From the NCBI RefSeq assembly GCF_015482585.1, contig NZ_CP049742.1, forward strand, positions 198,501 to 262,500: a stretch of 64,000 nt of DNA, given 5' to 3'. Both the position numbers and the translations under genes were made by a program. Positions 1 through 64,000 of the stretch are shown here, one piece after another (the first letter of the stretch is position 1; every line of letters starts with the position of its first letter). The notes below the pieces were generated by a model. It did no database searches. It was not told the DNA's origin and was given only the letters and a program-made list of their open reading frames with translations. Source of the stretch: Mangrovibacillus cuniculi. GTDB lineage: Bacteria > Bacillota > Bacilli > Bacillales > R1DC41.

Positions 1-642
1 CCTGACACAGTATTCAGTTCTATCGATCATCAAGGTCGCTATGCCTATGGGAATCAAGGACCGATAGCTGGATGGAACTTAGCAAGATTGGCGGAAGCAC
101 TGATTCCGTTGTTGCACGAAGACGAGCAAAAAGGCTTGGAGCTAGCTCAGGAGCAATTGTATCGTTTCCCAAAGTTGTATGAAGAAACTTGGTTAGCGGG
201 GATGAAAAAGAAGTTGGGACTACTTGGTGAGCAAGAAGGTGATGAAGCACTAGTAAACGAACTTCTTTCGGTGATGAAAGATCAAAAGCTGGATTTCACC
301 AACACGTTCCGAGCGTTGACGTTAGGTCAGGAGGATGACTTGCTGGTATATCCTATGTTCTCGTCGTGGTATCAAAAGTGGAAAAAGAGAGTGGACGACC
401 AACCGGCAGATGTGAAAGAGCAGTCGAAACAAGTAATGAAGCAACACAATCCGCATGTCATCCCACGTAATCATTTGGTGGAAGAAACGATAGAAGAAGC
501 CGTGGAGCATGGGGATTATGGAAAAGTGGAGAAACTAATTGAGATAATGCAAACCCCTTATGAATGGAAGTCATGTGAGATTTATTATACGAATGTTCCA
601 GGAGAGGTAGATAAAGGTTACCAAACGTTTTGTGGGACTTGA
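1..642 (+). CDS. selO: Protein adenylyltransferase SelO (YdiU family), C-terminal part
   Basis: The frame is open from base 1, so the 5' end lies outside the window; 213 residues are visible. The start of the visible part reads FSSIDHQGRYAYGNQ followed by a WNLARLAEAL segment, which is characteristic of the YdiU/SelO (UPF0061) pseudokinase family. Members usually have about 480-500 residues, so roughly the last 45 percent is seen. SelO proteins transfer AMP from ATP to Ser/Thr/Tyr of protein substrates and are linked to redox stress; that is family knowledge. The catalytic kinase-like core is upstream and cannot be checked. A strong terminator follows the stop codon. Confidence 0.9.
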   Translation, partial: PDTVFSSIDHQGRYAYGNQGPIAGWNLARLAEALIPLLHEDEQKGLELAQEQLYRFPKLYEETWLAGMKKKLGLLGEQEGDEALVNELLSVMKDQKLDFTNTFRALTLGQEDDLLVYPMFSSWYQKWKKRVDDQPADVKEQSKQVMKQHNPHVIPRNHLVEETIEEAVEHGDYGKVEKLIEIMQTPYEWKSCEIYYTNVPGEVDKGYQTFCGT

Positions 643-647
643 ATAAT

Positions 648-686
648 GAGAAAGGGACTGTCGGGAATAATCGACAGTCCCTTTTT
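648..686 (+). terminator. Intrinsic terminator of selO
   Basis: A 13-bp perfect stem (AAAGGGACTGTCG at 651-663 with its complement at 672-684) and a T-run follow the selO stop by a few bases. Confidence 0.9.
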
Positions 687-733
687 CATTCGTTTTTACG
701 CAAAACTAGCTCCATACCTACTTTCATGAGTGC

Positions 734-773
734 TTGATCAAACGTTTGATTAATTTTATTGTCGGAATTTAGG
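734..773. repeat. CAAACGTTTG palindromic element, copy 1
   Basis: Bases 734-753 read TTGATCAAACGTTTGATTAA, nearly a perfect palindrome, followed by a TTTTATTGTCGG flank. The same palindrome and one-sided flank recur at 2206, 35481 and 38876. It looks like an operator of the TetR or LacI type, but no real gene starts next to this copy: it lies between the selO terminator and the tandem array. Confidence 0.65.
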
Positions 774-805
774 CAAGAGGGGATTAGGTTGGTGATTTGG
801 TAAAG

Positions 806-1405
806 CAAAAGCAAGAGAGCAAGGCGGCAAACGGCTTAAGTCGCCAAAGAGAGGAAGAGAGCAAGGCGGCAAACGGCTGAAGTCGCCAGGAGGAGCAAGA
901 GAGTAAGGCGGCAAACGGTTTAAGTCGCCAGAGAGATCAAGAGAGCAAGGCGACAAACGGTTTAAGTCGCCAGAGAGATCAAGAGAGCAAGGCGACAAAC
1001 GGCTTAAGTCGCCAGGAGGAGCAAGAGTACAAGGCGACAAACGGCTTAAGTCGCCAGGAAGAGCAAGAGAGCAAGGCGACAAACGGCTTAAGTCGCCAGG
1101 AAGAGCAAGAGTACAAGGCGACAAACGGCTTAAGTCGCCAAAGAGAGCAAGAGAGCAAGGCGACAAACGGCTTAAGTCGCCAGGAAGAGCAAGAGAGCAA
1201 GGCGACAAACGGCTTAAGTCGCCAGGAAGAGCAAGAGTACAAGGCGACAAACGGCTTAAGTCGCCAGGAGGAGCAAGTGTACAAGGCAACAAACGGCTTA
1301 AGTCGCTAGAGAGAGCAAGAGAGCAAGTCGGCAAACGGCTTAAGTCGCCAGGAGGAGCAAGAGAGCAAGTCGGCAAACGGCTTAAGTCGCCAGGAGGAAC
1401 AAGAG
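806..1405. repeat. Tandem array, 42-bp unit, about 14 copies
   Basis: Fourteen consecutive units of 42 bp, each with a core GGCGAC-11 bp-GTCGCC inverted repeat (arms vary to GGCGGC or GTCGGC) and an AGGAAGAGCAAGAGAG-like linker. Because 42 is a multiple of three, one frame stays open through most of the array and mimics a protein with a 14-residue repeat; there is no ribosome site and it should not be annotated as a gene. It lies between convergent gene ends (selO and the small membrane peptide). Confidence 0.95.
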
Positions 1406-2071
1406 TACAAGGTGGCAAGTCGTCAAAGCCGCAGAGAAGCGGAAGCAAGAGAAGGTACAAAAGCGCTTAAGCCGCATGGAAAAGGAAGAGCGCCATGCGG
1501 CAAGTCGTCAAAGTCGGGGAGAAGTGGAAGCAAGAAAGGGTACAAAAGCGCTTAAGCCGCAAGGAAAAGGAAGATCCCCATGCTGCAAGTCGGCAAAGCC
1601 GCCGAGAAGTGGAAGCAAGAAAGTGTACAAAAGCGCTTAAGCCGCAAGGAAAAGGAAGATCCCCATGCTGCAAGTCGGCAAAGCCGCCGAGAAGTGGAAG
1701 CAAGAAAGTGTACAAAAGCGCTTAAGCCGCAAGGAAAAGCAAGATCTCCATGCGGCAAGTCGTCAAAGCCGCCGAGAAGCGGAAGCAAGAAAGTGTACAA
1801 AAGCGCTTAAGCCGCAAGGAAAAGCAAGATCCCCATGCGGCAAGTCGTCAAAGCCGCCGAGAAGCGGAAGCAGGAAAGGGTACAAAAGCGCTTAAGCCGC
1901 CAGGAAAAGCAAGATCCCCATGCGGCAAGTCGGCAAAGCCGCCGAGAAGCGGAAGCAAGAAAGGGTACAAAAGCGCTTAAGCCGCAAGGAAAAGCAAGAT
2001 CTCCATGCGGCAAGTCGTCAAAGCCGCAGAGAAGCGGAAGCAAGAAAGGGTACAAAAGCGCTTAAGCCGCC
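1400..2071. repeat. Tandem array, 85-bp unit, about 8 copies
   Basis: Continuous with the preceding array. The landmark AAGCGCTTAAGCCGC recurs at 1461, 1546, 1631, 1716, 1801, 1886, 1971 and 2056, an exact 85-bp step. Each unit has two halves: the GCGCTTAAGCCGC half and a CCCATGCGGCAAGTCGTC half. The first half is shared with the array at 58.4 kb, the second with the array at 32.3 kb. The last unit ends one base before the stop codon of the minus-strand peptide gene. Confidence 0.95.
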
Positions 2072-2170
2072 TCACTCTTTCCCACGCTTCGCCAAATAAA
2101 TCCACATTCCAATAAATACGCCAAGAGATAGGATCAAAAACAACGGTAAGGACAAAAGCTGTTGGATCAT
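2072..2170 (-). CDS. Small single-pass membrane peptide (32 aa)
   Basis: A 33-codon minus-strand reading frame beginning MIQQLLSLPLFLILSLGVF and ending WIYLAKRGKE. It has a hydrophobic stretch over about residues 4-25 followed by a positively charged tail (KRGKE), the usual N-out/C-in look of short membrane subunits. AGAGGT lies about 8 bases upstream of the ATG. Length and topology recall the tiny subunits attached to membrane enzymes (for example CydS-like or YbgT-like peptides), but no homologue is recognised and no partner gene is adjacent. The palindrome at 2206-2225 lies just upstream and could be its operator. Too short for default gene callers; existence is likely but not certain. Confidence 0.5.
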   Translation of the reverse strand: MIQQLLSLPLFLILSLGVFIGMWIYLAKRGKE

Positions 2171-2205
2171 ACTGTAGACCTCTATAAAACTACATATAGT
2201 AGACA

Positions 2206-2245
2206 TTAAACAAACGTTTGTTTAATTTTATTGTCAAATTTTCTG
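2206..2245. repeat. CAAACGTTTG palindromic element, copy 2
   Basis: Bases 2206-2225, TTAAACAAACGTTTGTTTAA, are a perfect 20-bp palindrome followed by TTTTATTGTCAAATTTT, the same one-sided flank as the other three copies. On the minus strand the flank reads TTGACAAT, a -35-like hexamer, 36 bp ahead of the small peptide gene. Confidence 0.7.
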
Positions 2246-2350
2246 TCAATAATTCCAGTATTTAGTTGTTAAATTCTTAAATAATCTTCTTGCAAAAAGA
2301 ATTAGGTCTTTCGTATTGAGGGGGACGTATGAAATAATAGTAATTAGTAT

Positions 2351-2420
2351 GGGATAAGCTGATACGGAAGTAAATCCCTAGTAAATTAGTAATAAAAAAG
2401 GTGAAAACCTAGTTACTAAT
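2351..2420 (+). promoter_or_regulatory. Two hairpins in the leader of the HD-GYP gene
   Basis: Hairpin 1 pairs GGGAT (2351-2355) with ATCCC (2374-2378). Hairpin 2 pairs ATTAGTAA (2385-2392) with TTACTAAT (2413-2420) and contains an inner AGGT-GAAA-ACCT stem capped by a GNRA-type GAAA loop. The structure lies about 80 bases ahead of the start codon. It does not match the GEMM c-di-GMP riboswitch consensus as I remember it. No T-run follows. The rest of 2246-2497 shows only AT-rich leader sequence. Confidence 0.35.
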
Positions 2421-2497
2421 CAATTGGTAATCTATTTATAATTAACTAAAGTAACCGATATAAGTAAGGAATAGTGCTCTTAAGGAAGAGGATAGTT

Positions 2498-3550
2498 ATG
2501 GATTACATTACGAGAGATCTATTAGGCAAACAATTATCAGTGGATATTTTTTCTGTCCACGGGATGTTATTGCTGAAAAAGGGTGTACGAATCGAAGAAA
2601 GTCATCTCGAGAATCTCCAGAAGCATCAGTATTACTTCGATAAAAGTTTTATTGTAGATGAAAGTTCACCAAAGTATGTCACGGAAAAGATGTATGGCGA
2701 AGTGAATAAAGCAGTCGAGGCTTCCTTTCAACAATTTAAGATTCGTCCGCAGTCTACCGTTAAGAATTTAACCAATACGTTTACTCCTTTTATCAATTCT
2801 ATTATGGAATCTACTCATTTTGGGAGATTTGTTGATGATGTCAGACAATATGATAACTATACGTATCTTCATAGTATGAATGTTGGTATTTATAGTGTTG
2901 TCATAGGTAAGATTTTGAATTTGTCAGAAGAAGAAGTTCGTCTTTTGGGACTGACGGGATTATTTCATGATGTTGGTAAACTATTCATTGATAAGAATAT
3001 AATAAATAAAAGTGGGAAATTGACAGAAGATGAATGGGATAAAATGAAACAGCATCCTATGTTGGGTTACAATTTCTTAAAGGGTAATGCACAATTGCAC
3101 AAGTTTGTGTTGCAAGGCACTTTACTTCATCATGAAAAGCTAGATGGCTCTGGATACCCTTTAGGAATCACGAAAGAAAAGATCCCGTTTTTAGTTCAGA
3201 TTATAACAGTAGCAGATATCTATGATGCGCTTTATTCAACTAGAAGTTATCGGAAGAGAATGAACTTGTATGTAGCGTTGAAAATTCTATTAGATGAAGC
3301 AAGAGATGGAAAGCTAAATCTTGCTATCGTTATTCCATTTCTATACTATATTATGTCTGGAAAAAATGGACAACAAGTCACGCTAAACACAGGGGAATTA
3401 GCGGAAATTGTATTTGTTCATCCAAATGAGCCACTACAACCAATTGTAAGAATTGGAGAATCGTATATCGATATTTCGAAGCAAAGCAATTATCAAATCG
3501 TTTCTATAATAGAGATGGAGAGTCAATCCGAGAAAAAACTACCTGAATGA
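2498..3550 (+). CDS. HD-GYP domain cyclic-di-GMP phosphodiesterase
   Basis: A 350-residue cytoplasmic protein with no membrane segment. The HD-GYP domain covers about residues 110-270: HSMNVG near 125, the FHDVGK metal site with H157-D158, HHEKLDGSGYP at 211-221, and ADIYDAL. These are the residues that bind the metal centre and hydrolyse c-di-GMP to pGpG/GMP. The N-terminal 100 residues are an uncharacterised lead region common in Bacillus HD-GYP proteins. The ATG at 2498 follows GGAAGAGG at the right distance; an in-frame GTG at 2474 lacks such a site. It probably opposes diguanylate cyclases such as the GGDEF protein at 51.8 kb. Monocistronic. Confidence 0.88.
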   Translation: MDYITRDLLGKQLSVDIFSVHGMLLLKKGVRIEESHLENLQKHQYYFDKSFIVDESSPKYVTEKMYGEVNKAVEASFQQFKIRPQSTVKNLTNTFTPFINSIMESTHFGRFVDDVRQYDNYTYLHSMNVGIYSVVIGKILNLSEEEVRLLGLTGLFHDVGKLFIDKNIINKSGKLTEDEWDKMKQHPMLGYNFLKGNAQLHKFVLQGTLLHHEKLDGSGYPLGITKEKIPFLVQIITVADIYDALYSTRSYRKRMNLYVALKILLDEARDGKLNLAIVIPFLYYIMSGKNGQQVTLNTGELAEIVFVHPNEPLQPIVRIGESYIDISKQSNYQIVSIIEMESQSEKKLPE

Positions 3551-3562
3551 GGTAGTTTTTTT
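3533..3562 (+). terminator. Intrinsic terminator overlapping the HD-GYP stop
   Basis: AACTACCT pairs with AGGTAGTT across a 5-base loop containing the stop codon, followed by seven T. Confidence 0.88.
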
Positions 3563-3724
3563 ATTTTATGGGAAAGAAGTAAGATTACGCAATATTGAAC
3601 CAAATTTATCATGAAATATTACTGTGACTTCATGAAACGATAACATCATTGTCATGCTTTCTTAGTACCTGCTTTAAATTAAGTATTTATGATAAAGGTA
3701 ATTCCAATGAAGGAGGCGTTACCT

Positions 3725-5614
3725 TTGAGTAAGAATAATGAACCTACTTTTGATAAGAAAGAATACGATCAGTCCAAAAGATCTTTTTTAAAATACTTTC
3801 TAGCTGGATCAGCAGTGGTGGCTATGGAAACGAGTGGGTTAACAAAACTATCTTCATTTGTTTCTTCCGCACAAGCAGCAACAGCAGTATCTCCTTTTGT
3901 GGCATCTAAACCTGTTGGAGAAGGGTTCCCTCAATCTATTGCATCTGGAGATCCTACTTCTTCTGGAATCATGCTTTGGTCTAGAGTAGAGCCTACAGCA
4001 GAACCTGGACTTTCAAATAGAGAGTTTACAAGTGATGTAATCTATTGGTTAGAAAACCAACAAGCACAAAACGATGCAACACTTGAGTCAGCAATATCAG
4101 AAGGAAAATTCATTATGTTTGAAGTGAGTAAACAACAAGATTTCTCTTCTACAGAAATCCGAGGATTTACGCCAATCTGGAAAGACCATGACCATGTTGT
4201 ACGACTTGATTTAGATGGAAAGCTATCCGCTAATCAACAGTATTACTACCGTTTCATTACGAAATCAGGTTTAGTGAGTAAAACAGGTAAATTCAAAACG
4301 TTACCAACTGAGAATTCAGATGTAGCAAGTGCTACTATCGGATATGTTAGTTGCCAAGATTATACGAATGGCTATTTTACTGCACTTGGACATATGGCGG
4401 ATGAGGAAATGGACTTTTTCCTTCATCTTGGGGACTACATTTACGAGTCTGTGGGAGATGCTGCTTATCAAGGAGATTTAGCAGATCGTCAAATTACCCT
4501 TCCAAGTGGACAAACAAAAGCTATTAGATTAGATGATTATCGCAAATTGTATCAAACATATCGAAAAGATAAAGATCTGCAAAAGCTTCATGAACGACAT
4601 GCGATGGTTGGGATCTGGGATGATCATGAGTTTGCCAACGACACTTATTATCCAGCCGTTGCGCCAGATGATAACCCAGAATCAGATCCATATCGTCGAC
4701 TAGTGGCGAATCAAGTTTGGTTCGAATATATGCCAGCAAGAGTACCTTACAACCCAAATGGGACTTTTGAAGATTCCGTTAAAATCTATCGTACTGTGAC
4801 AATCGGAAACCTTGCTTCCATTGTTATGACAGATGAAAGGTTATATCGTAGTGCGCATCCTTGTGGGCAAGAGACATTAGATCGCTACCTAACTAGAGGT
4901 TGTGAAAATATTAATGCTTCTAATCGCTCCATGCTTGGAACGACGCAACGCGATTGGTTCTTAAACGAAATTAAAAGTTCTAATAAAACGTGGAAAGTAT
5001 GGGGGAATGAAGTACAAGTTACCCAACTAAAAGCATTAACCAATTTCCTTAACTTGGATGCTTGGGATGGATATGCTTATGAGCGTAAACTAATTGCAGA
5101 CACCTTAAAAAACAACAATATTAAGAATTTCCTTGCACTTACAGGAGACTTCCACACATTTGAAGCTTCCTACATTCAAGATGAGTACAAGCTGTTTGGA
5201 GAAAAACTTGGTGTAGAGCTAATGGTAGGATCGGTAACTTCCACTAATTTACGTGAAACGTTCCGAAATGTTATCAATCAAACACCAGATTTCTCAAGTC
5301 CTATTCCTATGAGTGCAGCAAGTGAGCTTGTAAATAAACTAAAAACGAGATTGACAGATGCAAGTACCTTTACAGCAGAACTTCTTTTTAAAGAATTACA
5401 AAATATTGTAAAAGTAGAAAACCCATGGATTGAGCTATTCGATAGTACGACGCATGGGTATGCTTTATTACAGCTTTCGAAGACAAACGCAAAATGGACT
5501 GCTTATGCAGTAGATAATATTGAAAAACCATCATCCACAAAGTCATTGCTATGGCAATGTGAAGTACCAAACGGTAAAGCGAAAATTAACGTATTAGAAG
5601 GAAGTATTTTCTAA
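3725..5614 (+). CDS. phoD: Secreted PhoD-type alkaline phosphatase/phosphodiesterase (Tat substrate)
   Basis: About 629 residues. The N-terminus carries a twin-arginine-type signal reading SKRSFLKYFLAG, followed by a hydrophobic stretch and an AQA signal peptidase site near residue 50. The usual RR is KR here. The mature part has PhoD metallophosphatase motifs: LHLGDYIYE, GIWDDHEFANDT and LTGDFHTFEAS. PhoD cleaves phosphodiesters and monoesters, including teichoic acid, outside the membrane using Fe/Ca. It is directly followed by tatA and tatC, as in the phosphate-starvation phoD-tatAd-tatCd operon of B. subtilis, which supports dedicated export. I chose the TTG at 3725 because AAGGAGG (3710-3716) is correctly spaced; an upstream in-frame ATG at 3689 has no ribosome site. 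No clear Pho box was identified. Confidence 0.92.
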   Translation: MSKNNEPTFDKKEYDQSKRSFLKYFLAGSAVVAMETSGLTKLSSFVSSAQAATAVSPFVASKPVGEGFPQSIASGDPTSSGIMLWSRVEPTAEPGLSNREFTSDVIYWLENQQAQNDATLESAISEGKFIMFEVSKQQDFSSTEIRGFTPIWKDHDHVVRLDLDGKLSANQQYYYRFITKSGLVSKTGKFKTLPTENSDVASATIGYVSCQDYTNGYFTALGHMADEEMDFFLHLGDYIYESVGDAAYQGDLADRQITLPSGQTKAIRLDDYRKLYQTYRKDKDLQKLHERHAMVGIWDDHEFANDTYYPAVAPDDNPESDPYRRLVANQVWFEYMPARVPYNPNGTFEDSVKIYRTVTIGNLASIVMTDERLYRSAHPCGQETLDRYLTRGCENINASNRSMLGTTQRDWFLNEIKSSNKTWKVWGNEVQVTQLKALTNFLNLDAWDGYAYERKLIADTLKNNNIKNFLALTGDFHTFEASYIQDEYKLFGEKLGVELMVGSVTSTNLRETFRNVINQTPDFSSPIPMSAASELVNKLKTRLTDASTFTAELLFKELQNIVKVENPWIELFDSTTHGYALLQLSKTNAKWTAYAVDNIEKPSSTKSLLWQCEVPNGKAKINVLEGSIF

Positions 5615-5626
5615 GGAGGAGATTAC

Positions 5627-5824
5627 GTGCTACAGAGTATAGGAATCCCAGGTTTAATTTTAATTCTCATTATTGCTTTAATTGTCTTTGGGCCATCCAA
5701 GCTACCGGAAATTGGACGTTCGTTTGGAGTCACATTGAAAGAATTTAAAAAAGGAACAAAAGATATTATGGCAGACGAACCATCCACAGCAACAACGGAA
5801 ACACAAAAAAACAAAGAAGCATAA
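5627..5824 (+). CDS. tatA: Twin-arginine translocase subunit TatA
   Basis: A 65-residue protein with one N-terminal membrane helix (about residues 4-20), the FGP hinge and the amphipathic helix [16 protein letters not shown], then a charged hydrophilic tail. This is the TatAd/TatAy type that forms the pore with TatC in a minimal two-component Tat system. The start is GTG with an AAGGAGGAGA site. It lies 12 bp behind phoD. Confidence 0.93.
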
Positions 5825-5830
5825 TTGGTT

Positions 5831-5858
5831 GTCTACACCCAACATGATGGGTGTAGAC
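5831..5858 (+). terminator. Hairpin between tatA and tatC
   Basis: A perfect 10-bp stem, GTCTACACCC and GGGTGTAGAC with an 8-base loop. The following CCTTTCTTT is a poor T-run, so it may attenuate or stabilise the tatA mRNA end so that more TatA than TatC is made. Confidence 0.6.
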
Positions 5859-5886
5859 CCTTTCTTTAGGTGCAAAGGAGGGTGAA

Positions 5887-6618
5887 ATGGTGAAAGGAAA
5901 TGAGATGTTGTTCACGCATATGCAAGAATTACGACAAAGAATGATCTATGTGTTGATTGTATATGTTGTGTTTTTAGTGGCAGGATTTGTGTTCGTTAAA
6001 AAGTTGTATCATTGGCTGTTACAAAATGCAGAAGTTTCCTTAACAGTACTTGGACCATCAGAGATTCTATGGATTTATTTCATGCTTGCAAGTCTTTGTT
6101 CCATATCGCTTACAATCCCTTTCATTGCTTATCAAGTGTGGGCTTTTATCCGACCAGCATTGAAGCAGGAAGAGAGAAAAGCAACGCTCGTATTCATCCC
6201 GTTATTATTTATCCTATTCATTGGAGGGATAGCATTCGGCTACTTCGTTGTATTCCCTTCCGTTTATGCTTTTATCGTCTCTTTATCTAGCGGAATGTTC
6301 GACACTACCTTCACGGTGGAGAAGTATTTCCGATTCCTATTGCAAATTACGTTGCCATTAGGCTTGCTGTTTGAGATGCCTGCTGTCGTGTTGTTCTTGA
6401 CAAAGCTACGCTTATTAACGCCAACCGTTATGATGAAATACCGTAAATATGTACTATTCGCATTGGTTATTATCTCAGCAGTAGTGACACCACCGGACTT
6501 TATCTCCCAGCTATTTGTGCTAATACCGATGATCTTGCTATATGAAGCAAGCATCATAATCTGTAAAATTGTCTATAACCGTCAAAAAGAAAGAGATTTA
6601 GTGTTCTCTTCTTCATAA
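5887..6618 (+). CDS. tatC: Twin-arginine translocase receptor subunit TatC
   Basis: A 243-residue integral membrane protein with six predicted helices. The N-terminus reads HMQELRQRMIY, the TatC signature (H-x-x-E-L-R-x-R) whose Glu takes part in recognition of the twin-arginine signal. LFEMPAVVLFL and the VVTPPDFISQ loop are also typical. AAAGGAGGGTG precedes the ATG. Together with tatA it forms the translocase expected to export the adjacent PhoD. No conventional terminator follows; the dispersed repeat starts about 30 bp later. Confidence 0.93.
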   Translation: MVKGNEMLFTHMQELRQRMIYVLIVYVVFLVAGFVFVKKLYHWLLQNAEVSLTVLGPSEILWIYFMLASLCSISLTIPFIAYQVWAFIRPALKQEERKATLVFIPLLFILFIGGIAFGYFVVFPSVYAFIVSLSSGMFDTTFTVEKYFRFLLQITLPLGLLFEMPAVVLFLTKLRLLTPTVMMKYRKYVLFALVIISAVVTPPDFISQLFVLIPMILLYEASIIICKIVYNRQKERDLVFSSS

Positions 6619-6651
6619 AAGTCACCCTGTCTAAAAGAGGCTGGGACAACA

Positions 6652-6900
6652 CCAAAAGTGACTGCACAGGGATTTCCGCTGCAGGGGGACGCTTTCCACT
6701 TAGAAAAGCGAAAGGCGCGCGTTTAGCCGCGGCAGGAAAGTTTGAAAGCATGAGGAGGCAGATCTTCAGCCACCGGAGGGCTTTCGGACTTTACCAAGCG
6801 GTTGCGCACCTGGAGCTAGACATGGCATCTTTATTTTAAAACTCCTGTGGGGTCTCGACGAACCGCTATATCCCGTAGGAGTCGCCCCCTTCCGCTCCAA
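6652..6900. repeat. Dispersed intergenic element, full copy 1
   Basis: About 250 bp, starting near GACTGCACAGGGAT, with internal landmarks GGCGCGCG, GGCAGGAAAGTT, TTCAGCCACCGGAG, GGTTGCGCACCTGGAGCTAG and ending GGAGTCGCCCCCTTCCGCT. A shorter full copy is at 41.3 kb and partial copies are at 28.96 and 53.4 kb. It is GC-rich against an AT-rich background and has no coding potential. It resembles repeats common in Bacillaceae intergenic regions. Confidence 0.85.
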
Positions 6901-6980
6901 TCCCTAAGATTAATTAGGTAAGAACACTACTTCCGCAGTGACTTATTTCTAAAACTATAATTAATATGAATTTTAAATAT

Positions 6981-7014
6981 AAAGGTGCATTCGCTAATGA
7001 ATGTACCTTTTATT
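6981..7014 (+). terminator. Hairpin with T-run downstream of the dispersed element
   Basis: AAAGGTGCATTC (6981-6992) pairs, with one G-T, with GAATGTACCTTT (6999-7010). It is related to hairpins at 28.82 kb and 41.58 kb that also lie beside this dispersed element. Confidence 0.65.
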
Positions 7015-7104
7015 CGTTTTGTATTACCTCGTTCAGTCATTATCTATGTAACTCCCAACCTGTTCCACACCAAAAAAGTACAGTTAATACCAAAAGATTA
7101 CTAA

Positions 7105-7143
7105 TGATAACGCTTACAAATGGGTGTTAGAGAATCATATAAT
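7105..7143 (+). promoter_or_regulatory. cre-like CcpA box over a promoter
   Basis: TGATAACGCTTACA (7105-7118) matches the CcpA cre consensus with one mismatch. It overlaps a TTACAA -35 (7114-7119) placed 18 bp ahead of a perfect TATAAT -10 (7138-7143). This layout predicts carbon catabolite repression of the sugar transporter operon. Confidence 0.7.
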
Positions 7144-7186
7144 CAAACTGTACTAATACAAAAAACGAACACAGGGGGAAAAGAAA

Positions 7187-8299
7187 ATGAAAAAGGGATG
7201 GAAATGGCTTTCGTTGACTTTATTAGTCACGATCTTTGCGGTATTCATGGCAGCATGTTCCCAAACTACTGGCGGGGGAAGCGGTAGTGTAGATGTTGGG
7301 ATCGTATTACCTACAAAAGATGAACCACGTTGGGTACAAGATGAGCAACGTTTCAAAGAAGCGCTAGCAGATTCTGACTACACAACAGAGATTCTATTTA
7401 GCCAAGGATCTTCAGCTAAAGAGAAAGAAAACGTGGAAACACTTTTAAATAAGGGGATTAAAGTGTTAATCATCTGTCCACACGATGGCGATGCAGCGGC
7501 TGCAGCAGTAGAAGCAGCGAAAAAAGATGGTGTTACGGTTATTTCTTACGACCGTTTAATTACAAATACAGATGCAGTAGATTACTATGTAACGTTTGAT
7601 AGCGTTGCAGTAGGTGCGGCACAAGGTCAATACTTAGTGGATAACGTTAGCGGCTCCGACGTTCCTTTATACCTTTATGCTGGAGCGGCATCTGACAACA
7701 ACGCATTCTTATTCTTCGAAGGTGCATGGAATGTCCTTCAACCAAAAATTGCTGATGGCACGTTCAAAGTTGCTAACTCTTCCGAAGCAGAAGCGTTAAA
7801 AGACAAAGCAATGCTATCTCGTGATGAAATGAGTAAAATTCTAGGCCAAGTAACAACGAACTGGGATCCAAATGAAGCAATTAATAAAGCTCAAACACAC
7901 TTAACAGCAGTTGGAGCAGACTTAAAAGGCGATGTAGCAGTATTAGCGCCAAATGATGGAACAGCTCGCTCCATCGCAGATGTATTTGCTTCTGATGGTG
8001 ATGTTTCCAGTTATATCGTGACTGGTCAAGATGCAGAAAAAGCTTCTATTCAATACGTTATTGATGGTAAGCAATCCATGACGGTTTTCAAAGACGTACG
8101 TACGTTAGTAACGGATGCGATGGGTATGGCAGTATCCATTCTAGATGGCGATACACCGGAAACTACTGGTTCTTATAACAACGGAAGCGTAGATGTAAAT
8201 GCAAAACAAACAGATGTAATTGTTGTAAATCAAGAGAACGTTCAAAAAGAACTAATCGATTCTGGCTACTACGAAGCTAGCGAATTCGAAGGACTGTAA
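7187..8299 (+). CDS. Sugar ABC transporter substrate-binding lipoprotein (ChvE/XylF type)
   Basis: A 370-residue lipoprotein: the N-terminus is hydrophobic and ends in the lipobox MAAC near residue 23. The body is a type-1 periplasmic binding fold with GIVLPTKDEPRW, VISYDRLI and YVTFDSVAVG, which match ChvE/XylF-like binding proteins for xylose, glucose, galactose or arabinose. AACACAGGGGGAAAAG precedes the ATG. It is the first gene of a binding protein-ATPase-permease operon and is likely highly expressed, because a hairpin separates it from the ATPase gene. The exact sugar cannot be read from sequence. Confidence 0.9.
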   Translation: MKKGWKWLSLTLLVTIFAVFMAACSQTTGGGSGSVDVGIVLPTKDEPRWVQDEQRFKEALADSDYTTEILFSQGSSAKEKENVETLLNKGIKVLIICPHDGDAAAAAVEAAKKDGVTVISYDRLITNTDAVDYYVTFDSVAVGAAQGQYLVDNVSGSDVPLYLYAGAASDNNAFLFFEGAWNVLQPKIADGTFKVANSSEAEALKDKAMLSRDEMSKILGQVTTNWDPNEAINKAQTHLTAVGADLKGDVAVLAPNDGTARSIADVFASDGDVSSYIVTGQDAEKASIQYVIDGKQSMTVFKDVRTLVTDAMGMAVSILDGDTPETTGSYNNGSVDVNAKQTDVIVVNQENVQKELIDSGYYEASEFEGL

Positions 8300-8305
8300 G
8301 GCTTA

Positions 8306-8336
8306 GGCGGAGCGGTGTTACCTACACTTCTCCGCC
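8306..8336 (+). terminator. Intercistronic hairpin behind the binding-protein gene
   Basis: GGCGGAG (8306-8312) pairs with CTCCGCC (8330-8336), with a further GTGT/ACAC pairing inside. There is no T-run; it probably protects the 3' end of the upstream mRNA and sets the binding protein:transporter ratio. Confidence 0.6.
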
Positions 8337-8361
8337 ATTGTTATAAGAAAGGGGGAGCAAC

Positions 8362-9882
8362 ATGTCACAGTATATATTGGAAATGAACTCTATTTCGAAA
8401 GAATTCGTCGGTGTCAAAGCGTTAAGCAATGTAAATTTCCAGGTGGAAAAAGGAGAGATTCACTGTTTAATAGGAGAAAACGGAGCGGGGAAATCTACAC
8501 TAATGAAAGTGTTAAGCGGTGTATATCCTTTTGGTACTTATGAAGGAGACATTGTGTACGAAGGGAATGTGCAACAGTTTGGGAAGATTAGCGATAGTGT
8601 AAAAGCTGGTATCGCGATCATTTATCAAGAGTTAGCCCTGTTTCCAGATCTATCTGTCTATGAAAACATCTTTACTGGAAATGAAATGAAACGCGGAGGA
8701 GTTATTGATTGGAACGAAACGATTCTTCAAGCTAAGAAGTTACTTCAGAAGGTAAAGCTTGATGTAAATCCAGAGACGTTAGTAAAAGATCTTGGGGTGG
8801 GAAAACGTCAGCTAATTGAAATCGCAAAAGCATTAAGTAAAGATGTTAAGTTGCTAATCTTGGATGAGCCAACGGCAGCGTTAAATGAAGATGACAGCGA
8901 GAATTTATTGAAGTTGTTAAAAGAATTAAAAACACAAGGCATCACTTGCATTATGATTTCGCACAAGTTAAAAGAGGTCATTTCTATTGCTGACAAAGCA
9001 ACGGTACTAAGGGACGGACAAACCATTTGTACGCTGGATGCGACTAAGAAAGAAGTTACGGAAAGTATCATTATTAAAAACATGGTTGGTAGAGAGATAG
9101 AAGATATTTACCCAAAACGTCCGAAGAGAGAAAAAGGCGAGAGAATCTTAGAATTACACGATTGGACTGCTTATGATCCTGCAATAGGTCGTAACGTGGT
9201 GAAAAACGTTAACCTACATGTAAATAAAGGAGAAATTGTTGGGATTTCAGGCTTGATGGGATCTGGCCGAACAGAGTTAGCTTTAAGTATTTTTGGCAAT
9301 GCAAAAGGGTATAAGCTTCAAGGGGACCTAATGCTTAACGGGAATTTAACTAATTTAAAACATCCAAACGAAGCAATTAAAGCTGGTATTGCTTATGTAA
9401 CAGAAGATCGAAAGGGCGACGGATTATTTTTATTACAAGACATCAAAAGTAATATCTCCGCAGCAAATCTACAAGGAATCTCCTCAAAGGGTATTATCAA
9501 CGACAATGAGGAAATTATCATTGCAGATAAATACAAAAAATCCCTCTATATTAAGGCATCTTCCATCGAGCAAGAGGTTGGTAAATTGAGTGGAGGGAAC
9601 CAACAGAAAGTTTCATTAGGTAAGTGGTTGTTTGTAGGACCGAAACTACTAATCTTAGATGAACCTACTAGAGGAATTGATGTGGGAGCGAAGTTTGAAA
9701 TTTACACTGTAATGAACGAATTGATAGAAGCTGGTATGAGTATTATCATGATTTCATCTGAACTTGGAGAAGTTCTTGGTATGAGTGACCGAATTTACGT
9801 CATGGCGCAAAATGAGCTTAAAGGGGAACTTACAATCGAAGACGCTTCACAAGAAACTATTATGGAACTTGCAACGCAATAA
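8362..9882 (+). CDS. Sugar ABC transporter ATPase, tandem NBD (GguA/MglA type)
   Basis: A 506-residue protein with two ABC domains. Domain 1 has Walker A GENGAGKST and Walker B LLILDEPTAAL. Domain 2 has the altered P-loop GLMGSGRTEL, signature LSGGNQQK and LLILDEPTRGIDVG. This duplicated architecture is typical of CUT2 monosaccharide importers (GguA, MglA, XylG, RbsA). It energises uptake together with the permease that starts 14 bp downstream. GAAAGGGGGAGC precedes the ATG. Confidence 0.93.
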   Translation: MSQYILEMNSISKEFVGVKALSNVNFQVEKGEIHCLIGENGAGKSTLMKVLSGVYPFGTYEGDIVYEGNVQQFGKISDSVKAGIAIIYQELALFPDLSVYENIFTGNEMKRGGVIDWNETILQAKKLLQKVKLDVNPETLVKDLGVGKRQLIEIAKALSKDVKLLILDEPTAALNEDDSENLLKLLKELKTQGITCIMISHKLKEVISIADKATVLRDGQTICTLDATKKEVTESIIIKNMVGREIEDIYPKRPKREKGERILELHDWTAYDPAIGRNVVKNVNLHVNKGEIVGISGLMGSGRTELALSIFGNAKGYKLQGDLMLNGNLTNLKHPNEAIKAGIAYVTEDRKGDGLFLLQDIKSNISAANLQGISSKGIINDNEEIIIADKYKKSLYIKASSIEQEVGKLSGGNQQKVSLGKWLFVGPKLLILDEPTRGIDVGAKFEIYTVMNELIEAGMSIIMISSELGEVLGMSDRIYVMAQNELKGELTIEDASQETIMELATQ

Positions 9883-9895
9883 GGGGGTATTGACG

Positions 9896-11068
9896 ATGAG
9901 TTTTATAAAAGAAGTACGAACGCTAGTTAGTGAAAATATCCGTGATTATGGTATGTATATTGCTTTAGCAGTAATTATTTTAACGTTTACCGTGATGACA
10001 AATGGTCTATTTATCTCTTCTCGTAATATTAGTAACTTACTAGATTCAGCGGGGTATATTGCTGTTTTAGCTGTAGGAATGACGCTTGTTATTGTCATAC
10101 GTCACATTGACTTATCTGTTGGCTATGCAGCCGGATTTCTAGGAGCGGTAGCTGCGATTTTATTAACGCAAGCTGGTGTATCCATGTTTATTACTATCCC
10201 CATCATTCTAGTGTTAGGGGTAGCAACTGGTTTATTAAACGGTGTGCTAGTAGCGAAGATTGGTATTCCGTCCTTTGTCGCAACGCTCGCAGGAATGTTA
10301 ATTTTCCGTGGAGCACTTTTACAAGTAACGGAGAAAACGGGAACGATTATTATTCGTGATGATATGTTTAACGCAATTGGTAACGGTTATATTCCATCTT
10401 TAATGGAAGTAAACGGACTTCATCTATTATCTTTGTTAGTCGGTATGGTCGGTATTATCTTTTATATTTACAGTGAAATGAATACACGTAAGAACAAGAT
10501 GAAATATAATTTTGAAGTGGTTTCCACAGGAATCTTCATCTTAAAGTTAGTCTTCGTATCTGCGATTATCGCTTATGTCACATGGATTCTTGCAGGCTAT
10601 AATGGTTTCTCATGGACTGTCATCGTTATGTTAGCGGTTGTCCTTCTATATCATTTCTTAACGACAAAAACAGTTCTTGGACGTCACATTTATGCAGTAG
10701 GTAGTAACCCGGAAGCAGCACATCTAAGCGGGATCAATGTAAAGAAGATTACGTATATCGTATTCGGTTCTATGGGAATGTTAGCTGCTTTATCAGGTAT
10801 CCTATTCACAGCTCGTTTGCAATCTGCAACGACAACTGCAGGGACACTATTCGAGTTAGATGCTATCGCAGCAGCATACGTTGGAGGGGTCTCTTCAGCT
10901 GGTGGAGTAGGGAAAGTAACCGGTGCTATCATTGGAGCAATCGTAATGGCTTCTTTAACGAACGGAATGAACTTACTCGGGGTAGGAATCTCTTATCAAT
11001 ATATGATTCGTGGGGGAGTACTAGCAGGAGCAGTAATTTTTGATGTCATGACTCGAGGAAGAAAATAA
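9896..11068 (+). CDS. Sugar ABC transporter permease (GguB/XylH type)
   Basis: A 390-residue membrane protein of the BPD_transp_2 family with about ten helices, the LSVGY segment near residue 70 and the EAAHLSGINVKKI coupling segment. It forms the channel for the CUT2 importer. I use the ATG at 9896, which follows AAGGGGGTATTGACG; reading further upstream would overlap the ATPase gene and add an atypical hydrophilic N-terminus. It is longer than RbsC/MglC because of an extra segment near residues 180-230 (YSEMNTRKNK), as is usual in GguB/XylH. Confidence 0.92.
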   Translation: MSFIKEVRTLVSENIRDYGMYIALAVIILTFTVMTNGLFISSRNISNLLDSAGYIAVLAVGMTLVIVIRHIDLSVGYAAGFLGAVAAILLTQAGVSMFITIPIILVLGVATGLLNGVLVAKIGIPSFVATLAGMLIFRGALLQVTEKTGTIIIRDDMFNAIGNGYIPSLMEVNGLHLLSLLVGMVGIIFYIYSEMNTRKNKMKYNFEVVSTGIFILKLVFVSAIIAYVTWILAGYNGFSWTVIVMLAVVLLYHFLTTKTVLGRHIYAVGSNPEAAHLSGINVKKITYIVFGSMGMLAALSGILFTARLQSATTTAGTLFELDAIAAAYVGGVSSAGGVGKVTGAIIGAIVMASLTNGMNLLGVGISYQYMIRGGVLAGAVIFDVMTRGRK

Positions 11069-11078
11069 AGAAAGATCA

Positions 11079-11107
11079 ACAGAGGGTATTGTACCCTCTG
11101 TCTTTTT
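11079..11107 (+). terminator. Terminator of the sugar ABC operon
   Basis: ACAGAGGGTA and TACCCTCTGT form a perfect 10-bp stem with a 3-base loop and a T-run. Confidence 0.92.
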
Positions 11108-11254
11108 ATTGGTCTAATAGCAGGAAGTAAGCATTGATTCCAAATTTTAGGTTAAGATAATTTTTATAGAACATTCCGTAAGCAAAATGGTTGTCCTAGT
11201 AGAAGTAGCTCTTTACAATGATACCGATTTATCTAAATGGAGGAGGTCACTAAA

Positions 11255-12367
11255 ATGAAGTTTCAACCATTATTTGAGTCTCAACAAATCTCACAACAAA
11301 CGTTTTCCAATCGTTATATAGTAGCACCTATGACAAGAGTGTCTGCAGAATCTGACGGCAAAGCGAATGACAGAATGAAAGCTTACTATGAGCGTTTTGC
11401 AGTAGGTGGTTTCGGGGCAATAATCTCTGAAGGAATATATACGGATAAACATTATAGTCAGGGATACCGAAATCAACCGGGATTAGCGTCGGATATGCAT
11501 GTCGATGCTTGGAAGCCAGTAGTAGAAGCGGTAAAAGCTCACGGTACCAAGTTCATTGCCCAATTAATGCATGGAGGAGCACAGTCTCAAGGGAATGCCT
11601 ATACAGATGAAACAATTGCTCCGTCCGCTACTGCACCGAAGGGAGAACAGCTGGCTTTTTACGGTGGATCAGGCCCTTACAAAACGCCTAAAGCAATGGA
11701 AACAAAGGATTTTGAACAAGTTCGTGAAGGATTTGTTCAGGCGGCTATTCATGCAAAAGATGCTGGATTTGATGGGGTAGAATTACATGCAGCAAACGGT
11801 TATTTACTAGATGAGTTTCTAACTGAATATATGAACCTTCGAGATGACGAATACGGTGGTTCTATGGAAGCTGGATTGGGGTATGTAAAAGAAGTAGCAG
11901 ATGCAGTGCGCTTAGCTGTAGGGGAATCTTTCATTGTAGGAATTCGACTTTCACAAGGTAAAGTATCTGATCAGGAGTACCGCTGGCCGGGTGGAGAACA
12001 AGGTGCTGAGAACTTCTTTAATCTGGTAAAAGAACTTCCACTAGACTATATCCATGTGACAGATGCAGATGGTACAGCACCTTCTTTCGGAGAACATTCT
12101 CGCTCCATTGCAAGACTTGCAAAAGAAGTGGTAGGACTCCCGGTAATTGCTAACGGTAAATTAGGTGATCCTGATAAAGCACTAAAAGCTGTTACAGAAG
12201 AGAAAGCAGATTTTGTTTCCATTGGAGCTACTGCACTAGCAAATCCAGATACACCAAACTTAGTGAAAGCTGGGAAAGAACAACGAGCGTTTGATCCCAC
12301 AGCCATATTATTTCCTGAAGCATTTGTAAAGGATGCGGAACTGGAAATACAATTAGAGAAACGATAA
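11255..12367 (+). CDS. NADH:flavin oxidoreductase (Old Yellow Enzyme family)
   Basis: A 370-residue TIM-barrel flavoprotein. Family marks: RYIVAPMTR near the N-terminus, AQLMHGGAQS, GFDGVELHAANGYLLDEFL (active-site HxAN region) and a C-terminal GAT FMN phosphate-binding segment. OYE enzymes reduce activated C=C bonds of enones and nitro compounds with NAD(P)H, often in detoxification; the physiological substrate is unknown. GGAGGAGGTC precedes the ATG at 11255; an upstream in-frame ATG (11237) overlaps that ribosome site and is rejected. It has its own terminator on both sides and is probably monocistronic, so its place inside the sugar island may be accidental. Confidence 0.9.
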   Translation: MKFQPLFESQQISQQTFSNRYIVAPMTRVSAESDGKANDRMKAYYERFAVGGFGAIISEGIYTDKHYSQGYRNQPGLASDMHVDAWKPVVEAVKAHGTKFIAQLMHGGAQSQGNAYTDETIAPSATAPKGEQLAFYGGSGPYKTPKAMETKDFEQVREGFVQAAIHAKDAGFDGVELHAANGYLLDEFLTEYMNLRDDEYGGSMEAGLGYVKEVADAVRLAVGESFIVGIRLSQGKVSDQEYRWPGGEQGAENFFNLVKELPLDYIHVTDADGTAPSFGEHSRSIARLAKEVVGLPVIANGKLGDPDKALKAVTEEKADFVSIGATALANPDTPNLVKAGKEQRAFDPTAILFPEAFVKDAELEIQLEKR

Positions 12368-12380
12368 GAACGTTCCCTGA

Positions 12381-12412
12381 AAACCCTGAGATGTCTTTAC
12401 TCAGGGTTTTTC
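12381..12412 (+). terminator. Terminator of the OYE gene
   Basis: AAACCCTGAG (12381-12390) pairs with CTCAGGGTTT (12400-12409), followed by T-rich sequence. Confidence 0.9.
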
Positions 12413-12485
12413 CTTTACATCTCTTAGTAGTGAATCTATTGACACGAAAATTATTGCTAAATAGGAAGAAATTTTATGACTATTA

Positions 12486-12515
12486 TAGTAAGCGCTTTCT
12501 CTATTTTGGTATGAT
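12486..12515 (+). promoter_or_regulatory. cre-like box and -10 ahead of the sensor operon
   Basis: TAGTAAGCGCTTTCT (12486-12500) fits the cre consensus with one mismatch. A TATGAT -10 follows at 12510-12515. A CcpA effect on the sugar-sensing operon is therefore likely. Confidence 0.5.
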
Positions 12516-12543
12516 AAGAGGAAGAAAGGAGGGGGGATTCTGC

Positions 12544-13524
12544 ATGAAAAAGATTGGTATAGCAACTTTTACTCTAGTGTTTATCTTCTTTGGAATAGTA
12601 ACCCTTCAAACGCTTGATAAAGTAAGAAAAACAAACTGGGAATTACCTACACCAACCATAACAGAAGAGGAAACCCTCCGATTTGTCATGATTACACAAG
12701 ACTTGGAAACTCCTTTTTGGGATAAAGTCGCTACAGGCGCCAAACAAGCCGCAGAGGAACTAACCATAAGTTTAGAAGTGTGGGGAAGTTATGGTAATCA
12801 ACAAGAGACATTTCTTAAACAAATAGAGATAGCTATACACGGAAAAGTGGATGGCATTATTGTTCAAGGTTCCGATACGGATAAATTTAAAGAACTAACA
12901 AAAGTAAAAGCATCTTTTTATGGAATCCCTATCGTAACAGTTGCAAATGATGTGCCAATGCAAGAAAGTCTACGTAAAACGTATGTGGGATCAGATCACC
13001 AGAAAGCAGGTAAAATGATAGCGAACCAATTAGTTAAAGATATGGGGAATCAAGGGGAAGTAATCTTACTCTATGACACGAATAAGTTTGATTACCAAAT
13101 GAAACGAATAGAGGGGATTCAGAGTGTTTTAGAAAAATACCCATCCATTTCTGTCTATCATGCAAAGTCAGAAGGTTCACGTGAACAAATTCAGATGACG
13201 ACCCAACATATGTTAAACGTATATCCGAAAGCAAAAGCATATATAGCCGTTAATGCCAACATGGCAAGTCCTTTAGTTCATGAAATAAGTAAGCGTTATC
13301 AAGTAGAACCGTATTATTTATATTCGTTCGATGATGGAGCCGAATCAACGGCACTCTTAGAAACTGGCAAATTAGATGCGATCATTGAACAAGATCCCTC
13401 TATGATTGGAGAAATTAGTGTAGAAAAACTTGCGGAATGGGTTAGAGGACAAAGTTTTCCACTCGATAGCGAAGGATATTTCACTAATATAAGGGTTGCG
13501 AAAGTGAAGACAAACGATGAATAG
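12544..13524 (+). CDS. Membrane-anchored sugar-binding sensor protein (XylFII-like)
   Basis: A 326-residue protein with one uncleaved N-terminal membrane helix (about residues 4-22; no lipobox) and a type-1 periplasmic-binding domain from about 50 on (RFVMITQDLETPFWDKV, DGIIVQGSD, YVGSDHQKAGKMIA). The stop overlaps the start of a histidine kinase gene by 8 bp, and the kinase is followed by an AraC-type regulator. The arrangement matches the XylFII-LytS-YesN sensing system of Clostridium beijerinckii, in which an anchored xylose-binding protein presents the sugar to the kinase. The ATG at 12544 has an AAAGGAGGGGGG site. The sugar is unknown. It is a sensor rather than a transporter part, because it is membrane-tethered and translationally coupled to the kinase. 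Confidence 0.82.
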   Translation: MKKIGIATFTLVFIFFGIVTLQTLDKVRKTNWELPTPTITEEETLRFVMITQDLETPFWDKVATGAKQAAEELTISLEVWGSYGNQQETFLKQIEIAIHGKVDGIIVQGSDTDKFKELTKVKASFYGIPIVTVANDVPMQESLRKTYVGSDHQKAGKMIANQLVKDMGNQGEVILLYDTNKFDYQMKRIEGIQSVLEKYPSISVYHAKSEGSREQIQMTTQHMLNVYPKAKAYIAVNANMASPLVHEISKRYQVEPYYLYSFDDGAESTALLETGKLDAIIEQDPSMIGEISVEKLAEWVRGQSFPLDSEGYFTNIRVAKVKTNDE

Positions 13525-14980
13525 CATCCAAAAGAAAATCTTATTATTAACCTCACTAGTACTAATATTTATGTCATCTATCTGGATTACTTTAACCTAC
13601 TACAACAATGAAACACATAAACAGTACAATGAAATTTTAAAACGTTATCTAACGATGAATGATGTTACTACGGCAAGTCAACAAAGTATCGCTGACCTAA
13701 ATAGTTATTTAAGGAAGCCAATCTCTAGTAATATTATTCGTTTTGAACATAGTAAAGAAAATGTTCGCAAAGCAAAGAGAGACGTGTTGAAACTGGAAAA
13801 CAAAGCTAACCAATTTACCTTAACCACTTACGTCTCTTTAATTGATAGTTTAGTAGAAACGATGGACAGATCGGTTATATTTTTTGATGAAAATAATCAG
13901 GAAGCTTCTGCGAAGGAATTTGAAGAAGCGACACGAATATCTAGTTATATATCTGAGATGACTTTAACGTTGTTAGATAAAGAATTAACAACGTATGACA
14001 TTTTTTATCGTGGGATTATGCAGCAAGCGGAGGAAGTGATTAGGTTAGGTATATGGCTACTACTAATCATGACAGCTATATTATTTATCGCTACATACTG
14101 GTTCTCCTTAAGTATTACAAGACCTATTCAGCAATTAACACAGGCAGCAAATGACCTCTCCAATGGTCGTTTTAAAAAACCGATTAAGGTAGAGTCAAAT
14201 GACGAAATTGCTTTTCTAGCCAAGACATTTGACCGCATGCGAATCAATATTAATAACTTAATAGGAGAAATTAAACATAAAGCACAATTAGAGCATGAAC
14301 TACAACAGAATCAACTACTATTACAAGAAATACAGTTTAAAAGTTTGCAAAGTCAGATTAACCCCCACTTTTTATTTAACACGCTAAATACGTTGTCCAA
14401 AAAAGCTTATTTAGAAGGTTCTGAGGAAACAAGCGATCTGTTAGTAAGTGTTGCTGGTATTTTGCGATATAACTTAAAACAAGTAGATCGTTCAGTTTCG
14501 TTAAGAGAAGAAATATTTGTTTTAAAGCAGTATATCGAAATCCAAAAAGCTAGATTTACTGATCGATTACACGTGCGCTATGAAATTGATGAAGATTGTT
14601 TATTTGTTCCTATCCCAGCACTTACACTTCAACCGATTGTAGAAAATGCGGTAATACATGCTGTCGAGCCAAAAGTGGAAGGAGGTCAGTTAATCATCCG
14701 TGTAAAAGATCTTCAAAATAAAGTAGTGATAGAAATAGAGGATGATGGTAGCGGAATGACACCTCAGAAGATGGAGGAAATCTTACAGGAAAAACCTGTT
14801 CAACTAGAAGGTCACTCTACCGGTATCGGCTTCCCAAATGTGGTGAAGAGACTTCGTCTGTTTTTCGGGGAGTATGACGTCATCCGCATCGAAAGTACAC
14901 AAGGTGTAGGGACAAAAGTAATGATATTCATTGAAAAGAGAGGTGTAAAACAAGATGATGAAAGTCTTAATCGTCGATGA
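13517..14980 (+). CDS. Sensor histidine kinase, LytS/YesM type
   Basis: A 487-residue two-pass membrane kinase: helix 1 at about 7-27, an extracellular domain to about 170, helix 2 near 175-195, then a HAMP domain (TRPIQQLTQAANDLSNGRF). The phospho-accepting motif is SQINPHFLFNTLNTL (LytS/YesM class). The ATPase N-box reads QPIVENAVIHAVEP and the G-box DDGSGM. The extracellular part is only about 145 residues and mostly helical, suited to contacting a partner binding protein. It overlaps the sensor gene by 8 bp and the regulator gene by 26 bp, which implies coupled translation of all three. Confidence 0.9.
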   Translation: MNSIQKKILLLTSLVLIFMSSIWITLTYYNNETHKQYNEILKRYLTMNDVTTASQQSIADLNSYLRKPISSNIIRFEHSKENVRKAKRDVLKLENKANQFTLTTYVSLIDSLVETMDRSVIFFDENNQEASAKEFEEATRISSYISEMTLTLLDKELTTYDIFYRGIMQQAEEVIRLGIWLLLIMTAILFIATYWFSLSITRPIQQLTQAANDLSNGRFKKPIKVESNDEIAFLAKTFDRMRININNLIGEIKHKAQLEHELQQNQLLLQEIQFKSLQSQINPHFLFNTLNTLSKKAYLEGSEETSDLLVSVAGILRYNLKQVDRSVSLREEIFVLKQYIEIQKARFTDRLHVRYEIDEDCLFVPIPALTLQPIVENAVIHAVEPKVEGGQLIIRVKDLQNKVVIEIEDDGSGMTPQKMEEILQEKPVQLEGHSTGIGFPNVVKRLRLFFGEYDVIRIESTQGVGTKVMIFIEKRGVKQDDESLNRR

Positions 14981-16454
14981 TGAGCAAATGGAGAGGGAAG
15001 GGATGCAAACGATTTTAGAGAGAGCATTTCCGAACCTTATCATAGAACAAGCGAAGAACGGTCAGATGGCAGTGGAGCTGTCCCATACCTTTCAACCAGA
15101 CATTGTATTAATGGATATCAAAATGCCAGGAATGACTGGATTAGAGGCTGTAGAAAAAATTAGTTCGGATTTTCCTACCACTCATTTTGTGATGGTCACG
15201 GCATACGACACGTTTGATTATTTACGAGCAGCGATAAAACTTGGTGTAAAAGACTACTTGCTAAAGCCTAGTAAAGTTAGTGATATTGTGTCAACGATTG
15301 GAAAAGTCGTGGAACAAGTGGAAGAGGCGAAAAAGAAAAGATTCTTGGAACAACAGACGTCTAGAGTGATTGAAACGGATGTTGTCACACAGTTGTTATT
15401 TGATCATGTGCATGATGTTCATGTGGATATGCTAGTGGATATGTTGGATACGCCGATACCTCATAAACTTTTTGTTTTAGTTCTTCATGTACCTAATAAC
15501 GCCTCTTCTGTTACCAAGACTGTTCGAGAATATGTAAGAACGCATCATCTTGGTTGGATCGGTCCTCTGTATGGAAATCAGTTACCTATTATCGTCTTTC
15601 GAAAGGAAAAGACGACTTATCGTTCCCAAGCACAACAAGTGGTGAAAAAGTTATTGCAAGAAATAACAGTTTACTCAAGTGGTGTCTTTATCGGAATTGG
15701 AAGTGAATGTGAAGGATTAGAAACAGTGAAGCAATCTTATCAACATGCATTAGCTGCAACAATGGATCTCTCTTTAGAATCGAAATATTCCTATTACGAT
15801 CAAGTTCGAGTGAATAGTAGTAACATAGGACAGTTTACTAGACAGGAAATTGGCGAATATATTCGACTGGGGCAGTGGCATCAAATCTCTCAATATATGA
15901 CAAAAACTGTGGATAGCTTGGAGAGAGAAAATGTTTCTCTTATTCAGGCGCAGCAGAGAATTTTAGAGGTGTTGTGGAGCGTCTCCAATGTATTGGAAGA
16001 GCTAGGGCTGGAAAGGAATTCTTATTTCCTTGATGGAGTAGAGAATTATCAACACCTACGAATTGCTGCTTTACAGGTTTTTAATGGCATGCGTGAAGGT
16101 TTTGAACAATTAAAGGAACAAACAGAAACGGACACCATCCATCAACTCAAGAACTATATCATGGCTCATTCCCATGAAGATATATCCTTAGATGCACTGG
16201 CAAACCGAGTAGAGTTAAGTCCTATATATATTAGCAAAATGTTTAAAGAGAAGTTAGGGATAAATTATATTGATTTCTTAACAGAATGCAGGGTGGAAAA
16301 AGCAAAGAAGCTTCTTTCAGACCCTGAAAAAAGTGTGAAAGAAATTACTTTTGAAGTGGGCTACCACGATCCAAATTATTTTAGTAAGGTGTTTAAAAAA
16401 ATCTGTCAGGTGACGCCGAAAGAATATCGAAAAAATCTCATGTGGAGTCAATAG
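14955..16454 (+). CDS. Response regulator, YesN type (REC + AraC HTH)
   Basis: About 499 residues. The REC domain has DDEQ near the N-terminus, the phosphorylated Asp in DIVLMDIKMPG (about D55) and the conserved Lys in LLKPSK. A linker of about 250 residues follows, and the last 100 residues are an AraC-family double HTH (ISLDALANRVELSPIYISKMFKEKLG and EVGYHDPNYFSKVFKK, given here as landmarks). It is the cognate regulator of the kinase. Likely targets are the sugar ABC operon at 7.2 kb and the lipoprotein gene directly behind it. The gene begins with ATGATG; either codon may be used. Confidence 0.9.
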   Translation: MMKVLIVDDEQMEREGMQTILERAFPNLIIEQAKNGQMAVELSHTFQPDIVLMDIKMPGMTGLEAVEKISSDFPTTHFVMVTAYDTFDYLRAAIKLGVKDYLLKPSKVSDIVSTIGKVVEQVEEAKKKRFLEQQTSRVIETDVVTQLLFDHVHDVHVDMLVDMLDTPIPHKLFVLVLHVPNNASSVTKTVREYVRTHHLGWIGPLYGNQLPIIVFRKEKTTYRSQAQQVVKKLLQEITVYSSGVFIGIGSECEGLETVKQSYQHALAATMDLSLESKYSYYDQVRVNSSNIGQFTRQEIGEYIRLGQWHQISQYMTKTVDSLERENVSLIQAQQRILEVLWSVSNVLEELGLERNSYFLDGVENYQHLRIAALQVFNGMREGFEQLKEQTETDTIHQLKNYIMAHSHEDISLDALANRVELSPIYISKMFKEKLGINYIDFLTECRVEKAKKLLSDPEKSVKEITFEVGYHDPNYFSKVFKKICQVTPKEYRKNLMWSQ

Positions 16455-16472
16455 TGAAGGAGGAGTATGTTA

Positions 16473-17498
16473 ATGAAACGTTTGATGAGTTATTTACTTC
16501 TCCTGCTTCTTTTAAGTGGTTGCGCTAAGGAAACGACCGCAGTTCCGAACAAAACGGAGGTAAAAGAGAGAATTCATATCGGCTTTTCCATGGATACGTT
16601 AGAAGAAGAGCGTTGGTTACGCGATCGAGATTTGTTTAAAGAATCAGCAGAACGCTTAGGAGCTAAGGTAACTATTATGGCTGCAAGTGGAGATGATGCC
16701 TTGCAAATTGTCCAAGCAGAGCAGCTGATTCAATTAGGTGTCGATGTGTTAGTAGTGGTGCCGCATAACGCCGAGGCGACCGCAGCGATTGTAGCAAAAG
16801 CTCACGATGCAGGAATTAAAGTGATGTCCTACGACCGGCTTATTAAGAATGCGGACTTAGATTTATATGTATCCTTTGATAATGAGAAAGTAGGAGAAAT
16901 GCAAGCGGAAGCGATAACGAAATTGGTTCCGAAGGGGAAGTACGTTTATATTGGCGGGGCGGAAACAGATAATAATGCGCATCTTTTTAAGAAGGGTGTA
17001 TTTAATGTGTTGCAACCGTTAATTGAAAAAGGTGATATAACGGTGGTGTACGATCAGTGGACGAAGAACTGGTTACCGTCAAATGCATTTGAAAATATGC
17101 GATCTGCAATAGAGGCAAACAACCGTGAAATTGATGCGGTTATTGCAGCGAATGATGCTACAGCTGGAAGTGCGACGAAGGTTTTGGCTGCATATGGACT
17201 GTTGGGAGAGATTCCAGTCGCTGGACAGGACGCGGAGTTGGCTGCTGTGAGAAGGATTGTGGAAGGAACGCAAACGATGACGGTATACAAACCAATTAAC
17301 ATTTTAGCGGAGGCAGCTGCTGAGTTAGCGGTGAAGATGGCGAGGGATGAGGATGTTGGAGCGGATCGAAAAGTAAACAACGGTAAGATTCAAGTTCCGT
17401 CTGTGTTGCTGTCTCCGATTGCTGTGGATCAAGAGAATGTGGTAGAAACGGTGATTGCAGATGGATTTCATGACTATGACGATGTGTTTGGGGATTGA
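16473..17498 (+). CDS. Second sugar-binding lipoprotein (XylF/ChvE type)
   Basis: A 341-residue lipoprotein with a signal peptide ending in the lipobox LSGC near residue 16. The type-1 binding fold has IGFSMDTLEEERW, VVVPHNAEATAAIV, VMSYDRLI, YVSFDNEKVG and YIGGAETDNNA. It is homologous to the binding protein at 7187 but is the last gene of the sensor operon, so the one transporter may be served by two binding proteins of different specificity. The ATG at 16473 is favoured because AAGGAGG is 9 bases upstream; an ATG 6 bases earlier is too close. Confidence 0.88.
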   Translation: MKRLMSYLLLLLLLSGCAKETTAVPNKTEVKERIHIGFSMDTLEEERWLRDRDLFKESAERLGAKVTIMAASGDDALQIVQAEQLIQLGVDVLVVVPHNAEATAAIVAKAHDAGIKVMSYDRLIKNADLDLYVSFDNEKVGEMQAEAITKLVPKGKYVYIGGAETDNNAHLFKKGVFNVLQPLIEKGDITVVYDQWTKNWLPSNAFENMRSAIEANNREIDAVIAANDATAGSATKVLAAYGLLGEIPVAGQDAELAAVRRIVEGTQTMTVYKPINILAEAAAELAVKMARDEDVGADRKVNNGKIQVPSVLLSPIAVDQENVVETVIADGFHDYDDVFGD

Positions 17499-17514
17499 GA
17501 AGGTTGTTAAAAGG

Positions 17515-17720
17515 GCGAGAAGGTAAGGTAGAGAGCAGTCAGCGGTGGAAGGCGGTCGTCAAAAGCGTTAGAAGGTGGGGTAGAGAGCCGTCAGTGGTGG
17601 GAGGCGGTCGTTAAAAGCGTCAGAAGGTGGGTTAGAGAGCCGTCAGCGATGGGAGGCGGTCGTCAAAAGCGTGAGAATGCGGGATAGAGAGCCGTCAGCA
17701 CAGTTAGACGGTCGCCAAAA
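17515..17720. repeat. Tandem array, 52-bp unit, about 4 copies
   Basis: The landmark GAGAGC(C/A)GTCAG recurs at 17531, 17583, 17635 and 17687, an exact 52-bp step. Units contain facing CCGTC and GACGG-like arms (clearest in the last unit). The array fills the gap between the convergent ends of the sugar lipoprotein gene and the LysR gene. No other terminator was found there. Confidence 0.9.
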
Positions 17721-17756
17721 CCACTTTTCTGCTAGTCACGCGACCGTCTACTTACT

Positions 17757-18599
17757 TCACTTTAGCATTGCGAGCACTTTTTTACCTACACTCTCTTCCC
17801 TTGCGATCAAGCTAACTGTTCGTTTAATAGGAAATCCTTCAATTGGTATCGCTCTAACATTAGGAGAGATACCTTTTGTAAAGATTTCTGGCAAAATAGA
17901 AATGCCAATGTTCGCTTCAATAAACCCCAAAATGCTGTGGCCGAATTCTATTTCTGCTTGAATATTCAACGTAGCATTTCTTTCAACAAAAGCATCTTGT
18001 ATTAATCTTCTTGCATCACATGTTTCCAAAAGCATAACAAACTCTTCATCCTTTATTTCTTTAAACGTAACAGATTCTCTGCTGCCAAATAGGAGATGGT
18101 CCTTATGAGCAAATAACAAAAAAGACTCCGAAAATACTGGCGTAGAAAAATAGCTATGTTGTATACCTGTCTCATCAAAGAGGGCTACGTCTATCTTCCC
18201 CTCATTCAACCCTTCTAATAATTCCACATAACTATGAGAAATTTTCAGCGAATAATCCGAGCGATTGGCGGAGGCTAATTTCGTAGGTAAATAAGAAGTA
18301 GCAACGCTTGGCCAAGCTCCAATTGTGACCCCCATCAACCCCTGTTCAAGAGCAATCGCTTTTTTTACCGTGTTTAATTCTTTTAAAATCCGCTGACTAA
18401 CTGGCAACAATCTTTCACCAGCTTGCGTGAGAGAAACACCAACCGTAGTCCTTTTAAACAAAGAAGCTCCTAAATCATTCTCTAGGTTTTTAATTTGTTT
18501 ACTAAGTGCAGGTTGACTCATATGTAAAAGTTCACTAGCTTTCGTTAAGCTTTGTGTTTCTGCTGTTAATTGAAATGCTTCTAACCATTCGAATCTCAT
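17757..18599 (-). CDS. LysR-family transcriptional regulator
   Basis: A 280-residue LTTR. The N-terminal winged HTH reads MRFEWLEAFQLTAETQSLTKA and SQPALSKQIKNLENDLGASLF; the effector domain begins at about residue 90. GAGGGACAAAAC precedes the ATG at 18599, so a longer upstream reading is rejected. It is transcribed away from a DJ-1/PfpI gene and a quinol monooxygenase gene. LTTRs commonly regulate the divergent unit, and a good inverted repeat lies between them, so it probably controls these two genes. The effector is unknown, perhaps a quinone or other electrophile. Confidence 0.9.
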   Translation of the reverse strand: MRFEWLEAFQLTAETQSLTKASELLHMSQPALSKQIKNLENDLGASLFKRTTVGVSLTQAGERLLPVSQRILKELNTVKKAIALEQGLMGVTIGAWPSVATSYLPTKLASANRSDYSLKISHSYVELLEGLNEGKIDVALFDETGIQHSYFSTPVFSESFLLFAHKDHLLFGSRESVTFKEIKDEEFVMLLETCDARRLIQDAFVERNATLNIQAEIEFGHSILGFIEANIGISILPEIFTKGISPNVRAIPIEGFPIKRTVSLIAREESVGKKVLAMLK

Positions 18600-18729
18600 G
18601 TTTTGTCCCTCATAACTTTTAGTTATTCCCACCAAACTTAGTGGAAGTACCAATCTATTTAAAGCGATGATAACCTATGGTTGTAGCAAAAACAAATGCA
18701 ACAACTTTGATTGATTTTGTTACGTTTAA

Positions 18730-18753
18730 CACTTTACTCATCGTGGTAAAGTG
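18730..18753. promoter_or_regulatory. Inverted repeat, likely LysR operator
   Basis: CACTTTAC (18730-18737) and GTAAAGTG (18746-18753) form perfect 8-bp arms around an 8-bp spacer in the divergent intergenic region. Size and place fit an LTTR binding site. Confidence 0.65.
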
Positions 18754-18828
18754 AGAATAAATAATTTAATAGTAGTGAAATATATATCGTTGGGATTTAT
18801 TAACTAAAATTTATTGGAGGAATGAACA

Positions 18829-19494
18829 ATGACTAAACATATTTTAATGGTAGTAACAACAGCAGATAAAATGAACGAAGGACACGAAACAGGACTATGG
18901 TTATCTGAGTTCGGTGAAGCATATGTAGAATTTGATAAATTAGGTTATGAAATTACCGTTGCAAGCCCTAAAGGTGGAAAAGCTCCTGTCGACGATCGAA
19001 GCCTAGAAGGTGGAGTACCTCAAGAAATCTTAGATACGGCGAAATATCTTGAAAACACAATAAAACTAGATCAAATCACAGATGCATCTAAATTTGACGC
19101 AATCTTCATGCCTGGTGGACACGGTACGATGTTTGATTTACCAGACAACACGAAATTACATGAACTAACTCGTGAACTATATGAAGCAGATAAAGTAGTC
19201 GCAGCAGTATGTCACGGACCAGCTGGACTAGTTGGTGTAACACTTTCTAATGGTAAACCACTAGTAGAAGGTAAAACAGTAACTGCTTTCACAGATGAAG
19301 AAGAGCGTGAGACAACACTAGATCGCTTTATGCCATTCCTTTTAGAGACTCGTTTACGCGAACTTGGTGCTAATGTAGTAGTAAAAGAAAACTGGGCAAA
19401 CCATGTACAAGTGGATGGAAAATTAGTAACTGGTCAAAATCCTCAATCTACTGAAGCTGTAGCAAAAGAAGTAGTTAACCTTTTATCAAAATAA
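18829..19494 (+). CDS. DJ-1/PfpI (class I glutamine amidotransferase-like) protein
   Basis: A 221-residue Hsp31/DJ-1-like protein. It has the family's long N-terminus (HETGLWLSEFGEAY), the catalytic elbow VAAVCHGPAGL with Cys near residue 125 and the oxyanion-side segment FMPGGHGTMFDLP. Such proteins act as glyoxalases or chaperones under carbonyl stress. It lies 24 bp ahead of a quinol monooxygenase gene, so the pair probably handles reactive carbonyls or quinones. A TTGGAGGAATG ribosome site precedes it. Confidence 0.88.
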   Translation: MTKHILMVVTTADKMNEGHETGLWLSEFGEAYVEFDKLGYEITVASPKGGKAPVDDRSLEGGVPQEILDTAKYLENTIKLDQITDASKFDAIFMPGGHGTMFDLPDNTKLHELTRELYEADKVVAAVCHGPAGLVGVTLSNGKPLVEGKTVTAFTDEEERETTLDRFMPFLLETRLRELGANVVVKENWANHVQVDGKLVTGQNPQSTEAVAKEVVNLLSK

Positions 19495-19518
19495 GTAGTT
19501 CTAACAGGAGGGTGTTTT

Positions 19519-19806
19519 ATGACAAATGTTGTCATTACAGCAGTGCTAAAAGCAAAGCCTGGAAAAGAAGCGGAAGCATTGGCAGCGCTGCAGGAAGTAG
19601 TAACACCATCTAGAGAAGAAGAAGGGTGTATGACGTATCAGTTGCACCAATCTTTGGAAGATATATCTACCTTTGTTTTCTACGAAGTGTGGAAAGATGC
19701 AGAAGCTGTCCAAAAACATGTAGAGTCTGCACATTACGTTACCTACCGAGAGAAAGCAGCAGAGCTATTTGAAGATAGAACTGTGTATAAATTAGCGAAA
19801 GTTTAA
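19519..19806 (+). CDS. Antibiotic biosynthesis/quinol monooxygenase (ABM, YgiN-like)
   Basis: A 95-residue ferredoxin-like ABM domain: ALKAKPGKEAEALAAL, EEGCMTYQLHQS, FVFYEVWKDAEAVQKH and a HY..YREKA helix. Dimeric ABM enzymes oxidise quinols or other aromatic substrates without cofactors. It is probably cotranscribed with the DJ-1-like gene. Confidence 0.87.
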   Translation: MTNVVITAVLKAKPGKEAEALAALQEVVTPSREEEGCMTYQLHQSLEDISTFVFYEVWKDAEAVQKHVESAHYVTYREKAAELFEDRTVYKLAKV

Positions 19807-19817
19807 CAATGATTGGT

Positions 19818-19855
19818 GAAAAAGCTATCTGTATTTTTCTGGATAGCTTTTTCCG
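19818..19855. terminator. Bidirectional terminator
   Basis: AAAAAGCTATC pairs with GATAGCTTTTT. T-rich sequence on both strands lets it serve the monooxygenase gene and the convergent MFS gene. Confidence 0.88.
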
Positions 19856-19868
19856 TTCTATTTTGAGC

Positions 19869-19972
19869 ATAACGTGCGCTCACGGAGGAGAGAATGCAGA
19901 GCAGAGCACACGTTAAAGAAATAACGTGCGCTCACGTAGAAGGGAAGGCAGAGCAGAGCACACGTTATTCCC
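19869..19972. repeat. Two tandem 52-bp units
   Basis: ATAACGTGCGCTCACG begins at 19869 and again at 19921. Each unit has outer arms AACGTG and CACGTT. A shortened single unit is present at 50059. It lies between convergent gene ends, as the other arrays often do. Confidence 0.9.
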
Positions 19973-19978
19973 CAAATG

Positions 19979-21235
19979 TTAATGTGCAGGCATAGCTTCC
20001 GCTTTTGGGCTTTTATCAGAGGACTTCCCTTTAATAAAAAAGATCACTGCTAACAAAATGACACCACCGAGTATCCCTGCCCCAATAAATGTTTGGTTTA
20101 GCAGGTCTTTCATTAAAACAGACATCAAGGGTGGACCAGCTGCAACGCCAATAAATCTGGAAGAGCTATAAAAAGAGGAAATGGTACCACGCTCTGCTTT
20201 TTCAATGTTTTCGGTAATAAGAGCATCCAACGTTGGAAGCAAAGCGCCAATGGATAATCCCACAAAGCTAGTTACTGCTAGTAGCAAATATAACTGCTCA
20301 CTTGTAAATCCTACAAACGCGACTGCAACAGACATTGTGACCAAACTAAACATCATGATCCACTTCATTAGTTTCAAGTCGCCTTTGATCTTTTTTCCTG
20401 TAATAAAGGAGGCGATACATAAAAATAAGAGAGGGATTGCCAATACAAATCCTTTTAAAACACCATGAAGGTCGTGAACTTTCTCCAAGTAATCAGACAA
20501 AAAGAAGAGAGTTGCAAACAGCACGAGCATCACGTAAGCGCCGACAAGAAAGACGGTGAAAATCCATTTGCCTTGCTTTTTGAAAATATCTTTCGTCTTG
20601 TGCAGAAATACTTTTATTTCAACAGGCTTATCCGTATTCTTTGGAGCTTTAATAAAGAAAATTACCAATAGAATTGAGATTAGACTGAAAAAGGATATCG
20701 AGAAAAACGGTAAAAACCATAAAAATGCCGCAAAAGCAGCACCTAAAATAGGGCTTAACACTTTACCAAATGTATTAGATGTTTCAATGGTCCCTAGACA
20801 CGAACTGGTTTTTTCATCATCGTCTTTGTAGAGGTCTCCTACTAAAGGAAGAATAATAGGTGCCGCACCTGCAGCTCCGATTCCTTGCAGAACACGGCCG
20901 ACAATAATCCATGTGAATGGATCGTTCATTTTCCATGAAGCAAATCCAGCGATTAATCCACCAATCAGAGACATAATTAGACTCGGTAAAATGACCATTT
21001 TTCGACCATAACGATCAGAAAGATAGCCCGCAATGGGAATTAAAAAAATAGATGCAATAGAATAGCTGGTGATAATCATGCTTGTTTGAAAAGAAGTCAC
21101 GCCTACTTTTTCTTCAAAGATTGGAAGAACAGGGATAAGCATGGAGTTTCCAAGCGTCATTACGAGCGGAATGGATGCCATACTTACGACACACCAGTTA
21201 CTTACTTTATTATTAGTTGTGCATTGTTCAGCCAT
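19979..21235 (-). CDS. MFS efflux transporter (DHA1-like)
   Basis: A 418-residue, 12-helix major facilitator protein. The DHA1 motif SDRYGRK follows helix 2, and the motif C-like region reads GRVLQGIGAAGAAPIILPL. It resembles Bmr/TetA-type drug or metabolite exporters; the substrate is not identifiable. GAGGTGACAAG precedes the ATG. It is monocistronic and lies between two convergent regions. Confidence 0.88.
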   Translation of the reverse strand: MAEQCTTNNKVSNWCVVSMASIPLVMTLGNSMLIPVLPIFEEKVGVTSFQTSMIITSYSIASIFLIPIAGYLSDRYGRKMVILPSLIMSLIGGLIAGFASWKMNDPFTWIIVGRVLQGIGAAGAAPIILPLVGDLYKDDDEKTSSCLGTIETSNTFGKVLSPILGAAFAAFLWFLPFFSISFFSLISILLVIFFIKAPKNTDKPVEIKVFLHKTKDIFKKQGKWIFTVFLVGAYVMLVLFATLFFLSDYLEKVHDLHGVLKGFVLAIPLLFLCIASFITGKKIKGDLKLMKWIMMFSLVTMSVAVAFVGFTSEQLYLLLAVTSFVGLSIGALLPTLDALITENIEKAERGTISSFYSSSRFIGVAAGPPLMSVLMKDLLNQTFIGAGILGGVILLAVIFFIKGKSSDKSPKAEAMPAH

Positions 21236-21312
21236 CTTGTCACCTCGTCCATGTCATAGATTCTGCTATTAAGTATTTGTTGGGTAGCGTTAGTAAATAC
21301 ATGGGTAAAAAA

Positions 21313-21347
21313 GTAAAAAAACTTCCGAACATATTGCTCGGAAGTCT
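21313..21347 (-). terminator. Terminator of the first subtilisin gene
   Basis: On the minus strand ACTTCCGA and TCGGAAGT form an 8-bp stem followed by seven T (seen as AAAAAAA at 21314-21320). Confidence 0.88.
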
Positions 21348-21356
21348 TCTTAAACA

Positions 21357-22610
21357 TTATTTTACTGTTGGGAAACCAAATCCAGATGCAATGTCATCAC
21401 CAGCAGCTGCATGTAATCCACCGTTGATATCATTTGCTTTCGCACGATTTTGTAGCTCTGTACGTAATTGTTGTGCAGATAAAGATGGATTCTGTGCCCA
21501 GATTTTTGCAGCTAAACCAGAAACGTGTGGAGTAGCCATGGAAGTTCCACTGATGGAGTTGTATCCACCATCAATCCAAGTAGATAAGATATTTCGACCT
21601 GGTGCCGATAGTTCTACATCTTTTTCCGTAATGGAGAAATCACCAGCTGTAGCTTTGACACCACGTGAAGAGAAATCTGCTACTCGGTAGGTACCATTTT
21701 CAAATGTGTTCTCAAGAGCAGCAACGGCAATTGCTTCTGGAAGTGCTCCAGGGTAACCGATTGTATTTTCGTTAGGACCAGAGTTACCAGCAGCAGCAAC
21801 AACTAAAGCACCGTTAGCGTTAGCGTATTTTACTGCGTCAGTGATTAACGTGTCTTTACCAGAGGAACCAAGCGACATCGAGATGATTGTTTTAACTCCT
21901 AAACGTTTTCCTTCATCTGCAGCATGGCGGATAGCATAGGCAATGTCATCAGAGAAACCAGAGCCTGTATTACCTAAAACTTTATACGCCCATAGACTTG
22001 CTTCTGGTGCTACACCGTAGATTCCTGTCTTATTCGAGCCGCCATCAGCTAATACCGTACCAGCAACGTGTGTTCCGTGACCGTTTAAATCTGAACAGCT
22101 ACCGTTACGAAGAGGGAAAAGGAAACCAGTGAAATCCTTACACTGTTCCACTCTGCTTGCTAAGTCTTGGTGATCCTTCTTAGCACCAGTATCTAATACT
22201 GCAACACGTACATCTTTTCCGCCAGAAGTAGCTGTAATGTTAGCATCTTCATACATTGCTTCAATTCCCCAAGGAGTTTGGTCGGTTGGTGCAGCAGCAC
22301 TTGGTCTTAAATCAATTAGATCAACGTGTACTTCGGATACTTTATTAATTGTAATATTCTTGTTTTTCTTTAACGCTTCATATTGATTTTGGTTTACAGT
22401 TGTTGAGAATGTCTTCTCATCTAATTCCCAACGTACACCATATTTCTCTTTTGCATTGGCCTTTTCTTTTTTATCAATTGTTTGAATGTAAACTCTAAAC
22501 TTTTCTTTTGTGTTACTATCGTCCGCAGTCGCTGCATTTACAGTTGGCTGGAAAGAAGAAAGAGTAAGTAAACTACCAAGTACAATAGAAGAAATTAATT
22601 TTGATTTCAT
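21357..22610 (-). CDS. Secreted subtilisin-like serine protease (S41-like), copy A
   Basis: A 417-residue preproenzyme with a signal peptide of about 26 residues, an I9 propeptide to about 115 and an S8 domain. The catalytic triad is Asp in VAVLDTG, His in GHGTHVAGT and Ser in ISGTSMATPH; the oxyanion Asn is in AAGNSGPNE. Two Cys (EQCKDF and GSCSDL) just before the His motif could form the disulfide known in subtilisins S39/S41 of Antarctic Bacillus, which this protein resembles overall (from memory, including the GFGFPTVK-like C-terminus). GGAGGCATATC precedes the ATG. It is the downstream member of a tandem duplicate pair. Confidence 0.93.
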   Translation of the reverse strand: MKSKLISSIVLGSLLTLSSFQPTVNAATADDSNTKEKFRVYIQTIDKKEKANAKEKYGVRWELDEKTFSTTVNQNQYEALKKNKNITINKVSEVHVDLIDLRPSAAAPTDQTPWGIEAMYEDANITATSGGKDVRVAVLDTGAKKDHQDLASRVEQCKDFTGFLFPLRNGSCSDLNGHGTHVAGTVLADGGSNKTGIYGVAPEASLWAYKVLGNTGSGFSDDIAYAIRHAADEGKRLGVKTIISMSLGSSGKDTLITDAVKYANANGALVVAAAGNSGPNENTIGYPGALPEAIAVAALENTFENGTYRVADFSSRGVKATAGDFSITEKDVELSAPGRNILSTWIDGGYNSISGTSMATPHVSGLAAKIWAQNPSLSAQQLRTELQNRAKANDINGGLHAAAGDDIASGFGFPTVK

Positions 22611-22655
22611 GATATGCCTCCATAAAAAATAATTTTTTCGCGTTAAGTAGGCAGG

Positions 22656-22682
22656 TCACCATTCAGACAAGCCGAATGGTGA
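22656..22682 (-). other. Hairpin between the two protease genes
   Basis: TCACCATTC and GAATGGTGA form perfect 9-bp arms with a 9-base loop. No T-run follows on the minus strand, so transcription of copy B may partly continue into copy A. Confidence 0.5.
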
Positions 22683-22724
22683 AATTAATAAACCCGCATA
22701 AATTTCTATGAAAATAGTAATCTC

Positions 22725-23981
22725 TTATTTAACAGTTGGGAAACCAAAACCAGCAGCGATGTCATCACCAGCAGCTGCATGCAATCCACCGTTAATGTCG
22801 TTTGCTTTCGCACGGTTTTGAAGTTCTGTACGTAATTGTTGCGCAGTGAAAGAAGGGTTCTCAGCCCAAATTTTTGCTGCTAATCCTGAGATATGTGGTG
22901 TAGCCATGGAAGTACCACTGATTGTGTTATAAGTTCCGTTGCTCCATGTAGAGAAGATGTTACGACCTGGTGCAGAAAGTTCCACATCTTTTTCTCCGAT
23001 TACATAGTCACCAGCAGTTGCTTTTACACCACGAGAAGAGAAGTCTGCAACGCGATAAGTACCATTTTCAAATGTATTTTCTAAAGCAGCAACAGCTACT
23101 GCATCTTTTAATGCCCCAGGGTAGCCGATTGTGTTTTCGTTAGGACCAGAGTTACCAGCAGCAGCCACCACTAAAGCTCCATTGCTATACGCGTAAGTAA
23201 CAGCGTTAGAAATTAGGGTATCTTTACCAGCTGAACCAAGAGACATAGAGATAATTGTTTTTACGCCCAAACGTTTACCTTCATCAGCAGCATGACGGAT
23301 AGCGTAAGCAATGTCATCGGAATACCCTGAACCACTGTTACCAAGTACTTTATATGCCCACAGCTTAGCGTCAGGTGCTACACCGTATAATCCTGTGCCT
23401 GTATCACCACCATCAGCAAGAACAGTTCCTGCTACATGCGTACCATGACCATTTCTATCTTCACATTTTCCGTTAATTAATGAGCTAGATCTTGCAGTGA
23501 AATCTTTACATTGCTCAGCATTGTTTTTTAAATCAGTATGTGTGGTTAAAACGCCAGTATCTAGAACTGCAACGCGGACATTGTTACCACCTGAAGTCGC
23601 TGTAATGTTGGCATCTTCATATATAGCTTCAATTCCCCAAGGTGTTTGATCTGCAACAGCAGCAGTTCCAGTAGATGGCTTAGCTGCGACTTGCACCTCA
23701 GAGACTTTACCCACGGTTAAATTTTTATTCTTTTGGAGCGCTTCGTATTGCGCTTGATTGACGGATGTGGAAAATGTATTTTCATCTAGTTCCCAACGTA
23801 CGCCAAACTTTCCTTTTGCAGCAGCTTTTTCATTCGAGTTAGTAGAGGTAATAAAGACTCTGAACTTTTCTTGATTACTTTCCGGTTCAAACGTTTTCGC
23901 TTCTGTAACAGTACTGAATGATGGGAATAATAATGCAGCTCCTAGTACAACAGTAGATAAAAGTCTTGATTTCTTTTTCAA
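22725..23981 (-). CDS. Secreted subtilisin-like serine protease (S41-like), copy B
   Basis: A 418-residue paralogue of copy A with the same triad motifs, the same Cys pair (EQCKDF, GKCEDR) and the same C-terminus; the S8 domains are clearly closely related, while the signal and propeptides have diverged. I chose the TTG at 23981 (AAAGGGTGG six bases upstream), giving a signal peptide that starts with KKKSR and a length equal to copy A. An upstream in-frame ATG near 24020 would add about 13 residues with no ribosome site. It degrades extracellular protein and belongs to the secreted-enzyme set of this strain. Confidence 0.92.
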   Translation of the reverse strand: MKKKSRLLSTVVLGAALLFPSFSTVTEAKTFEPESNQEKFRVFITSTNSNEKAAAKGKFGVRWELDENTFSTSVNQAQYEALQKNKNLTVGKVSEVQVAAKPSTGTAAVADQTPWGIEAIYEDANITATSGGNNVRVAVLDTGVLTTHTDLKNNAEQCKDFTARSSSLINGKCEDRNGHGTHVAGTVLADGGDTGTGLYGVAPDAKLWAYKVLGNSGSGYSDDIAYAIRHAADEGKRLGVKTIISMSLGSAGKDTLISNAVTYAYSNGALVVAAAGNSGPNENTIGYPGALKDAVAVAALENTFENGTYRVADFSSRGVKATAGDYVIGEKDVELSAPGRNIFSTWSNGTYNTISGTSMATPHISGLAAKIWAENPSFTAQQLRTELQNRAKANDINGGLHAAAGDDIAAGFGFPTVK

Positions 23982-24020
23982 TAAAATCCACCCTTTCAAT
24001 CTGTAATGATGAATATTCAA

Positions 24021-24372
24021 ATAATATTCACAATTCAGATATTATCAGAGGTACGGTTGTTTATATACCGGTTAATTAGGCCTATTAGATAATTCAGATA
24101 ATAAAATAATGCCAATAATACTACCTTAAATAAAACGAAAGACTTATAATTAATCTAAATATTTGGAAAATTAAAGTGTTAATAAAACGACTCTTGAATT
24201 ATTATCTTAAGTCGTAAGGGTACTTGGGAAAATAACTTGTATGGAACACTATTTTAAGACTCATGGAGAGGGAATTTTATTATTGGATAAAATAAACCGA
24301 TGTTTCGTAGAGAGGTAAAAAGGATAGTAACAATAAAGAGTAGAAATTTAAATTAGAGCAGGAGGGAATACA
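24021..24372. other. Intergenic region between divergent protease and ALDH genes
   Basis: AT-rich, about 350 bp; it must hold the promoters of both genes. GCAGGAGG marks the ALDH ribosome site. I see no repeat, operator palindrome or small gene in it. Confidence 0.6.
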
Positions 24373-25767
24373 ATGTTTTTACATAAAAATTATATAAATG
24401 GTGAGTGGATCGAAACGGAAGAGAAAGTAGAGGTAGTGAACCCAGCTACATTAGAGGTATTAGGGACAGTACCTGACGCTTCAGAAAAAGAAGCGAAAAG
24501 TGCAGTAGATGCCGCACACCAAGCATTAGCTGGCTGGGCTGGTTTATCGGCATATGAGCGTAGTGAGTATCTGGCTAACTGGAGTCGTCTAATTGATGAG
24601 GAGCAAGAGGAATTAGCGAAAATTATGACGTTGGAGCAAGGAAAGCCTAAGAAAGATGCTATCGGTGAACTAGTGTACGGAAATGCCTATATGAAGTGGT
24701 ATGCAGAAGAAGCCAAGCGGGTGTATGGAGAGATCATCCCTGCATCGACGAAAGATAAACGAATTTTTGTAAAACATGAACCTGTTGGAGTAGTTGCAGC
24801 TATCACCCCGTGGAACTTTCCGGCAGCGATGATAACTCGAAAGTTTGCACCAGCGCTTGCAGCTGGATGTACTGTCGTACTAAAACCTTCGGAAGAAACA
24901 CCGTTTACCGCTTTAAAATTAGCGGAGCTAGCAGAGAAAGTGGGAATACCTAAAGGTGTCATCAACATCGTAACCGGTGATGCTAAGACAATTGCAGGTG
25001 TATGGCAAAAAGATGCGCGTGTTCGCAAAATAACGTTTACAGGGTCTACACCAGTTGGGAAAATCCTAATGAAAGACGCTGCGGAGACAATGAAAAAGAT
25101 TTCTTTAGAACTTGGTGGGCAAGCCCCATTGATTGTTTCTCAGCATGCAGACTTAGCAAAAGCGGTCGATGGAGCGCTTCAAGCAAAGTTCCGAAACGGT
25201 GGGCAAGCATGTGTTGCAGCAAACAGATTTTTGGTGCATGAAGATTTATTTGATGAATTTGTAGAAAGGATCACCGCTAGAACTGCTGAATTAGTTTGCG
25301 GGAATGGATTAGAGGAAGGGGTACATGTTGGTCCATTAATCAATGCTGATGCAGTGGAGAAAGTGGAGAAGCATGTAAACGATGCGGTGGAAAAAGGAGC
25401 AGAGGTTACTACGGGTGGAAAAAGAGCACACGTGGGAGCAGGTCACTTCTTTGAACCAACTGTTATTAAGGGCGCTACAGACGATATGCTCTGCTTCCAG
25501 GAAGAGACATTTGGTCCTGTTATCCCTGTTTCTACTTTTAAAACCTTAGATGAAGCAATCCAGCGAGCGAATAACACACCTTATGGATTAGCGGCTTACG
25601 TTTTTACAGAGAAAATGAATGAAGCCATTTATTTAATGGATCGACTTCAGTTTGGAATCGTCGGAATTAACGATGGATCCACTTCAGCAGCTCAAGCTCC
25701 TTTTGGGGATATAAAGAGAGTGGTCTTGGCCGAGAGGGTGGAAAAGAAGGAATTATGGAATATCTAG
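24373..25767 (+). CDS. NAD(P)-dependent aldehyde dehydrogenase (succinate-semialdehyde type) with apparent C-terminal frameshift
   Basis: 464 residues as read. ALDH motifs: [40 protein letters not shown] (catalytic Glu) and [12 protein letters not shown] (catalytic Cys), closest to GabD-type enzymes. The last 13 residues as read ([13 protein letters not shown]...) are unlike the family. Shifting frame by one base at the GGGG run (25705-25708) restores [13 protein letters not shown] and [12 protein letters not shown], with a stop at 25802. One base seems to be missing. This is either a real mutation or a sequencing error. The C-terminal strand contributes to oligomer and active-site structure, so a true shift could impair the enzyme. 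Confidence 0.85.
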
Positions 25768-25812
25768 AAGTGAAGTATATCTCTTTGGGTGGTTTAGATT
25801 AATGGAATAGGG

Positions 25813-25848
25813 AAAAGAAAGGGGTAGAATAGTCTATCCCTTTCTTTT
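25813..25848. terminator. Bidirectional terminator
   Basis: AAAAGAAAGGGGTAGA pairs with TCTATCCCTTTCTTTT (one G-T/bulge); it serves both the ALDH gene and the convergent small protein gene. Confidence 0.9.
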
Positions 25849-25857
25849 GATATCATA

Positions 25858-26064
25858 TTAATAATAGTAAGGTGGATAGTAAGGATAAGGTGGGTATGGA
25901 TAATAAACAGGTGGTCTTACAGCAGGAGCTAATAATGCTGCACCTAACAAACCTCCAGCCACACCTCCAAGAAATGGACCTCCAAAAAACGGTCTACGGC
26001 CAAAGCCTCCTACGAATATACGTTGATTACCATTGCGATAGTGGGGCACACCAAAATGTTGCAT
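25858..26064 (-). CDS. Small Gly/Pro/Tyr-rich protein with a glycine-rich hydrophobic segment
   Basis: A 68-residue protein. The N-terminus is polar and aromatic (HFGVPHYRNGNQR), then comes an FGGPFLGGVAGGLLG segment, a short hydrophobic AALLAPA stretch, and a tail made almost only of Pro and Tyr (YPYPPYPYYPPYYY). AGAGGAGGAAAG gives a strong ribosome site. Proteins of this composition are common in sporulating Bacillaceae and some are spore-coat or exosporium components; that role is only inferred. No enzyme domain. Confidence 0.72.
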   Translation of the reverse strand: MQHFGVPHYRNGNQRIFVGGFGRRPFFGGPFLGGVAGGLLGAALLAPAVRPPVYYPYPPYPYYPPYYY

Positions 26065-26333
26065 ACTTCTTTCCTCCTCTCTGTCTACTTAATACTATTC
26101 AGACAAATGGTAAATGGCTGGGCAGGTACCTACACAATTGACAATGGACAAAATAATAGTCTTATCTGCTTAGTAAATAGAGGATATTATCATGTTAGTT
26201 ACAGTAAATTAATCGGTGGATTTTGGTCATATCATCTTTGAATATTTTCCAACGGTAGGAGTTTATGCTTCTTGAAAGACAAGTGGGAAAGTGTTCAGGC
26301 ATTGATTTAGCTAACAGGTTGAGAGTATATTTG

Positions 26334-26402
26334 TTTACATTGTTTAACAATAGGATAATACTTAGATAAACAAGGAAAAGTAGCTAGTAAGCTACTTTTT
26401 TT
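26334..26402 (+). promoter_or_regulatory. Promoter followed at once by a terminator, ahead of the nuclease gene
   Basis: TTTACA (26334-26339) and TAATAC (26356-26361) with a 16-bp spacer are followed within about 15 bases by a strong terminator (AAAAGTAGCT / AGCTACTTTT plus T-run, 26376-26402). The nuclease ribosome site comes about 20 bp later. This could be leader attenuation or a very short RNA. The rest of 26065-26333 shows no gene. Confidence 0.45.
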
Positions 26403-26435
26403 GTTATAAGTATATTATGAAAGGCAGGAAATTCG

Positions 26436-27392
26436 ATGAGAGGATGTTTATTTGTTATCGTCATATTAATTCTTCTTCTGTTTCTCCTTCAATTTCCCCT
26501 TATTATGATCGGAATTGTCATTACGGCTTGGGGAATTAGAGAGTGGAAGGCTAGTACGCGTTTACAAAAAAAGAAAACGCGTTCTATTGTTCTCATTGTC
26601 CTTGGTATCACCATTAGTTTAATAGGTTTTGCAACCAATGGTGGCGACTCAACGAATGACAGGAAATCTGAGGAAGTAAATTTTCATAATTCTACTATAG
26701 AAGGTCCAAAAGGCAATGTGGAAAGTGAACGAGAGGCAGAAAGAAAAGCTCAAGAACTTATAGAGTCACCCAATTTGACCGAGCGTGAAAGGCAACAATT
26801 ATTGGACGATTTACAACTAGAAGCAGTTACCATTGATAGAGTAATTGATGGTGATACAGTTGTGACAGAAAGTGGAGAAAAAATTAGATTGATCGGTGTG
26901 AACAGTCCGGAAAGTTCTAATCGCATAGAAGAGTACGGAGAAAAAGCTAAAAAATATACTACTGCAATGATCCTAGGTAAAGAAGTCTTCTTGCAACGAG
27001 ATGTTTCTGATAGAGACCGATATGACAGACAACTTCGCTTCATTTGGTTGGAGATTCCGAAAAGTGTTAGGAATGAACAAGAAATAAGAGAACACATGTT
27101 TAATGCAGACCTGCTATTAAATGGATATGCAGAACCTTCTACTTTCCCACCCGATGTGTCGTATAGTAAATTATTCCGAAAATTTGCGGAAGAAGCTAGA
27201 GAAAAAGAAGTAGGGTTATGGTCAATTGGACCTAATGGAACAACTTCTGGAGATTTCGATCAGAAAGCGGAAAATGGAGACTTCGCAAACTGTACGGAAC
27301 TTCGAAAAGTTTACCCTAATGGAGTAGGGAAAGAACATCCTTCCTATAATCCAAAACACGATGGTGACAAAGATGGATGGGCCTGTGAATAA
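26436..27392 (+). CDS. Membrane-anchored thermonuclease (SNase) with C-terminal excalibur domain
   Basis: A 318-residue protein. Two hydrophobic helices occupy about residues 5-30 and 48-66, then a charged linker leads to an SNase domain (VIDGDTVV, EKIRLIGVNSPE, DRYDRQLRFIWL). The residues Asp in IDGD, Arg in KIRLIG and the Asp/Arg of DRYDR match the staphylococcal nuclease site (Ca-dependent phosphodiester cleavage). The last 40 residues (FANCTELRKVYPNGV and DGDKDGWACE) form a Ca-binding excalibur motif with paired Cys. The enzyme is expected to act outside the membrane on DNA or RNA, in nutrient recovery or biofilm turnover. Confidence 0.9.
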   Translation: MRGCLFVIVILILLLFLLQFPLIMIGIVITAWGIREWKASTRLQKKKTRSIVLIVLGITISLIGFATNGGDSTNDRKSEEVNFHNSTIEGPKGNVESEREAERKAQELIESPNLTERERQQLLDDLQLEAVTIDRVIDGDTVVTESGEKIRLIGVNSPESSNRIEEYGEKAKKYTTAMILGKEVFLQRDVSDRDRYDRQLRFIWLEIPKSVRNEQEIREHMFNADLLLNGYAEPSTFPPDVSYSKLFRKFAEEAREKEVGLWSIGPNGTTSGDFDQKAENGDFANCTELRKVYPNGVGKEHPSYNPKHDGDKDGWACE

Positions 27393-27420
27393 CTAAATAT
27401 AGGTATATGTGAACTTGGAA

Positions 27421-27459
27421 AAAACACGATTTGTTATTAAGGGAAATCGTGTTTTTTTT
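27421..27459 (+). terminator. Terminator of the nuclease gene
   Basis: AAAACACGATTT pairs with AAATCGTGTTTT, followed by more T. Confidence 0.93.
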
Positions 27460-27577
27460 GGTATGAAAGATAGTATGAATATTCTACTATTTTCTATCTT
27501 TTTTCTAATAAGCCGACAAAAAGGAGAAAACGGTTCCGTATCTTTTAACGAAAAACAAAAAAGGAGATGGAACAAAC

Positions 27578-28750
27578 ATGAATAATAAAAAACTATATCA
27601 ATTAGCAACTAGCGGAATGATTACGTCAGCTCTATTATTAGCTGCTGCTGGTGGAACAGTTTCAGCAAATGAAAACACTAGTGTAGAAGAAACAGAAGCG
27701 ATTATCGTCGAGGGTATCTCACAAACTGATGAAGTAGTAGAAGTTCCTGAATTGGAAGAAGAAGCACCTTCTCTAGTACCAGGAAAGTTCTTCTATTTTG
27801 TGAAAACGTTTATGGAAAACATTCGTCTTGCTATTACGAACGATGATTTCAAAGAAGCAAAACTATTAGCTGAATTTGCTGCAGAGCGTATTGCAGAAGC
27901 AAATGCATTAATTGCTGATGGGAAATCAGAAGAAGCTGCAGAGCTATTAGAAAAAGCTTTATCAATGCAAGAAGAAGCGAGTGACCTACTAGAAGGTACA
28001 GAGGAAGAAGTAGAGCAAACTCCTGAAGAAGACACTATGGAGGAAGAAACTACAGAAGAAACGGAAGCTGTAGAAGGTAATACAGAAGAAGTGACGGAAG
28101 AAGAAACTGCTGAAGAAGATACAGTAGAAGAGACAGAAGAAGAAGTAACAGAAGAAGATACGGTGAAAGAAGAAGTTCGTACAATGCTTGGAAACAATAT
28201 TTTAGCGTTGCTTGCTGCTTTAGAAAAAGTGGACAACCCAACTGCTCAAGAAGCGTTAATGAAAAATATTGAGAAGAGCTTCGGTAAACTAGAGAAGAAG
28301 ATCGAAAAAATCGAGAAAAAAGAACAAAAGAAAATGGAAGAAGTAGAAGTTGAACTTCCAGAAGAAACGACAGAAGAAGTTATTACAGATGAAGTAGAAA
28401 CAGATGAAATAACAGAAGAAACGGTTGAAGAAGTAGTAGAAGAAACAACAGAAAAAGATGAAACTGTGGTAACACAACCAGAGAAAAAGCAAACTGGTAA
28501 AGCTGTTGCAGAAGAGAAAAAAGCAGAAGTGAAAGAGAAGAAAGAAGAAACAAAAGTTAAAACAGAAGAGAGAAGAGCAGAAGGTAAAGAAAAAGCTGAA
28601 AAAAACAAGCAAAAGAATGAAGATCGCAAACAAGATAAACATAACAGTAAGTCTGAAAATGATGACGAGCAAGAAGATAAAGAGGACAACGAAGACAATG
28701 ATTCAAATCGTAAAGGAAATGGAAAAGGCAACGGTAAGGACGACGAATAA
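27578..28750 (+). CDS. Secreted DUF5667-domain protein with highly acidic repeats
   Basis: 390 residues. A signal peptide ends near residue 30 (TVSANE). Residues about 65-150 form the DUF5667 helical unit (PGKFFYFVKTFMENIRLAI, AKLLAEFAAERIAEANALI). It is followed by a roughly 60-residue Glu/Thr-rich stretch (EETTEE-type), a second helical part (MLGNNILALLAALEKV), another Glu-rich stretch and a Lys/Glu/Asn C-terminal tail ending in KGNGKGNGKDDE. Low-complexity acidic segments suggest an extended, cation-binding surface protein. No cell-wall sorting signal is seen. The function of DUF5667 is not established. GGAGATGGAAC precedes the ATG. Confidence 0.83.
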   Translation: MNNKKLYQLATSGMITSALLLAAAGGTVSANENTSVEETEAIIVEGISQTDEVVEVPELEEEAPSLVPGKFFYFVKTFMENIRLAITNDDFKEAKLLAEFAAERIAEANALIADGKSEEAAELLEKALSMQEEASDLLEGTEEEVEQTPEEDTMEEETTEETEAVEGNTEEVTEEETAEEDTVEETEEEVTEEDTVKEEVRTMLGNNILALLAALEKVDNPTAQEALMKNIEKSFGKLEKKIEKIEKKEQKKMEEVEVELPEETTEEVITDEVETDEITEETVEEVVEETTEKDETVVTQPEKKQTGKAVAEEKKAEVKEKKEETKVKTEERRAEGKEKAEKNKQKNEDRKQDKHNSKSENDDEQEDKEDNEDNDSNRKGNGKGNGKDDE

Positions 28751-28818
28751 AAAGTAATCTTGCCCTATACACAAGAGGTAACGATTTAAACTAGAAGAAG
28801 AGGCTGAGATAAAATAAG

Positions 28819-28930
28819 AAGGTACATTCAAAATACGAATGTACCTTTTTTGTGTTGTTTTTGTATTAAATTATTTCAAAATACGAATGTACCTTTTTTG
28901 TGTTGTTTTTGTATTAAATTATTTCAAAAT
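28819..28930. repeat. Terminator hairpin with a 48-bp tandem duplication
   Basis: AAGGTACATT pairs with AATGTACCTT and a T-run follows. The stretch beginning TTCAAAATACGAATGTACC at 28827 is repeated at 28875 (48-bp step) with the start of a third at 28923. The second copy has lost the left arm, so only the first can terminate. It lies behind the DUF5667 gene. Confidence 0.85.
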
Positions 28931-28959
28931 TAATGATTCTACAGAATAAATATTTGGGA

Positions 28960-29005
28960 TTAGAGTCGCCTCCTGCAACGGAAATCCCTGTGCAGTCACT
29001 TTTGG
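28960..29005. repeat. Deletion derivative of the dispersed intergenic element
   Basis: On the minus strand it reads CCAAAAGTGACTGCACAGGG, the left end of the element at 6652, joined within about 15 bases to the right-end motif GGCGACTC. About 200 bp of the interior are missing. Present in opposite orientation to copy 1. Confidence 0.75.
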
Positions 29006-29080
29006 TTAATGTATAAAGAGAGATTATTCACTTCATATTCCCTGTTTTATTAGTGCAGGTATAGTACAAAAGACTATGAC

Positions 29081-29173
29081 ATTCAAATACTTATTTGAAA
29101 TGTTTTCTTTGACATATCCTTCGCTTCTGCATACACTAAGCATATAATCAAACATTCAAACAACTATTTGAAT
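29081..29173 (+). promoter_or_regulatory. cadCA promoter flanked by two CadC-type operators
   Basis: A promoter TTGACA (29109-29114), 17-bp spacer, TACACT (29132-29137). Operator 1 is ATTCAAA-TACTTA-TTTGAAA (29081-29100); operator 2 is ATTCAAA-CAACTA-TTTGAAT (29154-29173). Both match the TCAAATA-type dyad of the pI258 cad operator. CadC would repress until Cd, Pb or Zn binds. Confidence 0.85.
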
Positions 29174-29189
29174 ATAAAGGGGATGCGAA

Positions 29190-29579
29190 ATGAGTCAAAT
29201 AATAAAAAAAGATTCCACATGCGATACTACATGCTTCAATGAAGAATTAGTAAAGGATTTAAAGGACAGAGTAGAAGAAGTAAATGGTGTAGCCGAATTG
29301 TTTAAAGCATTAGCAGACCCAACTCGAATGAAAATTGCTTATGCATTAACGATAGAAAAAGAACTATGCGTATGCGATGTTGCCAATATTATTGGATCTA
29401 CAACAGCAACAGCTTCACACCATTTGCGTCTATTAAGAGATAAAGGGTTAGCGAAGTTTAGGAAAGACGGAAAAATGGTTTACTATTCACTAGACGATGA
29501 CCATATTCACCAGCTCGTTTCCATTGCATTAATTCACTCTAAAGAAGGTGTAAGCCATGGCGAAGGAAATAGAAAATAA
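29190..29579 (+). CDS. cadC: Metal-sensing ArsR/SmtB repressor CadC
   Basis: A 129-residue winged-helix repressor. The thiolate site residues are all present: C11 and C15 in the N-terminal arm (TCDTTC) and C60-x-C62 in ELCVCD, the same pattern as CadC of S. aureus pI258 (C7, C11, C58, C60). The recognition helix reads [12 protein letters not shown]. It senses Cd/Pb/Bi in the cytoplasm and releases DNA. Its 3' end overlaps cadA by 23 bp, a translationally coupled operon. Confidence 0.93.
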
Positions 29580-31677
29580 ACAAGAAACGTACAGATTACA
29601 AGGGCTTTCCTGTACAAATTGTGCTGCTAAATTTGAGAAAAACATACGTGATATCTCCAGCGTGTCAGACGTTCAGCTGAATTTTGGAGCATCCAAAATT
29701 ACGGTGTTCGGTGATGCAACGGTAGAACAGTTAGAAAAAGCAGGAGCGTTTGATGGGATCAAAGTGTACCGTGAACAAGAGACAAATAGGAAAAAAACAC
29801 CTTTGTGGCAAAGTAAACATGTTCAACAAACATTTATCTCTTTCTTATTTTTACTAGCGGGTTACGTAGCATTCTTCTCTTTTGGAGAAGAGTCTTACTG
29901 GACGATAGGACTGTTCGCACTGTCTATTATTATCGGTGGAGTTAGCCTATTTAAGGAAGGGTTAAAGAATTTAGTCTCTATCCATTTTGATATGAAAACG
30001 TTAATGACGATAGCTGTAATAGGTGCTGCTTTAATTGGGGAATGGAGTGAAGGAGCAGTAGTGGTGTTCCTTTTTGCTATCAGTGAGGCACTGGAGCAAT
30101 ACTCTATGGATAAAGCAAGGCAATCCATTCGTTCACTAATGGACATAGCACCGAAAAAAGCCGTTGTCAGAAGAAACGGATTAGAGATTGAGCTTGCGCG
30201 AGAAGAGATGCAGATTGGAGATATTTTGTTAGTCAAGCCAGGACAAAAATTGGCGATGGACGGGGAGGTAGTGAAAGGAACGTCGACTATTAACCAATCC
30301 ACCATAACGGGTGAGTCAATCCCCGTTTCCAAAAAAGTTGGGGACGAAGTGTATGCTGGTACTTTAAACGAAGAAGGCTCTTTAGAAGTGAAGATTACGA
30401 AGCGAGTGGAAGACACCACGATCGCTAAAATTATTCATTTAGTAGAGGAAGCACAAGCAGAACGTGCACCCTCACAGGCTTTTGTGGATAAATTTGCGAA
30501 GTATTACACCCCTGCTATACTAGTGATCGCTGGAATGGTAGCGACGTTTCCTCCTCTGTTTTTCAGTGGTGATTGGTCAGAGTGGATCTATAGGGGATTA
30601 GCGGTATTGGTAGTTGGTTGCCCATGTGCACTTGTCATTTCGACACCAGTTGCTATCGTAACAGCCATTGGCAACGCTGCGAAGCAAGGTGTATTAATTA
30701 AAGGCGGTATTCATTTAGAAGAGGCCGGTAGATTAAAAGCTATTGCGTTTGATAAAACAGGTACGTTAACAAAAGGACAGCCAGAAGTAACAGACATCGT
30801 GTTGTTAGATTCTTCAGAAGTAGAAGTAATCAAGATAGCGATGGCAATAGAAAAATACTCTCAACATCCTTTGGCATCAGCAATCTTGTTAAAAGGAGAA
30901 CAGCTTGGTATTGACCAAAAAGAGTTGGAAGCTGCAGATTTCCAATCAATAACAGGTAAAGGTGCCAAGGCGACTGTTGATGGAGTAGAGTACTTGATTG
31001 GAAGTCCAGCGTTATTCGATGAAGTACCTTCGGAAGTGCTGGAGAAAGTAACGTCCCTGCAAGAAGAAGCTAAGACAGTGTTGTTGCTTGGAACACACCA
31101 AAACGTATTAGCCATCATCGCCGTAGCTGATCAGGTGAGAGATACTAGTAAGGCGGTTATTAAAGAGCTGAGCAGTATTGGTATTCAGGAAACAATCATG
31201 CTCACTGGAGATAATAGCGCAACTGGTAAAGCTATTGGAGAGAAAGTTGGCGTTACCAATGTGAAAGCGGAATTGCTTCCACAGGATAAGGTAACAGCTG
31301 TGAAAGCTCTGCGTGAAAAGTATGGAAGCATTGCAATGGTGGGAGATGGAGTGAATGATGCTCCAGCATTAGCTACCTCAACAGTGGGAATCGCAATGGG
31401 CGGCGCTGGAACTGATACAGCGCTTGAGACGGCAGACATTGCTTTGATGGCAGATGACTTAACGAAGCTACCGTATACGATTGGTCTAAGCAGAAAAACA
31501 CTGACGATTATAAAGCAGAACATTTCTTTTGCCTTATTGTTAAAAGTGGCTGCACTGTTGTTGATCATACCAGGATGGTTAACACTCTGGATGGCCATCT
31601 TCGCAGACATGGGTGCGACATTGTTAGTAGTATTTAATTCGATGAGATTGATTGGATACAGAACGAAAAATAAATAG
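29557..31677 (+). CDS. cadA: Cd/Zn/Pb-exporting P1B-type ATPase CadA
   Basis: A 706-residue membrane pump. The N-terminal HMA metal domain has [11 protein letters not shown]; the core has eight helices; the ion motif is [10 protein letters not shown], the phosphorylated Asp is in [13 protein letters not shown] is in YSQHPLASA and the hinge is [10 protein letters not shown]. The CPC motif with the C-terminal membrane segment [12 protein letters not shown] is typical of P1B-2 (Zn/Cd/Pb) pumps. It expels toxic divalent ions at the cost of ATP, under CadC control. Confidence 0.95.
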
Positions 31678-31686
31678 AAGTATAGT

Positions 31687-31718
31687 GGGGACAAAGCGGA
31701 ATTCCGTTTTGTCCCTTT
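31687..31718 (+). terminator. Terminator of cadCA
   Basis: GGGACAAA-CGGAATTCCG-TTTGTCCC forms a long nearly perfect hairpin, followed by TTTCTTTT. Confidence 0.92.
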
Positions 31719-31739
31719 CTTTTGTCGCAAGTGGGCAAA

Positions 31740-32475
31740 ACCGGCATGGAGGAAGCGGGACCGAGGCGATAAAAGGGATAAGTCGCCATGTCAGGAGTGG
31801 GACCGAGGCGACAAAAGGGTTAAGTCGCCATGGTAGGAGTGGAAGCGAGGGGACAAAAGGGTTAAGTCGCCATTGGGGAGTGGAAGCGGGGCGACAAAAG
31901 GGTTAAGTCGCCATGACAGGAATGGAAGTGAGGCGGCAAAAGGGTTAAGTCGCCATGGTAGAAGTGGAAGCGAGGCGACAAAAGGCTTAAGCCGCCATGG
32001 GGGAAGCGGGACCGAGGCGACAAAAGGGTAAAGTCGCCATGGCAGGAGTGGAAGCGAGGCGGCAAAAGGGTTAAGTCGCCATGCCAGGAGTGGAAGCGAG
32101 GCGACAAAAGGGTAAAGTCGCCATTGGGGGAGTGGAAGTGAGGCGACAAACGGGATAAGTCGCCATGGCAGGAGTGGGACCGAGGCGACAAAAGGGTTAA
32201 GTCGCCATGACAGGAATGGAAGTGAGGCGACAAATGGCTTAAGCCGCCGAGAAAACAGCGTGCCCCATGCGGCAAGTCGGAGAAGCCGGGGAGAAAGCAG
32301 CGTGCCCCATGCGGCAAGTCGTAGAAGCCGCCGAGAAAACAGAGTGCCCCATGCGGCAAGTCGCCAAAGCCGCCGAGAAATCAGCGTGCCCCATACGGCA
32401 AGTCGTCAAAGCCGCGGAAAAAGCAGCATGCGCCATACGGCAAGTCATAGAAGTCGCCAAAGCCGCCATCCGAGA
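31740..32475. repeat. Tandem array, 42-bp units in two subfamilies
   Basis: The first part (to about 32245) has about 12 units with GGCGAC-AAAAGGGTTAA-GTCGCC cores and a CATGGCAGGAGTGGAAGCGA-type linker. The second part (about 32245-32475) has five 42-bp units of the CCCCATGCGGCAAGTCG type seen in the 85-bp array at 1.4-2.1 kb. It lies directly behind the cadCA terminator and ends about 60 bp before the next ribosome site. Long reading frames through it are artefacts of the unit length being a multiple of three. Confidence 0.95.
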
Positions 32476-32549
32476 GTTTCCCCCCAACTCCATATTACTT
32501 TTTAATTTGATTTCTATTGGCTATACTTTCATTATAGGAGGCGATGACA

Positions 32550-33134
32550 ATGAAGAAATATACACTCATAGGAAGCTTAGCACTTTCTTCCATTCTTTTG
32601 TTAGGTGCTTGCAACAATGATGAAGAAGTAAACGAACCAGAAGAAAACGCTCAACAAGAAGATCACAGTGACATGGACCACAGTGGTATGGATCATTCGG
32701 AGATGGATCACTCTAGCGACGGCTCTATACCAGAGGGACTAGAAGAAGCGGAAAATCCTACATATGAAGTCGGATCCAAAGCAAAAATCCAAAATGCTCA
32801 CATGGATGAAATGGAAGGTGTGGAAGCGACTATCGTTGGAGCTTTTGACACGACAGCCTATGTCATTACCTACACGCCAACTTCTGGCGGCCCTGAAGTG
32901 AAAGACCACAAATGGGTTGTGCAAGAAGAATTACTGAATGCTCCAGAAGCGCCAATTGAACCAGGCACAGAAGTAGAAATCAATACCGACCATATGGAAG
33001 GTATGATGGGAGCGACTGGTGTAATTGAAGCTGCAGAAGAAACAACTGTCTACATGGTAGATTACACCACAACGGATGGTAAAGAAGTGAAGAATCATAA
33101 GTGGGTAACACAGGAAGAATTGACGGATTTATGA
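32550..33134 (+). CDS. His/Met-rich lipoprotein with two DUF1541 repeats (YdhK-like)
   Basis: A 194-residue lipoprotein with lipobox LGAC near residue 18-20, then an acidic linker with a HSDMDHSGMDHSEMDHSS metal-binding-like cluster, then two DUF1541 units of about 60 residues, each ending in KDHKWV or KNHKWV followed by QEEL. The domain occurs in Bacillus YdhK and copper- or metal-associated operons; its biochemical role is unsettled. The location beside cadCA fits metal binding at the cell surface. The ATG at 32550 is chosen over the one six bases upstream because of the spacing from AGGAGG. Confidence 0.85.
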   Translation: MKKYTLIGSLALSSILLLGACNNDEEVNEPEENAQQEDHSDMDHSGMDHSEMDHSSDGSIPEGLEEAENPTYEVGSKAKIQNAHMDEMEGVEATIVGAFDTTAYVITYTPTSGGPEVKDHKWVVQEELLNAPEAPIEPGTEVEINTDHMEGMMGATGVIEAAEETTVYMVDYTTTDGKEVKNHKWVTQEELTDL

Positions 33135-33143
33135 TATAAAAGA

Positions 33144-33175
33144 AGCTAAGCGATGAAGCGTCGCTTAGCTTTTTC
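33144..33175 (+). terminator. Terminator of the DUF1541 gene
   Basis: AGCTAAGCGA and TCGCTTAGCT form a 10-bp stem followed by TTTT. Confidence 0.9.
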
Positions 33176-33192
33176 AGTAGAAAGGAAATTAT

Positions 33193-33741
33193 ATGAGTAT
33201 TCTAGAACAATGGACCACACTAGACCCAATATTAGTGGCTATTATAAGTATCCTTATGAACATTATTGTATCCATTTTAGGAGTGGTTCCAAGTACATTC
33301 GTCACACTTGGCACCGTTTCTGCTCTCGGTGTACAAGCAAGTATCCCTATTTTAATTATTGGAGAAGCACTGGGAGCTATGGCGAGCTTTATCCTATATC
33401 GAAAAGGGATTAATCTCTTCCGTGAAAAGCAAGAAAAGCCTGTAAACAATAAATTTCTACGCATTGTAAGAGATAAAGAAGGTGCCGAGGCCTTCTTTGC
33501 CGTCATTATTTTAAGGTTACTACCGTTTGTACCATCTGGGTTAGTTGCTCTAACCGCTGCATTTAGTAAGATGGGATTTCTATCCTTCACGATTGCGACA
33601 ACGATAGGGAAAATTCCATCCCTTTTCTTAGAAGTTGGATTTGTCACCGTTCTCCAACAACTGCCCACCTATCTTTATGTAGGGACCCTAGTACTCTTAT
33701 TAGTAGTGAGTTTGTTATCCTTTAAAGCAAAAAGAAACTAA
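33193..33741 (+). CDS. VTT/TVP38-family (DedA-like) membrane protein
   Basis: A 182-residue protein with about five hydrophobic segments. GEALGAMASFILYRKG and RLLPFVPSGLVALTAAFSKM are the two re-entrant-like signatures of the TVP38/TMEM64 (SNARE-associated, VTT) family. Members act in lipid scrambling or undecaprenyl-phosphate recycling; which applies here is not known. AGAAAGGAAATTAT precedes the ATG. Probably its own transcript. Confidence 0.82.
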   Translation: MSILEQWTTLDPILVAIISILMNIIVSILGVVPSTFVTLGTVSALGVQASIPILIIGEALGAMASFILYRKGINLFREKQEKPVNNKFLRIVRDKEGAEAFFAVIILRLLPFVPSGLVALTAAFSKMGFLSFTIATTIGKIPSLFLEVGFVTVLQQLPTYLYVGTLVLLLVVSLLSFKAKRN

Positions 33742-33786
33742 AAAGCAGCGAACCTTTCTGTTAAGGAAGAGAGGTTCGCTGCTTTT
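33741..33786. terminator. Bidirectional terminator
   Basis: AAAAGCAGCGAACCT (33741-33755) pairs with AGGTTCGCTGCTTTT (33772-33786); shared by the convergent VTT and histidine kinase genes. Confidence 0.93.
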
Positions 33787-33799
33787 ACTTTAGACCTTA

Positions 33800-35323
33800 C
33801 TACTGATGATGAAGCGGCAATGTTACTCTAGCAGTAGTTCCGACATTCACTTCACTTTCATACACAAGACTACCATTGTGCTGATCAATTATTTTGTAGG
33901 TAACTAATAATCCTAGTCCTGTTCCTTTTTCTTTCGTTGTATAGAATGGAGTGCCTAGCTGGACCAACTTTTCTGACGTTATTCCCTCACCAGAATCCAC
34001 TATTTCCACTGTCACTAACGAAGCAGTTTGTTGAACATTTATTAAAATGGAGCCACCTGATTTATTCATTGATTCCATTGCATTTTTTATTAGATTCACA
34101 AATACTTGTCTCAATTCATTAGGTACACAAAAGACTACTGGACTACATGTGATATTCCTTTTTATCTCGACGTTATGTAAGATTGCTTGATTATCCAATA
34201 AGACTAGAACGCTTTCTAGAATTTCTAATAAGTTGGCATAAACAAAATGTTTTGCTTGAGGCTTTGCTAAAATCAACATCTCATTGGAAATCAGTTCGAT
34301 ATGACTTAGCTCATTTGACATGATCGATATATATTCTCTTGTAATATCGTTTTTCGCATCTAGTAATTGTAAAAATCCTTTAAGGGAGGTTAATGGATTT
34401 CTAATTTCATGCGCAATGCCGGCTGCAATTTGCCCAACTGTGGTTAATTTCTCTGAATGCAATAAAGCTTTCTCAGAAAACTTTCGCTCTTGTATATCTC
34501 TTGTGGTACTAACAACTTGTGTGAGCTTTCCGTTCTTATTATAAATTGCTGTAGAAGTTGTTTCCAACCAAGTTAAAGTGCCTTTTTTCGTAAATGCTCG
34601 AAACTCTACACTGGAATTACTATCTGATTGAAGGATTTTATCTCGATACTCTTTTACTATTTCTCGATCTTCCGGATAAATAAACCGATCAAAGTTATTC
34701 CCCATCACTTCTTCTAAACTATAGCCTAATATTTTCTTTGCTGCTGGGTTGATATAGGATAAGGAACCATCAGATAACGTGATCGTTATAATATCTTTAG
34801 ATTTATTAGCAATGATGGTATACATACTTTCTAGTTCTTTTTGTTTTACATAGGAGATGGCAGTAATTGCTTGTTTACTCATTAAAATAGTTAACTTGAT
34901 ATCTAATTCTGTAGGTGTATATGGGGCAAAGTGGTAGATGGCGAATGTGCCATAAATTTTGTCTCGGAAGATTATAGGAACGGACCAAACAGCTCGAACA
35001 CCAACTTTATCACTGTGAACGACAAAAGGCTTCCATATTTCGCTTTTGTGTGTATCTTCTACTATTACTACGCGCTTTTCTGCTACAGCAACTCCACATC
35101 CACCCATTCGTAAAGGGAGGTTACTAGCAACCTTCGTGTAAGAATTTGGGAACGCTTCATATCCTGGTCCGGGATTAAGTGTTTGAGACGATTCATCATA
35201 AATCATTGTGGTAACGGTAGCTTCTGTAAATATTTCTGACAAGTAACCTACCAATCTTGTAAGAATTACCTCTATGGTATCATCTGATTCAAAAGGGTTT
35301 TGATGCAAAAATTCATCTATCAT
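33800..35323 (-). CDS. Soluble GAF-PAS sensor histidine kinase (sporulation-kinase-like)
   Basis: A 507-residue protein without membrane segments. A GAF domain occupies about residues 10-170, a PAS domain 180-290 (YINPAAKKILGYSLEEV), then HisKA with AAGIAHEIRNPLTSLKGFL (phospho-His) and HATPase_c with NLIKNAMESM, DSGEGI and GTGLGLLVTYKI. The last three-quarters resemble KinA/KinE-type kinases that feed the sporulation phosphorelay. It is an orphan: no response regulator is nearby. The ribosome site (TAGGTATCGTAT) is weak. The ligand of the GAF/PAS sensors is unknown. Confidence 0.87.
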   Translation of the reverse strand: MIDEFLHQNPFESDDTIEVILTRLVGYLSEIFTEATVTTMIYDESSQTLNPGPGYEAFPNSYTKVASNLPLRMGGCGVAVAEKRVVIVEDTHKSEIWKPFVVHSDKVGVRAVWSVPIIFRDKIYGTFAIYHFAPYTPTELDIKLTILMSKQAITAISYVKQKELESMYTIIANKSKDIITITLSDGSLSYINPAAKKILGYSLEEVMGNNFDRFIYPEDREIVKEYRDKILQSDSNSSVEFRAFTKKGTLTWLETTSTAIYNKNGKLTQVVSTTRDIQERKFSEKALLHSEKLTTVGQIAAGIAHEIRNPLTSLKGFLQLLDAKNDITREYISIMSNELSHIELISNEMLILAKPQAKHFVYANLLEILESVLVLLDNQAILHNVEIKRNITCSPVVFCVPNELRQVFVNLIKNAMESMNKSGGSILINVQQTASLVTVEIVDSGEGITSEKLVQLGTPFYTTKEKGTGLGLLVTYKIIDQHNGSLVYESEVNVGTTARVTLPLHHQ

Positions 35324-35480
35324 ATACGATACCTACTTTTTCATTTATTGTATTTTAAATTATTTTTAACGACACCTTAACGGAAGTGGATTATCTTAAC
35401 TTTTAGCTTATCAGATAACAAAGATAGATACACTAACTCTCGTAAAATTATATAGATCTTGGTTGAGTTTCCTTCGTGCT

Positions 35481-35515
35481 ATTTCGACATTAAATTTAAA
35501 CAAACGTTTGATCAA
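35481..35515. repeat. CAAACGTTTG palindromic element, copy 3
   Basis: TTAAACAAACGTTTGATCAA (35496-35515) preceded by TTTCGACATTAAAT. The 20-mer is identical to copy 4. It lies about 20 bp upstream of the -35 of the thiamin operon and about 170 bp from the divergent kinase gene. Confidence 0.7.
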
Positions 35516-35535
35516 TGAGGTAGTTATCTTTTTGC

Positions 35536-35563
35536 TTGAATTAATTTTCTGACATGTTATAGT
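35536..35563 (+). promoter_or_regulatory. Promoter of the thiamin operon
   Basis: TTGAAT (35536-35541), 16-bp spacer, TATAGT (35558-35563); transcription would begin just ahead of the riboswitch. Confidence 0.7.
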
Positions 35564-35591
35564 GAAAGAAACGTCACAACTACATATTTTT

Positions 35592-35750
35592 ACCACTAGG
35601 GGGGCCTATACAATAGGCTGAGATGAGCGTGTTACGCAAAGACCCTTTGAACCTGATCTAGTTCATACTAGCGGAGGGAAGTGGGCGAGTCGTTCAATGT
35701 GTTTATTATTTATTGACCTTCTAACGCCACTTCCATTGGGAGTGGCTTTT
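35592..35750 (+). ncRNA. TPP riboswitch with transcription terminator
   Basis: The THI-box conserved parts are present: CTGAGATGA near 35618, ACCCTTTGAACCTGATCTAG (35643-35662) and GCGGAGGGAA. P1 pairs CCACT (35593-35597) with AGTGG (35680-35684). A terminator (GCCACTTCC / GGGAGTGGC plus T-run, 35726-35752) follows. GGAAGTGG (35677-35684), part of P1, can pair instead with CCACTTCC (35727-35734), an 8-bp antiterminator. When TPP binds, P1 holds and the operon is shut off. Confidence 0.95.
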
Positions 35751-35752
35751 TT

Positions 35753-35819
35753 GTTACGTGACCAGTAACCACTCATCGTTGATCACGAGATGTGGTCCGT
35801 TCTTAGATGAGTATTCATG
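35753..35819 (+). repeat. GTTACGTGACC element, full copy A
   Basis: Starts directly after the T-run of the riboswitch terminator. Paired parts: GTTAC/GTAAC, an outer ACTCATC (35771-35777) with GATGAGT (35806-35812), and an inner GATCAC (35781-35786) with GTGGTC (35792-35797). The copy at 49981 keeps these pairings with compensating base changes. It lies in the tenA leader, so it is part of the mRNA whenever the riboswitch allows read-through. Confidence 0.75.
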
Positions 35820-35851
35820 TTCCATCTAAAACAAAAAAGGAGCGATTCATA

Positions 35852-36544
35852 ATGACCACTTTTACAAAAGACTTACGAGAAAAAGTAGCACCGATTTGGG
35901 AAGCAAGCTTTCAGCACCAGTTTGTCAAAGGGATTGCAGACGGTAGTTTACCGGTAAAGAACTTTAGACACTATGTGATGCAAGATTCTTACTATCTACA
36001 CCATTTTGCGAAAGTGCAAGCACTCGGTGCGATTAAATCAGACAATATGGATACTGCGCAGCGTTTTGTGACACATGCGAGTCACACATTTGAGGCAGAG
36101 CTTTCCTTGCATCAACATTTTTATGAACTATTAGATATTACAGAAGAAGAGATTCAAGCGTTTGAACCAGCTCCGACTGCTTACGCCTATACGTCCCATA
36201 TGTATCGTGCCGCAGAAGAAGGGACGTTAGCGGATTTACTAGCAGCGATTTTGCCTTGCTACTGGCTGTATTATGAGATTGGCCAGAAGTTGCAACACGC
36301 AAAACCAAACCATCCAATCTATGATAAATGGATTGCAACCTATGCATCAGATTGGTTTGGTGAACTAGTGACAGAACAAATTAATCGTTTAGATGAGCTG
36401 GTAGGTGAGTTATCAGATCATGAGAAAGATAGAATAGAGAAACATTTCGTGAAGAGTAGCTATTACGAGTTAGCATTTTGGGAGATGAGTTGGTCATTAG
36501 AATCGTGGGATTCGTTGATGAATAGAGAGGTGGCACAACGATGA
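35852..36544 (+). CDS. tenA: Aminopyrimidine aminohydrolase (thiaminase II)
   Basis: A 230-residue TenA-family all-helical protein. Marks: LPVKNFRHYVMQDSYYLHHF, the active-site Cys in LPCYWLYYEIG (about C135 in B. subtilis numbering) and the C-terminal Glu in FWEMSWSLE. It hydrolyses aminopyrimidines from degraded thiamin to HMP for salvage. The ATG at 35852 follows AAAGGAGCG; an in-frame upstream ATG near 35807 lies within the GTTACGTGACC element and is rejected. First gene of a four-gene operon, overlapping thiM by 4 bp. Confidence 0.94.
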   Translation: MTTFTKDLREKVAPIWEASFQHQFVKGIADGSLPVKNFRHYVMQDSYYLHHFAKVQALGAIKSDNMDTAQRFVTHASHTFEAELSLHQHFYELLDITEEEIQAFEPAPTAYAYTSHMYRAAEEGTLADLLAAILPCYWLYYEIGQKLQHAKPNHPIYDKWIATYASDWFGELVTEQINRLDELVGELSDHEKDRIEKHFVKSSYYELAFWEMSWSLESWDSLMNREVAQR

Positions 36545-37347
36545 TATATGATGGGCTGCTGTTACAAAAGATTCGACAAGAGAATCCTTTGGTTCACAAT
36601 ATCACCAATATCGTGGTAGCCAACTTTTCTGCTAACGGATTGCTTGCTTTAGGGGCCTCACCGATTATGGCGGATTCACCAGAAGAAATGGAAGATATGG
36701 TGACTATTGCTTCCTCCGTCGTTTTAAACATCGGTACGTTAAACCCTACTACTGTGGAAGCAATGATTTTAGCTGGAAAAGCCGCGAATGTAAAAGGAGT
36801 TCCTGTCGTGCTGGATCCAGTAGGAGTTGGGGCAAGTCAATTTCGTCGACGTGTTGTTCAGACTATTTTGCAAGAAGTGAATGTGGATGTGATTCGTGGG
36901 AATATTGGAGAGCTTGCAACGATAGCAGATGTGGAGTGGCAAGCAAAAGGGGTGGACGCTGGAGTTGGGTCTCATAGCGCTGAGTACATTGCAGAATTGG
37001 TGGCGACAAAACATAAATGTACGGTTGGAATGACGGGAGAAATCGATATTATCACGGACGGGAATACGGTCTATAAGGTAAAAAATGGAGACCCTGTAAT
37101 GCCGCTTATAACTGGTTCTGGCTGCTTACTAAGCGCCGTTATTGGTGCATTTTTAGGAGTGGAATCAGCGTCTACTATTCTTTCAAAAGTAACAACTGCT
37201 ATTGCGACATACGGCGTGGTAGGAGAGCTGGCAGCAGAAAAAACCAAGTTACCTGGTAGTTTTGTGGTTGCCTTTATGGATCTTTTACATGATGTGACTG
37301 CGGAAGATATAAAGCCACGACTGCAAATAGAGGAGGTAGTTCGATGA
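36541..37347 (+). CDS. thiM: Hydroxyethylthiazole kinase
   Basis: A 268-residue ribokinase-like enzyme. The N-terminus VHNITNIVVANFSANGLLALGASP is typical of ThiM; VVLDPVGVGAS binds substrate and GSGCLLSAV is the anion-hole/catalytic region (the usual Cys is present). It phosphorylates the thiazole alcohol for thiamin salvage. ATGA overlaps link it to tenA and thiD. Confidence 0.94.
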   Translation: MIYDGLLLQKIRQENPLVHNITNIVVANFSANGLLALGASPIMADSPEEMEDMVTIASSVVLNIGTLNPTTVEAMILAGKAANVKGVPVVLDPVGVGASQFRRRVVQTILQEVNVDVIRGNIGELATIADVEWQAKGVDAGVGSHSAEYIAELVATKHKCTVGMTGEIDIITDGNTVYKVKNGDPVMPLITGSGCLLSAVIGAFLGVESASTILSKVTTAIATYGVVGELAAEKTKLPGSFVVAFMDLLHDVTAEDIKPRLQIEEVVR

Positions 37348-38195
37348 TTCCTCAAGTATTGACGATTGCAGGATCGGATTCAGGAGGCGGCGCAGGTATT
37401 CAAGCGGATTTAAAGACGTTTCAAGAACTTAACGTCTTTGGTACATCCGTTATTACAGCTGTGACTGCTCAAAATACAACTGGAGTGCAGGCTGTATACC
37501 CGATGAGCGCAAGTGCAGTTGAGAGTCAACTAGCTTCTATTGGAAATGATTTTACAATAAGCGCTGTGAAGACAGGGATGTTATTTGACCATGAAATCAT
37601 TGAAGTGGTTGCGGCGGCAGTCAGGAAATACGGCTTTAGAAAATTAGTAGTTGACCCTGTGATGATTGCTAAAGGAGGAGCTTCCCTTTTGCAGGAGAAA
37701 GCGGTAGAAGCTTTAGTGCAAAAATTAATCCCTCTGGCAAAAGTGATTACGCCTAATATTCCGGAAGCGGAAGTGCTAACAGGTGAATCCATTCGTAACA
37801 TGGAAGATCGGTTGCGTGCTGCAGACGATTTACTTAGTATGGGAGCAGAATGTGTCATTCTAAAAGGAGGTCACGCTGAAGAATCAGATGCATGGGATCT
37901 CGTAGTTAGAGGAACGGAGAAGTATGTGGTGAAAAGTAATAGACTTCACACCCAAAATACACATGGAACGGGATGTACCTTTTCGGCTGCGTTAACAGCA
38001 GAACTAGCAAAAGGAAAAACTATTAGAGAATCTGCTTATCTAGCAAAATGCTTTATCTATCAGGCTATTAAGCAAGATTTGCACATTGGCAACGGACATG
38101 GACCAACAAATCATTGGGCGTATCAAGAGAGTGCACGACATCTTACTGGTGGAGGGGTTATCGTTGAACCGGTTGTACTATCAAGACATTCGTAA
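37344..38195 (+). CDS. thiD: Hydroxymethylpyrimidine/phosphomethylpyrimidine kinase
   Basis: A 283-residue ThiD: TIAGSDSGGGAGIQADLKTF at the N-terminus, VVDPVMIAKGG, and the catalytic NTHGTGCTFSAAL near residue 210. It makes HMP-PP from HMP in two ATP-dependent steps. The product of TenA is therefore used directly. AGGAGG lies inside the end of thiM. Length is typical. Confidence 0.94.
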   Translation: MIPQVLTIAGSDSGGGAGIQADLKTFQELNVFGTSVITAVTAQNTTGVQAVYPMSASAVESQLASIGNDFTISAVKTGMLFDHEIIEVVAAAVRKYGFRKLVVDPVMIAKGGASLLQEKAVEALVQKLIPLAKVITPNIPEAEVLTGESIRNMEDRLRAADDLLSMGAECVILKGGHAEESDAWDLVVRGTEKYVVKSNRLHTQNTHGTGCTFSAALTAELAKGKTIRESAYLAKCFIYQAIKQDLHIGNGHGPTNHWAYQESARHLTGGGVIVEPVVLSRHS

Positions 38196-38802
38196 GCAAT
38201 TGGAGATCTATTTTATTTTAGGTAGTCAAAACGCGAAGAAAGACCCTTTGGAGACAGTAAAAGAAGCACTAGAAGGTGGCATTACTTGTTTTCAATTTAG
38301 AGAAAAGGGTATTGGTAGCTTGCAAGGTGCAGAGAAACGAGAATTAGCAACATCCCTCTTCGCGTTGTGTCAGCAGTATCATGTTCCATTTATTATAAAC
38401 GATGACGTCGACTTGGCGATAGAATTAGATGCTGATGGCGTACACGTTGGGCAAGAAGATGAAGATATTGCTTCCGTTAGAGAGAAGATAGGTCCAAGTA
38501 AAATGTTAGGAGTCTCTGTGCATACAAAAGAAGAACTGAGGAGAGCAGCGGAACTTGCTGACTATGTGGGGATTGGTCCGGTATTTGGCACACGCTCAAA
38601 AGACGATGCAAAAGAACCAGCAGGAACGTGGTTAATTGAGCATGCGACCAAAATGTATCCTTCTCTTCCTAAAGTAGGGATTGGAGGAATTACTCCCGAG
38701 AATGCGGTGATTGTGAGAAATGCAGGTGCCGATGGAGTAGCAGTAATATCTGCTATTGCTGCAAGTAAGGATATTCGGTTAACTGCAAATCTATTTAAAT
38801 AA
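38164..38802 (+). CDS. thiE: Thiamin-phosphate synthase
   Basis: A 212-residue TIM barrel: QFREKG near residue 45, PFIINDDVDLA, DGVHVGQED, GVSVHT, GIGPVF and GIGGITPEN are the phosphate- and Mg-binding motifs of ThiE. It joins HMP-PP and thiazole phosphate to TMP. I chose the TTG at 38164 because GGTGGAGGGG is seven bases upstream and this gives the family's normal length. It overlaps thiD by 32 bp. Confidence 0.93.
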   Translation: MNRLYYQDIRKQLEIYFILGSQNAKKDPLETVKEALEGGITCFQFREKGIGSLQGAEKRELATSLFALCQQYHVPFIINDDVDLAIELDADGVHVGQEDEDIASVREKIGPSKMLGVSVHTKEELRRAAELADYVGIGPVFGTRSKDDAKEPAGTWLIEHATKMYPSLPKVGIGGITPENAVIVRNAGADGVAVISAIAASKDIRLTANLFK

Positions 38803-38806
38803 AAAG

Positions 38807-38840
38807 AAAGCTGCGGAGGAAACGGACTTCGCAGCTTTTT
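38807..38840 (+). terminator. Terminator of the thiamin operon
   Basis: AAAGCTGCG pairs with CGCAGCTTT and is followed by T; the next base starts a GTTACGTGACC element. Confidence 0.9.
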
Positions 38841-38875
38841 GTTACGTGACCAGCAACACCGAAGAGTAGCATACA
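38841..38875 (+). repeat. GTTACGTGACC element, short copy B
   Basis: GTTACGTGACCAGCAACACC follows the thiE terminator T-run without a gap. Compared with copy A the inner paired region (about 35 bp) is missing and AGTAGCATAC-like sequence follows. Confidence 0.65.
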
Positions 38876-38908
38876 TTCGACAATATCTTTAAACAAACGT
38901 TTGATCAA
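38876..38908. repeat. CAAACGTTTG palindromic element, copy 4
   Basis: TTAAACAAACGTTTGATCAA (38889-38908), identical to copy 3, preceded by TTCGACAATATC. It lies between convergent gene ends (thiE and the oxidoreductase), where a promoter operator is not expected. Confidence 0.7.
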
Positions 38909-38911
38909 CTA

Positions 38912-39424
38912 TTAAAAATGCTTGATCATCCTCTCTGCTTCAATAGATAGATCTTCGGGAGAAAGAGTTCGTACACCTTGGATTGCATATGTTGGTAGGA
39001 AACGCATTCCTGTTAAATTGGCTGTTGCCTGAAACGGTTTCGTTAACTCACTAATGCTGTAATGATTAAAACCACCAGCTTGGTAAGCAGTTTCTGGACC
39101 ACCGGTGGAAATAATTAACCCGAACTCTTTTCCATGTAGTTTTGTTCCTTGAGTACCATAAGCCCAACCATATTCAAGCACAACATCTTGCCACTCTTTT
39201 AATAGAGAGGGGCTGCTGTACCAATATAACGGGAATTGAAAAAGGATACGGTCATGTGCAAGTAATAGTTCCTGTTCTCTCTGTACATCTATTTTTCTAT
39301 CAGGATATTCTGTATATAAATAATGGACAGTAACATTTTCTTCTTGTGACCATCTTGTAGCTAAATGTTTGTTTACAATAGATTCATTAATGGAAGGATG
39401 TGCAACAATTACTAAAATTTTCAT
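38912..39424 (-). CDS. NAD(P)H-dependent flavodoxin-fold quinone oxidoreductase
   Basis: A 170-residue protein of the YwrO/KefF/MdaB type: KILVIVAHPSINES at the N-terminus (flavin phosphate loop), FQFPLYWYSSPSLLKEW, and GLIISTGGPETAYQ. It reduces quinones by two electrons using NAD(P)H. AAGGAGTT precedes the ATG at 39424; an upstream in-frame start lies within the operator and is rejected. An operator identical to that of the neighbouring marR gene lies just upstream, so the MarR protein probably controls it. Confidence 0.88.
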   Translation of the reverse strand: MKILVIVAHPSINESIVNKHLATRWSQEENVTVHYLYTEYPDRKIDVQREQELLLAHDRILFQFPLYWYSSPSLLKEWQDVVLEYGWAYGTQGTKLHGKEFGLIISTGGPETAYQAGGFNHYSISELTKPFQATANLTGMRFLPTYAIQGVRTLSPEDLSIEAERMIKHF

Positions 39425-39440
39425 ATCAATAACTCCTTTT

Positions 39441-39456
39441 ATTTGTATGTACAAAT
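39441..39456 (-). promoter_or_regulatory. MarR operator ahead of the quinone oxidoreductase gene
   Basis: ATTTGTATGTACAAAT, a 16-bp dyad; its reverse complement is exactly the site at 40008-40023 in front of marR. Confidence 0.8.
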
Positions 39457-39560
39457 GATGGGGTAAAAAAAGTATATCTCTCTTATGTTATTAGTAGAGA
39501 AGTATCGTAGACACCAAGGGAAGCGAAGGTGGTAGATCCCTTGGTAACGATATAAGACAC

Positions 39561-39989
39561 TTAATCCTCAAACTTTTCGCTTGCCTCATGCAACATTCTA
39601 CTTAATTGAAGACTGAAGTCTTTTCCAAGAATGGTCGCATATTCTTCAAAAAGTTCTTTTAACAAACGTCTAAACTCCACGTATTTCTCTTCCCCTATTT
39701 GGGTTAGATAGATATTTGTTTCTTTTCCGTCCATTTTTCGATCCACCATTTTATGCTTCACTAATTTATCAATAAAGCGAGTGCTGGTAGAAGGTGCGAT
39801 GGAAAGACGCTGGCAAAGTTCTTTTTGCGTTATTCCAGGATGAAAATGGATGACCATTACCATATACAAATATGACGGTGCCAGTTCTTGCTCAAACACG
39901 TCTTCCGTGAGTTTCGTAATGTGCCTAGCGAAACGGTTTGCGGAAAAGAACAAGCAATTCATTAATACTAACTCTTCTTCGGACTTCAT
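39561..39989 (-). CDS. MarR-family regulator, probably redox- or quinone-sensing
   Basis: A 142-residue winged-helix protein: GITQKELCQRLSIAPSTSTRFIDKL is the DNA-binding part and DGKETNIYLTQIGEE the wing. It has a Cys near residue 12 in the N-terminal helix (LMNCLFF) and another in the HTH. An N-terminal Cys is the sensing residue in OhrR, YodB and related regulators, so thiol sensing is plausible. The ATG at 39989 fits AGGGTGG; a GTG nine bases upstream overlaps that site. Autoregulation is suggested by the shared dyad. Confidence 0.87.
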   Translation of the reverse strand: MKSEEELVLMNCLFFSANRFARHITKLTEDVFEQELAPSYLYMVMVIHFHPGITQKELCQRLSIAPSTSTRFIDKLVKHKMVDRKMDGKETNIYLTQIGEEKYVEFRRLLKELFEEYATILGKDFSLQLSRMLHEASEKFED

Positions 39990-40007
39990 GTTATCCACCC
40001 TAACATC

Positions 40008-40023
40008 ATTTGTACATACAAAT
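40008..40023 (-). promoter_or_regulatory. MarR operator ahead of marR
   Basis: ATTTGTACATACAAAT, 16 bp, the same site as in front of the oxidoreductase gene. A half-site TTTGTACATA also occurs at 40159-40168. Confidence 0.8.
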
Positions 40024-40254
40024 TACCATGAGGAAACAGAAACGTCAAATTACAACGTTAAGTACTTATAAAAAAGTTCTGTGTAAATCATTCAGCTGTC
40101 GCTGATTTATCTGTCATGAAAGAAAGAGCAGTGTAATTTATGGAAGGAATCACGCTAGTTTGTACATATGGTCGGAAAAACGTTATAATAACTAAGCATT
40201 TAATGTCTATATATAGGTAAAAGTGGTTTGCTAGAAAGGAAGTGCAACACAATC

Positions 40255-41280
40255 ATGAAGATTGGTAGAAATGACTTATGCCCATGCGGAAGTGGGAAAA
40301 AATATAAAAAATGCTGTGAGAAAAAAGATTCGGGACAAGTTCTGGATTACGCGCAGATTCAAGATCAACTATATACATTCGGAACAACATTACTAGAAAC
40401 AAAGATTGCTCGTTTTCATGAGAGATACATTGGAGATGAAAATGTATCAACGGAACTTTCTTTAATACTAAAATATTATGGATCAACTATTTTTGTTCTA
40501 CACGATCAAGTGGAACAAAAAAGCATCGTACAACATTTCTTAGAAACGTTCCCAATTAGCACATATAAAGATGAAGTAAAACAAGTGATAGCAAGTTGGA
40601 ATCAATCTTTCCCAAGTGTTGCTGTAGTAAAAGGGAAGCAAGCTGGTTCTATTACGGTAGAGGACTTGTATACAAAAGAAGTAAAACAAGTCATGACGGT
40701 AAACGGTGTGGAACGCTTTGAACCAGGTGAAGTCCTATTAGGTACATTAATTCCTGTCGGTGACATGTATCAGTACTTCGTTGGCCCAATCTCGTATGTA
40801 GATCAGGATAAAGAAGATTTCCAAAAACTATTGATAGACTATTATCAAGAGAACAGTGGAAAAAATCCAGCTAGATTCGTGTTAGCAGAGTTCTTTACGT
40901 TTATTCTCTTCTTTGTTACTAGTGTAGCGGATGTAGAAGGGAAAGAAGAAACAGCTCCTGCTGAAGTGGGATATGAGTGGGATAAACCTGTTTATGAAGA
41001 GATTGCTAACGAATTCTTAGCGTTCTTCGAGAAATCTTCTGTATCCTATGATTACCAGATTGGTTTAAAGATGTGGAATAACTTTACGAAGTCTGTACAA
41101 CCAATCATTCGTAACGCTCAAAACTATACGGCTGCATTAGTATACGTAGTGGATCAAATGGTGTCAGTGGAGAAAACATGGACGCAGCAAGATCTAGCAA
41201 CGGAATTTAATGTTTCTGCAAGCAGTATATCATCGACGAATAAAAAGATTATGGATGTCGTGATGCAGGGAATGGTTTGA
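40255..41280 (+). CDS. SEC-C zinc-motif protein of unknown function
   Basis: A 341-residue protein beginning [19 protein letters not shown], a complete SEC-C zinc motif (C-x-C-x8-C-C) as found at the end of SecA and in YecA-like proteins. The rest is mostly helical and acidic with no recognised catalytic motif; near the C-terminus [22 protein letters not shown] looks like an HTH. A combined zinc finger and HTH would suit a nucleic-acid- or ribosome-associated protein, but this is inference. AAAGGAAGTG lies about 12 bases ahead of the ATG. Monocistronic. Confidence 0.78.
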
Positions 41281-41310
41281 TTAATTATCACGAAAATGCA
41301 GTTGAAATAT

Positions 41311-41513
41311 GACTGCACAGGGATTTTCGCTGCAGGGGGACGCTTTCCACCTCGAAAAGCGGAAGGCGCGCGTTCAGCCACGGCAGGAAAGTTCAGAAGA
41401 TCGAGGAGGCAGTTCTTCAGCCACCGGAGAGCTTTTGGATTTTCCCAAGTGGTTGCGCACCTGGAGCTAGACACAACACCTTTCCCGTAGGAGTCGCCCC
41501 CTTCCGCTACAAT
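41311..41513. repeat. Dispersed intergenic element, full copy 2
   Basis: About 200 bp matching the copy at 6652 from GACTGCACAGGGAT to GGAGTCGCCCCCTTCCGCT, in the same orientation, but lacking about 45 bp near the right end (the AACTCCTGTGGGGTCTCGAC part). Confidence 0.85.
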
Positions 41514-41578
41514 CTCAAAATTGTCTTGTTGTAAATTATATTATCTGCAGTATTCTATTGTAGTTCTTGTAACTATTT

Positions 41579-41622
41579 AAAAGACAGGTACATCTTTTTA
41601 TAGATGGTATCTGTCTTTTATT
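41579..41622 (+). terminator. Hairpin with T-run
   Basis: AAAAGACAG-TA-ATCT (41579-41595) pairs with AGAT-GTATCTGTCTTTT (41602-41619). Probably the terminator of the SEC-C gene or of a transcript through the dispersed element. Confidence 0.65.
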
Positions 41623-41712
41623 TTTACACGACTATGGAATTACTTATCATCTATACATATCGAAATAGTATTTCATCTTTTACTCCTACTACTCCTACTA
41701 CTCCTAATTATT

Positions 41713-41853
41713 TACGAAAACTTTCGTAGATATTTCGTTGAAATCCGACGGATATTTCATAAAATTAATTATTGACACCGCTTTCTTTTGTGTTTATAGT
41801 GGAATTAACGAAACAATACTTACTATTTTTCGTTCATTACGAAAACATTCGTA
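41713..41853 (+). promoter_or_regulatory. beta-Glucoside operon promoter with two LacI-type operators
   Basis: Operator 1 TACGAAAACTTTCGTA (41713-41728); promoter TTGACA (41772-41777), 17 bp, TATAGT (41795-41800); operator 2 TACGAAAACATTCGTA (41838-41853). Operator centres are 125 bp apart, near 12 helical turns, which would favour DNA looping. The regulator is very likely the LacI protein encoded at the operon's end. Confidence 0.88.
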
Positions 41854-41869
41854 AGAGAGAGGGGTAATT

Positions 41870-43219
41870 ATGAGACGCTTTCCGAAAGATTTTGCTTGGG
41901 GTACTGCAACATCATCTTATCAAATAGAGGGTGGAAGAGATTCTAGAGGAGAAACAATTTGGGATCAATTTGCAAAAACACCAGGTAAAGTACACAACCA
42001 AGAAAATGGGGACATTGCATGTAACCATTATAATATGTACAAAGAAGATGTAGCATTAATGAAAGAACTAAGTATTCCTTCCTACAGATTCTCTATTTCA
42101 TGGGCAAGAATTTTCCCTAACGGAGATCGAGTAGTAAACGAAGAAGGACTTCAATTCTATGAAAATTTACTAGACGCCCTTGAAGAAAGCGGTGTCACAC
42201 CAATTGTAACTTTATACCATTGGGATTTACCACAAGCCTTGCAAGATAAAGGCGGCTGGATGAACCGTGATATTGTAGATGAATTCGTGTATTTTTCCGA
42301 AACAATCTTTAATAGATTTGGAAATCGAGTATCACAATGGATTACACACAATGAGCCTTGGGTAGTAACTTGGTTAGGATATGGAGCAGGAGAGCACGCT
42401 CCAGGATATAAAGATATTCCTAGTTTCCTAAAAGCAGCTCACCACGTGCTATTGTCACATGGTGAAGTGGTAAAACGCTACCGTGAATTAAACTTCACAG
42501 GAGAAATTGGTATTACGTTAAATCTTAACCACTCATATCCAGCTTCGAATACTCCAGAAAGTATTGCGGCTGCAAGAAGAGCGGATGGTTTCTTAAATAG
42601 ATGGTTCTTGGATCCAATTTATAAAGGTGAATATCCAGCAGATATGTTAACTATCTATAAAGGATTCAGTGACTTTAGTTTCGTACAAGAAGGGGATATG
42701 GAAACGATTTCTGTACCTTTCGACTTCCTAGGGATTAACTATTACTCCGTTGGTTACTCCGAAGAGAAAAAAGGAGATTGGTTAGGCGTTGAAGGTGTAA
42801 GTGGCGGTCATCGCAGAACGGCAATGGGTTGGGAAGTTTACGCAACTGGCTTGAAAGATTTACTAGTTCGTATTAAAGACGATTACGCAAACCCTGTTAT
42901 CTACATTACAGAAAATGGAGCAGCTTACGACGACAAAGTAGAAAATGGCGAAGTACATGATCCAGAGCGTGTAGAATATCTTTACGAACATTTAGAGGCT
43001 TGCCTAGATGCAATCGATGCAGGTGTTAGATTGAAAGGTTACTATGCTTGGAGCTTCCTAGATAATTTCGAGTGGGCTTTTGGTTATGCCAAGAGATTTG
43101 GAATTGTCTATGTAGATTTCCATACACAGCAAAGAATTCCAAAAACAAGTGCAAAGTGGTTCAAACAAGTAATGGAAACAAACGAAGTTCCGTTACCTGT
43201 AAGTACAAGCAAAAACTAA
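41870..43219 (+). CDS. Beta-glucosidase, glycoside hydrolase family 1
   Basis: A 449-residue cytoplasmic enzyme. FAWGTATSSYQIEGG at the N-terminus, acid/base Glu in THNEPW, nucleophile Glu in YITENGA and SWARIFPNG mark a GH1 of the BglA type (retaining). The neighbouring ABC importer, not a PTS, suggests that non-phosphorylated cello-oligosaccharides or aryl-beta-glucosides are hydrolysed. GAGAGGGG precedes the ATG. First gene of a five-gene operon. Confidence 0.92.
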   Translation: MRRFPKDFAWGTATSSYQIEGGRDSRGETIWDQFAKTPGKVHNQENGDIACNHYNMYKEDVALMKELSIPSYRFSISWARIFPNGDRVVNEEGLQFYENLLDALEESGVTPIVTLYHWDLPQALQDKGGWMNRDIVDEFVYFSETIFNRFGNRVSQWITHNEPWVVTWLGYGAGEHAPGYKDIPSFLKAAHHVLLSHGEVVKRYRELNFTGEIGITLNLNHSYPASNTPESIAAARRADGFLNRWFLDPIYKGEYPADMLTIYKGFSDFSFVQEGDMETISVPFDFLGINYYSVGYSEEKKGDWLGVEGVSGGHRRTAMGWEVYATGLKDLLVRIKDDYANPVIYITENGAAYDDKVENGEVHDPERVEYLYEHLEACLDAIDAGVRLKGYYAWSFLDNFEWAFGYAKRFGIVYVDFHTQQRIPKTSAKWFKQVMETNEVPLPVSTSKN

Positions 43220-43231
43220 GGGGGAATTAGG

Positions 43232-44506
43232 ATGAAAAAGTGGTGGAAACAAGCTGCAGTGGGTGTCGGTTTAATGACAATGTTAGCTGGATGTTCTGAT
43301 GGGGAAAGCGCATCTACGCCGAAAGACGGTAAAGTAGTATTAGATATGTGGGTATTCGGTACAACAGGTTATGACGAACTAGCAAAAGCTTATATGGAAG
43401 AAAACCCAGATGTACAAATTAAAGTACAATCTACTGAAATGGGGGATCACCATAACAACTTATTTACAGCATTATCTGCTGGTAAAGGTGCACCTGATAT
43501 CGCAATGATCGAGGTAGGGGAAATCGAACGTTACCGTGATGCAAAAGATCGTTTCACTAACTTAAATGATTTAGGTGCTAAAGATTTACAAGCTAACTAT
43601 TTAGACTGGGTATGGAATGTAGGTAGCAGCAGCGATGGTGAGTTTGTCTATGGCTTACCAACTGATATTGGACCTACTGCAATGTACTACCGTAAAGATG
43701 TAGTAGAAGCAGCAGGGTACCCAACAGATCCAGCTGAACTTGCTAGCACTCTAGCAACTTGGGCTGATTACACTAAATTTGCAGAAGAAGTGAAAGCGAA
43801 AACTGGTAAGCCAGTTGTAGATAACGCTGAATTAATCTTCAACGCAAAACGTGACCAAGCTTCTGAGCATTACTTTAACAGAGACAACGAATTAATCGTT
43901 GAAGAGAATGCAGAAATCAGAGCAGCATATGACTACACAGCTGAACTAATCCAAAAAGGTACAGTAGGAAACATGCCTCTATGGACGCCGGAGTGGGGTC
44001 AAGGGATGGCTGATGGATCTTACGCTACGTTATTAGGACCAGCTTGGATGCAAGGTGTTGTAAAAGGTAACGCTCCTGATGCAGCTGGAAACTGGTTAGT
44101 AACAACAATGCCTGAAGGTGCGGGTAACTGGGGTGGATCATACCTAACTATTCCTAAAGAGTCTGAGTACTCGGAAGAAGCTTATGAGTTTATTTCTTGG
44201 TTACTGACTCCAGACAATCAGTTAAACTCATTTAAAGATATGGGACTATTCCCTTCAACTCCTGAAACATATGAAAAAGAAGAATTCAAATCTTACACTG
44301 ATGAGTATTTCGGTGGTATCAACACAGCTCAAGTATTCGCTGATGCAGCTGCTCAAGTTGTAGATGTTTACAAAGGTAAAAACTACTTACTAGTTCAAGG
44401 CGAAATTATGATGGCATTAGACAACGTATTAAATAGCGGTGGAGATCCAGACAAAGAATGGAACGACGCTATGGATAGAATTAAGCAACGTTTAGAAAGA
44501 GAATAA
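43232..44506 (+). CDS. Oligosaccharide-binding lipoprotein of ABC transporter (CUT1)
   Basis: A 424-residue family-1 solute-binding protein with lipobox LAGC near residue 21. VLDMWVFGTTGYDELAKAY, GKGAPDIAMIEVGE and a WTPEWGQGMADGSYATLLGPAW region are typical of beta-glucoside or cello-oligosaccharide binders. It lies 12 bp behind the GH1 gene. A hairpin separates it from the permease genes, fitting a higher amount of binding protein. Confidence 0.9.
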   Translation: MKKWWKQAAVGVGLMTMLAGCSDGESASTPKDGKVVLDMWVFGTTGYDELAKAYMEENPDVQIKVQSTEMGDHHNNLFTALSAGKGAPDIAMIEVGEIERYRDAKDRFTNLNDLGAKDLQANYLDWVWNVGSSSDGEFVYGLPTDIGPTAMYYRKDVVEAAGYPTDPAELASTLATWADYTKFAEEVKAKTGKPVVDNAELIFNAKRDQASEHYFNRDNELIVEENAEIRAAYDYTAELIQKGTVGNMPLWTPEWGQGMADGSYATLLGPAWMQGVVKGNAPDAAGNWLVTTMPEGAGNWGGSYLTIPKESEYSEEAYEFISWLLTPDNQLNSFKDMGLFPSTPETYEKEEFKSYTDEYFGGINTAQVFADAAAQVVDVYKGKNYLLVQGEIMMALDNVLNSGGDPDKEWNDAMDRIKQRLERE

Positions 44507-44518
44507 GGTAGAGTTATA

Positions 44519-44550
44519 GAGTAGGGAGGAATTCTCCTTACTCTTCCTTT
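44519..44550 (+). terminator. Partial terminator/attenuator behind the binding-protein gene
   Basis: GAGTAGGGAG pairs with CTCCTTACTC (one mismatch), loop GAATT, followed by TTCCTTTT. It probably lowers expression of the downstream permeases. Confidence 0.7.
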
Positions 44551-44567
44551 TAAAGGAGGAAAATGGA

Positions 44568-45518
44568 ATGCTTCCAAAGCCAGAAACATCCCCAACAACT
44601 AATATTCGTAAAAAGAAAATGTCACAGTCCGTGAAAGATAATATAACTGGTTACATTTTTGTATCCCCGTTCTTTATTTTGTTCTCCATTTTCGGTCTGT
44701 TCCCAATGATCTTTAGTTTTTACTTGGCATTCTTTAAATGGAATGGCCTTGGACCGATGACGTTTGCAGGTTTAGACAACTTTAGAATCATTTTTGCTGA
44801 TGCATTGTTTTGGAAATCAATCTATAACACTGTCATGATTGGATTACTAGGTACGGTACCACAGTTAATCGTAGCATTTTTACTTGCTTATGCGCTTAAC
44901 TCTCAAGTCGTAAAGTTTAGAAATACTTTCCGCGTAGCGATCTTTATGCCATATGTAACATCCATTGTTGCGGTTGCTATTTTATTCAGTATCGTGTTTA
45001 ACAATCAATCTTTCGGTCTAGTAAATAGTATTATTGGTCTATTCGGATATGATCCTATCGTTTTCACACAGTCAGAGTGGGGAGCTAAGATAGCAATTGC
45101 TTCCATGATCTTTTGGAGATGGATTGGATATAACACAATAATCTACCTAGCAGGAATGCAAAGTATCTCCAACGAATTATATGAAGCTGCTAAAATGGAT
45201 GGAGCAAATCTATTCCAACAATTACGTTATATTACGATTCCTGTCTTAAAACCGTTTATTTTATTCACGGTATTCATGGGAACAATCGGTTCTCTTCAAG
45301 TATTCACAGAACCGTTAATCTTCTTTAACGGTAACTTAAGACCAGAAGGAATTACAGTTGTAGCTTACCTATATCGTGATGCATTTGAAAGTAACTTCTT
45401 TGGAACAGCATCTGCTACAGCGATAGTTCTGTTCGTCTTAATCATGATCTTCTCATTAATTAACTTATTATTTACAAACCGTGTAGGTCGTTCTAAGAAA
45501 AGAGGTGCTTCTGCATGA
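44568..45518 (+). CDS. Sugar ABC transporter permease (MalF type)
   Basis: A 316-residue six-helix CUT1 permease. The EAA loop reads ELYEAAKMDGANLFQQLRYITIP. AAAGGAGG precedes the ATG. No ATPase gene is in the operon, so a shared MsmX-type ATPase encoded elsewhere is likely, as in B. subtilis. Confidence 0.91.
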   Translation: MLPKPETSPTTNIRKKKMSQSVKDNITGYIFVSPFFILFSIFGLFPMIFSFYLAFFKWNGLGPMTFAGLDNFRIIFADALFWKSIYNTVMIGLLGTVPQLIVAFLLAYALNSQVVKFRNTFRVAIFMPYVTSIVAVAILFSIVFNNQSFGLVNSIIGLFGYDPIVFTQSEWGAKIAIASMIFWRWIGYNTIIYLAGMQSISNELYEAAKMDGANLFQQLRYITIPVLKPFILFTVFMGTIGSLQVFTEPLIFFNGNLRPEGITVVAYLYRDAFESNFFGTASATAIVLFVLIMIFSLINLLFTNRVGRSKKRGASA

Positions 45519-46363
45519 CAACTTCAACAAGTAAATCACAAAAAGGCTTAACCTCTAAATCTATCATGTACAGCTTATTGATTTTTGCTGCATTAGTATC
45601 TTTATTCCCATTCTATTGGATGTTTGTAATGGCGACGCAACCTAATCACGTCATAAACCAAACTCCACCAGCATTACTTCCGGGTAAAGAGCTAGTGACT
45701 AACTTCCAAAATGTTTTAGCAAATATCGATTTCTTCGGTGCAATGTGGAATTCATTTGTTGTATCGACAGCCGTTACTGTAGGAAGCTTATTCCTTTGTT
45801 CTCTTGCAGGATTTGCTTTTGCAAAACTGAAGTTTAAAGGAAAAAATGTGCTATTCGTTTTAATCCTAGTAACAATGATGATTCCACCACAACTAGGATT
45901 AATCCCAACGTACTATATCATCACAAAGTTAGGTTGGTTAAGTGACTTGCGTGCAATCATCGTACCTGGTTTAATCAACGCATTCGGAATTTTTTGGATG
46001 AGACAATATATTAAAGAAGCAATTCCCGATGAATTAATTGAAGCAGCAAGAATAGATGGATGTTCTACTTTCCGAATTTATTGGAATATCGTAACACCAG
46101 CAATCCTTCCAGCTTTTGCAACACTTGGTATTATCGTATTCATGAATGTGTGGAACGATTTCTTGTGGCCATTAGTTGTTCTTCAAGATCAATCTACACA
46201 CACTTTACAAGTCGCATTACGTGCATTGAATGACTCTTATAGCCGTGACTATGGTATGATATTATCAGGAACTTTTTGGGCTACAGTACCATTAATTATT
46301 GTGTTCTTACTATTCAATAAAGCCTTTATTAGTAGTCTTACACAAGGTGCTGTTAAGAGCTAA
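45515..46363 (+). CDS. Sugar ABC transporter permease (MalG type)
   Basis: A 282-residue partner permease; EAA loop PDELIEAARIDGCSTFRIYW. It overlaps the MalF-type gene by 4 bp (ATGA). Confidence 0.91.
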   Translation: MTTSTSKSQKGLTSKSIMYSLLIFAALVSLFPFYWMFVMATQPNHVINQTPPALLPGKELVTNFQNVLANIDFFGAMWNSFVVSTAVTVGSLFLCSLAGFAFAKLKFKGKNVLFVLILVTMMIPPQLGLIPTYYIITKLGWLSDLRAIIVPGLINAFGIFWMRQYIKEAIPDELIEAARIDGCSTFRIYWNIVTPAILPAFATLGIIVFMNVWNDFLWPLVVLQDQSTHTLQVALRALNDSYSRDYGMILSGTFWATVPLIIVFLLFNKAFISSLTQGAVKS

Positions 46364-46391
46364 GCGACGTTAATGCAGGGGAGCGAACGGC

Positions 46392-47411
46392 ATGAAAGTC
46401 ACCATTAAGGATATTGCCAAGAAAGCCGGTGTATCTCCGGCAACTGTTTCTAAAATTATTAATAATTATCAAGATGTAGGAGAAGAAACGAAAAAGAGAG
46501 TTCTTCACATCATGCAAGTAGAGGGATATCAACCAGCTACCTCTACAAAAGCGCAGCCTCCTGTAGATAATAAATTGATAGGTGTCGTTTTTGCTGGAGA
46601 GATAAACGCTGATCTAACGCACCCAGTTTTTGTGGAAGTTATAAATGAATTTAAAAAGACTATAGGAGAATTAGGGTACGATCTAATCTTTTTCTCTAAC
46701 GAACAATTCTTTTCCAATAAAGAAAGTTATATAGAACGCTGTAAACACTTCAATATCTCCGGCTGTTTGTTAATAGCTGGAGATAGAATAGAGAAATCTG
46801 TATATGAGCTAGATATTAGTTCTATACCTTGTGTGGGAGTAGATATAGCTTTACAAGGACCCTGCTCCAGTTATGTAACCAGCGATAGCATGAGTATTGC
46901 TTCAAAAGTAGTAGAGCATCTTTATTTAAGAGGGCACAGAGAGATTGGTTTTATCGGTGGTTCTATGGGGTCCTTAGTATCTACTTCTCGCTTAGAGTCT
47001 TTCCAAGCGATGATGAAGCAATACGGCCTCATTGTTAGAGAAGAATGGATTCGTGAAGGAGACTTCTTTGAAGAAAGCGGGTATCAACAGATGAAGGCAA
47101 TCCTCGCTCAACCGAAGAGACCCACTGCGATCTTTGCTTCATCTGACTTAATGGCAATTGGTGCAATAAGAGCAGCGAAAGAAGAGGGACTATCCATTCC
47201 AGACGATTTATCCGTAGTAGGATGCGATGACATCTTACCTGCACAATTTATTGAGCCGCCATTAACGACAATCAGGCAGGACAAGAAAAAATTAGGAAAA
47301 TTAGCTGCACACATCTTGGAGGATTTAATTCATCAAAGAATAGAGTCTAGTAGCGTGACAGTAGAGCCTGAACTAGTAGTTAGACATACTACTAGCCATG
47401 TAATGTTATGA
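46392..47411 (+). CDS. LacI-family repressor of the beta-glucoside operon
   Basis: A 339-residue regulator. The HTH is TIKDIAKKAGVSPATVSKIIN, the hinge lies near residue 50, and the rest is a periplasmic-binding-like effector domain (GVVFAGEINADL to IASKVVEHLYLRGHREIGFIGG). As the last gene of the operon it most likely binds the two TACGAAAAC(A/T)TTCGTA sites and is released by the imported sugar. GGGGAGCGAACGGC precedes the ATG. Confidence 0.9.
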   Translation: MKVTIKDIAKKAGVSPATVSKIINNYQDVGEETKKRVLHIMQVEGYQPATSTKAQPPVDNKLIGVVFAGEINADLTHPVFVEVINEFKKTIGELGYDLIFFSNEQFFSNKESYIERCKHFNISGCLLIAGDRIEKSVYELDISSIPCVGVDIALQGPCSSYVTSDSMSIASKVVEHLYLRGHREIGFIGGSMGSLVSTSRLESFQAMMKQYGLIVREEWIREGDFFEESGYQQMKAILAQPKRPTAIFASSDLMAIGAIRAAKEEGLSIPDDLSVVGCDDILPAQFIEPPLTTIRQDKKKLGKLAAHILEDLIHQRIESSSVTVEPELVVRHTTSHVML

Positions 47412-47414
47412 GGA

Positions 47415-47440
47415 GAACCCCGCGGATGCGGGGTTTTTTG
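47415..47440 (+). terminator. Terminator of the beta-glucoside operon
   Basis: AACCCCGC and GCGGGGTT with a GGAT loop and a T-run; an array of tandem repeats follows. Confidence 0.93.
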
Positions 47441-47470
47441 TGTGCGCTTATAAACTTGTGAAGGAGGACT

Positions 47471-48192
47471 CTATACTCATCTGGAGCGGTGAAAAGTGAT
47501 GTGAGAAGAGTATAGGAGGGTTCTATACTCATCTGGAGCGGTGAAATGTGTCATGAGGAGAGAATAGAAGGGCTCTATACTCATCTGGAGTGATGAAAAG
47601 TGATGTGAGAAGAGTATAGGAGGGTTCTATACTCATCTGGAGCGGTGAAATGTGTCGCGAGGAGAGTATAGAAGGGCTCTATACTCATCTGGAGTGATGA
47701 AATGTTCATGAGGAGAGAATAAGAAGATCCTAAACTCATGAAGGAGCGTAAAATCGCCAGCTAGGAGAGAATAAGAGGCTCTTAAACTCATGAAGGAGCG
47801 TAAAATCGCCAGCTAGGAGAGAATAAGAGGCTCTTAAACTCGCGAAGGAGCGGAAAATCGCCAACTAGGAGAGAATAAGAGTCTCTTAAACTCACGAAGG
47901 AGCGTAAAATCGCCAGCTAGGAGAGAATAGGAGCCTCTTAAACTCACGAAGGAGCGTAAAATCCCTAGCTAGGAGAGAATAAGAGTCTCTAAAACTCATG
48001 AAGGAGCGTAAAATCGCCAGCTAGGAGAGAATAAGAGGCTTTTAAACTCATGAAGGAGCGTAAAATCTATCGCTAGGAGAGAATAAGAGGCACTTAAACT
48101 CACGAAGGAGCGTAAAATCCATCGCTAGGAGAGAATAAGAGTCTCTTAAACTCATGAAGGAGCGGAAAATCGATCGCTAGGAGAGAATAAGA
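47471..48192. repeat. Tandem array, 52-bp units in two subfamilies
   Basis: Subfamily 1: CTATACTCATCTGGAG recurs at 47471, 47523, 47575, 47627 and 47679; units 1 and 3, and 2 and 4, are most alike (a 104-bp higher-order period). Arms CTATACTC/GAGTATAG face each other. Subfamily 2: TAAACTCATGAAGGAGCG-type units recur nine times from 47731 to 48147, again every 52 bp, with CTCTTA/TAAGAG arms. Both subfamilies keep exactly the same length although the sequences differ. Confidence 0.95.
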
Positions 48193-48323
48193 GGGAGAAA
48201 GTCATCCAGTGCCCCTCAATCCACTAGAGATCCCCACCAACAAATGCAGGTCTTCACAAACTATTGGGAAAATGGGTAGACATCTATGCAAAAGTAATCG
48301 CCTATTGTATAGTTAATCCAAAG

Positions 48324-49929
<1,606 letters not shown>

Positions 49930-49935
49930 GAGTTA

Positions 49936-49980
49936 AGGACTGTCTGAAGAGTAGATGCGTCTACTTTTCGGCAGTTTTTT
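49936..49980 (+). terminator. Terminator of the amylase gene
   Basis: A long imperfect hairpin around AGTAGA-TGCG-TCTACT with outer ACTG/CAGT pairing, followed by six T. Confidence 0.9.
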
Positions 49981-50050
49981 GTTACGTGACCGGTAACAAC
50001 TCAACGCCCGCCACGTGATGTGGCCTGCCCTTAGTTGAGTATCCTTATGA
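49981..50050 (+). repeat. GTTACGTGACC element, full copy C
   Basis: Starts at the base after the amylase terminator T-run. Pairings: GTTAC/GTAAC; ACTCAAC (49999-50005) with GTTGAGT (50034-50040); GCCAC (50010-50014) with GTGGC (50020-50024). Relative to copy A, both outer and inner stems changed on both sides while keeping the pairs. Confidence 0.75.
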
Positions 50051-50058
50051 TAAATAGT

Positions 50059-50092
50059 TTAATGTGCACTCAAGGAACAGAGCACACGTTAA
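50059..50092. repeat. Single shortened unit of the AACGTG...CACGTT repeat
   Basis: AATGTGCACTCA, then AACAGAGCACACGTTAAA, related to the two 52-bp units at 19869. It lies between convergent gene ends. Confidence 0.65.
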
Positions 50093-50104
50093 ATACGTAA
50101 CATA

Positions 50105-50136
50105 GAAAAACACCTGCCAAATCATCAGCAGGTGCC
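50105..50136 (-). terminator. Terminator of the GNAT gene
   Basis: On the minus strand CACCTGC and GCAGGTG form the stem and a T-run follows (seen as AAAAA at 50106-50110). Confidence 0.88.
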
Positions 50137-50141
50137 CACCA

Positions 50142-50981
50142 CTATACTCCTCGAACCTTCAACTCTAAAGAAGTTCCAATTCGCTTATATCCGATCTCTT
50201 GATAAATGCTATTTGACGTTGGATTGCTTAAATCTGTGTACAACGCAGCAGCACCAAATTTATTAATCATTTGCTGCGTGCCGTAAGCGGTAATAGCAGA
50301 ACCGTAACCTCGCTTACGAAATTCTTTCGGGGTATAAACAAAATTAATTACTCCGACATTATCCGTAGATCGCGAGTTCGCACACATCGCAACAAGTTCG
50401 CCGTCCACTCTAAGTCCCCAAAAAGTAGCGTATGTGAACATTTTTTCGATCGTTTGAACTGCTTCTTCGTGCGTACTTTCTCCAATAGAAGTTTCTACAA
50501 CAAATGCCATATAAGCTTTCACTAGCCAATCTTTTTCAGCGTGGCCTAATAGATGAAAAGTACCCCCATCCACTTTAGGAGTCGCTACATCCAAGCATTC
50601 ATATACTCCTTGCCCCACATTTATAAAGAGTTCACTGTCAAATCTCTTCGGCCACGCTGTTTTTAGAAAATTTCCTAACGTTTCTTCCACAACAAATCCA
50701 CCATTACTATCCGAAGCGGCTACTGTGTCCAAAATCCACTCTCCAACAAGTTCAACTTGGTGATGATCAAAACAAATAGCAATAAACTTATGAGGAGGAG
50801 TCCTCATTAATAGTCCAACAACCTCGCCGTCACTCTCTAGATACCAATGTTGAAGCGTACTATGCTCATTCGTAACTTCTCTTTTTAAAATTCCAAACGC
50901 TAAGTTATGTAATGCCTCATTTTCTTGTAGTTTCGGTACTACTTTTTCAAAAAAATTTCCCAACTTCTTGGTGGTATGCAT
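50142..50981 (-). CDS. GNAT-family N-acetyltransferase
   Basis: A 279-residue protein with the acetyl-CoA signature in its C-terminal half: FVYTPKEFRKRGYGSAITAYG, then ALYTDLSNPTSNSIYQEIGYKRIG. The N-terminal half is a degenerate, GNAT-like domain. The substrate is unknown. AAAGGGAGTC precedes the ATG. Monocistronic. Confidence 0.87.
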   Translation of the reverse strand: MHTTKKLGNFFEKVVPKLQENEALHNLAFGILKREVTNEHSTLQHWYLESDGEVVGLLMRTPPHKFIAICFDHHQVELVGEWILDTVAASDSNGGFVVEETLGNFLKTAWPKRFDSELFINVGQGVYECLDVATPKVDGGTFHLLGHAEKDWLVKAYMAFVVETSIGESTHEEAVQTIEKMFTYATFWGLRVDGELVAMCANSRSTDNVGVINFVYTPKEFRKRGYGSAITAYGTQQMINKFGAAALYTDLSNPTSNSIYQEIGYKRIGTSLELKVRGV

Positions 50982-51070
50982 ATGAAAGACTCCCTTTCCC
51001 CTAAATTAAAGGGATATTCGACAAATAAGTCGAAATACCTTCTAGAATCATTTACTTTGGAGGATTTATT

Positions 51071-51724
51071 ATGATAAAAGCAGTATTATTTGATTTAGAC
51101 AACACTCTTTTAGATAGAGATCAATCATTAGTGAACTTTATTGATAAACAATATGACCGACATCTGTCTTTATTTAATAAAATAACAAAAGAACTATTCA
51201 TGAAACGATTTGTTACGTTAGATAAGAAAGGTTATGTGTGGAAAGACAAGGTGTATAAACAATTAATAGAAGAATTTGAGATAAGTGGGGTTACATATGA
51301 AGTATTATTAGAGGACTATTTAGAGTATTTTCATCATGGAGCCGTGGCTTATGAGGGAATGCATCAGTTACTACAAGGGTTAAAAGAGAGTGGGTATAAG
51401 GTGGGGATTGTGACTAATGGATTTACTAGGTTACAAGAGAGCAATATCCGCGCGTTACAATTAGACGAATTAGCAGATGTCATTCTGATCTCAGAAAAAG
51501 AACAACTCCGTAAACCCGATCCAGCTATATTTGAACGAGCAGCATATTTACTCCAAGTTACTCGAGAGGAATGTTTGTTTGTAGGGGATCATCCAACAAA
51601 CGATGTAGAAGCAGCTAAGGCTGTAGGAATGAAAGCTATCTGGAAGCAAGATACGTCATGGGAAGATCCGCTTGATTCTGATGGAACAATCAATCATTTA
51701 TCTCAAGTATGGAATTATCTATAA
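51071..51724 (+). CDS. HAD-family hydrolase
   Basis: A 217-residue haloacid dehalogenase-like phosphatase: motif I FDLDNTLLDRD, motif II VTNGFT, motif III Lys in RKPDPAIFE, motif IV FVGDHPTNDVEAA. It resembles YfnB/YjjG-type enzymes acting on small phosphates or nucleotides. TTTGGAGGATTTATT precedes the ATG. Confidence 0.88.
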   Translation: MIKAVLFDLDNTLLDRDQSLVNFIDKQYDRHLSLFNKITKELFMKRFVTLDKKGYVWKDKVYKQLIEEFEISGVTYEVLLEDYLEYFHHGAVAYEGMHQLLQGLKESGYKVGIVTNGFTRLQESNIRALQLDELADVILISEKEQLRKPDPAIFERAAYLLQVTREECLFVGDHPTNDVEAAKAVGMKAIWKQDTSWEDPLDSDGTINHLSQVWNYL

Positions 51725-51834
51725 TTTAGATTCTGTAAGGGGAAATTACGAAATAAACTATAGGAAGAAGGAAACGCGTATTCTCATATAGGTGTTTTTT
51801 GAACTGTTCAGTTTGTTTCCAGAAGGAGAGACTT

Positions 51835-53379
51835 ATGGACACAGGATTAATGTTATATGTAGTATCGACAGTTTCAGCAGGGCTATTAGGGCTTTTTCTT
51901 TGTGCGTATTCTTTCTTTAAATTAAAAAATACTCCAGGAGTGCTCTATTTTGGCTTATTGAACTTTGCTGTAGCCTTTTTTGCATTTATGTATACATTTG
52001 AATTATTGAGCACCTCACTTGAACAAGTGGCATTTTGGTTAAAGTTAGAATATCTTGCGCTTCCATTTATTCCTGCATTAACACTCTTTATGATCCTGGA
52101 TTACGTTGGAGAACAAGTGAAAACTAAATACAAGTATATGTATCTGCTTTTACCATTAATGACCATCTTCTTTCATCATACGAACTCCATGCATGGATTA
52201 TATTATTCAGATATGGAAATGATGCGTGTAAGTAACTTTGAAGTAGTCAAGTTAACCTACGGACCGTGGTATTACGTGCATAGTCTGTACCTTTTTGTAA
52301 CCCTAGTGATAAGTACCATTGTTGCTTTTACAAAATGGAAGGGTGCAAGTTTCCGATTTAAGATGCAGTTACTATTTTTAGTAACAGGAATCCTATTTCC
52401 CATTATCGGTGGTCACATGTATATGAATGGATTGAGTCCAGATGGAGTAGATTTAGGTCCAGTATTTTTAAGTATATCTCTATTATTTTTTACCGTATCC
52501 TTATTCATCTTCCAATTATTTGATGTTGTCCCAATAGCAAAAGAAAAAATATTTGATAATATGCAAGAGGGAATTTTAGTAGTAAACAAGTATAGGGTAT
52601 TGCTAGATTTCAACCAAGCTGCCGAAAGGATTTTTCCAATATTATCTTCTACTAAAATTGGCTCCGATATAGATACTTTATTTTTAGAAACTGAAGAACT
52701 CGCTTCGGCTCTTCAAGGGGATACTTCAACTACTATCGAGTTGAAACGTGAGATGTATGTTCAACTTATTTTTACACCTATTTATGAAAGAGAACATTAT
52801 CATATAGGGACAATAATATCCATTTTGGATGTATCCGAACGAGTGCAGATGGAAAGAAGAATGTTTGAGCTAGCCAGCATAGATAGTCTAACCCAAGTTT
52901 TTAACCGTCGTTATTTTATAGAAAAAACAGAAGAAGTGTTAGCCAATGATCCAATAAACTCAGTAGGTATGATAATGTTTGATATTGATTTTTTTAAAAG
53001 AATAAATGACACCCATGGACACCAAGCTGGTGATGAAGTGTTAATACAAATCGCATCGCTAATAAAAAGTAGTTTAAGAGAAAACGAAATGGTAGGGAGG
53101 TACGGCGGAGAAGAATTTATCTTTGTCACATGGGATGCGCCTCCAGAATTACTGTACGAAAGAGCAGAGGAACTACGTATACAGTTAGAGCAGTTGATTA
53201 TTTTTTATAATGAGAAGGAGTTAAAGGTTACTTCTAGCTTTGGTGTAACGTATCTTTCAGTTACTGATTTGAAAGAGATTGACCTGCAAGAACTAATTAG
53301 AATTGCTGATAAGAACTTATATCAAGCTAAAGAATTAGGTCGTAATCGAGTGGTGTTTTCAGAGAGTTTAGTTCATTAA
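51835..53379 (+). CDS. Membrane diguanylate cyclase (7TM-PAS-GGDEF)
   Basis: A 514-residue protein. Seven helices over about residues 1-230 form the 'histidine kinase N-terminal 7TM' sensor. A PAS domain covers about 245-340 and a GGDEF domain 350-510 with active site GRYGGEEF. The inhibitory site position five residues before it reads RENE instead of RxxD, so product inhibition may be absent or weak. It makes c-di-GMP, the substrate of the HD-GYP protein at 2.5 kb. AGAAGGAGAG precedes the ATG at 51835. Confidence 0.9.
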   Translation: MDTGLMLYVVSTVSAGLLGLFLCAYSFFKLKNTPGVLYFGLLNFAVAFFAFMYTFELLSTSLEQVAFWLKLEYLALPFIPALTLFMILDYVGEQVKTKYKYMYLLLPLMTIFFHHTNSMHGLYYSDMEMMRVSNFEVVKLTYGPWYYVHSLYLFVTLVISTIVAFTKWKGASFRFKMQLLFLVTGILFPIIGGHMYMNGLSPDGVDLGPVFLSISLLFFTVSLFIFQLFDVVPIAKEKIFDNMQEGILVVNKYRVLLDFNQAAERIFPILSSTKIGSDIDTLFLETEELASALQGDTSTTIELKREMYVQLIFTPIYEREHYHIGTIISILDVSERVQMERRMFELASIDSLTQVFNRRYFIEKTEEVLANDPINSVGMIMFDIDFFKRINDTHGHQAGDEVLIQIASLIKSSLRENEMVGRYGGEEFIFVTWDAPPELLYERAEELRIQLEQLIIFYNEKELKVTSSFGVTYLSVTDLKEIDLQELIRIADKNLYQAKELGRNRVVFSESLVH

Positions 53380-53381
53380 AT

Positions 53382-53415
53382 AGCAGCGTTGGCGAAATAT
53401 GTAGCCAACGCTGCT
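53382..53415 (+). terminator. Strong hairpin behind the diguanylate cyclase gene
   Basis: AGCAGCGTTGGC and GCCAACGCTGCT, 12 bp perfect, loop of 10. No T-run; the dispersed element begins inside its 3' arm. Confidence 0.65.
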
Positions 53416-53565
53416 GAACGCGCGCCTTACGCTTTTGTTAATGTCTAGCTCCAGGTGCGCAACCGCTCGGGAAAGTCCAAAAGCCCTCCGTTGGCTGAAG
53501 AGCTGCCTACTCGGTCTTCCGAACTTTCCTGCCGCGGCTGAACGCGCGCCTTACGCTTTTGTTAA
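53413..53565. repeat. Dispersed intergenic element, inverted partial copy with 29-bp terminal direct repeats
   Basis: On the minus strand it matches the middle of the 6652 copy (GGCGCGCGTTCAGC to GTTGCGCACCTGGAGCTAG). A 29-bp sequence starting GCTGAACGCGCGCC and ending CTTTTGTTAA is repeated directly at 53413-53441 and 53537-53565. Confidence 0.85.
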
Positions 53566-53595
53566 GTGATTGGTAACACCAAGTATCCTTACCAT
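53561..53595 (+). repeat. GTTACGTGACC element, short degenerate copy D
   Basis: GTTAAGTGATTGGTAACACC directly after CTTTT, then AGTATCCTTA, which matches the end of full copy C. The inner region is deleted, as in copy B. Confidence 0.55.
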
Positions 53596-53601
53596 TCCCT
53601 T

Positions 53602-55341
53602 TTAATTTTCAATTACAACCATCCCCCAATACTCTAAGGACGGTAAGGTAAAAGTGAGTTGGTTTCCATCTTGCTTCATTTCTAATTCTTGCGCTTTTCC
53701 GCCGTTTACATCAGGAGAAGTAGTCCAAACTTTTTTCACTGGTTGCTCTACATACATAGTAAACGTAAGGTTTTCTCTTTTCTTTGGTGTACGTTGCGTT
53801 GCATCTGTGTCACGCCATTCGAGAGAAGTACTGTCTAGTAAATTAATAAAATGTAAGATAGTTTTGTTTTCTTTTTCCTTTGGTAAAATCCACAGTTTTT
53901 CTTCTTCGGCACCATCTGTCGTGTACGGTAATCGATCCTCCGAGTTAATTTCGACATAGGTTGGACTAACATCTTCCCGTAGCCAATTTTGATAGGCTGT
54001 TAAAAAATCATAATAATGTACTAATTTGTCTTCTAGAGAACGTGACATCTTAAGAGATTTATTTGGAAAGTACTCTTTAGATAGCATGTGCTCCCCTAGT
54101 TCTATATGCGCTCCACCATTGGCAAAGACAACGGCGTCCATCAGTAGCACACCAGCTTCATTAAACGTCTCCTCTAGATTTGCATGATTATAGTTCATAT
54201 AAGCCGCTAAAACGGAACTTGTAGAAGAAAGATTATTTTGCTTCGATAATGTTTGGTTCTGTTCCAGGATGTTCTTGATGTCTGTGTATGTCGGGAAATC
54301 GTCCCATACCTCTGTGTACAAGAACTCTGGCTGTGCAGCAGCAATTTGCTCCTGACCGAATTGATTCACACCATTCATCACCACATCTTTCTCAGAGTGG
54401 GCAGTAGTTATCTTATCAACAAAAGAAGAGAACTGATCTGCCACATCAATAGAGTCGCCCAGTTCATTGAACACTTCGCCACGTTCACCAAGTTGATCGA
54501 TGTGCCACCCGTCAAAATCTAGATGGTCATAGACTTTTTGCTGCTCCGCAATGAGGTGATCTTGCCACCAAGGGTTAGATGGATTCATGACCATAACGTT
54601 ACTTTTCCACGCTTCTGGCAATGGATGTTCATCTATGGATTGTTGATTAGGATCTTTAAAGAGTGCCCATTCCCTAGGTAGCGTACTATCTACTTTAAAC
54701 GCTCCATATAAAAGGTTGTAGGACATTGCTTCCATCCCGAATTGGTGAGCTAACTCTATATAGTTTTGTACGGTTTGAAAGGAAGTTGGCCTGTTAGCAA
54801 TATCTTCCCATTCTTTGAGAGGTTTGTTATCTTGAACAGGCAAAGGCTCTTCATGCTTAAAGTGCCAGTCGTAAAATTGTACTCCGTTGATGTGGTAACG
54901 GTTAAGTTTTTCCACAACGTTTTTCTGATCATTATTTGTCATTGGCTGAAAAGAAGAAAGGAAGCCATACCTAGGAAACTTGGACCAATCAGATGAAACA
55001 TCTATTCCAATGGTTTCCGAGTAATCTGCAACTCGTACTTCTAATAAATAGCCTTGAAAGTCTTTTGTTGGTGGGAGCCATTTGACTATGTTTTTTCCTT
55101 CTTTTACTATTACTTCTCTTTCTTCCACTACATGGGATCCATGTAAAAAGATAAAGGTAGCTTTCTTATGTTTACGGTTGCTAGTAAATGTAATAACTAC
55201 TTCCTCCTCAGGCTTGTATGCAGCTTTGGTAAGCTGAAGGTTTTCGAAGGACCTGTTAGAATGCTCTGCATTTGGCCAAAGTAGAAGGATGATTATACAA
55301 AATAATAAGATGAAAAAAGGAATTAGGATTCTACTTTTCAT
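53602..55341 (-). CDS. Glycoside hydrolase family 66 (dextranase-like)
   Basis: A 579-residue protein with an N-terminal hydrophobic anchor or signal (about residues 4-22), an Ig-like lead domain, and a GH66 barrel: YGFLSSFQP, VQFYDWHFKHEEP, FDGWHIDQLG (nucleophile Asp) and FLYTEVWD (acid/base Glu). GH66 contains endo-dextranases and cycloisomaltooligosaccharide synthases (CITase). The CITase-specific carbohydrate insert appears to be absent, since about 580 residues is the size of a plain dextranase. AGGGGAAATCA precedes the ATG. It follows the GH31 alpha-glucosidase gene on the same strand. Confidence 0.85.
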   Translation of the reverse strand: MKSRILIPFFILLFCIIILLLWPNAEHSNRSFENLQLTKAAYKPEEEVVITFTSNRKHKKATFIFLHGSHVVEEREVIVKEGKNIVKWLPPTKDFQGYLLEVRVADYSETIGIDVSSDWSKFPRYGFLSSFQPMTNNDQKNVVEKLNRYHINGVQFYDWHFKHEEPLPVQDNKPLKEWEDIANRPTSFQTVQNYIELAHQFGMEAMSYNLLYGAFKVDSTLPREWALFKDPNQQSIDEHPLPEAWKSNVMVMNPSNPWWQDHLIAEQQKVYDHLDFDGWHIDQLGERGEVFNELGDSIDVADQFSSFVDKITTAHSEKDVVMNGVNQFGQEQIAAAQPEFLYTEVWDDFPTYTDIKNILEQNQTLSKQNNLSSTSSVLAAYMNYNHANLEETFNEAGVLLMDAVVFANGGAHIELGEHMLSKEYFPNKSLKMSRSLEDKLVHYYDFLTAYQNWLREDVSPTYVEINSEDRLPYTTDGAEEEKLWILPKEKENKTILHFINLLDSTSLEWRDTDATQRTPKKRENLTFTMYVEQPVKKVWTTSPDVNGGKAQELEMKQDGNQLTFTLPSLEYWGMVVIEN

Positions 55342-55358
55342 TGATTTCCCCTATAAAT

Positions 55359-55388
55359 AAAGGGCTAACCAGATGATTAGCCCTTTTA
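55359..55388 (-). terminator. Terminator between the GH31 and GH66 genes
   Basis: AAAGGGCTAA and TTAGCCCTTT with an 8-base loop, T-rich on the minus strand downstream. It overlaps the GH66 leader, so GH66 expression by read-through would be reduced. Confidence 0.75.
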
Positions 55389-55390
55389 AA

Positions 55391-57928
55391 TTAGTATCTA
55401 ATTAGAACTTTCTTTCTTTCAGAAGCAGGAACGTTTACATATAATGTTTTGGCTTCCTCATCAAAGAAGTATGATTGTGTATTATTGTTTAACTCGTCCA
55501 TAGAGGCAACTTCTTTATATCTCTTAAATGCAGATCGAACCTTTTTCGGCTTTTCTTCTCCGTTAAGTTTTAATGTAACGGTTTCTAGAGAAGAGTCATA
55601 TTTAGATGTTAAAGCTTTTTGAGTAAATACAACCCAGTTCCCTCTGCGCTTTAATGTAAAGTTAGTCTCGTTAAATTCACCAGAACGATGATCTAGAGAT
55701 TTACCGTCATCTTCATAGAAATCATACGATGCTTTGTCTTCTAGATACGTATCTAATACTAGATTTTTCAGTTCATTTTGATCCGTGTATTGTTGTACTT
55801 CACGAGTAGGGATGATAGAGTCTTTCATCGCGAAGATTGGCATATGCTCAAGAGGAGCATCTACAGTAATCGTTTGACCACCTTCAAACTCTTCTTTTGT
55901 CCAATAATCTACCCACGTTTCACCCTCTGGTAAGTAAACCTCACGAGAAGTTTGACCTTGTTTTACAACAGGAGCAAGCATTAGGGAATCACCGAACATG
56001 AATTGATCACTAATGTTGTAAGTCTTCTCATCTTCTTGGAAGTGATACACAAGTGGTTGTTGAACTGGTGCACCTTCTTCAGCAGAATTCTGGAATGCAT
56101 TGTATAGATAAGGAAGTAACTGATAACGCATTTCGATATACTTTTTTGAAATAGCTTCTACTTCTTCTCCAAATGCCCATGGCTCTTGACCTTGTTTTAC
56201 TTCTGCTTTTGCATCACTATCGTAGTGAACACGAGAGAACGGTAAGAATGCTCCAACTTGGATCCAACGAGCAAACAGTTCTGCATCTGGACGCTGTGCA
56301 AATCCACCAATGTCGTTACCTACGAAGGACACACCAGATAAACCGATGTTCATGTTCATCGGAAGAGACATTGCTAAATGCTCCCAGTTACTTACGTTGT
56401 CACCAGTCCAAAGTGCAGCATAGCGCTGTGAACCTGCGAACATATCACGAGTTAACACGAATGGACGTTCACCTGGCTTGTACATTTCCCAAGCGTTGTA
56501 CGTTGCTTCCGCTTCATCATGACCGTATAGATTGTGGTATTCCGTGTGAAGTTGTTTATCATCTTCAGGACCGAAATACGTATCTAGTGGAAGTGTATGA
56601 TTATGTTTTTCATCATCTAAGAATACTGCTGGTTCATTCATATCGTTCCAAATACCATCAATTCCTGCGTCAAACAGTACATTATGTTTGGTTGCCCACC
56701 ATTCACGTACTTCTTCTTTAGAAAAGTCAGGGAAAGCGGAATCTCCAGGCCATACTGGTCCAATAAAGTTAGAACCGTCTGGATTTTTTGCCCAGAAATC
56801 TTTTTCTGTACCTTCGTTGTAAATATCATAATTTTCATCTTGCTTTACAGCAGGGTCATTAATAGCAATGGCGTGGAATCCTTCCATTTGCTTTAACGTT
56901 GCTAGTGCATCCTTGTACTCTTGATTCCAAGTGAATACACGGTACTCATCCATATAGTCAATGTCAAAGTGCATTGTGTCTAATGGAATTTCTTTTTCGC
57001 GGTAAGTTTTAGCGACGTTTAATATCTCATCCGCTGTGTAACCCCATTTACTTTGGTGTAAACCTAGTGTCCACTCCGCAGGAAGATCCATTTTACCTGT
57101 CAAGTCTGTATATTTATCTAATACATCTGGAATTTCTGGTCCATACATAAAGTAATACGTTAGAGGACCACCGTTCGCATAGAAGTAGTAGTAATCATCT
57201 GATTCACTTGCCATTTCATAATAAGAGCGGTATGAATTATCAAATAAAATTCCGTAAGCTTTTTCATCTTTTAATCCCATGAAGAAAGGGATAGAAGTAT
57301 AAAGGTATTTTGTATCTTTATTGTATGCGTAAGCATCTGTATTCCACATCCCAATGCTATCGCCACGCTTGTTTAGATCTAATCCTGATTGCTCACCAAA
57401 GCCGTAGAAGTTTTCGTCTTCTTCAGTCTTTTTAAATACGTATGGTTTGCCATCTTCATAACCAGAAGATGCACCGTTTTCCATGTAATCTTCGTTAATG
57501 ACGTTTCCTTCTTTATCAAGGAACTTTACACCGAACGGAGCTTTACTAATTTTTACGTCGATTTCTTTTGTGCTGATGGTAACTTCTTTCTTCCCATCTT
57601 TCACATTAAACTTAGGTGTCTTTAAGTTAGAATCGTCAATTGCTGGGGAATCTTCTTCCTTTTCACCGTCTTTTAGGATAGAAACTTTAACAATGTCGTC
57701 AGCTTTAACACGTATGTAAGCATCGTACTCTCCTAAATCAAATTGGACACCGTTATCTAACTTTTTCATGCTTTTTGCTGATAACTTTTGAAGGTTATCT
57801 TTTTGTAATGGAGTGTCTGCTTCTGGTTGAGTTACAGCGAAAGCAGAAGGAGCTCCAGCCGAAAAAGCCATCATCGTTGCAAGTGTAGCTGTTGCCAACA
57901 CTTTAAAAGGTTGATTTTTCGTTCCCAA
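55391..57928 (-). CDS. Secreted GH31 alpha-glucosidase
   Basis: About 845 residues. Signal peptide ending in SAFA near residue 31; GH31 N-terminal beta domain; catalytic barrel with DGIWNDMNEP (nucleophile Asp) and TGDNVSNWEHL (acid/base Asp); then C-terminal beta domains. This is an alpha-1,4/1,6-glucosidase type that would trim glucose from the ends of isomalto- or malto-oligosaccharides. With GH66 next to it, dextran degradation is likely. The TTG at 57928 follows GAGGTGG by five bases; the GTG at 57937 overlaps that site. Confidence 0.9.
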   Translation of the reverse strand: MGTKNQPFKVLATATLATMMAFSAGAPSAFAVTQPEADTPLQKDNLQKLSAKSMKKLDNGVQFDLGEYDAYIRVKADDIVKVSILKDGEKEEDSPAIDDSNLKTPKFNVKDGKKEVTISTKEIDVKISKAPFGVKFLDKEGNVINEDYMENGASSGYEDGKPYVFKKTEEDENFYGFGEQSGLDLNKRGDSIGMWNTDAYAYNKDTKYLYTSIPFFMGLKDEKAYGILFDNSYRSYYEMASESDDYYYFYANGGPLTYYFMYGPEIPDVLDKYTDLTGKMDLPAEWTLGLHQSKWGYTADEILNVAKTYREKEIPLDTMHFDIDYMDEYRVFTWNQEYKDALATLKQMEGFHAIAINDPAVKQDENYDIYNEGTEKDFWAKNPDGSNFIGPVWPGDSAFPDFSKEEVREWWATKHNVLFDAGIDGIWNDMNEPAVFLDDEKHNHTLPLDTYFGPEDDKQLHTEYHNLYGHDEAEATYNAWEMYKPGERPFVLTRDMFAGSQRYAALWTGDNVSNWEHLAMSLPMNMNIGLSGVSFVGNDIGGFAQRPDAELFARWIQVGAFLPFSRVHYDSDAKAEVKQGQEPWAFGEEVEAISKKYIEMRYQLLPYLYNAFQNSAEEGAPVQQPLVYHFQEDEKTYNISDQFMFGDSLMLAPVVKQGQTSREVYLPEGETWVDYWTKEEFEGGQTITVDAPLEHMPIFAMKDSIIPTREVQQYTDQNELKNLVLDTYLEDKASYDFYEDDGKSLDHRSGEFNETNFTLKRRGNWVVFTQKALTSKYDSSLETVTLKLNGEEKPKKVRSAFKRYKEVASMDELNNNTQSYFFDEEAKTLYVNVPASERKKVLIRY

Positions 57929-58354
57929 TGTTGCCACCTCGGTTTCATGTATTTGGTTGGTACGAACAAAATGTATGTTATTTCACAAACTTGGTCAATT
58001 AGTTGTAACAATTGTAAATGGGAGGAGTCTTTGGGCTCAGTAGGGTTGTTGTAATAAGGATGGAAGCGATAACGGAAAAGATTGTAAGCGGATAATAAAA
58101 AAAGGAAAATTGAGTACTATACACTAGGTTATACGAATTTGTAATATAAGGTAGGTCTATAGATATTATTATTGTAAAAAAATTAATCTAAGAAATTTAT
58201 TTCGACGGACGAAAAAAATATACATGAGTCATAAGTAGGGTATTATTTGGAAGTTTAGGGTGGATTGATCATTTTGTAAGGAAAATGATGCGGAAAACGT
58301 AATAATCTTAATGAATTGTTAATGTTTGGAATGGATTGGGTTGTTGCGTGCATT
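57929..58354. other. Intergenic region upstream of the GH31 gene
   Basis: AT-rich. It contains a cre-like box (TGGAAGCGATAACG, 58061-58074, two mismatches) about 130 bp ahead of the GH31 start; otherwise I recognise no gene. Confidence 0.5.
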
Positions 58355-58597
58355 TCTGTGCGGCTTAAGCGCTTAAGCCGCATGAAGAGAGAGAGAAAAG
58401 CCGGTACAAAAGCGCTTAAGCCGCATGAGGAGAGAGGGAAAAGTCTGCACAAAAGCGCTTAAGCCGCATGGGAAGAGAGGGGAATGCCTGCACAAAAGCG
58501 CTTAAGCCGCATGAGAAGAGAGTGGAATGCCTGCACAAAAACGCTTAAGCCGCATGAGGAGAGAGGGGGAAGTCTGCACAAAAGCGCTTAAGCCGCC
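58355..58597. repeat. Tandem array, 43-bp unit, 6 copies
   Basis: GCTTAAGCCG recurs at 58371, 58414, 58457, 58500, 58543 and 58586, an exact 43-bp step, with ACAAAAGCGCTTAAGCCGCA cores and a purine-rich GAGGAGAGAGGGAA linker. The core equals one half of the 85-bp units at 1.4-2.1 kb. It lies downstream of the minus-strand kinase gene. Confidence 0.95.
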
Positions 58598-58676
58598 CCG
58601 AGCAACCCTTCACCACTATCCTAAAACTCAAAATAAAAAACTACCCATTAGAATATGAATAGTTTTAGGTGAAATG

Positions 58677-59423
58677 CTAGAGAACGGCAGGGAGCTTGAT
58701 TTTTAGAAAGAACTTTTCATTCTTGTGAATAAAGTCTAAATATCCGTTATGAGCATAAACGGTGTCTTTAATTATGAGAGTTCCTAGTCCATCGGTGTTT
58801 TTTGTAGAAAAACCAGACTTCTCAAATAGGTTATCGACAACTTTCGTTGGCAAAGGTAGTGTATCGTTTTCACAAGTTAAGATATATAGACCTGCTTTTT
58901 TTGTTAAACATAGTTGGATCGTTGCCTTCTCTTTATGGTTTCTCTGCCATTTTTCGCTTGCATCTAAGCTGTTTTCAAGGACATTTCCAATTAGTGTTAT
59001 AATCTCATGGTTTGGGAGTGGTAAAGAAGAGATTGGTACATCAAGGTAGAAAGCTAGTTGTATTCCAGTTTGACTCGCTCGTTGGGAATATTTATTTAGT
59101 AAGCCGACAACTGCACCATTTTCCCCTTTAATACTTAAGTTAGTTTTTTCATAGTTTTGCGTTAGGTTTTTAGTATATTGATAAAGTTCTTCTGTTTGTT
59201 TCTTTTCTACCATGTATTGGATGGCAGCAACGTGTTTTAAAAAGTCATGACGCTCTTTTTTTACCTTCGTAAAGGCGTCGTTCAGCTGAACCATACTCTC
59301 TTCAGCGTAAGAAATTTGTTTATCCAAAGCTTTATTTCTTTTTCTATTTTGGATTAGGAGGATCGTTGTGAACGTGGTAGACAACGAAAGAATAGCAATT
59401 AGATTTATTAAGATATTCTCCAA
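58677..59423 (-). CDS. natK: GHKL-type sensor histidine kinase (NatK-like)
   Basis: A 248-residue kinase with one N-terminal membrane helix (about 5-25), a coiled-coil, and an AgrC-class phosphorylation motif ERHDFLKHVAAIQYM. The ATPase domain has NVLENSLDAS and DGLGTLIIKD. It has a much smaller sensor part than AgrC. TTG start with AAGGGTGA. Paired with the LytTR regulator and divergent from natAB, as in B. subtilis natKR-natAB. Confidence 0.83.
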   Translation of the reverse strand: MENILINLIAILSLSTTFTTILLIQNRKRNKALDKQISYAEESMVQLNDAFTKVKKERHDFLKHVAAIQYMVEKKQTEELYQYTKNLTQNYEKTNLSIKGENGAVVGLLNKYSQRASQTGIQLAFYLDVPISSLPLPNHEIITLIGNVLENSLDASEKWQRNHKEKATIQLCLTKKAGLYILTCENDTLPLPTKVVDNLFEKSGFSTKNTDGLGTLIIKDTVYAHNGYLDFIHKNEKFFLKIKLPAVL

Positions 59424-59444
59424 GGTAGATCACCCTTACTTCTA

Positions 59445-60143
59445 TTAAAAATAATATTTCTCCAAATACTCCACTCGCTCTTTCGTGATAATTGCTTTTT
59501 CTTTTGTACCCTCGAAGGTTACACTGTAGGAGTTTTTTGCATAGATCGAAAAACTTTTTACAAAATGAATGTTGATAATAAAAGAACGGTGAGCTCTTAT
59601 AAAATCTCGCTCTCTTAATTCACCTTCTAATTCTTGAAGTGTCTGGTATGTTTTTATTTGTTCTTTTACAGTATAGATTGTGGTGGAACGGCCAGATCGT
59701 TCAATGAAAATGATATCTTTTTTTAGAACAATATGAATCTCTTGTTTTTGTTTTATATAGAGTCTTCCAGCGATATCAACTGATTTTGTCTTATCTATAT
59801 ATTTTTCTAGACTTTTTATTAAGCGATCTTTTGAGTAGGGCTTCAGTATGTAGTCATGCACGTTTAATTCAAATGCATGTACGGCGTATCCGCTATTCCC
59901 AGTGACGAATATAACATCAATTTTTAATGCATGTGAGTGAATGAGGTCTGCTAGTTCATACCCTGATAAATGTGGCATCTCTATGTCTGCAATGAGTAAA
60001 TCAATTTCTTCGTTCTTTATATAAGTATAGGCTTCCTCAGCTGATGTCGTAGCAAATATAATTTCAAGTTGCGTTAGTTGCTGGACAATTCCCATAAGCT
60101 TATCCAAATCAATCATTCGATCATCCACAAGTCCTATTCGCAT
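59445..60143 (-). CDS. natR: LytTR-family response regulator (NatR-like)
   Basis: A 232-residue regulator. REC domain with DDR near the N-terminus, phospho-Asp in LLIADIEMPHLSGYE and LKPYSKDRL; LytTR DNA-binding domain with FIERSGRSTTIYT and RDFIRAHRSFIINIHFVKS. GAGGAGAATACAG precedes the ATG. It probably activates the divergent natAB operon via the direct repeats at 60204-60235. Confidence 0.86.
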   Translation of the reverse strand: MRIGLVDDRMIDLDKLMGIVQQLTQLEIIFATTSAEEAYTYIKNEEIDLLIADIEMPHLSGYELADLIHSHALKIDVIFVTGNSGYAVHAFELNVHDYILKPYSKDRLIKSLEKYIDKTKSVDIAGRLYIKQKQEIHIVLKKDIIFIERSGRSTTIYTVKEQIKTYQTLQELEGELRERDFIRAHRSFIINIHFVKSFSIYAKNSYSVTFEGTKEKAIITKERVEYLEKYYF

Positions 60144-60203
60144 CTGTATTCTCCTCGTTTGTAATCTACCCTTATTTTACCATGACGAATCAATAAATAG
60201 GTA

Positions 60204-60235
60204 TTTTCACGACAATAAGTGGAACTTTTACGACA
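60204..60235 (+). promoter_or_regulatory. Direct repeats, likely NatR (LytTR) binding site
   Basis: TTTTCACGACA (60204-60214) and TTTTACGACA (60226-60235); the CACGACA/TACGACA cores are 21 bp apart, two helical turns, as LytTR regulators prefer. Located between natR and natA. Confidence 0.72.
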
Positions 60236-60300
60236 TAATGGGAGAATTGTTTATTGTTTTCTTGTAATCTACAGTTATAAGAACAAAAGGAGATGAAATC

Positions 60301-61053
60301 ATGATTGAGATTACAAATGTAAATAAAATTTTTAAAGATAAAAAGACATCTGTTACTGCACTGAAGCAAGTTTCATTAAGAATAAATAAAGGAGAAACGG
60401 TTGGACTTTTAGGAGAAAACGGTGCAGGGAAAACAACTTTGCTACGAATGATTTGTACACTTTTAACACCAACAAGTGGAAATGTGACTGTTTCTGGGTT
60501 TGATACGGTAACACAATCAAATCACATAAAAAGAAGGATTGGTGTTTTGTTTGGTGGAGAAACAGGTTTATACGATCGTTTGACGGCTCGAGAAAATTTG
60601 GAGTACTTTGCTAGTTTATATGGATTAAGCAAGCACGAAACGAAAGTGAGAATTGAAGAGCTTGCTAGAATGTTTGGTATGAGAGAGTACATGGACAGAA
60701 AAGTAAGTGGTTTCTCCAAAGGGATGAGACAAAAAGTAGCGATAAGTAGAGCTATTATTCACAATCCAGAAATTATTTTATTTGATGAGCCAACAACGGG
60801 TTTAGATATTACTTCTTCTAATACATTCAGGCAGTTAGTTCGACAGTTAAAGCAAGAAGGGAAAACCATCATATTTTCTAGTCACATCATGGAAGAAGTT
60901 TCTCATCTCTGTGACAGAGTAGCAATGATTCATAAAGGAGAAATGGTATATCAAGGAAAAATGGAAGAGATGTTTAAAGAAGAAGGAACAAGAGATCTTA
61001 ACTATATTTTCATGAGCAAATTAGTTAGAGGAGGAACAGAATATGCTTCTTAA
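60301..61053 (+). CDS. natA: Sodium-efflux ABC transporter ATPase
   Basis: A 250-residue ABC ATPase: Walker A GENGAGKTTLL, signature VSGFSKGMRQK, Walker B ILFDEPTTGLD, and H-loop FSSHIMEE. In B. subtilis NatAB extrudes Na+ and is induced by ethanol or protonophores. AAAGGAGATG precedes the ATG. It overlaps natB by 11 bp. Confidence 0.88.
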   Translation: MIEITNVNKIFKDKKTSVTALKQVSLRINKGETVGLLGENGAGKTTLLRMICTLLTPTSGNVTVSGFDTVTQSNHIKRRIGVLFGGETGLYDRLTARENLEYFASLYGLSKHETKVRIEELARMFGMREYMDRKVSGFSKGMRQKVAISRAIIHNPEIILFDEPTTGLDITSSNTFRQLVRQLKQEGKTIIFSSHIMEEVSHLCDRVAMIHKGEMVYQGKMEEMFKEEGTRDLNYIFMSKLVRGGTEYAS

Positions 61054-62209
61054 TATCTTTAAAAAAGAATTGAAAGATTCCTTTTCAGACAGAAGAACAT
61101 TGCTATTAACAGTGTTTTTACCAATAGTCATGATGACAGGATTAGTTTTCTTTTATGAAAGCTTAATGGCTGGCCATGATGAAGAGAAGACATATGAATT
61201 AGCTGTACCTTCTACTTGGACAGAGAAAGAAACAATACTTTTTTCTTCTAATAACGCTATTGAGCTTGTACCTTCAAAGAATGTAGAAAATGCAGTAGTG
61301 AACGGAGATGCGCAAGCTGGTGTCATGTTTAGCGTTGATTTCCTGGAACAAATTCAAAACGGTCAGTCGGGAACAGTAGAGATTGTAGGGGATTCCTTTA
61401 GTCAAAATTCTGCGATGCTAATGGGGATTGTATCTGAAACCTTAGCGGCATATGAAGAGCAAGTAGTTGCAGATCGATTGAAAGACCAGTCGTTAGATAC
61501 AGGATTCATTCAACCAATTACTGTTAACCAGAGAGAATTAACGAAAGAGAATCCTGGTGTAAACATGATTGCCATTCTCATACCATTAATTCTTTCAATC
61601 GCGATTGGTGTTGGTGCGGCACCTGCTGCAGCAGATTTATTTGCTGGAGAAAAGGAACGAAAAACGATGGAAGCATTACTAATGACACCTGTAAATCGTT
61701 TAACATTATTAACAGCAAAGTGGTTAACTATTTCAACAATTGGAACTGTTATTGGAGTAATCACATTACTCGTTGTGGGTCTAGAAATTATGTTTATGAC
61801 AGAGCATCTTAAACAAGCTGTTTCTTACGAGGTGGGAGCAGTTCCACTAGTGTTCATTGCAGTTGTTATTTCTGCTATCTACTCTATGTTTACTGCAAGT
61901 ATCTTAATGTTAACAAGCATACTAGGAAAAACAGTAAAAGAAGCGGGGAGTTATGGTTCTCCGGTTATGATGATTAGTATGTTTCCATTTGCACTCTTGA
62001 TTAATACAGGAGTAAATGAATTACAAACAATACATTTCTTAATCCCTTTTATGAATCTATTTAGCATATTAAAAGAACTCTGTTTAGGAATTATTCATGT
62101 GCCTCATATATTGTTAATGATTGGAAGTAACTTAATTTTAATAGCAATTCTATTTATTATAAGTCGTATTTTGTTTAGCAAAGATAAGTGGGTTGTTTCT
62201 TCTAACTAA
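61043..62209 (+). CDS. natB: Sodium-efflux ABC transporter permease
   Basis: A 388-residue ABC-2-type membrane protein: helix 1 near residues 20-38, a large extracellular domain, then five C-terminal helices including AGEKERKTMEALLMTPVNR before the helical bundle. It partners NatA. The Na+ role is inferred from the gene order and family; antimicrobial-peptide or other ion export cannot be excluded. Confidence 0.87.
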   Translation: MLLNIFKKELKDSFSDRRTLLLTVFLPIVMMTGLVFFYESLMAGHDEEKTYELAVPSTWTEKETILFSSNNAIELVPSKNVENAVVNGDAQAGVMFSVDFLEQIQNGQSGTVEIVGDSFSQNSAMLMGIVSETLAAYEEQVVADRLKDQSLDTGFIQPITVNQRELTKENPGVNMIAILIPLILSIAIGVGAAPAAADLFAGEKERKTMEALLMTPVNRLTLLTAKWLTISTIGTVIGVITLLVVGLEIMFMTEHLKQAVSYEVGAVPLVFIAVVISAIYSMFTASILMLTSILGKTVKEAGSYGSPVMMISMFPFALLINTGVNELQTIHFLIPFMNLFSILKELCLGIIHVPHILLMIGSNLILIAILFIISRILFSKDKWVVSSN

Positions 62210-62278
62210 TCTTGTGCAAATTAGAAGTCTCATTCATCAACTATCTTTGTTACAGAATATGTAAATGATAGAAATGAG

Positions 62279-62312
62279 ATACATCCATTGATTTACGATG
62301 GATGTATTTTTT
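62279..62312 (+). terminator. Terminator of natAB
   Basis: ATACATCCAT and ATGGATGTAT around a 9-base loop, followed by a T-run. Confidence 0.93.
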
Positions 62313-62418
62313 AACTCTTGGAATTTAACTTTGTTATTATTAGATATGGTTAAAAGGAAAGTGCTTTATGATAAATTTAAAAAAGAACAAGGTGTAATAT
62401 AAGGGGAGAATCAGATTG

Positions 62419-62865
62419 ATGAGTAACGAAATGATTGAATATGTAATTAATACGTATCCAGGTACAGTTGTAACCAATAATTGGGGAGAGCAAGGAGTAT
62501 TTTATAATCCCGATAGAAAGCTACCAAAAGGCATATACATCCTAACGATTAAAGAAAAAGATGGAGCGAATGACCGAGCATCTCAACTTAATAGAGAGGG
62601 ATTGTATCGCATAAATCTTGGGATTAGTAAAACTTCTTTTATAAAATTATTTGGAGAAATACCTAAAAGGCCATCTGCTGGAAACGTAATAGATATGGAG
62701 TATGATTTTTCAATGGTAGATGAAATACTACCTCATCCTGTTTACGGTTGGATGTCATGGATTTCTGTAATAAATCCTTCTTTACATACATTCGAAAAAA
62801 TGAAGCCATATATTGATGAGGCGTATAACTTAGCCAAAGAAAAGTATCAAAAAAAGAAAATATGA
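62419..62865 (+). CDS. DUF6194-like protein of unknown function
   Basis: A 148-residue soluble protein: TYPGTVVTNNWGEQGVFYN, a KGIYILTIKEKDGANDRAS segment, LYRINLGISKTSF, and near the end HPVYGWMSWISVINPS. It resembles small MmcQ/YjbR- or DUF6194-like proteins; no catalytic residues are recognised. AAGGGGAG precedes a TTGATG pair; I take the ATG, but the TTG three bases earlier has better spacing. Confidence 0.75.
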   Translation: MSNEMIEYVINTYPGTVVTNNWGEQGVFYNPDRKLPKGIYILTIKEKDGANDRASQLNREGLYRINLGISKTSFIKLFGEIPKRPSAGNVIDMEYDFSMVDEILPHPVYGWMSWISVINPSLHTFEKMKPYIDEAYNLAKEKYQKKKI

Positions 62866-63006
62866 AATCTTTTGGACCGGTAAGATTTATTTTCCTGCAC
62901 TGGTATGATAAAACCTCCGCCAAATGAAGGAGTGCATTCCATCCATATTTTGCTATAGTAATAGTAACAAAATATGGATCAACATCCAAAGAGAGCAGGA
63001 AGCATT

Positions 63007-64000
63007 ATGAAAATCAAAGAAAAAATGAGAGCTTATCATCCAATTGTGTGGACACTGTTATTTGGAACAGTTTTTGCGCGTGGAGCAAGCTTTATGGCAT
63101 TACCGTTTTTAGCTTTGTATCTATCTCAAACAAAAGAAGTACATCCGATTTTAATAGGATTAATAATTGGTATCGGTCCACTAAGCGGAACGATAGGTGG
63201 ATTTATCGGTGGTCACTTATCTGATAAATATGGAAGAAAAATAGTCATGATCACCGCCATGTTTGTGTGGGGACTAGTCTACATTGGTTTCTCCATCGCT
63301 TCTAGTGTTGCCGTTTTCTTCTTATTAAATGCGATTAATGGGATTTGTCGTTCCTTCTTTGAACCTACTAGCCAAGCGTTGATGGCAGATGTGACGGAAA
63401 AAGAACGTAGATTACGAGTTTTCTCAATGAGATATACAGCAATCAATATGGGAGCAGCATTGGGTCCTTTACTAGGTGCGTACGTAGGAATTATGAATGC
63501 GAACTGGACGTTTATGTTTACAGGCTTCTTCTATTTCCTATACACCATTGTTTTATTAGTGATGATCAGTAAATACGAAGTGTCATCCAATACACCGAGC
63601 AGCAAGAAAACGACGATGGTTGACGCGTTTGGAATAGTACGCAAAGATGCTGCTTTACGATTCTTTATAGTAGGTGGAATTTTAGTTAACATCGGTTATT
63701 CGCAAATCGAATCAACCTTACCTCAGCATTTAAGTTTGACTCTAAAAGACGGCGTTTTGCTTTATAGTGTATTGTTATCGTTAAACGCTATTGCTGTTAT
63801 TATCTTGCAAATACCGTTAAGTAGATTTGCCGAGCGCTTTCGAGTGATGCACACGATGATGATTGGTAGTGGATTTTTCGCGCTTGGTTTTATTGGGTTT
63901 GCCTTATCGAGTAATTGGATTTTGTTTATTTTTTCTATGATTGTTTTAACTATCGGCGAAATATTTGTTTTCCCTTCAACTAGTGTCTTTATTGACCAGA
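63007..64000 (+). CDS. MFS transporter, 3' end outside the window
   Basis: 331 codons visible without a stop; the window ends inside the gene. An MFS protein with an FARGASFMALPFLALYLSQ first helix, motif A GGHLSDKYGRK after helix 2 and a GICRSFFEPTSQALMAD helix 4 region, similar to MdtG/YfiS-type multidrug or metabolite exporters. GCAGGAAGC precedes the ATG. About 70-90 residues are probably missing. Confidence 0.87.
   Translation, partial: MKIKEKMRAYHPIVWTLLFGTVFARGASFMALPFLALYLSQTKEVHPILIGLIIGIGPLSGTIGGFIGGHLSDKYGRKIVMITAMFVWGLVYIGFSIASSVAVFFLLNAINGICRSFFEPTSQALMADVTEKERRLRVFSMRYTAINMGAALGPLLGAYVGIMNANWTFMFTGFFYFLYTIVLLVMISKYEVSSNTPSSKKTTMVDAFGIVRKDAALRFFIVGGILVNIGYSQIESTLPQHLSLTLKDGVLLYSVLLSLNAIAVIILQIPLSRFAERFRVMHTMMIGSGFFALGFIGFALSSNWILFIFSMIVLTIGEIFVFPSTSVFIDQ

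Follow-up and report, generated by a model that had tools for sequence, protein, structure and literature searches.

What is the 85-bp repeat array near the start of this stretch, and how did it come to share parts with arrays tens of kilobases away? The DNA that we analysed, called the window throughout, is the 64,000-bp stretch C1:198501-262500 of the 3.14-Mb chromosome of Mangrovibacillus cuniculi (NZ_CP049742.1, C1 below). An initial annotation had proposed that the 85-bp units are fusions of two modules that also occur separately, one as the core of a 43-bp array at 58.4 kb and the other as the core of 42-bp units at 32.25-32.47 kb, and that these arrays exchange modules.

The fusion was borne out. 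At 1414-2070 TRF reported a period of 85 bp (7.7 copies), at 58367-58596 one of 43 bp (5.3 copies) and at 32241-32458 one of 42 bp (5.2 copies); the 85-bp unit consists of a 42-bp module, B, joined to a 43-bp module, A. The module A 20-mer ACAAAAGCGCTTAAGCCGCA gave 8 matches with 85-bp spacing at 1457-2071 and 5 matches (0-1 mismatch) with 43-bp spacing at 58406-58597, with 0 in 100 shuffles. The module B 18-mer CCCATGCGGCAAGTCGTC gave 7 matches at 1492-2019 and 4 at 32264-32407, again with 0 in shuffles; each half was found at the separate site proposed for it. The B stretch common to the 85-mer and the 32-kb units is ~33 bp (CCCCATGCGGCAAGTCGTCAAAGCCGCCGAGAA), ~31/33 identical as judged by eye, and the linkers differ. 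A related third module, C (42 bp, GGCGACAAACGGCTTAAGTCGCC), lies directly upstream of the 85-bp array and also forms the initial block at 32 kb. The A array at 58 kb is + oriented, yet both of its neighbour genes are on the - strand.

Table 1. Repeat arrays of the window, in window coordinates.
Feature	Position	Strand	Remarks
Module C array, 14 units, 42 bp	810..1412	+	hairpin GGCGAC-AAACGGCTTAA-GTCGCC plus purine-rich linker
(BA)8 array, 85-bp dimer of B (42) and A (43)	1414..2071	+	
52-bp family I array (GACGGTCGTC...GAGGACCGTC)	17518..17699	+	convergent gene gap
Family H, two 52-bp units (TAACGTGCGCTC...GAGCACACGTTA)	19869..19967	+	convergent gene gap
Module C array, 12 units, 42 bp	31762..32248	+	
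Module B array, 42 bp, one half of the 85-mer standing alone	32241..32475	+	
Composite array, 52-bp sub-families D (CTATACTC...GAGAATAG) and E (TTAAACTC...GAGAATAA)	47465..48194	+	
Module A array, 6 units, 43 bp	58363..58597	+	opens with 22-bp palindrome GCGGCTTAAGCGCTTAAGCCGC

No array scored above the Rfam gathering score, in the window or in relatives; the only Rfam match in the window was a TPP riboswitch at 35588-35696. The window also holds, at 28827-28930, an AT-rich 48-bp exact direct repeat of 2.2 copies, which is of a different kind from the arrays.

Genome-wide, the A core occurs in 123 copies (91 forward and 32 reverse, at <=2 mismatches), while the reversed control pattern occurs in none, and the possibility that the shared halves are short chance matches is therefore refuted. 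Module C has 151 copies, also with 0 for its reversed control, and no copy was found in 60 other genomes of the order. The 24 A/B/C loci that we sampled are block mosaics of the three modules: the 85-mer locus reads C14(BA)8, the 32-kb locus C12B4 and the 58-kb locus A6, and further strings read C7A15, A11C5, A(AB)5AC5 and B4C. Spacing between modules is fixed (C-C 42, A-A 43, A-B 41 and B-A 44), and blocks made of A, B or C alone, or of (AB)n, return in many combinations across loci. Because these block mosaics recur across the genome, the 85-mer is a tandem-amplified AB dimer, and the logic of the A/B mosaic is, by analogy, that of the higher-order repeats of satellite DNA. One C-module array lies ~1.2 kb from rho (C1:2477233-2478459).

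We then placed these modules among the other arrays of the genome, using a sample of 1.04 Mb in stretches (~one third of the genome) together with whole-genome pattern searches. The sample contained 61 non-coding intergenic arrays, which fall by sequence into about nine families with the following unit lengths in bp: A/B/C, 42, 43 and 85; D/E, 52; F/G, 53; H, 52; I, 52; J, 41; K, 20-41; M, 20-40; and N, 52. Most units consist of two complementary arms, which could form a hairpin, and a purine-rich linker; clear arms were not apparent in the 20-bp families K and M. The purine content of the arrays is 0.662 vs 0.524 in other intergenic DNA, and linkers are 0.78-0.94 identical within an array. 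The only motifs common to the families were generic purine words such as AGAAG. Chi (AGCGG) occurred 113 times vs 69 expected and the SpoIIIE-like motif GAGAAGGG 12 times vs 2.4 expected; we rejected both as an explanation of the arrays, there being too few per unit. A similarity search found no such arrays on plasmids or phages, and a literature search found no paper describing them; PMC4666352 deals with intrastrand triplexes.

Two other repeated elements were met in this genome. A separate 123-124-bp tandem element (CTTACGCTTTTC...TCTAGCT.CAGGTGCGCAACCGCTCGG), which is not purine-rich, occurs in 2-4 copies at C1:84157, 328355, 443787 and 1371135, in orientations also consistent with replichore. 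A dispersed structured element at L054:4905-4974 (C1:33904-33973) matched RF01690 (Bacillaceae-1 RNA) on the opposite strand with 35.2 bits (gathering 35). BLAST found ~55 matches to this element within the sampled 1.04 Mb; it lies after gene terminators genome-wide, with ~12 copies <=150 bp from an array.

Similar arrays are present in relatives. Random 20-kb stretches from ~27 other genomes of the order contained unrelated arrays with unit lengths of 20-21, 41 and 52 bp, and one 52-bp family, here called the GGACA family (TGTCCTTCAT-7-ATGAAGGACAAAA and a 25-bp purine-rich linker), was present in 29/249 genomes and 17/106 genera. A single intergenic region of the relative G215 (L149:1238-2313) contains three adjacent 52-bp arrays that are unrelated.

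Unit lengths of the arrays sampled in M. cuniculi are only 20-21, 41-43 or 52-53 bp, that is, whole helical turns. In a list of 22 families, which was drawn up after the pattern had been seen and in which some 52-bp families possibly share ancestry or were met beside a 52-bp array, unit lengths fell at multiples of 10.5 bp with R=0.97 (Rayleigh p~1e-9), and among pitches of 6-20 bp, 10.5 bp gave the best R. Rare off-phase non-coding arrays (124 and 131 bp, and 48 bp with two copies) were left out of this test because they were >70 bp or had <3 copies. The arms are conserved as pairs: arm pairing of D/E, of F/G and of the GGACA family of relatives was better than in all 300 shuffles, and several pairs had changed on both sides, although the figure for covariation is inflated by related sequences. 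Inside single loci of relatives, the arms were swapped in full, from TTCAT/ATGAA to AATAG/CTATT (TGTCCTTCAT/ATGAAGGACA to TGTCCAATAG/CTATTGGACA). As single-stranded DNA, module C folded no better than shuffles, and hairpin stability did not differ clearly between strands.

The orientation of the arrays is tied to replication. GC skew alone puts the origin at about 2.6-2.7 Mb and the terminus at about 1.2 Mb; on this map, it is the leading strand that is purine-rich in 60/61 arrays (p=5e-17). The rule was held by all 7/7 arrays with both neighbour genes on the lagging strand, and polarity therefore does not follow transcription. Among the A-core copies listed, all were fork-consistent except one, which sits on a palindrome. 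Arrays thin out with distance from the origin, at 40 per 600 kb close to it as against 1 per 260 kb close to the terminus (p=7e-6). By crude ORF calls, which define gene gaps and flank directions here and below, arrays occupy 18% of convergent gaps vs ~5% of co-directional leading-strand and divergent gaps. In G117, a relative assembled as a single contig, the GGACA family was forward in 77/77 copies at 0.2-2.2 Mb and reverse in 35/35 at 3.2-4.3 Mb, with local GC skew matching orientation at every array sampled; arrays of G215 were mostly fork-consistent, with two loci against.

Comparison of relatives gave a view of array turnover. In the slot before mltG, G117 has 7 units and G005, whose MltG is 97% identical, has 4; G050 has none, and G145 carries a 51-bp purine-rich array that is equally oriented but of unrelated sequence. 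In G117, arrays at several distant loci are preceded by an 80-bp leader, more copies of which are found in G005. At one locus, the leader, array and trailer of G117 are absent from the orthologous site of G005, where ~580 bp are replaced by ~30 bp; the right edge is indistinct, and no clean target-site duplication was seen at this empty site. Leader and trailer of this cassette form only a partial inverted repeat, as judged by eye. A ~180-bp dispersed element beside arrays (L154:4188-4367 in G117) occurs at least 40 times in G117 and at least 40 times in G005, and in G117 it is mostly + before 2.3 Mb and - after.

In M. cuniculi itself, linkers of module C were 47% identical between loci vs 35% when shuffled, and the most similar pairs reached 95% (7 kb apart) and 84% (on opposite replichores). 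A comparison of flanks in this genome found no leader common to arrays beyond the array itself. As candidate flanks of a mobile unit it gave nothing but copies of the Bacillaceae-1 RNA and a single segmental duplication, which were rejected. The duplication, of 5 kb, joins C1:1-5000 and C1:381922-386943 at 99.5% identity; one copy stands at the contig start, and both carry the same B4C array. Copying between loci is likely because linkers are alike across loci and the cassette is missing from the G005 site. The proposed exchange of modules thus survives as probable copying between loci and not as a direct swap among the three arrays named, which are members of a genome-wide mosaic family.

The initial annotation had pointed to a REP-associated Y1 transposase as one possible agent, and the genome does encode a single Y1 transposase (C1:2436171-2436755, 195 aa, RAYT-like, with an HVH motif), directly beside an 85-bp A/B array. 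If this lone enzyme mobilised the hairpins as its REPs through lagging-strand DNA, fork polarity would be compatible with IS200/IS605-type transposition (PMC6006769), and the REP tandem arrays of Pseudomonas fluorescens SBW25 likewise take opposite orientations on the two replichores (PMC3116915). Against this, one enzyme would have to serve about nine unrelated families, and a gene lying next to an array is unremarkable when ~8% of gaps >=30 bp contain one. RAYT homologues were equally common in genomes with the 52-bp GGACA family (16/29) and without it (18/30, p=0.8), and the array-rich genomes G008, G064 and G215 had no homologue at E<=1e-15. GT[AG]G or CGTC tags numbered 0-0.6 per unit in most families, at no constant position, and only family I exceeded this, with 1.1 GT[AG]G per unit. 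Since homologues do not track the arrays and the tags are inconstant, the RAYT is not supported as a general mover; no enzyme could be tied to the arrays in this way, and we consider such mobilisation unlikely. The strand-lock could alternatively reflect termination, with arrays acting as polar Rho terminators on head-on antisense transcripts, long C-rich and G-poor RNAs that would hit the fork, and leaving co-directional transcripts unaffected. The genome encodes a full-length Rho, and the leading strand of the arrays has G at 0.327 and C at 0.195, which makes RNA transcribed head-on much richer in C than in G. Gaps whose right-hand gene is head-on in the leading-strand frame were also richer in arrays (27/183 vs 22/409, p=3e-4), but the cleanest contrast, that of (- -) with (+ +) gaps, was not significant (7/72 vs 16/297, p=0.18). 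Rho-polar termination is an attractive rival for the strand-lock; it leaves whole-turn unit lengths, conserved compensated arms and the scarcity near the terminus unexplained, and as an account of the arrays it seems improbable to us.

Two further explanations address the repeats themselves. Were the arrays neutral minisatellites, immobile and functionless slippage products tolerated in convergent gaps, one would expect what is seen at the mltG slot, where copy number differs between close species, as well as homogenised units within arrays and enrichment in convergent gaps, which have no promoters. Such products would not be expected to show a gene-independent strand-lock, quantised unit lengths with drifting linkers or compensated arms, nor does tolerance of slippage fit a 52-bp family that spans 29 genomes of 17 genera and a leader that is absent from the G005 orthologue; this reading is already disfavoured, and we give it a low probability. 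Intrinsically curved DNA, in which in-phase A-tracts would make bent scaffolds for nucleoid proteins, could account for whole-turn periods, and the linkers of the GGACA family have A-tracts ~10-11 bp apart. Pooled p was ~1e-4 for curvature, as predicted with wedge parameters, and for 10.4-bp AA/TT power, but the curvature signal is weak, is not shared by all families and owes part of its strength to long composite units. Straight DNA was predicted for families C, G, H and N, and curvature appears very unlikely to be the explanation.

The explanation that we favour, with a probability of roughly 0.55, is a joint one: these are satellite-like extragenic palindrome arrays that act like REP/BIME tandem clusters. 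It retains the whole-turn unit lengths, compensated arm changes, module mosaics, copy-number change and fork orientation that we observed, and it draws on the purine content of the arrays, the strand-lock, the R=0.97 spacing, the covarying arms and the absence of the cassette. Neither part would suffice by itself; single-stranded mobility alone would leave helical spacing unexplained, and duplex protein binding alone would leave fork polarity unexplained. Several results also weigh against this explanation: the lone Y1 transposase did not track the 52-bp family across genomes, no clean target-site duplication was seen, arrays of M. cuniculi had no common leader, and module C as single-stranded DNA folded no better than shuffles. 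We infer that arrays grow and are homogenised in place, in steps of one or two units, by replication slippage or unequal recombination, because modules come in blocks and copy number changes. Because of the strand-lock and the leader cassette, we suggest that arrays would also reach new intergenic positions by being copied in the form of leader-array cassettes, with polarity to the fork fixed, most simply by way of a single-stranded lagging-strand template exposing the purine-rich strand and hairpins. Finally, some putative factor may bind duplex arrays on one face, with selection holding the spacing, because helical phase stays constant while linkers drift freely.

A broader reading, which we put forward only tentatively, is that of an order-wide class of elements defined by design and not by sequence: fork-polar purine-rich arrays with whole-turn units and changeable but compensated arms, serving as one-faced protein scaffolds, excluded from the terminus region and arisen repeatedly from unrelated sequences. 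Its further suggestion that such scaffolds are tied to replication direction, through chromosome organisation or fork passage, is possible and equally tentative. Fork polarity, helical spacing and compensated arms constrain mechanism more than repeat lists do, and they recur across the order in unrelated sequences. If confirmed, the question becomes which factor reads whole helical turns and replication direction, and each genome would offer natural loci by the hundred for testing it, along with the empty sites of sister species. The arrays would also provide bacterial examples of satellite-like higher-order repeat evolution.

Among known systems, enterobacterial BIMEs combine two or three palindromic motifs, which alternate in orientation and are joined by linkers; they lie mainly downstream of genes and bind gyrase, IHF and Pol I. 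The A/B/C strings are mosaics of the same kind, in which distinct motifs alternate in orientation and linkers stand between them, although unit sequence and length are unrelated. Bacterial MITEs, bcr1 of Bacillus cereus among them, are like the arrays non-coding and dispersed, and the leader, array and trailer that are missing from the G005 orthologue may correspond to a MITE-like cassette; here, however, the body of the element is a tandem array of variable length, and no clean target-site duplication was found. In eukaryotic satellite higher-order repeats, monomer or multi-monomer units also multiply block by block and are kept alike inside each locus, whereas the present arrays are bacterial, intergenic, hundreds of bp long and fork-oriented. 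CRISPR arrays share regular palindromic repeats and constant-length linkers, but the linkers here are themselves repeated and are not unique spacers. As variable-copy tandem repeats (7 vs 4 units at the mltG slot), the arrays also behave as minisatellites, or VNTRs, and like REPs and REPINs they are extragenic palindromes or hairpins in many copies. The closest precedent is the REP tandem arrays of SBW25, whose GI-GIII arrays run forward at ~2 Mb and reverse at ~4 Mb (Bertels and Rainey, PMC3116915). There too, extragenic palindromes form alternating higher-order tandem arrays (GI-GIII, as compared with A-B here) that are opposite on the two sides of the chromosome. The SBW25 period is 184 bp, whereas ours are 20-53 (85) bp, with no consistent GTAG/CGTC tag and no tracking by a RAYT. 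Most families described here exist mainly as arrays, their fork polarity was tested on 61 loci, and the same design recurs in unrelated sequences.
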